A program made the translations under genes and the position numbers. The notes under the pieces are model-generated. The model ran no database searches. It was given only the letters and a program-made list of their open reading frames with translations, and was not told the origin of the DNA. This document shows, one piece after another, positions 1 through 35,955 of a stretch of 35,955 nt of DNA. Each line of letters starts with the position of its first letter. Within the stretch, counting starts at the first letter, position 1. The stretch comes from Candidatus Poribacteria bacterium (GTDB lineage: Bacteria; Poribacteria; WGA-4E; PCPOR2b): the NCBI GenBank assembly GCA_022822785.1, contig JAJEAL010000110.1:1-35955 (forward strand), given 5' to 3'.

Positions 1-747
1 GAGCTCCAGAGTGCCCAAGCAGCTATTGAACGGTGTCGTCAGACACCACCAGATCAGCTGCCGCCCGGTATCAATAGGCAGGGGGAAGGGTATTCCTACG
101 GTTTTTCGTTTGATAAAGCTTTGGAGAGGTTGACGCTCCATCCTGTGACATGGCCCCTCATCAAAGAACTGACTCGTGGGAAACCGCGTCTTAACCGAGG
201 GACGCTCGCCATTAATACGCACGAAAAGCGTCAACTCACACCCTTCCATTGTGCACGGGAAGACCTCGGTTGGATCACCCGGCGCTATGAGGTTAAGGAT
301 GGACAGGTTTTTGCCAATGATCTGGTGGCATTCTTCTATTTTACTGATGTTTACCCCGGCGACGGTGGACTGGTTGTGATTCCGGGATCCCATAAGAGCG
401 AATTTAATCGTCCCGAAGGACTGTTTTTTCCAGACCTGAATGATCCCGATCCTGAGCTGCATCCAGCAATGACAAATATTACACCGCGCGCCGGCGATGT
501 GGTACTGATTTCGGAACTGCTCACGCATGGGGTATTGGTCTGGAAGCCGACAGGTCGAGACCGGCGCTTCCTCATCCTACGGTACAAAACCCAGTACTTT
601 CAGGATGCGTCGGGGGACACGAATCCGGTTCCCGAAGAGGTAATCGCGAGACTGTCGCCGGAGACGCGAGAGCTGACCGAGCCTGCATTTTACACAGATA
701 TTAAGGAAATTACCAAGCAGGAGAGAGTCGAGCTAACAATGGACTAA
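1..747 (+). CDS. Phytanoyl-CoA dioxygenase (PhyH) family protein, 5' end missing
   Basis: The frame is open from base 1 to the TAA at 745-747, so the gene begins outside the window; 248 residues are visible. Counting from the window edge, it has the PhyH core: a GDGG turn followed by PGSHK (128-132), then GDVVLISELLTHG with the distal metal-ligand candidate His176, and an Arg-rich strand (R188, R189, R194) where this family binds 2-oxoglutarate. PhyH enzymes are cupin-fold Fe(II)/2-oxoglutarate oxygenases that hydroxylate lipids or small metabolites; the substrate here cannot be read. The usual proximal His-x-Asp pair is not obvious: the candidate stretch around 96-101 reads YEVKDG, with no His. 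It lies 41 bp before an enolase-superfamily gene and probably shares its transcript. Family call is firm, activity is not. Confidence 0.8.
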   Translation, partial: ELQSAQAAIERCRQTPPDQLPPGINRQGEGYSYGFSFDKALERLTLHPVTWPLIKELTRGKPRLNRGTLAINTHEKRQLTPFHCAREDLGWITRRYEVKDGQVFANDLVAFFYFTDVYPGDGGLVVIPGSHKSEFNRPEGLFFPDLNDPDPELHPAMTNITPRAGDVVLISELLTHGVLVWKPTGRDRRFLILRYKTQYFQDASGDTNPVPEEVIARLSPETRELTEPAFYTDIKEITKQERVELTMD

Positions 748-788
748 CAGGGCAAGACCTATTTTCCCATTCCGAACAGGAGACAACC

Positions 789-2015
789 ATGAAAATTACC
801 GATATTGAATGTATTCCTATTGTTATGCCCCTTGCGGAGCGCTACAGTGATCACCATGGTCGCGTCCGGATGGGTGATATTGATGAACACCTAGTTGTCA
901 AAGTTCACACAGATAATGGACTAGTCGGCTTCGGTGATTATGAGGATAACCCAAACCCGATTCCGCAGTCGATTCTTGATACACTCATTGGGCGCAGCCC
1001 GTTTGACTTTCTCCATAACAATTTTAACTTGGCGCTCGGTATGGCGCTCTACGATGTGATGGGGAAGCACCTAGGAGTGCCGGCTTACAAGCTGATGGGA
1101 CAAAAGGTGCGCGCTGCTGTCTCTGTGGCAGCGTGGACTCGTCCCTGTCCGCCAGAGGTCTTCCGCGACGAAATCCAGCGTGCTGCCTCCCAAGGCTATA
1201 CCATTTTTAAGATGCACTCCAGCGAATTGTACGATGTCATCGAGCAGACACGGCTTGCCGAAGAGGTCGCGCCACCCGGCTTTAAGATTCACTGGGACTT
1301 CAACCATAACCGGAGCTTGGCAGTTGTCCTCCCCATCATCAGCGAATTGGAGAAGAACCACCCGATTGTGGGTTATATTGAGGATCCGCTGCCTTGGACG
1401 GATATTGATGGTTGGCGGCAACTACGTGAAAAGACATGCATCCCGCTTATTATGCATGTCCCTCAACTCGGTGGTATTCAAGAAGTCGTTCAAGGCTGTG
1501 CCGACATCTATATGATCGGGGGCGGGATCGGGGACACTTTGATGAAAGGGTTTGCGTATGGACAGGCAAACATCCAAGCGCTCATCCAGCAGAGCGGCGG
1601 TACACTGATGAAAGCCTTGACCTTGCACCAAGCAGCTGTTCTACCGAGCGCAACTGCTCATACGATAAACCTCGACGACCAATATTCGGAGGACATAACA
1701 ACGGAACGCATTCCGGTGATTGAAGGGTTTTCCCCTGTGCCTGAAGCCCCCGGACTAGGTTTCGAGGTCGATGAGGATGCCATCGCACGCTTCGCGTCCG
1801 GTACGCCACTAACCACGGGAAGAATCATTGGTATTCTATCCCTACCCGGCGGACACAAGATTTATAGCTCTCGCTCGCCAAATGTCCAGAGATTAACAGG
1901 CTACGAGGAAGGTGCAATCCGGGGTATTAACTTCGAGAAATGGGAAGACGACGGTTCGTCAGAGTTTGAACGCATCTATGAGCGAGTGAGTAGCGAAGGT
2001 TCGTTCATCGAATAG
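789..2015 (+). CDS. Mandelate racemase/muconate lactonizing enzyme family protein (enolase superfamily)
   Basis: 408 residues with a good AGGAGA ribosome site before ATG. The N-terminal capping domain (about 1-115) is followed by a TIM barrel. Visible barrel-end residues are K141-x-H143 (the position of the KxK/KxH base), D170 in WDFN (first metal ligand) and E198 in IEDP (second). The usual third acidic ligand is replaced by H223 in PLIMHVPQ. Enolase-superfamily enzymes abstract the proton alpha to a carboxylate, for example in sugar-acid dehydration or racemisation. The neighbouring uronate-dehydrogenase-like gene, 16 bp downstream, makes an acid-sugar dehydratase a reasonable guess. There is an unusual C-terminal tail of about 60 polar residues after the barrel. 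The altered ligand set makes the exact reaction uncertain. Confidence 0.85.
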   Translation: MKITDIECIPIVMPLAERYSDHHGRVRMGDIDEHLVVKVHTDNGLVGFGDYEDNPNPIPQSILDTLIGRSPFDFLHNNFNLALGMALYDVMGKHLGVPAYKLMGQKVRAAVSVAAWTRPCPPEVFRDEIQRAASQGYTIFKMHSSELYDVIEQTRLAEEVAPPGFKIHWDFNHNRSLAVVLPIISELEKNHPIVGYIEDPLPWTDIDGWRQLREKTCIPLIMHVPQLGGIQEVVQGCADIYMIGGGIGDTLMKGFAYGQANIQALIQQSGGTLMKALTLHQAAVLPSATAHTINLDDQYSEDITTERIPVIEGFSPVPEAPGLGFEVDEDAIARFASGTPLTTGRIIGILSLPGGHKIYSSRSPNVQRLTGYEEGAIRGINFEKWEDDGSSEFERIYERVSSEGSFIE

Positions 2016-2031
2016 AAATGGGAGAGAGAAA

Positions 2032-2706
2032 ATGAAAGTCCTTATTACCGGTGCTGCCGGTGCCGTTGGTTCAACTCTCGTGAAAGGTATGAAAGATCGA
2101 CATACGATTCGCGGACTTGACCGTTTGCCGATGCCCGATCTTGAAGACACAATCGAGGGCGATGTGGCGGACTTCGATACCGTGCTCAAAGCCACAGAGG
2201 ACATGGAGGCTGTCATTCACCTTACCGGCACCGACAGTGAGTGGGAAGCAGCCCTGCAAAGCAATTTCATCGGCACCTACAATACGCTCGAAGCCTCGCG
2301 TATAAACGGCGTGAAACGGATTGCGTACGCTAGTCGCGCTGGGGTATTGGGTCCCTATCCGAAAAGTATCAAACGGACAATTGATATGCCAACCAAGCCG
2401 GTCGGTCACTATACGGTTAGCAAGGTGTTCGGTGAGGCGATGGGTTATTCCTACGCTAACCGGTACGACATGGAGTTCGTCGCGGTCCGAATTGGGAACT
2501 TTAGTCGTGACAGACCGCTACCTGAACATCCCCATCACCTTGGTCATGGCGACGCAGTGCGGGTGTTTGAGCAAGCAATTACCCACCCGGAGGTGAAGTT
2601 TGAGATTGTGTTCGGTGTTTCAGATAGCAACTGGCCCCTGTATGACTTAGACCATGGGCGTTTGGCAATCGGCTATTATCCGCAGGATCGCTATGAGCAC
2701 AAATAG
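2032..2706 (+). CDS. NAD(P)-dependent SDR, uronate dehydrogenase-like
   Basis: 224 residues. An N-terminal Rossmann motif GAAGAVG (7-13), D44-V45 after beta-3, S101, and the catalytic pair Y127-x3-K131 (YTVSK) mark an extended-type short-chain dehydrogenase/reductase. Layout and wording of the second half (VAVRIGNF, then FGVSDSNW, then LGY-like IGYYPQD) resemble bacterial uronate dehydrogenase, which oxidises galacturonate or glucuronate to the aldaric lactone. The protein is somewhat shorter than Udh (about 265 residues), ending soon after the IGYYPQD stretch. It starts 16 bp after the enolase-superfamily gene with GGAGAGA upstream, so the two are probably co-transcribed and may act in one sugar-acid pathway. 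SDR assignment is firm; the uronate substrate is inference. Confidence 0.75.
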   Translation: MKVLITGAAGAVGSTLVKGMKDRHTIRGLDRLPMPDLEDTIEGDVADFDTVLKATEDMEAVIHLTGTDSEWEAALQSNFIGTYNTLEASRINGVKRIAYASRAGVLGPYPKSIKRTIDMPTKPVGHYTVSKVFGEAMGYSYANRYDMEFVAVRIGNFSRDRPLPEHPHHLGHGDAVRVFEQAITHPEVKFEIVFGVSDSNWPLYDLDHGRLAIGYYPQDRYEHK

Positions 2707-2746
2707 ATTTGTGATACCAGCTGTATACCTGTTTTGGGGGTGAACC

Positions 2747-5700
2747 GTGCGTAGTATCGAACCGATTCTTGGACTGGTCATTGTTCTCTCGTGTGCGTGT
2801 GGTGTGCTTTACGAGGTGATTTGGGCACGTCAGCTAATCCTTTTTTTCGGGAGTCCTGTGTTTGCGGTGAGCACAGTGTTGAGTGCGCTGGTAGGGGGGA
2901 TGGCGCTTGGCAGCTTCTACTTCGGGCTGTTGGCAAATGGGGAAAAGCGACTATTGCGCCTGTATGCTCTTCTGGGGGCAGGGCTCGGTATCTTTGCGCT
3001 CATTTTTCCAACTCTATTAGATATTCTCAACGCTATCTGTGTTCTCGTCTATCGTGGACTGGATGCGGGATTCCATTTCCTTTCGCTGATTCGGTTTGTC
3101 CTATCGTTTATCGTCTTGTCGATTCCGTCAATACTGATGGGCGGCGCACTACTCCTACTCGGTAGGGCTGCAAAGGAAAGGTGTACAGGATTCAAAGCTG
3201 ACCGCCTCTTCATAATTAATATACTTAGTGCAAGCATCGGTTGTATCGCCACCGGATTTTTCCTCATCCAGCTTTTAGGTGTTCAAAATTCGGTTTATTT
3301 AGGCGTAGTGATTAATTTGATTCTGGCGGGGATTGGTTTCGGTTTAGATCGTTCTTGGTCTCAAACTGCTGTGGACGTGCCGCAGGACATGAACGATGAA
3401 GCGGAAACACCTCCAACAGGAGAAATGTGGCGACCGCTGTTATGGACATTTGCCGGCTCCGGCTTCTGTGCAATGGCTTATGCGGTCCTCTCGACACGAA
3501 TTCTGACCGCCTTTTTCGGTAACGCGCCTTACGCTTTCTCGGTCACGTTAACCACCTTACTGCTCGGTATTGCTGTTGGGAGTTTTCTCTTCGCAGCGAT
3601 TGCACGTCGAATTCAATCGGTGGGAAACCTTCTTGGCTTGGTTCAGATTGGGATAGGGTTATCTGTTGTCGCGCTGATGCCGGCTTTCGGAAACTTGTAT
3701 GGAATCAGTAGGGGATTGCAAGCGACGTTTGGGACGGGACGTATCTGGGAATTTGTTGCTGGCATCCTCCTGATAGCTGTTCCCGCCCTTTTGATAGGAG
3801 CTAATTTTCCATTGGTCAGGCGAGTTTGTGCCGATGCCGAATCACAATCGACGATTCGTTCTTTCAGCGCACTTGGTGCCCTCCTCGGATCCCTGTGTAC
3901 AGGATTTATCCTGATTCCGCTAATTGGGTTGCGTCCAAGTCTTCTCTTAATCTCTGGATTAAATGCGGCTATGGGGTGTCTGTTAATTCTTCGGAGTTCC
4001 GAGGAATCACAGATTGCCAGTGGTGCTGCGATTGGTGGAGCGATTCTGACCGTTGGAGTAGGATTTATGGTGTTGCTGTGGGGGGGCTCGTCGCCTTTTC
4101 TGACAAACGGAGCCTTTTGGACGCAACGTATAAACGATACGCTAATTGAGCATACTGAGACTATTGACGCGAACATCACCACATTTATGGATGACCAAGG
4201 TATCCACCGACTCTATGTTGACAATGACGAAATCATTGATACTTCTCGCCGGGGATCTACATCGCATCGTGTGATTGCTCATCTCCCACTGCTGCTGCAT
4301 CCTAATCCTGAACGTGGGCTTGTTCTCGGATTCGGGCTGGGAGTTACAGCCCATTCGATGGTTCAACACGGTGTCCGTGTCGATGTTGTTGAAAATCCGA
4401 AGGGACTAGTCGAAATCGCGCGAAAATACTTTGCTGATGTGAACCTTAACGTTCTTGATAGTTCGCTGCTCAATCATGGGTTTAACGACGAACGAAACTA
4501 TGTGTTGATGGTGCCGAACCGATACGATGCTATTTCCATCGGTGCCTTCCATCCGCTTGTGAGTACACGAGGGGCTAACCTTTACACCTCAGATTTCTAC
4601 CGGTGGTGCAAGCGTATTCTTTCAGATGATGGTATAATATGCCGGTGGCTACCACTCAGGCGGATGCCGGAGACACATCTCAAGATGGTGGTAAGGACCT
4701 TTATTGAGGTATTTCCGCACGCGACAGTTTGGTATAAATACACGCCAGACTTTGCTCTCCTGATTGGTACGCCGCAGCGGTTAGAAATCAATTATAAGCG
4801 TTTTATGGAAAGAGCACAGACTCCGAGAATCCGGGAACTTCTAGCAGTCGATGACCTTGATGGACTGTCACTACTCGATTCATTCATGATTGGTGAGCAA
4901 GCAATACGGGCGTATACCGATGATGCTCCAACCCATACAAACAATCAACCACGTTTAGAATTCTTCCATCCTAGCGCACTAGTGAATACAACTCACAAAA
5001 ATATTGAGGCGCTAGCGAAATACCGAGAGCCCTTCACACCCTATTTGGTGAATTACGGCTCCACCATGAGCGATAAAGTTGAGGTCCGAAAGCGGATTAA
5101 TCTATATTTTGATGCCACACAAAAGCTGATTGAGGGACAGGTCGAACATACCAAAGGGCAATATGAGAAGGCTGTGGGTATATTGAATCAAGCGGTAGCT
5201 ATTAATCCGGACGACAATACGATTCGGTACAATCTTGGTGCTGCGGTAGAATTAGCAAACAAGGGTTATCAAGAAGAACTTAAGCAGACCGAGAAGGCGC
5301 TTAAACAAGTACTACAAAGCAATCCGCGAGATGCCCAAAAACAGGTTGAATTGGCTATCACCTATGAGCTTCAGGGGGAATTGGCAAAGGCAGCGAGCGC
5401 GTTTGAGGAGGCGCTGAAATATGATCCGAACCGTGTAGAACTTTATTCATTGCTCGGCCCGATTTATGAACGTCAAGAACGCTATGATGAAGCCTTGTAC
5501 ACATACCAGAGGCTCGAGGGGTTGGAACCCAATCTACCTGCTATCATTTTCGGTGCTATGGCATCAATTTATCATTTTCATAAGAAAATGCTGCCTGAAG
5601 CACTCGAATATGCACAAAAAGCGTTGGCGGTGGATGTAAATTCTTGGCGTGTGCATAATCTGCTCGGAGCTATCTATACGGATAAGAGCGAGTTTGGACA

Positions 5701-5908
5701 GGCGATTGCGGCCTTCAAGGCTGCAATGCAACTCGCGCCGAATGAACCGATGCCGCACAGCGATCTGGCAAAGGTATACCTTACCCAAGGTAGGTACGAT
5801 GAGGCGTTGAAATCGGTTGACGCTGCAATTCGTCTCGCACCGGGAGATTCGTACTTTCAAGAACATCGTCGTCAGATTCAAGCAGCAATGACATCGAATA
5901 AAGAATGA
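2747..5908 (+). CDS. Membrane spermidine-synthase-like protein with C-terminal TPR domain
   Basis: 1053 residues from a GTG preceded by GGGGGTGA. Three parts are visible. Residues about 1-455 contain roughly a dozen hydrophobic helices, beginning with the VLYEVIWARQL pattern typical of membrane-embedded 'spermidine synthase' proteins. Residues about 460-760 form a class I methyltransferase-like Rossmann domain, with GFGLG near 528-532 and an acidic VVEN strand end. It includes the family stretch YDAISIGAFHP and later LYTSDFYRWCKRILSDDG. Residues about 795-1045 are tetratricopeptide repeats (for example AVGILNQAVAINPDD). Members of this family are annotated as spermidine synthases by similarity only. 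The acidic residues a true synthase needs are not clear here, so another transferase or transporter-like role is possible. TPRs suggest a protein partner. Confidence 0.75.
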   Translation: MRSIEPILGLVIVLSCACGVLYEVIWARQLILFFGSPVFAVSTVLSALVGGMALGSFYFGLLANGEKRLLRLYALLGAGLGIFALIFPTLLDILNAICVLVYRGLDAGFHFLSLIRFVLSFIVLSIPSILMGGALLLLGRAAKERCTGFKADRLFIINILSASIGCIATGFFLIQLLGVQNSVYLGVVINLILAGIGFGLDRSWSQTAVDVPQDMNDEAETPPTGEMWRPLLWTFAGSGFCAMAYAVLSTRILTAFFGNAPYAFSVTLTTLLLGIAVGSFLFAAIARRIQSVGNLLGLVQIGIGLSVVALMPAFGNLYGISRGLQATFGTGRIWEFVAGILLIAVPALLIGANFPLVRRVCADAESQSTIRSFSALGALLGSLCTGFILIPLIGLRPSLLLISGLNAAMGCLLILRSSEESQIASGAAIGGAILTVGVGFMVLLWGGSSPFLTNGAFWTQRINDTLIEHTETIDANITTFMDDQGIHRLYVDNDEIIDTSRRGSTSHRVIAHLPLLLHPNPERGLVLGFGLGVTAHSMVQHGVRVDVVENPKGLVEIARKYFADVNLNVLDSSLLNHGFNDERNYVLMVPNRYDAISIGAFHPLVSTRGANLYTSDFYRWCKRILSDDGIICRWLPLRRMPETHLKMVVRTFIEVFPHATVWYKYTPDFALLIGTPQRLEINYKRFMERAQTPRIRELLAVDDLDGLSLLDSFMIGEQAIRAYTDDAPTHTNNQPRLEFFHPSALVNTTHKNIEALAKYREPFTPYLVNYGSTMSDKVEVRKRINLYFDATQKLIEGQVEHTKGQYEKAVGILNQAVAINPDDNTIRYNLGAAVELANKGYQEELKQTEKALKQVLQSNPRDAQKQVELAITYELQGELAKAASAFEEALKYDPNRVELYSLLGPIYERQERYDEALYTYQRLEGLEPNLPAIIFGAMASIYHFHKKMLPEALEYAQKALAVDVNSWRVHNLLGAIYTDKSEFGQAIAAFKAAMQLAPNEPMPHSDLAKVYLTQGRYDEALKSVDAAIRLAPGDSYFQEHRRQIQAAMTSNKE

Positions 5909-6102
5909 GGAAACGAAATATCTGACACGAAGCGTTGGAATAAGTCGAAGAAAGGTTGAGGTAAGCGGTTAAAGAAGTGACCGGGTGTAGCTATTTCGCT
6001 AATTTTGCAGGTTCCTAAGAATGCAATGAAGGGATAGCTAACGACTTATTCACGTCTTGTGAATCAGGTTTCATATTGAAATCAAGGAGTAGTTGATAGA
6101 AA

Positions 6103-7380
6103 ATGCAGATTCAATCACCAAAGGGGACGAGAGATATCCTCCCCTCAGAAGTTCAAACATGGCAATGGGTCGAGAGGGTCGCACAATCTGTTTTTGGCAC
6201 TTACGGGTACCAAGAGATCCGTACGCCAATCTTTGAAAGCACAGACCTCTTTGTACGCGGTGTCGGCGATACTACTGACATCGTTGAGAAAGAGATGTAT
6301 ACTTTCACCGACAGAGGCAACCGAAGCATCTCATTGCGTCCAGAGGGCACAGCATCAGTAGTGCGTGCCATGCTACAGAATCGTTTGATGGACGGTGCCA
6401 GCGTCTTAAAATTCTACTATATCGGTCAGATGTTCCGCTATGACCGTCCGCAAGCGGGACGGTATCGGGAGTTTTGGCAGATTGGCATCGAAGCCTTCGG
6501 CGCGGATTCGCCTGCAATCGACGCGGAGATTATCGCTGCAGGGTACCAATTCTTCTCAACACTTGGGGTCAAAGATCTCACGTTGCATCTCAATAGCATC
6601 GGTGATCCCGCCTGTCGTCCGAAATACGTTGAAGCACTCAAAGCGTATGCGAAGACACACCTTGACGAACTGTGCGGAAAATGTTATGCGCGCCATGAGC
6701 GGAATCCCATGCGGATTTTGGACTGTAAGGAGAGCGGTTGTCGTGCCGTTGTTGCTAATGCCCCACGTCTATCTGATTACTTGTGCGATCCCTGCCGCGA
6801 AAACTTTGACACAGTGAAAAACTATCTTGATACACTCGAAATTGACTATCACGAAGATCCATACGTCGTTAGAGGGTTGGATTATTACTCTCGCACCGCG
6901 TTTGAATTTACGGCAGGTGGGCTTGGGGCACAGAACGCAATCGGTGGTGGTGGCCGGTATGACTATCTAGCTGAAGAAATCGGGGGTGCACCAACCCCGG
7001 GTATCGGATTCGCGCTCGGTATGGATCGGATTATGATTGCGCTTGAAGCCCAGAACGTTACAGTGCCAACCGCCTCCCCAGTGGATGTCTATCTCGCTGT
7101 ATTGGGCGACGCAGCGATGCCCGTTGCAATGAAACTAGCACAACAGCTTCGTGAGAACGGGGTCAAAACCGATCTTGAATATAAAGGACGTGGCCTGCGC
7201 GCGCAGATGAGAACTGCAAATAAACTGAACGCCCGGTATGTCGTCATGATTGGCGAGGATGAGATTGGCAATGAAGCTGCAACGGTGCGGGATATGGGAA
7301 GCGGCGATCAGCAATTGATTGCGTTCGCGCAGCTACCAGAAACCATGCGCGAAAAGGTAGATAACTATATTTCACGGTAA
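6103..7380 (+). CDS. hisS: Histidyl-tRNA synthetase
   Basis: 425 residues, the usual length for bacterial HisRS. It charges tRNA-His with histidine in the cytoplasm. The N-terminus has the KGTRDILP signature; class II motif 2 lies at about 107-132 (FYYIGQMFRYDRP followed by GRYREFWQ). The histidine-specific HisA loop GLDYYSRTAFEF is at about 259-270, with GGGGRYD shortly after, and the C-terminal anticodon-binding domain follows. The small insertion with paired cysteines (CGKCYARHERNP, then CDPC) is common in bacterial HisRS. The ATG has AAGGAG about 13 bases upstream, a rather long spacing. A 194-bp leader separates it from the upstream gene and holds only a weak 6-bp hairpin (6048-6064); I see no T-box. 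Confidence 0.97.
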   Translation: MQIQSPKGTRDILPSEVQTWQWVERVAQSVFGTYGYQEIRTPIFESTDLFVRGVGDTTDIVEKEMYTFTDRGNRSISLRPEGTASVVRAMLQNRLMDGASVLKFYYIGQMFRYDRPQAGRYREFWQIGIEAFGADSPAIDAEIIAAGYQFFSTLGVKDLTLHLNSIGDPACRPKYVEALKAYAKTHLDELCGKCYARHERNPMRILDCKESGCRAVVANAPRLSDYLCDPCRENFDTVKNYLDTLEIDYHEDPYVVRGLDYYSRTAFEFTAGGLGAQNAIGGGGRYDYLAEEIGGAPTPGIGFALGMDRIMIALEAQNVTVPTASPVDVYLAVLGDAAMPVAMKLAQQLRENGVKTDLEYKGRGLRAQMRTANKLNARYVVMIGEDEIGNEAATVRDMGSGDQQLIAFAQLPETMREKVDNYISR

Positions 7381-7559
7381 TGTAGGCCAGGACCCGCTGC
7401 CAATCCTCAGATCCAGTTCAATACCGGCGACTCGTCGGTAGGTCGATATTTGTATCTCGACAGCTAAATATCAACGGGACATAGAATGTGATCTGTCACG
7501 TATATCGCCTTGCAGAATAAAATTGTACTTTTTACATATCGAAGGAGAGAATCGAAATA

Positions 7560-9338
7560 ATGCCCGAAATGAAACGAACACATTATTGTGGAGAATTACG
7601 GCTTGCCGATGCCGGTAAATCGGTACGACTCACCGGTTGGGTAGCTCGCCGCCGAGATCACGGCGGCGTCATCTTTGTAGACCTACGTGATCGAACCGGG
7701 ATCACGCAGGTGGTCTTTGATCCGATAATCGATCCCGAAGCACACCGGGCTGCGGGCGCGATTCGCAACGAGTTTGTGCTAAGTGTTAGCGGAAAGGTGC
7801 GAGAACGGGGGGAGGGACTGACTAACCCCAACCTCCTGACCGGCGAGATAGAACTGGCGACGGATGAACTGGACATCCTAAATGTTGCGAAAACACCCCC
7901 ATTTGCTGTTGAGGACGACATTGATACAGCCGAGGAGGTTCGTATGCAGTACCGATACGTTGACCTCCGCCGTCCAAAAATGCAGAAGATGCTACAGATT
8001 CGACACAAAGCGACGCTTGCCGCCCGGAGATATATGGACGAACAAGGCTTCCTTGAGATTGAGACTCCAATTTTGATGAACAGTACGCCAGAGGGAGCGC
8101 GTGATTTTCTGGTGCCAAGCCGACTGAACCCCGGCAAATTCTATGCCCTGCCACAGTCACCGCAGCAGTTCAAGCAACTATCAATGATGAGCGGTGTTGA
8201 CCGTTATTTCCAAATCGCACGTTGTTTCCGTGACGAAGATACCCGCGCAAATCGTCTGCTTGAATTGACACAGCTTGATATCGAAATGTCCTTCGCAACC
8301 CGGGAGGATGTTATGGAAGTGACAGAAGGATTATTCAAGAGAATCTTCGAGGAAGCGGCTGGTATTCCCTTTCCCACGCCGCTCCGCCGCATGACTTACG
8401 GTGAGGCAATGGAACGCTACGGCACCGATAAGCCGGATACACGGTTCGGAATGGAACTTTCCGATCTCTCTGACCTGGTGGCGGACTGTGATTTCAAAGT
8501 ATTTACGGGCGCGTTGGCGAGAGGTGGACAGGTAAAGGGACTTGCTGTTCCCGGCGGCGCGGCACTTTCCCGAAAAGAGATTGATGATTTCACCGCGCTT
8601 GTTGCTATCTATAAAGCGAAAGGATTGGCGTGGATCAAGGTAACAGAGACAGGGGCTTTTGAATCAAGTATCGTCAAGTTTTTCAGCGAAGATACCCTCA
8701 CTGCGATTAGCAAACGGATGGGCGCACAGCCGGGAGATATAATGATGTTCGTTGCTGATAAACCGCAGATTGTCGCGGATGCACTTGCAAACCTGCGTCT
8801 GCATCTCGGCGAAAAACTTAAATTGATTGATTATGATCGGTTCGATTTCCTGTGGATTATTGATTTTCCCCTGTTCTTCTGGGATGAAGAGGAGAATCGC
8901 TATGATCCTTCTCAACACCTTTTCACCATGATGCCCGAGGAGGACATTCCACTGCTGGATACCGATCCGGGGAAAGCGAGAGGTCTGCAGTACGACCTAA
9001 TTATCAACGGAGAAGAGTGTGCCGGGGGTAGTATTAGAATTCACCAATGGGAGCTCCAACAGAAGATATTTGAAATCATGAAGATCCAACCTCAGGAGGT
9101 GACCGAACGATTTGGGTATTTCGTTGAAGCATTGCAATACGGAACCCCACCGCATGGTGGTATTGCTTCGGGATTAGATCGGATGATGATGCTGATGACC
9201 GGCGAAGATAATATCCGTGAAGTTACCATGTTTCCGAAGACGCAGAATGGGTTGTGTCTGCTCACCGGTGCTCCTTCTGAAGTTACCGACCAGCAGCTTG
9301 AGGAGTTGTCGATCCAAGTTGATACGGTTGAGGGTTAA
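7560..9338 (+). CDS. aspS: Aspartyl-tRNA synthetase (probably Asp/Asn-non-discriminating)
   Basis: 592 residues, full length for the bacterial type. An N-terminal OB-fold anticodon domain (GWVARRRDHGGVIFVDLRD) is followed by the class II core with FRDED, GSIRIH and GLDR, and the bacterial GAD insertion. It makes Asp-tRNA. His34 in RRRDHGG is the residue associated with non-discriminating AspRS, which also charges tRNA-Asn for later amidation by GatCAB. Some normally conserved stretches differ: motif 2 reads NRLLELTQLD where R-Q-P-E-F-T-Q is usual, and the active-site region reads EECAGGS and ASGLDR. Catalytic arginines are kept, so it should be active. ATG has AAGGAGAG upstream. It follows hisS by 179 bp on the same strand, a pairing seen in many bacteria. 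Confidence 0.96.
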   Translation: MPEMKRTHYCGELRLADAGKSVRLTGWVARRRDHGGVIFVDLRDRTGITQVVFDPIIDPEAHRAAGAIRNEFVLSVSGKVRERGEGLTNPNLLTGEIELATDELDILNVAKTPPFAVEDDIDTAEEVRMQYRYVDLRRPKMQKMLQIRHKATLAARRYMDEQGFLEIETPILMNSTPEGARDFLVPSRLNPGKFYALPQSPQQFKQLSMMSGVDRYFQIARCFRDEDTRANRLLELTQLDIEMSFATREDVMEVTEGLFKRIFEEAAGIPFPTPLRRMTYGEAMERYGTDKPDTRFGMELSDLSDLVADCDFKVFTGALARGGQVKGLAVPGGAALSRKEIDDFTALVAIYKAKGLAWIKVTETGAFESSIVKFFSEDTLTAISKRMGAQPGDIMMFVADKPQIVADALANLRLHLGEKLKLIDYDRFDFLWIIDFPLFFWDEEENRYDPSQHLFTMMPEEDIPLLDTDPGKARGLQYDLIINGEECAGGSIRIHQWELQQKIFEIMKIQPQEVTERFGYFVEALQYGTPPHGGIASGLDRMMMLMTGEDNIREVTMFPKTQNGLCLLTGAPSEVTDQQLEELSIQVDTVEG

Positions 9339-9402
9339 TGGGGTTTTTGGAATCATTTACATTAGTCTTGTGCTTTTTCCCACCATCTGTTTTGTGAAAC
9401 TT

Positions 9403-9444
9403 CCTCCAAACATCTGACGTTAAAATTCAGGGAGGTTTATTTTT
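9403..9444 (+). terminator. Possible terminator after aspS
   Basis: CTGA (9414-9417) pairs with TCAG (9427-9430), and CCTCC (9403-9407) pairs with GGAGG (9431-9435), leaving a bulge between them on the left. A T-rich run (TTTATTTTT) follows directly. The bulge makes it imperfect. Its position between aspS and the next gene suits a Rho-independent terminator. Confidence 0.35.
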
Positions 9445-9526
9445 AGAGAGCCGCAGGGTTGATGCTGCTTCTGTGTCAGATTGAACACATGTCTCCCGAC
9501 AAAAGGGCAAAATAGAGAGGGCTGCA

Positions 9527-10360
9527 GTGAAGGAAGAAATCCATTTCAGTCCAGAAGACCAACAGTTCATTAATCGAGCCACAGATTTTTGCCAACGAAT
9601 GGGTGAACATGCGGTTCTCATGTTAGTTGGGAGTCGTGCCGCTAACTTTGCTGATGAATGGTCAGATCTTGACCTGTGTGTCATTGGCGATAAGCAATGC
9701 CTCTCCGATGAAGATCGAAGAAGTTATGAACAGTGCCAGCAACTCTTCGTCGATAGAGGCGATTATGAAGCGCATTGGTCGTTTTTTGATGAAGGTGACC
9801 TGCGGGCGTGGTTGGAGACGTGGCCAAATGAGATGCTGTGGCTTATTGCCACTTCGCAGGCCCTCTACGGTTGCTCAACTACTGCTGAAGAACTGAAGCA
9901 GCGTTATCGACTGTATCCACCACCGGTTGCGGAGGATAAGCTGAAGTGGTTATTCGGGAAGTATTATTACTCACAGCGCGGTCCCTTGGCTATGGCAGCT
10001 CGAAGTCACGCGGAAATGGCGTTTGTTGCGGCTGGGAATGTCATCGAATACCTGTGCAAAATTTGCTGCGTTGCTGAGGGGCAGCCGTTTCCCTACAGCA
10101 AATGGCTGATTGAAGCAGCTAAACGGACACAATTGGGCGCAATAGTATATCCTTCGATTCAACGGACGGTAGATGGCATTGGGGAATTTCTTACTCCACC
10201 TGCGGATCGGGACTGGCGTGATTGGGTGCCAGTAAAAGAATTGCGGGCAACGTTGCCGATTGTTCAAAATCAGCTGAAAGCACTGGGTTGGAGTTGCGAT
10301 TGGATTGACAATCCGGAGAGAACTTATTTTGAAGAGACGGTGAGACGACCAGCCCCCTGA
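9527..10360 (+). CDS. Nucleotidyltransferase-fold protein
   Basis: 277 residues from a GTG with GAGAGGG upstream. The N-terminal domain has the DNA polymerase beta-type nucleotidyltransferase signature: G35-S36-R37 and, ten residues on, D47-x-D49 (WSDLDL), which bind metal and nucleotide. The rest is mostly helical with several conserved-looking aromatic residues (KYYYSQRG, then a long helix through NVIEYLCKI), resembling the helical half of DUF4037 or aminoglycoside-type nucleotidyltransferases. Substrate is unknown; candidates are small molecules, RNA ends or a protein side chain. It lies between aspS and ddl but with gaps of 188 and about 100 bp, so co-transcription is uncertain. It has no adjacent HEPN partner gene, which argues against an MNT/HEPN toxin pair. 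Confidence 0.7.
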   Translation: MKEEIHFSPEDQQFINRATDFCQRMGEHAVLMLVGSRAANFADEWSDLDLCVIGDKQCLSDEDRRSYEQCQQLFVDRGDYEAHWSFFDEGDLRAWLETWPNEMLWLIATSQALYGCSTTAEELKQRYRLYPPPVAEDKLKWLFGKYYYSQRGPLAMAARSHAEMAFVAAGNVIEYLCKICCVAEGQPFPYSKWLIEAAKRTQLGAIVYPSIQRTVDGIGEFLTPPADRDWRDWVPVKELRATLPIVQNQLKALGWSCDWIDNPERTYFEETVRRPAP

Positions 10361-10461
10361 GCGCCGACGAGCCGTAATTAGAACGCTAAACGGATGTATC
10401 GGGCATGACTCTTGCACAAGATTTTACATGATTTTCAATGACGACGAAGGAGATTTTTGAT

Positions 10462-11427
10462 ATGGAGAAAGAGCAGCTGCTCGAAAAGCGAATTGCGGTG
10501 TTGATGGGTGGAAGATCCGGTGAAAGACAGGTGTCATTACGGTCCGGCGCGCGGATCGCTGCCGCACTCGAACGGCTTGGCGCGGATGTAGTAACAATTG
10601 ATCCAATTGACCTCGATTGGGTGGAGCGGATGCGCGCTGCCTCGGTTGAAATTGCATTTCTAGGGGTGCACGGCAAAGGTTGCGAGGATGGAACAATTCA
10701 AGGGGTCTTAGAGGCATTTGAGTTTAGCTACACCGGCTCTGGGGTGCTGGCAAGTGCGTTGGCAATGAATAAGACTATGACAAAACGGGTACTATCGACG
10801 TTGGACATTCCGACGCCGGATTACCTTGCGGCTGACCCGAACCAAGATTTAGATTTGCAATGCGAGGAAGCAATCGATCGGTTGGGATTGCCGATTGTAA
10901 TTAAACCTGCGTCGGAGGGATCGAGCATTGGAGTGTCGATTATTTCTGATCTGCCAGAGGTTAGGCGAATTGCCTACAAAACCCAACATCAGTTCGGGGA
11001 AATCTTATTTGAGCGATATATCCGGGGGCAGGAAGTGACGGTCGGATTGTTGGGGATTAGTGAAAACCTTCGCGCTTTACCCATACTTGAACTCGTTCCC
11101 AAACGGGAGTTTTACGACTACGAAGCGAAGTATACCGAGGGCCTGACCGAGTTCATTATTCCCGCAAGACTATCCGATCCGTTGACCAAACAGGTCCAGG
11201 AAATTGCACTCAGGACGCACCAAGCCGTTGGTTGTTGGGGGGTCTCAAGGGTGGATATGTTAGTTGACACCGATGGACAGCCGTACGTGATGGAAATTAA
11301 TACGCTGCCGGGGCTTACCGACCTCAGTGATTTACCGGCGCAGGCAGCAGCAGCAGGCATGTCTTATGATGAATTGATCTATGAAATCTTAACCAGTGCA
11401 CAAGTTCGTCTCATCGCATCGGATTAA
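10462..11427 (+). CDS. ddl: D-alanine--D-alanine ligase
   Basis: 321 residues from the ATG at 10462, chosen because AAGGAG lies seven bases before it; an in-frame ATG 24 bases earlier lacks such a site. It joins two D-alanines with ATP for peptidoglycan precursors. Visible motifs in order are MGGRSGERQVSLRSG at the N-terminus, FLGVHGKGCEDGTIQG (HGxxGEDG loop), YTGSG with the MNK that opens the ATP-grasp domain, VIKPASEGSSIGVS, and the metal-binding end VMEINTLPGLTDLSDLP. The last differs slightly from the usual PGMT..S..P. Its presence implies the cell makes peptidoglycan. It converges with a minus-strand gene 39 bp downstream. Confidence 0.95.
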   Translation: MEKEQLLEKRIAVLMGGRSGERQVSLRSGARIAAALERLGADVVTIDPIDLDWVERMRAASVEIAFLGVHGKGCEDGTIQGVLEAFEFSYTGSGVLASALAMNKTMTKRVLSTLDIPTPDYLAADPNQDLDLQCEEAIDRLGLPIVIKPASEGSSIGVSIISDLPEVRRIAYKTQHQFGEILFERYIRGQEVTVGLLGISENLRALPILELVPKREFYDYEAKYTEGLTEFIIPARLSDPLTKQVQEIALRTHQAVGCWGVSRVDMLVDTDGQPYVMEINTLPGLTDLSDLPAQAAAAGMSYDELIYEILTSAQVRLIASD

Positions 11428-11453
11428 TATTGACTTGTTGTTAATGCCACTCC

Positions 11454-11494
11454 GATTCCAATTCACCTACGCAGAGGTGAATTGTGTGGGAATC
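11454..11494. terminator. Hairpin between convergent genes (possible bidirectional terminator)
   Basis: AATTCACCT (11460-11468) and AGGTGAATT (11475-11483) form a perfect 9-bp stem with a six-base loop. Flanking GATTCC and GGAATC can extend the pairing. It sits between the stop of ddl and the stop of the convergent SDR gene, partly inside the end of the latter. No T-run follows on either strand, so Rho-independent termination is unproven. Confidence 0.4.
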
Positions 11495-12501
11495 ACATCA
11501 GAGACAACGCCCTGCCGAAATTCAACCGCGGAATCAATCATCTTGAAGATATCAAACTGTGGGCGGTAGTCGATGAGCCGGGCACCTTTGCTAAGATCAA
11601 ACTCATAATAGGTTGGGGTGTTGTCTGCCAATCGAACATCGACGTAGTCCACCCCCAATTTCTTTGCCAGATAAGGAACTGTTTCCTCCCATGTAAAGGG
11701 CTTTGGTCCGGCAAGTTGGAAGGCTTCTCCGATCGCCTCCGGTTTACCGAGCGCGGCTAAGAAACCGAGTACGATGTCGCGCACATCCGCTATATGTTTC
11801 TTGTAGGATCTACCATTCTCATCTCGTGCGATGAGCAGACGTTCTCCGGCATTTCCTAGCCCTAGTAGTTGTCGGCGGGTTTCGGCGGCTGCACCTGTGG
11901 TCCTGCCTGCGTAAGCGTTCTGCCAGTTGTCAAGACGAAATTGGGCGAAATTCAGGATTTCATCGCCGGCGGCCACGAAGGCGAAGCGGAAAATCGAAAT
12001 CGGTAACTGGTAGCTCCGATAATACCCGCGACACATCTCCTCGCCAAGCACCTTTGAGAGTGCGTACCATCCGCCCGGTTTCTGCGACATCTCGTCCTCG
12101 CGGATAGGATCTGATAGCCCACCGGGGAGATATTTTTGGTAGGTTGCGTCAGTGCTTGCAAAGAAGAAGTGTTTAAGGTCGCCCGCATTTTCACGGGCAG
12201 CCTCCAGCATGTTAAATGTGCCACGGGCGTTAATCTCGAAATAATCTTCATTGGAGAAGGGCCCACCGCCTTGGAACGCTGCGCCCAGATGGCAGATTGC
12301 TTCTACGCCAGTGACTGCTTTATTTACATCAGCCGGATTAACTAAACTCCCCTCAACCAATTCAATCGGAAGCCCTGCAAGTTTTTCCAGCCGTAAATCC
12401 CTTTCCCAAACTAATCCGCGTATCTCATGTCCTTCATCTATGAGCGCTTTGGCAAGGTTGGCACCGATTCTGCCAGATATACCGGTGATGAGAATCTTCA
12501 T
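11467..12501 (-). CDS. NAD-dependent epimerase/dehydratase (extended SDR)
   Basis: 344 residues; AAAGGAGG lies just before the ATG on the minus strand. The nucleotide-binding motif is GISGRIG (7-13). The active site is S116/T117 with Y146-x3-K150 (YALSK). These mark the extended SDR family that epimerises, dehydrates or reduces nucleotide sugars and related substrates using NAD(P). C-terminal half includes FQLAGPKPFTWEETVPYLAKKLG, usual for the substrate domain. It is transcribed alone, convergent with ddl and divergent from the phosphatase gene, so context gives no pathway. Substrate unknown. Confidence 0.85.
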   Translation of the reverse strand: MKILITGISGRIGANLAKALIDEGHEIRGLVWERDLRLEKLAGLPIELVEGSLVNPADVNKAVTGVEAICHLGAAFQGGGPFSNEDYFEINARGTFNMLEAARENAGDLKHFFFASTDATYQKYLPGGLSDPIREDEMSQKPGGWYALSKVLGEEMCRGYYRSYQLPISIFRFAFVAAGDEILNFAQFRLDNWQNAYAGRTTGAAAETRRQLLGLGNAGERLLIARDENGRSYKKHIADVRDIVLGFLAALGKPEAIGEAFQLAGPKPFTWEETVPYLAKKLGVDYVDVRLADNTPTYYEFDLSKGARLIDYRPQFDIFKMIDSAVEFRQGVVSDVIPTQFTSA

Positions 12502-12548
12502 AGATTGCCTCCTTTAATTGCGAACTCGGTCAGTTTTTATTTGTGATT

Positions 12549-12577
12549 TTGACGTTATTCTGTTATCATGTTGTTAT
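12549..12577 (+). promoter_or_regulatory. Candidate sigma-70-type promoter upstream of phosphatase gene
   Basis: TTGACG (12549-12554) is followed after 17 bp by TGTTAT (12572-12577), with a T-rich AT stretch around it. It lies in the 230-bp gap between the divergent SDR and phosphatase genes, about 155 bp before the phosphatase start. The -10 match is 4 of 6. Confidence 0.35.
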
Positions 12578-12628
12578 ATTTTACGCTACTTGGTTGTGGG
12601 TGTCAAAAGGAAAAAATCAGGAGACCCT

Positions 12629-12745
12629 ATGGAAGATTGTCTGAAGTTGAGAAATCGCCACGCCGGTTATCATCCAAAAATAGTTTTGGATTCGTTACCT
12701 GTAATATCATCAAGACTGTTCGGAGCTTCTCATGTTGATGCGTAA
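12629..12745 (+). CDS. Possible 38-residue leader peptide
   Basis: An ATG four bases after AGGAGA opens a 38-codon frame that ends at a TAA overlapping the first 14 bases of the phosphatase gene in another frame. Such an overlap would allow translational coupling to the weakly initiated phosphatase. The peptide has no recognisable domain, signal or membrane segment, and the spacing to the ribosome site is short. It may be chance. Confidence 0.25.
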   Translation: MEDCLKLRNRHAGYHPKIVLDSLPVISSRLFGASHVDA

Positions 12746-14501
12746 TGAAGGTAGAACCCTAAAAAGCCAAATTGTTATTATGTTTCTTCTCATCGGGCTA
12801 TCGCCACTGTTTTCTGCCTCGATTCTTGCTTTCTATTCAAGTCAGCAAACATTAAATGAAGTTGTCGGTTCTATCGAGCGAGATCTCGCTGTCGAGGCCA
12901 TGGATAAGATTGACCGTGAGATTGAGAACACCCGCCTTTTGGTCGATAATTGGACCAGCTTTGAAAATCGAAAGGTGTTGGTGAATGCGGTGACCGAAGG
13001 TGGACGTCGGAGCTACGACCAATTATTTGATGAATGGAACCGTGACGGATTAACTTCAACGCCCGGGGCAAAATTTCTCAAAAGACTCCAAGAAACGGAT
13101 CCAACGCATTTCCGAGAGCTTTTTCTGACCGATCTGCGCGGATACGTTGTCGCTGCTACAGGCAGAACCTCCGATTTCGATCAAGGACCAGAAGATGATC
13201 CGCCTTTTGGTGAAACGTGGTGGGCGCAGGCAAAAGAGAAGGGCGAATATCTCGGGGACATTAACTATGATGACAGCGCGGGGGTTTATTCTATTGATAT
13301 CAACATGAGTATCAGGGATGATGATGAGCGAACGGTAGGCATTATAAAGGTGGTCTACAGTATGGAGAATATCCGTGACCTAATTGAAGGTGAAGGGGAT
13401 ACGCGGCATTATGAGCTGCTGAATCGATACGGTTATATCGTTGCAGCTGCTGAAGCAGAGCAGGAACGAATTCTAACGGACACATCGCGCGTCGTGCTCC
13501 CTGATAACAAGGAGGTATGGAAGAACCGAGCGGCTAAGAACGGGTTCGATATCGGGGAGGTGGAGGGCGAAAAGGTGCTTATTGGTTGGTCTCGTGGCGC
13601 GTTGTGGACCGTATTGACTTACAGTCCTCTGGACGCAGCTTATGCGCCCTTGGAGCAGCAGGCACGCTGGCTCATGGGGGTATCAGCAGTCGCTACAATT
13701 ATCATAGTCCTTGTCGCACTCGCTATCGGAAATCGCGTCGTTTCTGAGTTGCTCGGTAAGGAGCTTATGGCGCAGGAGATTCAAACCGCTCAAAGTATGC
13801 AGATGGGATTGTTGCCTGAATCACCGGATATCGACGGACTCGATCTAGCCGGGCGCTGCCTCGCAGCGAACCGTGTTGGCGGAGATTATTACAATTATCT
13901 ATGGATGGATCCCGATGAGAAAAAACTTGCAATCGTCATCGCCGATGTGGCTGGACACGATATGTCAGCAGCAATTCCTGCGGTGATGTTCTCTGGGATG
14001 TTGGAATTTGCCGTCAAGGAAGGGACACCGAGTGCGATGCTCTCTGCCCTAAATCAATCCCTTTGTCAACAACCTAAACGCACACCTTTTATTACTTGCT
14101 GTATTGGAATTGTTGATCTGGAAGAAAAGCAGATGCAGTGGTCAAAAGCAGGTCATCCCGATATTTATCACTATCAGAGGGATACTGATACCATCAATGA
14201 GTTGGTTGCCGAAAGCTACCCGCTCGGTGTCTCCCAGAAGGGGAAGTACATAGATGAAACCGTTGCACTGTCCGAAGGAGACCTGCTCATCTTTTATACG
14301 GATGGACTGCCAGAGGCTACTAACCCCAATAGTGGTAGGATTTACAGCTATAGCCGGCTTGAAAGGAGCATCCACCGCGTTGCACAAGACAATGTTTCAT
14401 CAATAGAGAGCATTGACCAAATGATAAACGATGTGCGGGGGTTTATTGAGTATACTGAGCCGGAAGACGATATAACGGTTGTCGCGGCTAAGGTAACCTA
14501 G
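12732..14501 (+). CDS. Membrane sensor serine phosphatase (Cache-like domain + PP2C/SpoIIE domain)
   Basis: 589 residues. A first membrane helix (about 13-35) is followed by an extracytoplasmic segment (about 36-308) with Cache-like features (RELFLTDLRGYVVAATG, then WWAQAKEKGEYLGDI). A second helix lies at about 312-335 (ending VALAIGNRVV). The cytoplasmic PP2C/SpoIIE domain (about 345-589) shows the metal-site aspartates in VGGDYYNY, IADVAGHDM, FYTDGLPEAT and PEDDITVV. Such proteins sense an external ligand and dephosphorylate serine/threonine targets, usually anti-anti-sigma (STAS) proteins. No HAMP linker is recognisable between helix and phosphatase, and no STAS or anti-sigma kinase gene is adjacent. 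Start choice is weak: a poor CGGAG precedes ATG, and another ATG lies two codons on. Confidence 0.88.
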   Translation: MLMRNEGRTLKSQIVIMFLLIGLSPLFSASILAFYSSQQTLNEVVGSIERDLAVEAMDKIDREIENTRLLVDNWTSFENRKVLVNAVTEGGRRSYDQLFDEWNRDGLTSTPGAKFLKRLQETDPTHFRELFLTDLRGYVVAATGRTSDFDQGPEDDPPFGETWWAQAKEKGEYLGDINYDDSAGVYSIDINMSIRDDDERTVGIIKVVYSMENIRDLIEGEGDTRHYELLNRYGYIVAAAEAEQERILTDTSRVVLPDNKEVWKNRAAKNGFDIGEVEGEKVLIGWSRGALWTVLTYSPLDAAYAPLEQQARWLMGVSAVATIIIVLVALAIGNRVVSELLGKELMAQEIQTAQSMQMGLLPESPDIDGLDLAGRCLAANRVGGDYYNYLWMDPDEKKLAIVIADVAGHDMSAAIPAVMFSGMLEFAVKEGTPSAMLSALNQSLCQQPKRTPFITCCIGIVDLEEKQMQWSKAGHPDIYHYQRDTDTINELVAESYPLGVSQKGKYIDETVALSEGDLLIFYTDGLPEATNPNSGRIYSYSRLERSIHRVAQDNVSSIESIDQMINDVRGFIEYTEPEDDITVVAAKVT

Positions 14502-14510
14502 CCCAAAGAT

Positions 14511-15890
14511 GTGCGACATCTCGTAACTGATGAGAAACTTATGGCAAACGCATATCCGGCACAAGCCTTTTGCAGCCGAAAGCACAGGATGAAAAACGAA
14601 GATTCGGCGGGACAACTGACTGCTTCTACCATAGACATGACAGTGGATGCCGTCAGAGTTCATGAAAGCGATAAACGGATTCAACCGATCTCCTTCCGGG
14701 AGTTGGTTCCTGAAATCAAAGATACAGGGTACTTGACACACTCGATTTTTTATTATCCCGCTAAGTTTATACCTCATGTTGTAAGATATGCACTGAAATC
14801 TTTCACAAAGGAAGGGGATTGGGTTGTTGATCCGTTCGCAGGTTCCGGGACTGTTGGTGTCGAGGCGTATATATGCGGACGAAACGCGTTTCTACTCGAC
14901 CTGAACCCACTCCTGAATTATATGATGCCACTTAAGGTGTATACTGACACGGAGAGATTGCGTGAAACCCATCTAAGTCAGATGTTGGAGGGTCTGGAAA
15001 AAAGTACAAATCCCTTCACCCCAGCGTGGTCAAATATAGCGTATTGGTATCCGCCTGAAATGTTGGAGGTTCTCAGTAGATATTGGGGATTTATCAAAAG
15101 CAGCGAAGATAACCCATATACCGCAATTATCCAATCATCTCTCTTAAAGGCGGGTAAACATTTCTCCTATGCAGAGCATAGGACCCCGAAACTGTTCCGG
15201 TCCAAAAGTAAGCTAAAATATGTTGAGGAGCTGCTGCAAACGGATTGGAGGGGAAAATTGAGCGAAATGATTCGGGGACATTCGCTAGAGACTTTGCGGC
15301 GTCTAAATGACTTCGCAACACTTACGAGCCAACACAATAGCTGTATTGAGTTTGAGGGTGGGGTGGATTCGTCATATTATTCGTTTCAGCGGGAGTTTGA
15401 TGCTCTAATCACATCGCCACCTTATCTACAAGCCCAAGAATACATGCGGACAGTCAAAATGGAGCTGTTTTGGTTGGGCTATAACGACGAAGAAATAAGA
15501 AAGTTGTCGAGACTTGAAATACCATATCGGAAGGCAGACAGGATAATTGAAACCCCAACACTGGACAAAATACGGGTGGCACTCACGCGGGATGACCTCG
15601 TTAAATTATTAGACTCCTATTTCTGCCATACCATCAATGCACTTGAAAATGGAATGAGCCAGTTAAAAGAGGCTGGAACGGCTTGTATTTTCATCGGAAA
15701 TCCACTGATTGATGGGATAAAAGTGGAAATCTGGCGGATATTGATGGAATATTTTATGGACAACGGATATGGCTTTGAGAATTTGTATGAGGATCGGATA
15801 AAGCATAGACAGCTGTTCGGCACTCGAAAAAATAAAAATCCAGATGGAATGAAGTCCGAGTTTTTATTGATTTTAAGAAAGGAGCGATAA
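14511..15890 (+). CDS. Site-specific DNA methyltransferase (N4-cytosine/N6-adenine type)
   Basis: 459 residues if the GTG at 14511 is used; ATGs at 14541, 14589 and 14637 are alternatives, since recognisable similarity starts only near residue 60. The SAM-binding motif is DPFAGSG (107-113) and the catalytic motif is TSPPY (301-305). S-P-P-Y is the form usual for N4-cytosine enzymes, though N6-adenine cannot be excluded. Motif I precedes motif IV by nearly 190 residues, which could hold the target recognition region. No restriction endonuclease or specificity gene is visible within several kb on either side, so it looks solitary. It begins 9 bp after the phosphatase stop on the same strand. 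Type is well supported; target sequence is unknown. Confidence 0.82.
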   Translation: MRHLVTDEKLMANAYPAQAFCSRKHRMKNEDSAGQLTASTIDMTVDAVRVHESDKRIQPISFRELVPEIKDTGYLTHSIFYYPAKFIPHVVRYALKSFTKEGDWVVDPFAGSGTVGVEAYICGRNAFLLDLNPLLNYMMPLKVYTDTERLRETHLSQMLEGLEKSTNPFTPAWSNIAYWYPPEMLEVLSRYWGFIKSSEDNPYTAIIQSSLLKAGKHFSYAEHRTPKLFRSKSKLKYVEELLQTDWRGKLSEMIRGHSLETLRRLNDFATLTSQHNSCIEFEGGVDSSYYSFQREFDALITSPPYLQAQEYMRTVKMELFWLGYNDEEIRKLSRLEIPYRKADRIIETPTLDKIRVALTRDDLVKLLDSYFCHTINALENGMSQLKEAGTACIFIGNPLIDGIKVEIWRILMEYFMDNGYGFENLYEDRIKHRQLFGTRKNKNPDGMKSEFLLILRKER

Positions 15891-15931
15891 GTAGGGTAAA
15901 CTGAGAGGAGATTGCCTTTCGGAAATACGAT

Positions 15932-16663
15932 ATGAGTAATAATCTGCGTGAATCTGAAGCTAAAGCGGTACTGAAATCTTTAGAATCATCTTACTGCCCG
16001 GAACCGATAAAAGAAGCGCGGGAACGACAAGACCAAATCCTGATTGAAAGATTCCAAGGGCACCCCTACGTAATTGCAGATATCGGTTGCGGCACAGGTT
16101 ACCACGCCTCAATCTTTGCGCCCGCCTGTTTGCTTTATCACGGCTTTGAGTTATCGCCCCATATTGCAAAAATTGCCCAGGAGAGATGGCATAAGGAAGG
16201 GTTAAAAAACGCCGAGCTATTTCTCGGCGATGCCACTCAAGCCGAGCCCCAAGAAAGCTTCTATGACCTTGTCTTCTGCTTATACTTCACCCCCGGTAAT
16301 TTTCGGGAACCATCAACGGATCTAAGTCTCTATACGGATGCATATCTCGATCAGAATCCGAGCTTTACCGCTGTATTCTCAAAGTTTTATCGAGCGTTGA
16401 AGCTGGGCGGGTTGATGTTCTTAACAATTTATAAGGATGTGCCAGAGGCGGAGGAAGCTCAGATTGATTTTTATGAGCATACCGACCAGCATGTAGTCAC
16501 ACCTAGAGGTCTCCGATTTGTGGCTACTGCGGAAAATTTCTGGTCTGCTAGATGGACCCAAGAAAGCCTCTTCTCGAATCTACAGGTCTGTGGGGTTCCT
16601 GAGAATGCCGTGACGTTTCACGACCTAAATCACATTGCGTGGCTTGTTGAGATCAGGAAATAA
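15932..16663 (+). CDS. Class I SAM-dependent methyltransferase
   Basis: 243 residues. The SAM-binding loop is D50-I-G-C-G-T-G56, with an acidic strand end in FELSPHIA and a later hydrophobic LGDATQAEP segment, all typical of a class I Rossmann methyltransferase. The second half contains a long insertion rich in aromatic residues and ends AWLVEIRK. It is 41 bp downstream of the DNA methyltransferase and lacks the PPY catalytic tetrad, so it more likely methylates a small molecule, lipid or protein. The ATG has only a weak ribosome site (CGGAAA). Substrate unknown. Confidence 0.8.
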   Translation: MSNNLRESEAKAVLKSLESSYCPEPIKEARERQDQILIERFQGHPYVIADIGCGTGYHASIFAPACLLYHGFELSPHIAKIAQERWHKEGLKNAELFLGDATQAEPQESFYDLVFCLYFTPGNFREPSTDLSLYTDAYLDQNPSFTAVFSKFYRALKLGGLMFLTIYKDVPEAEEAQIDFYEHTDQHVVTPRGLRFVATAENFWSARWTQESLFSNLQVCGVPENAVTFHDLNHIAWLVEIRK

Positions 16664-16809
16664 TTACCGAATAGCATTTATAGTAGATTTCAGAATTACT
16701 TGGACACTGCCAATCGGCGCAGTTGGAAACAGCGCTTACCAAATATGAGGGGCGAAAGTGTCTACTTATTTTTAGAATTCACCATAATTAGCGATTATAC
16801 AGGATTAAC

Positions 16810-16840
16810 CACTGTCGTACGTTAAATTTTACGCACAGTG
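16810..16840 (+). promoter_or_regulatory. Stem-loop just upstream of creatininase-gene ribosome site
   Basis: CACTGT (16810-16815) pairs with ACAGTG (16835-16840), and the adjoining CGTA pairs with TACG with one bulged C. The AAAGGAG ribosome site starts three bases after the stem. An RNA hairpin here could modulate translation of the next gene, or the DNA could be an operator. Function is inference. Confidence 0.35.
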
Positions 16841-16853
16841 TAAAGGAGCAATC

Positions 16854-17654
16854 ATGATAGGTCCCAGACTCCCCTACCGGTACGATCACTACACCTGGCC
16901 CGAAATCAGGGATTTGGTCAAAAAACAGCCCGTTGTTGTCCTGCCTGTCGGTTCCACCGAGGACCATGGCCATCACTTACCCTTGGATGTAGATACTTTC
17001 GTCTGTAGCAGTATCTGCGATGCCGCTGCACAACAGATTCCGAACGAAGTACTGCTTCTGCCTGAGCTGGCTTACGGCTTTGAAGACCATCACATGGATT
17101 TTCCGGGCACTATTACCATCCGCGATGACCATCTACTCAACTTTGTCGTTGATATCACTAAGAGCGTTGCCCATCACGGTTTCCGCAAGATCCTTATCGT
17201 CAATGGTCACGGTTCCAACGTGCCTATCTTAGAATTGGCGGCGCGCCGGACAGTCATTGAAACCGACGCACACTGCGGTATGCTTAACGTGGGGGCAGGC
17301 GTGTCGGTCGATGAAATTGTTGAATCCGATGTACTGTCCCACGCGGATGAGATTGAAACATCCGTCTATCGCTATCTCAATGATACGGCGGTACAGATGG
17401 ATAAGGCTGCCCATGAGGTAAAGGTCCCAGTTTCGCGTTACTATTGGCGTGGTACGGTACGCGGCAAGGGAAGCGCACCGTTACGGATGATGGATCAGTG
17501 GTCACGCATTTCGGAAACGGGGGTCATCGGTGACGCTACTCTCGGTACGGTGGAAAAGGGCGAACGATTTTTTAACGCTGCCGCCACAGAACTCGCCGCA
17601 CTCATCCGTGAATTCCGCAATTTGCCCATCGAACCGCGCGTAGATCACCATTGA
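16854..17654 (+). CDS. Creatininase family protein
   Basis: 266 residues, the usual length, with AAAGGAG five bases upstream. The metal-site signature GSTEDHGHHLPL gives E36, H38 and H41, with D47 following. VNGHGSN (117-122) and SHADEIETS supply further ligands and catalytic acids. The last motif usually reads HAGE.ETS, so a Gly-to-Asp change is present. The family includes creatinine amidohydrolase and enzymes that open the formamide ring of riboflavin or F420 precursors (ArfB, FAPy deformylase) and MftE. The substrate here is not evident. It is 69 bp upstream of pyrF on the same strand. Family call is firm. Confidence 0.88.
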   Translation: MIGPRLPYRYDHYTWPEIRDLVKKQPVVVLPVGSTEDHGHHLPLDVDTFVCSSICDAAAQQIPNEVLLLPELAYGFEDHHMDFPGTITIRDDHLLNFVVDITKSVAHHGFRKILIVNGHGSNVPILELAARRTVIETDAHCGMLNVGAGVSVDEIVESDVLSHADEIETSVYRYLNDTAVQMDKAAHEVKVPVSRYYWRGTVRGKGSAPLRMMDQWSRISETGVIGDATLGTVEKGERFFNAAATELAALIREFRNLPIEPRVDHH

Positions 17655-17723
17655 CCCTGTGTGGAGCTGCAAATAAAAAGCCTCCCAATGCCACCATGTA
17701 TGGACTGGATACAAGGATTTAAT

Positions 17724-18437
17724 ATGTCCCAAAATCAACTTATCGTCGCCTTAGACGTAGAGAACTTGGAAGCAGCGAACAAGCTAGTTACCATGCTTTC
17801 CGATACGGTCAAATGGTTTAAGATTGGCAAACAACTCTTCACTGCTGTGGGCCCCGCTTCCGTCAAATTGCTACATGAATCGAAGAAAAACATCTTTCTG
17901 GATCTCAAATTCCACGATATTCCCAACACTGTTGCCGGCGCAGTAGCCTCTGCGACAAAGATTGGTGCTAATATCATCAACATACACGCTTCAGGCGGGT
18001 TAGAGATGATGCGCGTTGCAGCGGAAGTTGCGGAGAAACAGGCGTCCGAACTCGACATCCCGATGCCAATACTCCTAGGGGTGACCCTCCTCACAAGTAT
18101 TGACGAAGAAAATTTTCATCGTGATTTTGGCACACAACGAAAGCTAGCGGATCAGGTGGCTTACCTCGCGGAACTATCTCAGAAGGCGGGTTTGGACGGT
18201 GTGGTCGCTTCGCCGTTGGAGATTGAGTTGATTAGAAAGGTCTGCGGCGACGATTTTGTGATTGTTACCCCCGGTGTCCGTCCGGCGTGGGCAGCCTCAA
18301 ACGATCAGCAGCGGGTCATGACGCCCGCTGAAGCAATCGCTGCGGGTGCGGATTACATCGTCGTTGGACGCCCCATCACGGCATCGGATAGCCCGCCCGA
18401 AGCAGCAAGGACAATCCTCCAAGAAATTCATGCGTAA
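17724..18437 (+). CDS. pyrF: Orotidine 5'-phosphate decarboxylase
   Basis: 237 residues from the ATG at 17724, which follows AAGGA; an upstream in-frame GTG would add 21 residues unlike the family. It decarboxylates OMP to UMP, the last step of pyrimidine synthesis. The catalytic tetrad region D60-L-K62-F-H-D65 followed by IPNTV is intact, with D11 (ALDV) and K33 (FKIGK) upstream. TPGVRP and VVGRPIT form the phosphate-binding end. It starts a run of closely spaced plus-strand genes with lepA, lepB and an ABC ATPase. Confidence 0.95.
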   Translation: MSQNQLIVALDVENLEAANKLVTMLSDTVKWFKIGKQLFTAVGPASVKLLHESKKNIFLDLKFHDIPNTVAGAVASATKIGANIINIHASGGLEMMRVAAEVAEKQASELDIPMPILLGVTLLTSIDEENFHRDFGTQRKLADQVAYLAELSQKAGLDGVVASPLEIELIRKVCGDDFVIVTPGVRPAWAASNDQQRVMTPAEAIAAGADYIVVGRPITASDSPPEAARTILQEIHA

Positions 18438-18535
18438 ATTTAAGCACTGATGGTGGATTCAACGGGATTATACCTTTAGTCGTCAAAGAGATTTGATGAG
18501 TTTATTTTCTAATGTAGGGTTTACGCCAATAGTCA

Positions 18536-20338
18536 ATGAATAATCAACATAGCATACGAAACTACTGCATCTTAGGACATATAGATCACGGTAAGAGCAC
18601 ACTCAGTGATCGCTTGCTAGAGTACACTGGCACGTTGACACATCGAGAGATGCGCGATCAGGTTCTGGACCTGATGGATCTAGAGCGTGAACGCGGGATT
18701 ACCATTAAAGCAACCGTTGTCAAGCTTGATTACCGTGCTGCCGATGGACAACTCTACGAACTAAATCTGATTGATACCCCTGGGCATGTCGATTTTACCT
18801 ACGAAGTGTCACGAAGCCTCGCTGCGTGTGAGGGTGCGATTTTAATCGTTGATGCCGCACAAGGTGTAGAAGCACAGACACTTGCAAACGCTTACCTCGC
18901 GATTGATCAGGACCTTGAAATCATCCCTGTCGTTAACAAAATCGATCTCCCAACAGCCCGGCCTAATGAGGTAAAAAGACAGATAGAAGAAGTGGTTGGC
19001 ATCCCTGCGGACGAGGCGATTCTAGTAAGTGCGAAGGAAAATATTGGTACACAGCAGATTTTAGAAGCAATTGTTAATCGAATTCCTCCACCGAAAGGGG
19101 ATGCGGATGCTCCGCTGAAGGCACTAGTCATTGACTCGACGTACAACAGCTATCGAGGCGTAGTGATGTATGTACGAGTGTATGATGGTAGTGTGAAGGT
19201 AGGTGACAAAATCCGTTTGATGGCAGCGCGCACCGCATACGAAGTTGAAGAAGTCGGCGTATTCCTGCCCGATATGAACCCGGTGGATCTTCTCTCGACC
19301 GGCGCAGTCGGTTATGTGATTGCCGGCATTCGAGATATATCAGACGCAAAGATTGGTGAAACAATTACTCACCATATTAAACCGACCTCTGTGCCGCTAC
19401 CCGGCTACCGCGAAATGAAACCACTTGTATTCTGTGGATTATATCCGGCGGACACCAGCGAGGTCGGGGCGTTGCGAGAGGCACTTGAAAGGCTCAAACT
19501 CAACGATAATTCGTTCCAGTTTGAACCTGAAATTTCTGTTGCACTTGGATTCGGCTTTCGGTGTGGTTTTCTCGGATTGCTGCACATGGAAATTGTTCAG
19601 GAACGGCTCGAGCGCGAATTTGACCTATCTCTCGTCCGCACCTCACCCAGCGTTAAGTACCGTGTTATCCAACGAGATGGTGAATGTGTTGAAGTGGATA
19701 ACCCGGCGAAAATACCTCCCATTGACCAGATTGATTTTATCACCGAACCGCACATCGCTGCTGATATTATTGTGCCTCAAGATTATATCGGTAATGTGAT
19801 GGATCTCTGCCAAAAGCGGCGTGGTATCTTTATTCGCATGAATCAGCTAGATGCAACCCGTGTGCAGATCGGCTACGATCTACCTTTGGGGGAAATCCTC
19901 ATTGACTTCTACGATAAACTCAAATCGTTGACACGCGGCTACGGTTCGCTTGAATACGAAATCGGTGAATACAAACCCGCAGATTTGGTCAAATTGGATA
20001 TTCTGCTCAACGAAAAGCCGGTTGACGCGCTCTCAACAATTGTTCACCGCGACATGGCTTACGGCCGGGGCAGAGCGTTGGTAGAGAAGTTAGGAGAAGC
20101 AATTCCACAACAGATGTTTACCGTGCCTATCCAAGCCGCGATTGGGCATAAAATAATTGCGCGTGAAACCATCCGGGCTTTGCGAAAAAACGTAACAGCA
20201 AAGCTTTACGGCGGCGATGTTACCCGCAAGCGTAAGCTGCTCGAAAAGCAGAAGGAGGGCAAGAAACGGATGAAACAGATTGGGAATGTCGAAGTGCCGC
20301 AGGAAGCGTTTATGGCAATTCTATCAATTGATGAGTAA
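18536..20338 (+). CDS. lepA: Elongation factor 4 (LepA), ribosome back-translocating GTPase
   Basis: 600 residues, the standard size. GTP-binding motifs are GHIDHGKST (14-22), DTPGHVDF (about 81-88) and NKIDLP (about 134). EF-G-like domains follow, then the LepA-specific C-terminal domain with the basic end [18 protein letters not shown]4 binds the ribosome and is linked to initiation, assembly and back-translocation. The switch region and all G-motifs look intact. There is no clear Shine-Dalgarno sequence near the ATG, but the N-terminus matches the family. It lies 98 bp after pyrF and 29 bp before lepB, the common lepA-lepB arrangement. Confidence 0.97.
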
Positions 20339-20367
20339 AATTTGTATTTTTTGGAGGTAACACACTT

Positions 20368-21168
20368 ATGAGTGAAACATCGGCAGACACACACGAAGAA
20401 GTACTTTCGCGATGGCAGAGGTTCCAGCGAACTGTGGTATGGGAATACCTCCAAGTTATCGTGGTTGCTTTTGTACTCGTTTTTGGATTTATTCGTCCTT
20501 TTGTCGTTGAGGCGTTCAAAATTCCGTCCGGTTCTATGGAAGAGACGCTGCTTGTTGGAGATCGCATCCTTGTCTGCAAATTTATCTACGGTATCACCAT
20601 TCCGGGAACGAAAATTAAACTGTTTGACTTCCATAAACCCGCACGCGGAGATGTATTTGTATTTGTTCCCCCACACGAACGAACCAAGAACTTTATCAAA
20701 CGCATTGTTGCTGTGGGAGGCGACACGATTGAGACGAGAGGTGACACGCTCTACGTCAATGGAGCAGCGATCGAGGATAACGCCTATACGAAACATGTGT
20801 CCCACGCTATTGGTCATCGGTACGATTTCCCGCCTTTCCGCAAGCCTTACTATTTGCCCGACGATAGGCCTTTCGCGCCTTATAAGCTCTCTCCAAATCA
20901 GTTTCACATGACATTTCCAAACGGCTTGCCTTTCAAAGTGCCGGAAGGCTACGTCTTTGCGATGGGGGATAATCGAGATCAGAGCAGCGACAGCCGCACG
21001 TGGGGCCCCGTATCGGTGGACGATATTAAAGGGCAAGCCTTTATGGTGTATTGGTCCTACGACGCGTTCAATCAAAGAAGGCCTTGGGAGGTTTGGAAGA
21101 TTATTGATGGCATTCGGTTTACCCGAATTGGGAGTATGATTCGTTCAGAGTTTGATGGAGGGGATTGA
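20368..21168 (+). CDS. lepB: Signal peptidase I
   Basis: 266 residues with GGAGGT before ATG. One membrane helix (about 26-46) is followed by the catalytic Ser56 in IPSGSM and the general-base Lys111 in FIKRIVAVGGD. The box E region AMGDNRDQSSDSRTWGPV follows. It cleaves signal peptides from secreted proteins on the outer face of the cytoplasmic membrane. An insertion of about 60 residues between the Lys box and the MGDNR box is within the range seen for the family. It directly follows lepA, with which it is often co-transcribed. Confidence 0.95.
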   Translation: MSETSADTHEEVLSRWQRFQRTVVWEYLQVIVVAFVLVFGFIRPFVVEAFKIPSGSMEETLLVGDRILVCKFIYGITIPGTKIKLFDFHKPARGDVFVFVPPHERTKNFIKRIVAVGGDTIETRGDTLYVNGAAIEDNAYTKHVSHAIGHRYDFPPFRKPYYLPDDRPFAPYKLSPNQFHMTFPNGLPFKVPEGYVFAMGDNRDQSSDSRTWGPVSVDDIKGQAFMVYWSYDAFNQRRPWEVWKIIDGIRFTRIGSMIRSEFDGGD

Positions 21169-21215
21169 GAGAACTGCTAGTTTGTGACAATCATCAAAGA
21201 GGAGGAAACTGACCG

Positions 21216-22331
21216 TTGTCCGTCGAAGTTCGTTTAGAACATATCGTAAAAGCATTTGACACGACCATTGCCGTGAATGATGTCAGTCTTGAAATTAAGG
21301 AGGGTGAGCTCTTTTTTTTACTCGGTCCCTCGGGGTGTGGAAAGACTACCTGCCTGCGTATTCTCGCCGGGTTCTACGAGCCGGATAGCGGGAAATTGAT
21401 GTTTGACGATCGCGAAATGAGCAGAGTACCACCGCATAAGCGGAATACTGGAATGGTATTCCAAAATTACGCGCTTTGGCCCCACATGACGGTCTTTGAG
21501 AATGTTGAATACGGACTGTCGCTTCGCAAGATCGATAAGGATAGCAGAAAAAAGAAGGTCCACGAAGTCTTGGACGTGGTCCAGATGCCAGAGTACGCTG
21601 ATCGGCCTGTCAATAAATTGTCCGGTGGACAGCAGCAGCGAATAGCATTGGCGCGTGCCCTCGTCGTAGAACCGGATGTATTGCTTCTCGATGAACCATT
21701 AAGCAACCTTGATGCCAAGCTAAGACTTGAAATGCGACAGGAGATTAAACGTATCCACTTACAAGCGGGCGCAACCGCTGTTTACGTTACACATGATCAA
21801 CAAGAAGCCATCCACCTTGCCGACCGGATGGCAATCATGAGAGACGGCTCTATTATCCAAGTTGGCACCCCTCGTGAGATTTATCGGTTCCCCATCAATC
21901 CGTTTGTCGCTAGCTTTATCGGTGAAACCAATTTTATCAGCGGTAAGATCCAATCGCTTGCCAACGGAACTGCTGAGATTGAGACGGAGATTGGAGTGCT
22001 ACGTTCAACGACAATCTACCACGATTTTACAGACGGTGAAGCCGTGACCTGTTGTATTCGACCGGAGTCAATTCGCGTCGGTGATGTGATTGCTGAGACG
22101 GGAGCAAACCAGCTCAGTGCAAAGGTTCTCAGTGCGACCTATCTGGGCCGCATTGAGGAATATCACCTAGCGCTCGCTGAGAAACTGACAGCGAAAGCAA
22201 TACTCTATAACCCACGAACGCACGGTAAAGATGTCGGTGAGAGACTATCGATAACTGTCAGCACGCAAGATATAATCCCTTTGCCGGCGGAAGCTCCATA
22301 CACCCATGAAGAAGAGCCTGAGGTATTGTGA
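21216..22331 (+). CDS. ABC transporter ATP-binding protein (MalK/UgpC/PotA type)
   Basis: 371 residues from a TTG preceded by AGAGGAGGAA. Walker A is GPSGCGKTT (37-45). The Q-loop is MVFQNYALWPHMTV, the signature LSGGQQQRIALARAL lies at about 135-149 and Walker B is VLLLDEPLSNLDAKLR. The switch His is in VYVTHDQQEAIHLADRM. A C-terminal TOBE/MOI-like region follows (about 240-365), as in importers of sugars, polyamines or iron. No permease or binding protein is adjacent; the ATPase must act with components encoded elsewhere, or be shared among importers as known for MsiK. Its stop overlaps the next start. Confidence 0.92.
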   Translation: MSVEVRLEHIVKAFDTTIAVNDVSLEIKEGELFFLLGPSGCGKTTCLRILAGFYEPDSGKLMFDDREMSRVPPHKRNTGMVFQNYALWPHMTVFENVEYGLSLRKIDKDSRKKKVHEVLDVVQMPEYADRPVNKLSGGQQQRIALARALVVEPDVLLLDEPLSNLDAKLRLEMRQEIKRIHLQAGATAVYVTHDQQEAIHLADRMAIMRDGSIIQVGTPREIYRFPINPFVASFIGETNFISGKIQSLANGTAEIETEIGVLRSTTIYHDFTDGEAVTCCIRPESIRVGDVIAETGANQLSAKVLSATYLGRIEEYHLALAEKLTAKAILYNPRTHGKDVGERLSITVSTQDIIPLPAEAPYTHEEEPEVL

Positions 22332-23011
22332 ATCTACCGAACACCATGCGGGCAAAAATATTACTCCTCACCGCCGCTATCTGTGTCCTTCTGTTTTTCG
22401 CGCTGCCTTCTTTCCGCAATTGGCTTGTGGGCATCTTTACACTCTTCAGAGATCCACTGGCGATGCGGGAATACATCGCCGCCTATGGTCCCCTCGCTCC
22501 GATAATCTCCGCGCTCCTGATGATATTCCAGAGTGTTGCTGCTCCGTTGCCCGCTTTCCTCATTACTTTCACCAATGGGTTGCTGTTCGGTGTATGGTGG
22601 GGGACTGCGCTATCGTGGAGTAGTGCTATGCTTGGTGCTGCGCTCTGCTTTTTCATTGCTCGATATTTTGGCCGCCCCGTTGTAGTCAAACTGATTAGCG
22701 AGACCGCCCTTGCCTCGTCAGATCAATTTTTTGAACGCTACGGGAAACACGCTGTGCTCATTGCACGCTTAGTCCCTATTGTGTCATTCGATGTAATTAG
22801 CTATGGATCAGGGTTAACTAGCATGGGGTTTTTGGGATTTTGGCTTGCCACCGGGATTGGACAGCTGCCCGCAACGATTTTGTACTCCTATCTTGGAGAT
22901 GAGGCAACGGGCACAATTAAAATCCTCTTCTGGGTGTTCGGGATTGTAGTTGCGATTTCCATTGTAACGGTCTTGGTTAAACGTCGTTCAAGGACTAGCC
23001 TCGTTGTATAG
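22328..23011 (+). CDS. TVP38/TMEM64 (DedA-like) membrane protein
   Basis: 227 residues from a GTG whose bases overlap the previous stop (GTGA), with GAGG upstream. Another ATG lies at 22346. About five to six hydrophobic helices are present (for example 11-27, 55-75, 85-111). The SNARE-associated/DedA core is recognisable: two GLLFG/SWSSA-type segments leading into FFIARYFGRP, then RLVPIVSFDVISYGSGLT. DedA/TVP38 proteins are implicated in lipid carrier flipping and membrane homeostasis. Translational coupling with the ABC ATPase suggests co-expression, but it does not resemble an ABC permease. Confidence 0.85.
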   Translation: MNLPNTMRAKILLLTAAICVLLFFALPSFRNWLVGIFTLFRDPLAMREYIAAYGPLAPIISALLMIFQSVAAPLPAFLITFTNGLLFGVWWGTALSWSSAMLGAALCFFIARYFGRPVVVKLISETALASSDQFFERYGKHAVLIARLVPIVSFDVISYGSGLTSMGFLGFWLATGIGQLPATILYSYLGDEATGTIKILFWVFGIVVAISIVTVLVKRRSRTSLVV

Positions 23012-23129
23012 GTGGCTGTGAACCTCCTTTTAACCTTGTGTAATTGGGGTATTCCGCTCTAAATTTACCTTATCGATCGATGAAAGCTTCTCTCTGAGCC
23101 ATCAACGGTAGCAGCTATTTGGAGGATCC

Positions 23130-24350
23130 ATGGAGATTCGTGGTGTCCGTGAATCGGAACTAGTGGAAATGATTGACTTGCAGTGTCGAGTTTTTCGACC
23201 AGATGGGCATGAGCGGTACTGGCAATATGTTCGCACTGAGCCAAGCTACCGATACGACCAATCTTGTGTCGTAGTGGTGAACGGAGAAATTGTTTCGACC
23301 CTCCGTGTCTGGAAACGCGAAATGCGGATTGGCTCTATCGCCGTGCCTATGGGCGGAATTGGGGGTGTGGGTACACATCCCGATTATCAAGGTGCTGGTT
23401 ACGCGACAGCGTTGATGAAGGATACGATTGATTACATGCGGGTGGCAGGTTACAACGTTGGGGTGCTCTTTTCGGCTATCCCGTGCGAATTTTATCGAAA
23501 GCTGGGGTGGGCAAGTGTACCGTTAGCGGGGTTTCGCGTGACCCGAAGGCGAACCGTTGAGATGAGAGAAACCGAGTGGCACGCTGAACCCTTCGACGAA
23601 GAACGCGATCTGGAGGCATCTGTCGCCCTTTACAATAGCCACAACGCTCAGCAGAGCGGGTCCCTTGTGCGCTCACAGTCTTATTGGGAAAGCGGTCCTG
23701 CACGGCTACGGGATATTTTGCCAACGGTGGTCGCTCGACATGGGGATAGGTTTGGAGGCTATCTCAACTTTCAGGTTGACGGAAAAAGCGCAAACATCCT
23801 TGAAGTTGCATATAACCGAACGCAACCGCAAACCTTAACGGCGTTGGTGAACCGTCTGCTGCAAGTCTGTGAACGACAGGGAGTGGAGGAACTCCACGGC
23901 GATATTCCACATCGACATCCGATAGTGGATCTGCTCATTGAAGGGACAGCCGGAGATCTTTTCCTGACCGGCAATTCCACCATGATGCTATATCCTATGA
24001 ATCTTCCCGCCCTGTTCCAGCGACTCCTACCTGAATTTCAAGCCCGGCTCGATGCAGCAAATCGGATCTTCGCCCCCGTTGCATTCTCCTTTGTGGTGAA
24101 TGACCAAGAGGCGGGGCTGCGCCTGCTTGATGATGGAACGTTTCAAACTTTCGACGCTGAAGACGGGACGGTTCGTTTGACGCTGCCCGAACATATCTTC
24201 TGGCGGGCGCTGCTCGGCGAGTCAAGCTGGAGTCAACTTGAACCAAATCTGGGTCAAAGCAGAATCTCGGTCGAACCGGCACTCGCCGTGCTGTTGTCAA
24301 TCCTATTTCCACAACGAGAAGTCATTTTTTGGGCGCCAGACCATTATTGA
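23130..24350 (+). CDS. GNAT N-acetyltransferase, Eis-like
   Basis: 406 residues with TTGGAGGA before ATG. The N-terminal GNAT domain has the acetyl-CoA loop GVGTHPDYQGAGYATALM (79-96) and the following FYRKLGW. A second degenerate GNAT-like region and a C-terminal sterol-carrier-like domain make up the rest. The length and three-part layout match the Eis family, which acetylates amines such as aminoglycosides or protein lysines. In Eis the C-terminal carboxylate is catalytic; this protein ends with an aromatic residue (DHY), consistent with that plan. Substrate not predictable. Next gene follows after 49 bp. Confidence 0.85.
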   Translation: MEIRGVRESELVEMIDLQCRVFRPDGHERYWQYVRTEPSYRYDQSCVVVVNGEIVSTLRVWKREMRIGSIAVPMGGIGGVGTHPDYQGAGYATALMKDTIDYMRVAGYNVGVLFSAIPCEFYRKLGWASVPLAGFRVTRRRTVEMRETEWHAEPFDEERDLEASVALYNSHNAQQSGSLVRSQSYWESGPARLRDILPTVVARHGDRFGGYLNFQVDGKSANILEVAYNRTQPQTLTALVNRLLQVCERQGVEELHGDIPHRHPIVDLLIEGTAGDLFLTGNSTMMLYPMNLPALFQRLLPEFQARLDAANRIFAPVAFSFVVNDQEAGLRLLDDGTFQTFDAEDGTVRLTLPEHIFWRALLGESSWSQLEPNLGQSRISVEPALAVLLSILFPQREVIFWAPDHY

Positions 24351-24399
24351 ACGGTAGAGAACAAGAATCGTTGTTTCTCACTACAAACAGGAGGCAAAT

Positions 24400-25191
24400 A
24401 TGAAAATCGGTGTTACACAGATTATACTTGGATCGATGTCATTGGCTGACACGCTTAACCTTTGTCAGGATGCGGGTTATGAGGCGGTGGAGTTGACGTT
24501 CCGAGACGGCAAAGATTTGAATGCGGACATGAGCACAGCCGAAATTGAGGATGTCGGTGAGAAGTGCGAAAAAGCGGGAATTGAAATTGGCAGCGTCATC
24601 GCTAGCTATGCGGACCGTGGCAATCTGCTGAGTCCGGACGCTGCGGAACGGGAAAGCGGCATGAAATCCCTCGTCCGTAATCTTGAGATTGCGGGGATAC
24701 TTGGTGTAGGTGGGATTCTCTTGCATCCCGGTCAGCTCACTGTTGCCAATACCTACCAATCGGTTTGGGATAATCTAGTGGGTATTCTAAAAGAGGTCGC
24801 TCCAATCGCCGCAGAAAATAAAGCCGCCATTGGGGTGGAAAACGTCTGGAACAAGTTCCTGCTAAGCCCGAAGGAGATGCGCGAATTTGTCGATGACGTT
24901 GGGAGTGAATGGGTGGGAGTCTACCTAGACACCGCCAATATGATGGCTTACGGTTATCCTGAGCATTGGATTCGAGAACTAGGGAGTCGGATTTGCCGTG
25001 TTCACTTTAAGGACTTTGACCGGGGGGCACATCAATTTGTCAATCTGCTAGATGGTGACACTGATTGGGGTACTGTGGTTCATGAACTCCGGGCAATTGG
25101 ATACGATGGTCCTGTCATCCACGAAGTTGGCGGGGACCATGCCGCGCAGGTTGACCTCGCTGAACGGATGCGGAAGATTGTTTCAATGTAA
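24400..25191 (+). CDS. Sugar phosphate isomerase/epimerase family protein (AP endonuclease 2-like TIM barrel)
   Basis: 263 residues with ACAGGAGG upstream. The metal-site residues of the xylose-isomerase-like barrel are visible: E147 (GVENVW), D177 (YLDTAN), H202 (VHFKD) and E242 (IHEVGGDH). Proteins of this type act as L-xylulose-5-phosphate 3-epimerases, hydroxypyruvate isomerases or sugar 3-epimerases/dehydratases. The substrate cannot be fixed. It converges with an aldo/keto reductase gene 23 bp away, in a region rich in sugar-modifying oxidoreductases. Confidence 0.87.
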   Translation: MKIGVTQIILGSMSLADTLNLCQDAGYEAVELTFRDGKDLNADMSTAEIEDVGEKCEKAGIEIGSVIASYADRGNLLSPDAAERESGMKSLVRNLEIAGILGVGGILLHPGQLTVANTYQSVWDNLVGILKEVAPIAAENKAAIGVENVWNKFLLSPKEMREFVDDVGSEWVGVYLDTANMMAYGYPEHWIRELGSRICRVHFKDFDRGAHQFVNLLDGDTDWGTVVHELRAIGYDGPVIHEVGGDHAAQVDLAERMRKIVSM

Positions 25192-25214
25192 TCCAACTTT
25201 GTTCATCGGGTTGT

Positions 25215-26114
25215 TCACCCTTCTAAATTCGCCGGGCGGACACCGAATTCAGCCTCAAAATCGTACCAAATTTCCGGCGGGACCTCTGCGGTTGCTGCTT
25301 CGTACGCTTCTTCGACCTGCATTTTATTGGCGGGCCCCACCATCACAATACCATCTACCGGCGCAGCCAAGCAGAATTGCATGGCAAGGTGGCGGATGTT
25401 TACGCCGCGCTCTTGGCACCACTCCCACATTTGGTGTGCCCGCGGCATAACCCCGGGGTGGCGACGTTGCTCAGTTTCGATGTCCGGCTCTACGCCGGTT
25501 AGCGATCCCATACCGAGCGGACTCGCGAGAATAATGCCCACGTCATATTCACGGGCTAACGGCAGCGTTGTTTGGGTGACCGATTGGTCGAGCAAATTGT
25601 AGTCAAGGAATGTGAGGACAAGTTCAATATGTCCGGTCTCTATCGCGATCCGATGGAAATTGTGTTGACGGACGCCAAGGCCGATATGCCGGACAAGTCC
25701 CTCCTCCTTCATTTTCAGTAGTTCGTCAAGCGCACAACCTGGTGCCAACGGATCTTCAATGGTAATCGGATCGTGGATGAGGACTGAATCTAAGTAATCG
25801 GTTCTGAGCTGCTTGAGGCTGTTCTCCACACTCCGACGTGTGGCGTTGCCTGAGAAGTCTTTATTTGGACCCGGAGGGCTGACCTTGGCTTGCAGATAGA
25901 TCTTTTCGCGTAGGCCACCGGCGAGTGCTTTACCCCAACGCTCCTCTCCAGGTCGGGGGTAGGTGTCCAGATAATCAATGCCTAATTCTATTGCGCGATG
26001 GATCGCTTCAATCGTTTCGCCTTCAGATCCTTGAACCAACCAAGCAGCGCCTAAGCCAAGTGACTTTGGTTGCATCTCAGTGCGTCCCATCCGCCGGGTT
26101 TCTAGTCCTGCCAT
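25215..26114 (-). CDS. Aldo/keto reductase family protein with altered active site
   Basis: 299 residues; GGGAGGAA precedes the minus-strand ATG. The barrel pattern matches aldo/keto reductases, which reduce carbonyls with NADPH. Of the tetrad, D50 (IDYLDT), K77 (LQAKVS) and H114 (LIHDP) are in place. The catalytic tyrosine position five residues after D50 is Pro55, in DTYPRPGEERWG, where DTA..YG.sE..lG is usual; Tyr52 is nearby but out of register. The enzyme may be altered in function. It is last in the minus-strand series after the Gfo/Idh/MocA gene, with 171 bp between them. Confidence 0.85.
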   Translation of the reverse strand: MAGLETRRMGRTEMQPKSLGLGAAWLVQGSEGETIEAIHRAIELGIDYLDTYPRPGEERWGKALAGGLREKIYLQAKVSPPGPNKDFSGNATRRSVENSLKQLRTDYLDSVLIHDPITIEDPLAPGCALDELLKMKEEGLVRHIGLGVRQHNFHRIAIETGHIELVLTFLDYNLLDQSVTQTTLPLAREYDVGIILASPLGMGSLTGVEPDIETEQRRHPGVMPRAHQMWEWCQERGVNIRHLAMQFCLAAPVDGIVMVGPANKMQVEEAYEAATAEVPPEIWYDFEAEFGVRPANLEG

Positions 26115-26193
26115 TGTTCCTCCCTGATATATCTTAACCCAGATTGTCTCCAGTAGACATACGCCGTATCTTGTAACTTCAACTGTTTATTCA

Positions 26194-26266
26194 TTAGGCA
26201 GATGAACCAACGACCTCATGGTTTTCACCCTTCACGCATCACTTACTTCGCACACGCTCTGCCTAA
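26194..26266. repeat. Perfect 9-bp inverted repeat in intergenic gap
   Basis: TTAGGCAGA (26194-26202) and TCTGCCTAA (26258-26266) are exact complements separated by 55 bases, in the 171-bp gap between the two minus-strand oxidoreductase genes. They could close a large RNA stem or be paired protein sites. No T-run characteristic of a terminator is present on the minus strand. Confidence 0.4.
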
Positions 26267-26285
26267 TTTTATGCAATATTTAGCG

Positions 26286-27284
26286 CTACCGTGGCACCGG
26301 TATTGTGACCTTTCCGTTATCCCGGCGTTGTGATTCCAAGAAGCCAATCAGAATCTCCACAACCTTGTGCCCATCTTTGCCCGATGACGAGGATTGCCCC
26401 CCTTCGGCGACGATACGCACCAATTCTTGAACGCCGGCGGGTATCCCTTCGACCTCCCACTTGGGTGCTGTTATAGTTTGGGATGTGCCACCCTTTTCGA
26501 GACTCGCTTTTTCGTTATCAATAAGGACGTAGCCTTCTGTACCGACAATCTCAAGACGAAAGTTCGGGGCGGGCGTATCCTTAGATCCACCGGCATAGTA
26601 TCCGCGGACACCGTTTGTGAAGTGGATGTAACCGCTCGCGGCGGGTTCGGTCTTGGGTTCGTGTCCCCCATCTCCCCGATATTCCCAGTAATCTTCGTAT
26701 CCCGCTTCCAACTCGGCGACAACCCATTCCGGTTCGGATTCCGCATAGTAGCAGATTGCATCAATGAGGTGTGTGCCGTTGCGGAACAGCATGGCACGAG
26801 CCCCGTTCAGGGTGCCGATGATATATTTCACCTGTCCGATCTCGCCACTGCCCACGATTTCCTCCTTCGTATGTCGCCAGAGGGGTTGCCATCGTCGGGT
26901 GTGGTCGATAGATAAAATTGTGCCATTGCGTTCAACCGCTTCCAGCATACGGTTGGCGTCGGCGATATTGGTCGCCATCGGTTTCTCGCAAAAAATCCCC
27001 TTCGCGCCGGCGTTGGCAGCGTTGACCACCAAATCGGCGTGCCGATGGTCAGATGTTGCGACTGTTACGATGTCTAAGCTCTCCTGTGCTAACATCTCTT
27101 GGTGGTCCGTGTAGAGCGCGATGTTTGACCAATGGTCTTTCCACTGCTCCCGAAAGTCCACTAGTGTAGTCTCTGATATATCGCATCCGGCGACCAACTC
27201 CGCGTTGGGTAGGCCTACCAAACCGGAGGCGTGGCGGCTACCGATACCTTTACAACCAATCACCCCAACTCGATATTTCGCCAT
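26286..27284 (-). CDS. Gfo/Idh/MocA family oxidoreductase
   Basis: 332 residues, typical length, with TTGGAGC before ATG on the minus strand. The N-terminal Rossmann fold begins VGVIGCKGIGSRH, and the catalytic E100-K101-P102 motif (FCEKPMA) is intact. The C-terminal alpha/beta substrate domain includes IDHTRRWQP and GYYAGGSKD. Enzymes of this family oxidise, reduce or epimerise sugars and inositols with NAD(P). Substrate unknown. It lies 58 bp downstream of the VOC gene on the same strand. Confidence 0.9.
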   Translation of the reverse strand: MAKYRVGVIGCKGIGSRHASGLVGLPNAELVAGCDISETTLVDFREQWKDHWSNIALYTDHQEMLAQESLDIVTVATSDHRHADLVVNAANAGAKGIFCEKPMATNIADANRMLEAVERNGTILSIDHTRRWQPLWRHTKEEIVGSGEIGQVKYIIGTLNGARAMLFRNGTHLIDAICYYAESEPEWVVAELEAGYEDYWEYRGDGGHEPKTEPAASGYIHFTNGVRGYYAGGSKDTPAPNFRLEIVGTEGYVLIDNEKASLEKGGTSQTITAPKWEVEGIPAGVQELVRIVAEGGQSSSSGKDGHKVVEILIGFLESQRRDNGKVTIPVPR

Positions 27285-27342
27285 AATAGGTGCTCCAATC
27301 TTCTTAGGTTTGATTTTGTGAGATTCCGGTTATGTGGTTAAG

Positions 27343-27723
27343 TTATTTCCCTTCTTCTGCATCCCGTTCGAACAGCTGCAATAGCATATCATTCGGACCC
27401 TTAAAGAACGCCAGACGAATGCCACCGGCGCCCGCGTCGAAGGGTTCTTTCTCGATGGGCACCCCTTTGTCCCTCAGTTCTTGGGTGCTCACATCTACGC
27501 TATCAACCCTGAAGGAGATGTGATGGAAACCTTCTTCTGCTTCCATCGATTTTTTCGGCATCAATTCTAGGATCATTTCGCCTGCTCTAAGAAAGACATA
27601 GTCTTCATCGTCCTCGACAGGAAAACGCTCGATGACTTCTAGTCCGAGAGTCTCGGTATAAAATTTGACAGCACCTTCGACATCGTCGGTAACTAGGGCT
27701 ATCTTGTGAACCTTATGGATCAT
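27343..27723 (-). CDS. VOC/glyoxalase family protein
   Basis: 126 residues, a single pair of beta-alpha-beta3 modules; AGAGGAG precedes the minus-strand ATG. Metal-ligand candidates are H6 (VHKIAL), E53 (ILELMP), H68 (FHHISFRV) and E119 (LQLFER), the complete set for a divalent-metal VOC enzyme. The wording is close to methylmalonyl-CoA epimerase and glyoxalase I, either of which is possible. It follows coxM by about 200 bp with a strong hairpin between them, so it may be a separate transcript. Confidence 0.85.
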   Translation of the reverse strand: MIHKVHKIALVTDDVEGAVKFYTETLGLEVIERFPVEDDEDYVFLRAGEMILELMPKKSMEAEEGFHHISFRVDSVDVSTQELRDKGVPIEKEPFDAGAGGIRLAFFKGPNDMLLQLFERDAEEGK

Positions 27724-27873
27724 CCTTAGTCTCCTCTTGGCTGTTAGTAGCGAATTTTGTTTGGGTACTGAATCGTCTCTCGTAGGTAGGTTTTAAATCG
27801 GGAAGGACAGACAAATTTTGAAGGGTAGGTATGTAATTTGGGGTGTCTGATGATTTAATAATGAGCAGGCAAG

Positions 27874-27911
27874 GCGTCAAACGTAAAGCAGAAGTCGTTA
27901 ACGTTTGACGC
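27874..27911 (-). terminator. Perfect 11-bp stem-loop downstream of coxM
   Basis: GCGTCAAACGT (27874-27884) and ACGTTTGACGC (27901-27911) are exact complements with a 16-base loop, 15 bp past the coxM stop. The stem would form at the 3' end of a coxSLM transcript. No T-run follows on the minus strand, so it may act as a 3' stabilising structure rather than a Rho-independent terminator. Confidence 0.5.
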
Positions 27912-27926
27912 ATTACCTTTTACATA

Positions 27927-28781
27927 TTACGAGGCAGCTGCCTCAATCGCGCGACGGGTGTAGACCTTCGCCAAATTCTGGCGATACGCCTGACTTGCGT
28001 GAATGTCCTCTAACGCAGTTATTCCGTCAACCGCTTTCTCTGCAGCGGCAGCGATGTTACCAGCGGTTAGTGCCGCTCCTGTCAATTCGGACTCGACACC
28101 CGATGCCCGATAGGGAGCATCTGACACGCCGGTGATACCGACAGCAACGCTTTGGCAGGTATCGCCAGCCTTAGTCAAAACAACTGCTACACCGGTCAGA
28201 GCAAATCCTGATGCGACTTGATGCATCTTCAGGTATGTCCCCTTGGTGTCTGCATCTGGAATCGATACATGGATTGCCGTAAGGATTTCATCTTCGCCAA
28301 GGTCTGTTTCGTACAGTCCTTGGAAGAAATTGGTTGCTTTGACAGTGCGTTGGCCATCGGGTCCAGCGATCTGGAGGTCAGCATCAAGTGCGAGGATTGC
28401 CGCGGGCCAATCAGCAGCGGGATCCGCGTGTGCGAGACTTCCACCAAGTGTGCCCTTGTTGCGTACCTGTACATCCCCAATTTCGCTAGCCGTCTGTGCA
28501 AGCAGCGGCACCCTCTGTTGGACCAGATCTGCACTCTCCAATTCATGATGCGTCGTCAGCGCACCGATAACCAATTTGTCGTCTGACTCGGAAATCCCTC
28601 TTAAGCTGCCAATCTGTCCGATATCGATGATAACCGCCGGTTCTGCCAAGCGTAATTTCATCGTTGGGATCAGGCTATGCCCACCGGCGAGCACCTTCGC
28701 ATCGTCTCCATGTTCCTGTAAAAGCGACAATGCTTCATCGAGTGCTGTTGGTGCAAAGTATTCAAAACTTCCCGGAATCAT
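27927..28781 (-). CDS. coxM: Molybdenum hydroxylase FAD-binding subunit (CoxM-like)
   Basis: 284 residues with AAGGAGG before ATG. FAD-binding motifs are AGGHS (32-36) and TLGGSLAHADPAAD (111-124), as in the medium subunit of CO dehydrogenase and other xanthine-oxidase family enzymes. It passes electrons from the iron-sulfur subunit to an acceptor. It is third in the order S-L-M on the minus strand, 29 bp after coxL. The symbol reflects family resemblance; the substrate may not be CO. Confidence 0.88.
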   Translation of the reverse strand: MIPGSFEYFAPTALDEALSLLQEHGDDAKVLAGGHSLIPTMKLRLAEPAVIIDIGQIGSLRGISESDDKLVIGALTTHHELESADLVQQRVPLLAQTASEIGDVQVRNKGTLGGSLAHADPAADWPAAILALDADLQIAGPDGQRTVKATNFFQGLYETDLGEDEILTAIHVSIPDADTKGTYLKMHQVASGFALTGVAVVLTKAGDTCQSVAVGITGVSDAPYRASGVESELTGAALTAGNIAAAAEKAVDGITALEDIHASQAYRQNLAKVYTRRAIEAAAS

Positions 28782-28810
28782 TCGTTATTTCCTCCTTTCT
28801 TCACTTTAGA

Positions 28811-31147
28811 TTAACCCTTCGCATCTTGGATCGCCTGCCACACACGGTTCGGCGTTAACGGCATTTCAATGTCCTTCACTCCAAACGGTGATAAAGCGTC
28901 CACAACAGCATTGACCATACACGGCGTTGAGCCAATCGTCCCGGCTTCGCCAACGCCCTTGACCCCCATCGGGTTTACAGGTGAGGGTGTCACCGTGTGG
29001 TCTGTTTCAAAGTGAGGTACCTGTGTCGCCTTGGGAACGGCATAGTCCATAAATGAGCCGGTCAACAGCTGTCCGCTCTCATCGTAAACTGCCCCTTCAT
29101 ACAATGCTTGCCCCAAACCTTGGGCAATGCCACCATGTACCTGTCCAGCAACGAGTAAAGGATTGATGATATTGCCAACATCGTCAACACATACATATCG
29201 CTGAATTTCAATCTCGCCGGTATTGGCATCCACCTCAACAACTGCAATGTGAGCACCGAACGGATACGTGAAGTTCGACGGTTCAAAGAAATGTGTTGCT
29301 TCAAGTCCAGGCGTTGTGTCCGGTGGCAGATTCTTGGCGACGTGTGCTTCTAGGGCAACCTCTGCGAAAGCGACTGACTGATCCGGCGAACCTTCAACTA
29401 AGATGTTTCCATCTGCAAAGACGAGGTCGTCAGGATTCGCTTCCAGTATATGGGCTGCGAACTTTGCCATCTTCTCTTTCACCTCGCCCGCAGCGATAAC
29501 CATCGCGGTTCCCCCGACAGCTGTCGCTCGACTACCAAAGGTGCCGATACCGTAGGGTTGTCTTCCTGTGTCTCCGTGAACCACTATGACATCATCAATG
29601 TCAACGCCGAACTCATCGGCAACCATCTGTGCAAAGGTGGTCTCTTGACCTTGCCCGTGTGGAGAAACACCTGTCAAGACTGTAATCTTACCAGTGGGTT
29701 CAACACGAACAGTGCTACTTTCCCAACCGCCAGCGGGCATCGCTATAGATGGTCCCATCCCACAAATCTCCGCATAGGTAGAAATACCGATTCCTAGATA
29801 TCTTCCCTCCTGACGGAGCTGTGCCTGCTGATTTCGTAGCGCATCATAATCGACAATGTCCAACGCCTTATTGAAGCTTTCTTGGTAGTTGCCGCTGTCG
29901 TAGATAATTCCAGTTGGAATTTCCAGGGGGAACTCAGCCGGCTGCGGGAAGTTCTTGAACCGAATGTCTTTCGGATCCATTCCTACTGTTGACGCTGCTA
30001 AATCAACCATACGCTCAATGATGTAGGTGGCTTCAGGCCGTCCTGCACCACGATATGCATCCGTTGCCATCTTATTCGTTAAGACGCCGACCATCTCAAT
30101 CTGGACATTCGGAATCTTATAACAACCTACAATCATAAGGTTTGTCAGTGTAGGAATTAACGTGGTCAGCAACTGATAGGAGGCACCAAGGTCGGCGAGG
30201 ATTCTCGCACGGATCCCAGTGATTGTACCATCGTTGTTGACCGCGACATCCACATAGTTGACTTGGTCTCGCCCATGGATTGTTGTTGTAAAGTTCTCAG
30301 TCCGCTTTTCGGTCCATTTCACCGGCTTGCACAGCTGTATCGCCAAATGTGAGACAACGACCTCTTCAGGGTACACATTCAGCTTACTGCCAAAGCCGCC
30401 GCCAACTTCCGGGGCGATGACGCGCACTTTCTGTTCAGGCACGTTCACGATAAGCGATAGCTGAGTTTTAAGAATATGAGGAACCTGCGTTGATGACCAG
30501 ACGGTCAGGGTGCCTTCACCCGGTAGGTATTCAGCCAATACTCCACGCGTTTCCATCGCATTCGGAATTAGACGCTGATTGACGAAACGTTGAGATACGA
30601 CATGATCCGCTTCTGCGAGCGCCGCATCTACATCTCCTGCTTCCAGCGGCATCGTAAAACCGATATTATCGCCAAAGTCATCGTAAATCAACGGCGAGTC
30701 TGCTTCTACTGCCTTGTCAAGGTCAGTAATGGCGGGTAGTTCTTCATAATCAACTTCAATCAAGTCTAGCGCATCTCTGGCAATATACGCCTCCGTCGCT
30801 ACAACCGCAGCGACTGGCTCGCCAACGAAACGTACACGTCCCACTGCAAGTGGCGGATGATCGGGAACCTTAAGATCCGGAATTTCTGCGCCACAAGGGA
30901 TACCCCCAACTTCGCCAAGATCATCGGCGGTAATCACCGTAACAACGCCAGGTAATTCTTTCGCTGCCGATGTATCGATGCTATTGATGACTGCGTGTGC
31001 ATAATCGCTACGTAGGAATGCACAGTGAAGGGTGCCCACTAGCTTAATATCGTCGACATAATGGGATAACCCTTGGATTAAGCGCGGGTCCTCACGTCGC
31101 TTAATCGGGGCACCCATCATCCGAGTCGGGGCCGCTATTGTCGCCAT
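28811..31147 (-). CDS. coxL: Molybdenum hydroxylase large subunit, form II CoxL-like
   Basis: 778 residues with AGGAGG before the minus-strand ATG. It starts with the MGAPIKRREDPRLIQG pattern of CoxL proteins and binds molybdopterin cytosine dinucleotide. The loop that in true CO dehydrogenase (form I) reads AYRCSFR with an active-site Cys here reads AYRGAGR (364-370), the form II signature. The active-site Glu is kept in GVGEAGTIGS near residue 735. Form II enzymes have been proposed to oxidise CO poorly or to act on other substrates such as aldehydes or N-heterocycles. Subunit order S-L-M agrees with form II. No cox accessory genes (coxD/E/F, maturation chaperones) are visible nearby. Confidence 0.93.
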   Translation of the reverse strand: MATIAAPTRMMGAPIKRREDPRLIQGLSHYVDDIKLVGTLHCAFLRSDYAHAVINSIDTSAAKELPGVVTVITADDLGEVGGIPCGAEIPDLKVPDHPPLAVGRVRFVGEPVAAVVATEAYIARDALDLIEVDYEELPAITDLDKAVEADSPLIYDDFGDNIGFTMPLEAGDVDAALAEADHVVSQRFVNQRLIPNAMETRGVLAEYLPGEGTLTVWSSTQVPHILKTQLSLIVNVPEQKVRVIAPEVGGGFGSKLNVYPEEVVVSHLAIQLCKPVKWTEKRTENFTTTIHGRDQVNYVDVAVNNDGTITGIRARILADLGASYQLLTTLIPTLTNLMIVGCYKIPNVQIEMVGVLTNKMATDAYRGAGRPEATYIIERMVDLAASTVGMDPKDIRFKNFPQPAEFPLEIPTGIIYDSGNYQESFNKALDIVDYDALRNQQAQLRQEGRYLGIGISTYAEICGMGPSIAMPAGGWESSTVRVEPTGKITVLTGVSPHGQGQETTFAQMVADEFGVDIDDVIVVHGDTGRQPYGIGTFGSRATAVGGTAMVIAAGEVKEKMAKFAAHILEANPDDLVFADGNILVEGSPDQSVAFAEVALEAHVAKNLPPDTTPGLEATHFFEPSNFTYPFGAHIAVVEVDANTGEIEIQRYVCVDDVGNIINPLLVAGQVHGGIAQGLGQALYEGAVYDESGQLLTGSFMDYAVPKATQVPHFETDHTVTPSPVNPMGVKGVGEAGTIGSTPCMVNAVVDALSPFGVKDIEMPLTPNRVWQAIQDAKG

Positions 31148-31185
31148 AGTATCAGTCCTCCTATTTGCGTCCTATATTTTGCTTG

Positions 31186-31659
31186 TTAGCCCTGCATCTT
31201 CTCCGCGGCGTATTGAACCGCTTCAACAATATGTTGATAGCCAGTGCAGCGGCAGAGATTACCTTCCAATCCGTGCCGAATTTCGTCTTCCGTCGGGTTG
31301 GGATTCCGTGCTAGCAACTGATGGGCTGCCATAATCATTCCAGGGGTGCAGAACCCGCACTGCAAACCGTGACGTTCCCAGAACCCTTCTTGGATCGGGT
31401 GGAGATCTCCATTCTGTGCCAAACCTTCAATGGTTGTGATTTCCGCACCATCCGCTTGGACTGCTAGCATCGTACACGATTTGACCGCTTGTCCATTGAC
31501 GGTAACCGTACAAGCACCACACAAGCTCGTTTCACAACCAACATGTGAGCCCGTCAGACCAACGACATCTCGGATGTAGTGAACCAAAAGCATCCGTGGC
31601 TCAACTTCGTGTGTGTGTGCCTCTCCATTAATTGTTGTATGAATGACTTTCTTAGCCAA
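31186..31659 (-). CDS. coxS: Molybdenum hydroxylase [2Fe-2S] subunit (CoxS-like)
   Basis: 157 residues from a TTG eight bases after AGGAGG on the minus strand; no better ATG fits. Eight cysteines for two [2Fe-2S] clusters are in place: C42, C47, C50 and C62 (plant-ferredoxin-type, [10 protein letters not shown]), and C101, C104, C136 and C138 (CGFC...CRC). It carries electrons from the molybdenum site in CoxL to FAD in CoxM. It is first in the operon, 38 bp ahead of coxL, with a promoter candidate about 75-105 bp upstream. Confidence 0.94.
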
Positions 31660-31735
31660 GAGTATTACCTCCTTTTACACGTCTCGTCCCTGATGCGACG
31701 AGCGAAAATGTTGCATTCCTCTTTGAATTAAACGG

Positions 31736-31765
31736 CATTATATCAGAATCATTTTTTCGCTGCAA
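31736..31765 (-). promoter_or_regulatory. Candidate promoter for coxSLM
   Basis: Read on the minus strand, TTGCAG (31765-31760) is followed by GATAATAAT (31744-31736), which offers GATAAT at 15 bp or AATAAT at 18 bp, each 5 of 6 to the -10 consensus. It lies about 75 bp before the coxS start. The -35 match is weak. Confidence 0.35.
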
Positions 31766-31773
31766 TAAAAAAA

Positions 31774-31989
31774 GGGAAGGTTCTAGAGCTATTCAGTTGT
31801 CCATTTTTTGATTGATTTCTAAATGACCCGAACCCGTAGGTGCTCCGTTCCGGGAGTTTTCAACTTGCCTCCCGCCTGTCCCGATTCATCGGGGATGTAT
31901 CGGGGCGGGGCATTTTGCCCTGCCGTAGCCTTGACCGGGAGATCGAGTTACTGAAAAATTAAATGACCCTGGGGAAGGTTCTTGCGCTA
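31774..31989. repeat. Nested direct repeats flanking a GC-rich palindromic block
   Basis: An 18-bp near-repeat (16 of 18 identical, GGGAAGGTTCTnGnGCTA) occurs at 31774-31791 and 31972-31989. Inside it, TAAATGACCC occurs at 31820-31829 and 31960-31969. Between these lies a palindromic block. CCCGAT/ATCGGG (31880-31893, with a second ATCGGG at 31899-31904) gives one hairpin. CCCGCC (31871-31876) can pair with GGCGGG (31904-31909). GGCGGGGC (31904-31911) pairs with GCCCTGCC (31917-31924) with one G-U. The surroundings are AT-rich. This resembles a REP- or MITE-like insertion, but no copy elsewhere in the window confirms it. Confidence 0.5.
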
Positions 31990-32046
31990 GGAAACTGACA
32001 GGAAAACTAATCGTGTTTGAAGGTTTTTTCTTGGATTTTCTGTTGT

Positions 32047-32074
32047 TTGCAAAAAAATAACAAAATGATAAAAT
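32047..32074 (+). promoter_or_regulatory. Candidate promoter for sigma-ankyrin gene
   Basis: TTGCAA (32047-32052) and TAAAAT (32069-32074) are separated by 16 bp in an AT-rich stretch, about 80 bp before the start codon. The string TGCAAAAAA followed by TAAAATAAA recurs before the second sigma-factor gene. Confidence 0.45.
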
Positions 32075-32153
32075 AAACCTAGTTTTCTACACGGATCATC
32101 TTAGTGAGTTGGGATTATTATAGCGAAACCTGTTAATAGAAAAAGAGGTTGAT

Positions 32154-34436
32154 ATGGAAGAACTAGGATTACTTATCCGTTGTGCACAAGCCGGGGATCT
32201 GGACGCCTATAGTGCAATTGTTCAACAATTCCAAGACATGGCAGTGGGCTACGCCTACTCGATCTTGGGGGATTTTCATTTGGCTGAAGATGCCGTGCAA
32301 GAGGCGTTCATCGAAGCGTATCCGATTCTTTCAAGAGTCTACGGTCCTGCTGCTTTCCCGGGCTGGTTTCGGCGGATTATTTTCAAACATTGCAATCGTT
32401 TAACACGCGGGAAGCGCGACGAGCTTATGTCCCTGGAAACAATGGTCAATATACCTTCGGGTAGAAGGGACCCAGCGGTTGAAATTGAGGAACAAGAGAC
32501 GAAATCCCTCGTGTTGGCTGCGGTTGCTGCATTGCCGGAGAACCAGCGTCAGGTAACAACGCTCTTCTATATCAGCGGTTTTTCACAGAAACATATTGCG
32601 GACTTCCTAGAGGTACCGGTGACAACCGTTGATAACCGTCTTCGTGCCTCAAGGAAAAAGCTAAAAGCAACCTTACATTCTGAAAGGATGATTATCATGT
32701 TGAAAGATACACTTGGTGAAAACGCTCCCTCACGCGACGATTCTCTTGTTAATGCAATCGGCATCTGCAATGCAGCTCAGGCGGGGGACCTGCAACGGGT
32801 ACAGGAGATTCTCGCTGTCAAGCCGGAGTTAGCAACCCAAGATATTGCTTCAAATAATGAACATCAACCCATCCATCTTGCAGCAGAGGAAGGTCATGCC
32901 GAAATTGTGCGTGTGCTACTCGAAGCAGGTGCGGATCCGCTCAGCGGAATATATCCTCACCGTGACGCTACCAGTGCGCTCACTATGGCAAAGGACCGGA
33001 ATCACAGCCCTGTCGTTGAAGTTATTGAGGGGTGGCTCAACGAACAACGGGGAACAACGCCAAAAGGGGAAGCCTTAACTCGCGCTGCATCGGATGGCGA
33101 TATTGAGGGGATTCGCTCGCTGCTGAATGAAGATGGGAGACTTATCAATGCAACCGATGGAGGTGGAAAAACTGCGCTTTTCAAAGCAATAGAGCGGGGC
33201 GATCTATCACTTGTTCTTGAATTGCTAGACCGGGATGCCGATATTAACCATCGAGCCGCAGACGGAAGCCGACCGCTCCACCACTGTCTCGCACACAGTT
33301 GGAAGGTGCGAGACGAGATGTACAAAACCTACACTCTCCTCGCGGGTGCGCTGATCGCGCGAGGCGCACAGTATGATCTCTGGGTTGCCTGCGGCGTTGG
33401 CGATGTCGAAGGTGCGAAGCGGCTGATTGATGCCTGCAAGGACGCGATGCAGCTCTTCAAAAGCAGAGAGCCATTTTGGGGCGACTATGAGAACCCATTG
33501 GTCGTCGCCTGTTTCCGCGGGAATACTGAAATTGTCCGATTGTTGATTGATGCCGGGGCAGATCCCGATTCGCCGTTTGAGATTGATGTCGCCGGTGAGC
33601 AGGTGAAACAGTGGGGGCATCCACTTTGGCTGGCAGCAAATCGCGGACATTATAATGTTGTGAAGTTGCTTCTTGAGCGTGGGGCAAACCCAAACACAGC
33701 GGTCTATGCCTCCGGTAACGCTGTCTGCTGGGCATATCAATATGGACACAAGCGCGTCGCGGACCTGATGTTTCAGCACGGCGCTGTTGCTGACCTGTTG
33801 AGTTACTGTTTGACAAATAATCTCCCCGCTATTGCCGAGATTCTTCATCGAGACGCTTCGGAACGCAGAGATTTACTATGGAGCGCGATTCTGGCGGGCA
33901 ATATCGATGTAGTAGCGATGGGATTGCGCGATAACCCTCAGCTTGATGATGCCAAGTGGTTTGATCTGTTGGAACAATCGGTACGGGGTTGGCGTCTAGG
34001 CGACTTGAAAATCAACAACGACGGATTTGACCGGCGCAACTACATCACAATTTTAGATATGCTGCTCAGATATGGGATAGACCCAAACCTCCGGAATCCG
34101 AGGGATGACCGGTTCAATTTCACGATTCTGCATCACTTGGCTGGTAAGAGTTGCAATTCCAGAACTTATGGGCATACGGCGGAAGAGGTCGTTGAGTTTG
34201 CCCGTATGTTCATCAAGCATGGCGCCGATATTGACGCGATGGAAGATAAACTAAAATCTACTCCGCTCGGTTGGGCTGCACGATTTGGGCAGAAGAAGTT
34301 GGCTGAGTTCCTGCTTGAGCATGGCGCAAACCCGAATCTGGCTGGCGCACCGTGGGCAACCCCACTTGCTTGGGCAGAGAAGAAAGGGCATCCAGAAATC
34401 GCTGAAATCCTCCGAGAACACGGTGCCACAGCGTAG
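32154..34436 (+). CDS. ECF-type RNA polymerase sigma factor fused to ankyrin repeats
   Basis: 760 residues; AAAGAGG precedes the ATG. Residues about 14-88 are sigma region 2 (GDFHLAEDAVQEAFIEAY, then FPGWFRRIIFKHCNR). Residues about 118-175 are region 4, with a helix-turn-helix (FSQKHIADFLEVPVTTVDNRLRASRKK). Region 3 is absent, as in ECF factors. After a linker (176-205), ankyrin-type repeats continue to the end. The clearest are at about 237-263, 338-365, 447-472, 489-514, 702-728 and 735-757 (for example HLAAEEGHAEIVRVLLEAGADP), with degenerate ones between. The sigma part directs RNA polymerase to promoters; the ankyrin part probably binds a protein that controls it. No separate anti-sigma gene adjoins. 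One uninterrupted frame, so a true fusion in this sequence. Confidence 0.92.
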   Translation: MEELGLLIRCAQAGDLDAYSAIVQQFQDMAVGYAYSILGDFHLAEDAVQEAFIEAYPILSRVYGPAAFPGWFRRIIFKHCNRLTRGKRDELMSLETMVNIPSGRRDPAVEIEEQETKSLVLAAVAALPENQRQVTTLFYISGFSQKHIADFLEVPVTTVDNRLRASRKKLKATLHSERMIIMLKDTLGENAPSRDDSLVNAIGICNAAQAGDLQRVQEILAVKPELATQDIASNNEHQPIHLAAEEGHAEIVRVLLEAGADPLSGIYPHRDATSALTMAKDRNHSPVVEVIEGWLNEQRGTTPKGEALTRAASDGDIEGIRSLLNEDGRLINATDGGGKTALFKAIERGDLSLVLELLDRDADINHRAADGSRPLHHCLAHSWKVRDEMYKTYTLLAGALIARGAQYDLWVACGVGDVEGAKRLIDACKDAMQLFKSREPFWGDYENPLVVACFRGNTEIVRLLIDAGADPDSPFEIDVAGEQVKQWGHPLWLAANRGHYNVVKLLLERGANPNTAVYASGNAVCWAYQYGHKRVADLMFQHGAVADLLSYCLTNNLPAIAEILHRDASERRDLLWSAILAGNIDVVAMGLRDNPQLDDAKWFDLLEQSVRGWRLGDLKINNDGFDRRNYITILDMLLRYGIDPNLRNPRDDRFNFTILHHLAGKSCNSRTYGHTAEEVVEFARMFIKHGADIDAMEDKLKSTPLGWAARFGQKKLAEFLLEHGANPNLAGAPWATPLAWAEKKGHPEIAEILREHGATA

Positions 34437-34465
34437 TACCTTCCAACATTGAAATATGAAATGCG

Positions 34466-34496
34466 AAAGCCGATCTATCATAGGTCGGCTTTTTTT
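34466..34496 (+). terminator. Rho-independent terminator after sigma-ankyrin gene
   Basis: AAAGCCGATCT (34466-34476) pairs with AGGTCGGCTTT (34482-34492) over 11 bp with one G-T wobble and a five-base loop, followed directly by seven T. This is a textbook intrinsic terminator, 30 bp past the stop codon, and it separates the two sigma-factor transcripts. Confidence 0.9.
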
Positions 34497-34572
34497 ATTG
34501 ACCATAAACTTTTTGGTAAAACATGTTCCCTCCACTTGCTTTATTCTGCTAATCTAAATCAAAAACGAAAAA

Positions 34573-34603
34573 TTTACGCTTCAATGCAAAAAAGTGCTAA
34601 AAT
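34573..34603 (+). promoter_or_regulatory. Candidate promoter for second sigma-factor gene
   Basis: TAAAAT (34598-34603) lies about 50 bp before the start codon. TTTACG or TTACGC (34573-34579) is 18-19 bp upstream. TGCAAAAAA just before the -10 is shared with the promoter region of the preceding sigma-factor gene. The -35 is weak. Confidence 0.35.
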
Positions 34604-34651
34604 AAATTTCGGAACTGTGTCTTAATGAGTGTAAGGGAGGAACAGAGAGCC

Positions 34652-35955
34652 ATGACTAAGGACAACACCCTCATCTATCGCGCACAAACTGGGGCTGAAG
34701 ATGCTTTTGCTGACCTGATGCGAGAGCATTACTCCTTTGTTTATGCAATTGTTATAAGAATGGTAAAAAATTCCCATGATGCTGAGGAGGTCGTTCAAGA
34801 CATCTTCCTCAACGCCTATCGAGGATTGACGCAGCTTGAAGATGTAACCAAATTCAAAAGCTGGTTGGGTGAGATTGCACAAAATTGTGGGCGAAACTGG
34901 CTCCGAAAACAGCGGGGCGATACCGTATCCATTGACGAAGTGAGCGAACAGATACTTCGAACGGAAGATTCCCCTGATGAGCGATTAATACGGCAGGAGC
35001 AGAGAGAATTAATTCGCCGGACAATGGAGACGCTTTCGGAAAAAGATAGAGAGATTGCCCAGGCGTATTACCTTGATGGTGCAAGCTACGATGAACTAAC
35101 AGAGACGCACGGGCTATCCTACAATGCTATTGCGTTTCGGTTGTCTCGTGCGAAGCGACAACTCACCAAGCGGTTGCAATACCTTCTGACCGGTATCTTC
35201 GTTTCTCCCGCGACGACACTGAAAAAATTCTACTCAAGTGGTCTAACTGCCATGAAAGTTGGAATGGTGCCCAAAATAACAGTTGGGGTAGCAGCACTGA
35301 TTGCTCTCATTTTCATCGGTTTCATCGGTGTCCGCCAGATGACTGCACCCACAGTCGAGGAGCGAGTGTATTTGTCGCCATGGGAGGACGGCACTGAACG
35401 TCCACGAAACAGCGGCGAAGACTTGGCTGCACAAACTAATTCTACCCAAGATAGGGCAAACCGGGACAATCTATCACAGATTTCCACAGAAGGACTGGAA
35501 ATGGTTGATGATTCCTTGGATCAACTGGAAGAAACAGATACAGCACAGTTCGCAGCAGAGGCGGAATTTGAGATAGAAACGGATCCGGATCTCTTTACCG
35601 ACATATCTACGCTGTTAGATGACGAGGGCCGGCTCGCTGAAGATATAATGAATGCATACGTGGAAGCGGTAAGAAGTCTTAACGTTGAAGGAATACTTTC
35701 GGTAATCACAGGGGCTGCAAAGGAAGAATTTGAGAGTGAAATGTTGCCTGTCTTAAATGGAGAGTTACCGGAAGATATTGCAGATATATTTTATGATATG
35801 TTGCCAGAAGAGACAGCAGATGAAATGATTCAGACAGTAAAGGAGGAGATGCAACGAGCACTTAAACAGATGCTTAGTTCGGCAGAGGTCGTGAGTAGTG
35901 AATATGTCGGCGATGAACTCCACTTCCAAGTAAGAGTATCGTCACCGGAGATACC
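34652..35955 (+). CDS. ECF-type sigma factor with C-terminal membrane helix and acidic extracytoplasmic domain, 3' end missing
   Basis: AAGGGAGG precedes the ATG; 434 codons are open to the window end without a stop. Residues about 8-88 are sigma region 2 (SHDAEEVVQDIFLNAYRGL, then FKSWLGEIAQNCGRNWLRK). Residues about 121-176 are region 4 (LSEKDREIAQAYYLDG, SYDELTETHGLSYNAIAFRLSRAKRQL). A single hydrophobic helix follows at about 209-227 (ITVGVAALIALIFIGFIGV). The remainder (228-434+) is strongly acidic and polar, ending in a helical stretch and the start of a beta-rich part (ELHFQVRV). If the N-terminus is cytoplasmic, the tail is outside. This suggests a membrane-tethered sigma factor that must be released or act at the membrane. 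It is not in the same transcript as the preceding gene. Confidence 0.88.
   Translation, partial: MTKDNTLIYRAQTGAEDAFADLMREHYSFVYAIVIRMVKNSHDAEEVVQDIFLNAYRGLTQLEDVTKFKSWLGEIAQNCGRNWLRKQRGDTVSIDEVSEQILRTEDSPDERLIRQEQRELIRRTMETLSEKDREIAQAYYLDGASYDELTETHGLSYNAIAFRLSRAKRQLTKRLQYLLTGIFVSPATTLKKFYSSGLTAMKVGMVPKITVGVAALIALIFIGFIGVRQMTAPTVEERVYLSPWEDGTERPRNSGEDLAAQTNSTQDRANRDNLSQISTEGLEMVDDSLDQLEETDTAQFAAEAEFEIETDPDLFTDISTLLDDEGRLAEDIMNAYVEAVRSLNVEGILSVITGAAKEEFESEMLPVLNGELPEDIADIFYDMLPEETADEMIQTVKEEMQRALKQMLSSAEVVSSEYVGDELHFQVRVSSPEI

Follow-up and report, generated by a model that had tools for sequence, protein, structure and literature searches.

An ECF sigma factor and an ankyrin-repeat array joined in one polypeptide of Candidatus Poribacteria

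What could control an ECF sigma factor that has no anti-sigma gene at its side and that continues, on the same chain, into a long array of ankyrin repeats? The question is posed by a gene near one end of a 35,955-nucleotide stretch of DNA (the window) from an uncultured marine Candidatus Poribacteria bacterium, whose relatives found in genome contigs are all Candidatus Poribacteria MAGs. The gene is one intact ORF of 760 amino acids, with an ATG start and a single frame running to the stop, and a preliminary description had proposed that it combines sigma region 2, sigma region 4 and ankyrin repeats in a single chain. This architecture is borne out by the ORF itself, by matches above the cut-offs of Pfam and TIGR02937 and by intact orthologues. 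The features of the locus are:

32047..32074, + strand: putative housekeeping-type promoter TTGCAA-16-TAAAAT (consensus scan; match to consensus only)
32154..34436, + strand: sigma-ankyrin fusion gene (ORF list, Pfam, intact orthologues)
32220..32393, + strand: sigma region 2, residues 23-80 (Pfam Sigma70_r2; aligned to SigW, SigH and RpoE structures)
32283-32321, + strand: core-binding segment AEDAVQEAFIEAY in sigma region 2, residues 44-56
32511..32663, + strand: sigma region 4, residues 120-170 (Pfam Sigma70_r4_2, 44.4 bits)
32676..32753, + strand: linker, residues 175-200 (motif common to the clade; low-confidence predicted helix-turn-helix)
32727-32741, + strand: PSRDD motif in the linker, residues 192-196
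32751..34433, + strand: ankyrin array, residues ~200-760 (Pfam Ank_2, repeat profile, Foldseek ankyrin matches)

Both sigma regions score above their curated Pfam cut-offs (Sigma70_r2 at 30.6 bits against 24, Sigma70_r4_2 against 25.7), which places the protein among the ECF sigma factors, and the NCBIfam model for sigma70-ECF (TIGR02937) is passed with 73.2 bits against 42.9. Ank_2 matches seven stretches of the tail (192 bits, E 1.7e-57). A profile built from the protein's own repeats finds 13 units, some of them degenerate, at residues 238-758, and residues 200-232 read as one further unit, so the array has about 13-15 units. AlphaFold2 models most of the array in the full-length protein at pLDDT 60-92, and the PDB matches of the array model in Foldseek are solved ankyrins. 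With only six sequences usable in the alignment, the model of the sigma part is poor (pLDDT about 29-50), and the packing of head against array has no confident model (pTM 0.43 and 0.32, with low sigma confidence, in runs on the full length and on residues 1-262). No transmembrane stretch was found in the protein.

Is the head still a sigma factor? Its region 2.2 core-binding segment, AEDAVQEAFIEAY, aligns with AEDIAQEAFIRAY in the solved structure of SigW, and D46, Q49 and E50, within AEDAVQEAF, match SigW and are nearly invariant in the subfamily. In sigma-70 factors these positions have a role in core binding. Since the contact residues are conserved, the head looks competent as a sigma factor, and sigma activity is the function that its sequence suggests; loss of the region 2 contacts, named in the preliminary description as a finding that would speak against it, did not occur.

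The fusion itself is well attested. Orthologues of 760 residues, 84-88% identical and without stops, exist in three other genomes of the same genus (G002, G003 and G004), and dN/dS is 0.06-0.16 in the sigma part and 0.07-0.12 in the ankyrin part, with strong purifying selection on head, linker and array alike. Intact orthologues and low dN/dS together exclude chance and misassembly, in a comparison where all sequences come from metagenome-assembled genomes. Among other relatives, G007 has both head and array, cut by a contig end, and G005 carries a frameshift near codon 350, after which its contig ends. G006 has an array without a sigma head, 79% identical to the window array, which shows that the array can persist alone. 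It begins TLKETLRGKDSSSGDSL at the place where the window reads MLKDTLGENAPSRDDSL, and no sigma remnant was found upstream of it; the likely linker remnant and the clean upstream region make loss of the head the likelier direction there, and the freestanding array may thus be derived. More distant arrays (34-38%) in G009, G012 and G014 begin without the linker. The preliminary description had also named, as grounds for abandoning its reading, homologues with the two parts in separate genes together with an assembly error; as a whole this does not hold, as the orthologues are fused, and the array without sigma in G006 may be a derived loss. Comparison between genera shows higher identity in the array (78-79%) than in the head (53%), with 78% for the array and 53% for the sigma part in G007; this fits a specific ligand for the array.

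Third-position differences between G002 and G003 fall from ~0.4 in codons 1-120 to ~0.03 in codons 141-180 and much of 300-690 and rise again to ~0.4 in codons 701-760, which suggests that the fusion gene is a recombination mosaic among close relatives. The break points lie near codons 125-140, 240-290 and 690, none of them at a domain boundary. An AU test rejects grouping of the G007 head with the window's heads (p 0.0235, on a sigma part cut at the contig end to ~112 columns), and on these alignments an exchange of heads in G007 is likely. Clean swapping of heads was considered and set aside: with the G007 sigma truncated and the mosaic break points away from the domain border, we do not claim a precise module swap.

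How far does this kind of head extend? We ran a head profile over 85 poribacterial genomes and read 40 loci. In a tree of 56 heads, 41 form a single poribacterial clade with support of 100/100, and their tails include 31 of ankyrin type (labelled by a phmmer match to the window array, E up to 3.7e-8; among those examined, Pfam confirmed the label in seven in addition to the window). Of the other tails, two are AAA+ domains of the sigma-54-activator type, and SAICAR synthetase and TPR occur once each. Two further heads, which carry adenylosuccinate lyase and were left out of the tree by a length filter, are placed in the clade by score (181-195 bits, where heads of the outside group reach up to 166 bits). 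The ankyrin label needs at least six changes on the starred branches of the tree, which means that tails were gained, lost or exchanged several times. The ankyrin array had been called unusual, and among ECF factors at large it is; within this lineage, with some 30 such fusions, it is not.

Some of the individual tails deserve description. A head with sigma regions 2 and 4 is fused to SAICAR synthetase (PurC) in L064:3959-5401 (G005) and L156:216-1670 (G047). Two families of the phylum have this architecture, and in G005 an ordinary PurC exists besides the fusion. In L126:345-2378 (G046) and L132:637-2670 (G047) a sigma head is followed by a PSRSA linker and adenylosuccinate lyase, and this fusion is the only ADSL_C match in each of the two MAGs. 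ECF heads are joined to an AAA+ domain of sigma-54-activator type in L125:1-1476 (G046) and L135:355-1641 (G049), and to a bifunctional-nuclease (BFN) domain in L143:340-1467 (G047), which has a close relative in L146 (G046). Another poribacterial family (f3) has dozens of ECF candidates per genome, many about 1000 aa long, and the tails read there are WD40 (L170, L171 and L173) or sortilin/BNR propellers (L175, L177 and L076).

Head and tail are joined by a linker that turned out to be a mark of the clade. The segment quoted in the preliminary description, MLKDTLGENAPSRDD, comprises residues 182-196, and most clade members read roughly M(V/I)xxxLxxxRPSRDDAF after sigma4. Of 39 clade members, 29 have the pattern PS[RKQN][DNST] no more than 50 residues past the end of sigma4, where the motif rate elsewhere in the tails predicts 0.24, in counts that include close orthologues and so are not independent; the motif was defined after the window linker had been seen, and the test sequences come mostly from other genera. 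By tail, it is present in 25/31 ankyrin, 2/2 AAA+ and 2/2 PurB proteins and in 0/1 PurC, 0/1 TPR and 0/2 with unknown tails, while none of the 14 ECFs outside the clade has it. As the motif precedes tails of different kinds, the linker belongs to the head and not to the ankyrin tail. Low-confidence AlphaFold2 models show two helices joined by a turn, one at residues 177-189 and the other starting at 197, and PSRDD-x-F looks like a helix-capping box or structural junction in these predictions; on that reading its conservation calls for no more than an ordinary structural role. Of the hinge or cleavage site suggested earlier, the conserved feature stands and nothing was found in support of cleavage, so that a structural junction or head-docking element would fit the linker better. 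It is even conceivable, though we would sooner doubt it than accept it, that Poribacteria have evolved an interchangeable sigma chassis, in which an ECF head and PSRDD linker receive sensor tails of unrelated folds (ankyrin, AAA+, PurB and possibly PurC) to give many one-component sigmas, each with a direct readout of protein partners or metabolic flux.

The surroundings of the gene agree with the absence of a neighbouring anti-sigma gene that had been presumed. None was seen next to it: downstream lies a second ECF factor, inside which the contig ends at 35955, and the divergent upstream operon (27927-31659) encodes the three subunits of a molybdenum hydroxylase of the xanthine/CO dehydrogenase type. 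The canonical ECF arrangement, a cognate anti-sigma gene next door, was not found at the fusion gene. Both neighbours recur within the genus and are not found beside other members of the sigma clade, and in the set examined no neighbour recurs across the clade, the matches beyond genus synteny being mostly sigma or ankyrin genes. A block from ~32046 to the start codon, which includes the putative promoter, is conserved in four genomes, even in G003, whose DNA further upstream is unrelated. The promoter-like site, a consensus match only, suggests that the fusion gene is transcribed by the housekeeping polymerase. Rfam finds nothing at the fusion locus.

The adjoining ECF gene of the window (34625-35953) has, as read by eye, a membrane-helix-like stretch and an extracytoplasmic tail. 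Tandem ECF factors also lie beside the fusion in relatives (L060:8449-9633 and 13191-14597; L062:8499-9920 and 10131-11552), and one ECF among them has a fused peptidase M16 domain (L060:10290-12962). Elsewhere in the window, the large protein encoded at positions 2747-5908 combines a spermine-synthase-like domain with TPR repeats at its C-terminal end.

What is the role of the array then? The reading that we prefer, and to which we give somewhat better than an even chance, is that in this ECF sigma factor the function of an anti-sigma factor has passed to the C-terminal ankyrin array of the same chain. The head, judging from its conserved residues, would bind core RNA polymerase and recognise a promoter, and the array, by analogy with the TPR tail of ECF42, would bind a cellular protein and thereby alter the access of the head to polymerase. 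The linker, a predicted short helix followed by the PSRDD turn, is the standard junction of the clade, to which, as sequence comparison shows, different tails have been attached during evolution. If the gene is made from a housekeeping-type promoter, as suggested, its control would lie at the level of the protein and not in autoregulation. The effect of a tail differs between known cases, since ECF42 needs its tail for activity and the tail of ECF41 inhibits. On heads related to that of the window there are other modules known for sensing or interaction (such as AAA+, TPR and metabolic enzymes), and repeat tails that act by protein interaction have precedents in ECF42 (TPR) and ECF57 (WD40) (PMC8999054). 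By this analogy it is reasonable to propose a built-in switch that would stand in for an anti-sigma factor.

Since some of the tails are enzymes, the main rival is a sigma head that serves as an anchor and brings the activity of its tail, be it a scaffold, an ATPase or an enzyme, to polymerase or promoters, the tail being an effector and not a gating sensor. The same head and linker do carry PurB and PurC, AAA+ domains and ankyrins, but the studied ECFs with C-terminal tails are gated by those tails (PMC8999054), and a 560-residue ankyrin array by itself has no catalytic function to deliver; for the window protein we consider this unlikely. Another reading, which we hold improbable, is that the head has ceased to be a sigma factor and works as an adaptor that binds DNA or polymerase on behalf of an ankyrin protein whose role lies elsewhere, for instance in host interaction or defence. 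In its favour, the match to Pfam region 2 is modest at 30.6 bits, sponge symbionts have ankyrin proteins for which a link to host interaction has been made (PMC3909097), and the phage-defence sigma factor family MzaA also matches ankyrins. However, the core-contact residues and region 4 are kept, dN/dS in the head is low, and the vicinity of the fusion gene showed no recognised MZA partner genes.

Cleavage of the linker, freeing the head or the ankyrin protein, would resemble the activation of IutY and the ECF52 type through proteolysis of fused C-terminal extensions (PMC8999054), and the freestanding G006 array begins within the linker. Yet the window protein has no transmembrane stretch, no protease gene recurs beside the fusions, and the motif, read as a helix N-cap, stands before tails whose folds are unrelated, which leaves a proteolytic switch distinctly improbable. 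That an assembly or frame artefact joined two genes is a negligible prospect, already refuted by the orthologues: the data are from MAGs and the G005 gene carries a frameshift, but the identical 760-codon structure recurs in three other genomes and there are about 20 further fusions in other families.

In reviews of non-canonical ECFs (PMC8999054 among them) the tails listed are of SnoaL, TPR, WD40, cysteine-rich and membrane type, with no mention of ankyrin. No description of an ECF-ankyrin fusion was found in the literature searched, a search that did not extend to the main ECF classification, and MzaA is the only named sigma-plus-ankyrin precedent found. Viral contigs held no relatives of the fusion protein, and in plasmids and phages ankyrin and sigma were matched only apart from each other; the one Nonomuraea plasmid match that runs past the sigma part reads by eye like an ECF with a SnoaL-like tail and not ankyrin. 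Beyond Poribacteria the search took in plasmids, phages and viral contigs and, for other phyla, close relatives of the window protein, so the clade may be wider than shown, or already known to curators. The sigma heads and linkers of one type with many different tails form a family that appears to have gone unremarked, the tails probably acting as built-in sensors. It matters for the control of ECFs without anti-sigma partners, where 15 of 26 groups with extensions are unstudied (PMC8999054). One head type with many tails offers a natural test of tail gating, and the clade is a possible source of modular sigma switches. Sponge-associated bacteria have ankyrin proteins that are commonly presumed to act on the host, and for some of these the clade would mean a cytoplasmic, transcriptional role.

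Among known systems, the closest in plan is ECF42, an ECF head with C-terminal protein-interaction repeats and without an anti-sigma factor, for which control by a bound protein has been proposed (PMC8999054). The window tail is, however, ankyrin of ~560 residues, not the TPR of about 200 residues that defines ECF42, and the window has the PSRDD linker and no recurrent YCII-type neighbour was seen there. ECF57 likewise has a repeat-rich C-terminal extension, of WD40 type and not ankyrin; WD40-tailed ECFs are present in relatives of the window genome, and the propeller-tailed ECFs in the tree (sortilin/BNR type) fall outside the window's clade. ECF41 and ECF56 share a regulatory C-terminal extension on the same chain, theirs being SnoaL, whereas the window protein has no SnoaL match above cut-off (best SnoaL_2 at 15.1 bits against a cut-off of 27). 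MzaA of the MZA anti-phage system (NCBIfam NF041931), named a sigma-70 by NCBI, has a profile that matches ankyrin at positions 6-91, but the window protein reaches 87.7 bits against an equivalog cut-off of 800, with the best stretch in the ankyrin region only, and in MzaA the ankyrins lie at the N-terminal end, so that the order appears reversed in a comparison made on the ankyrin region alone. The best reading by analogy is that the window protein would be a one-component ECF, with the tail as its protein-binding control module, that works like ECF42 with its TPR or ECF57 with its WD40 tail, and is a member of neither group.
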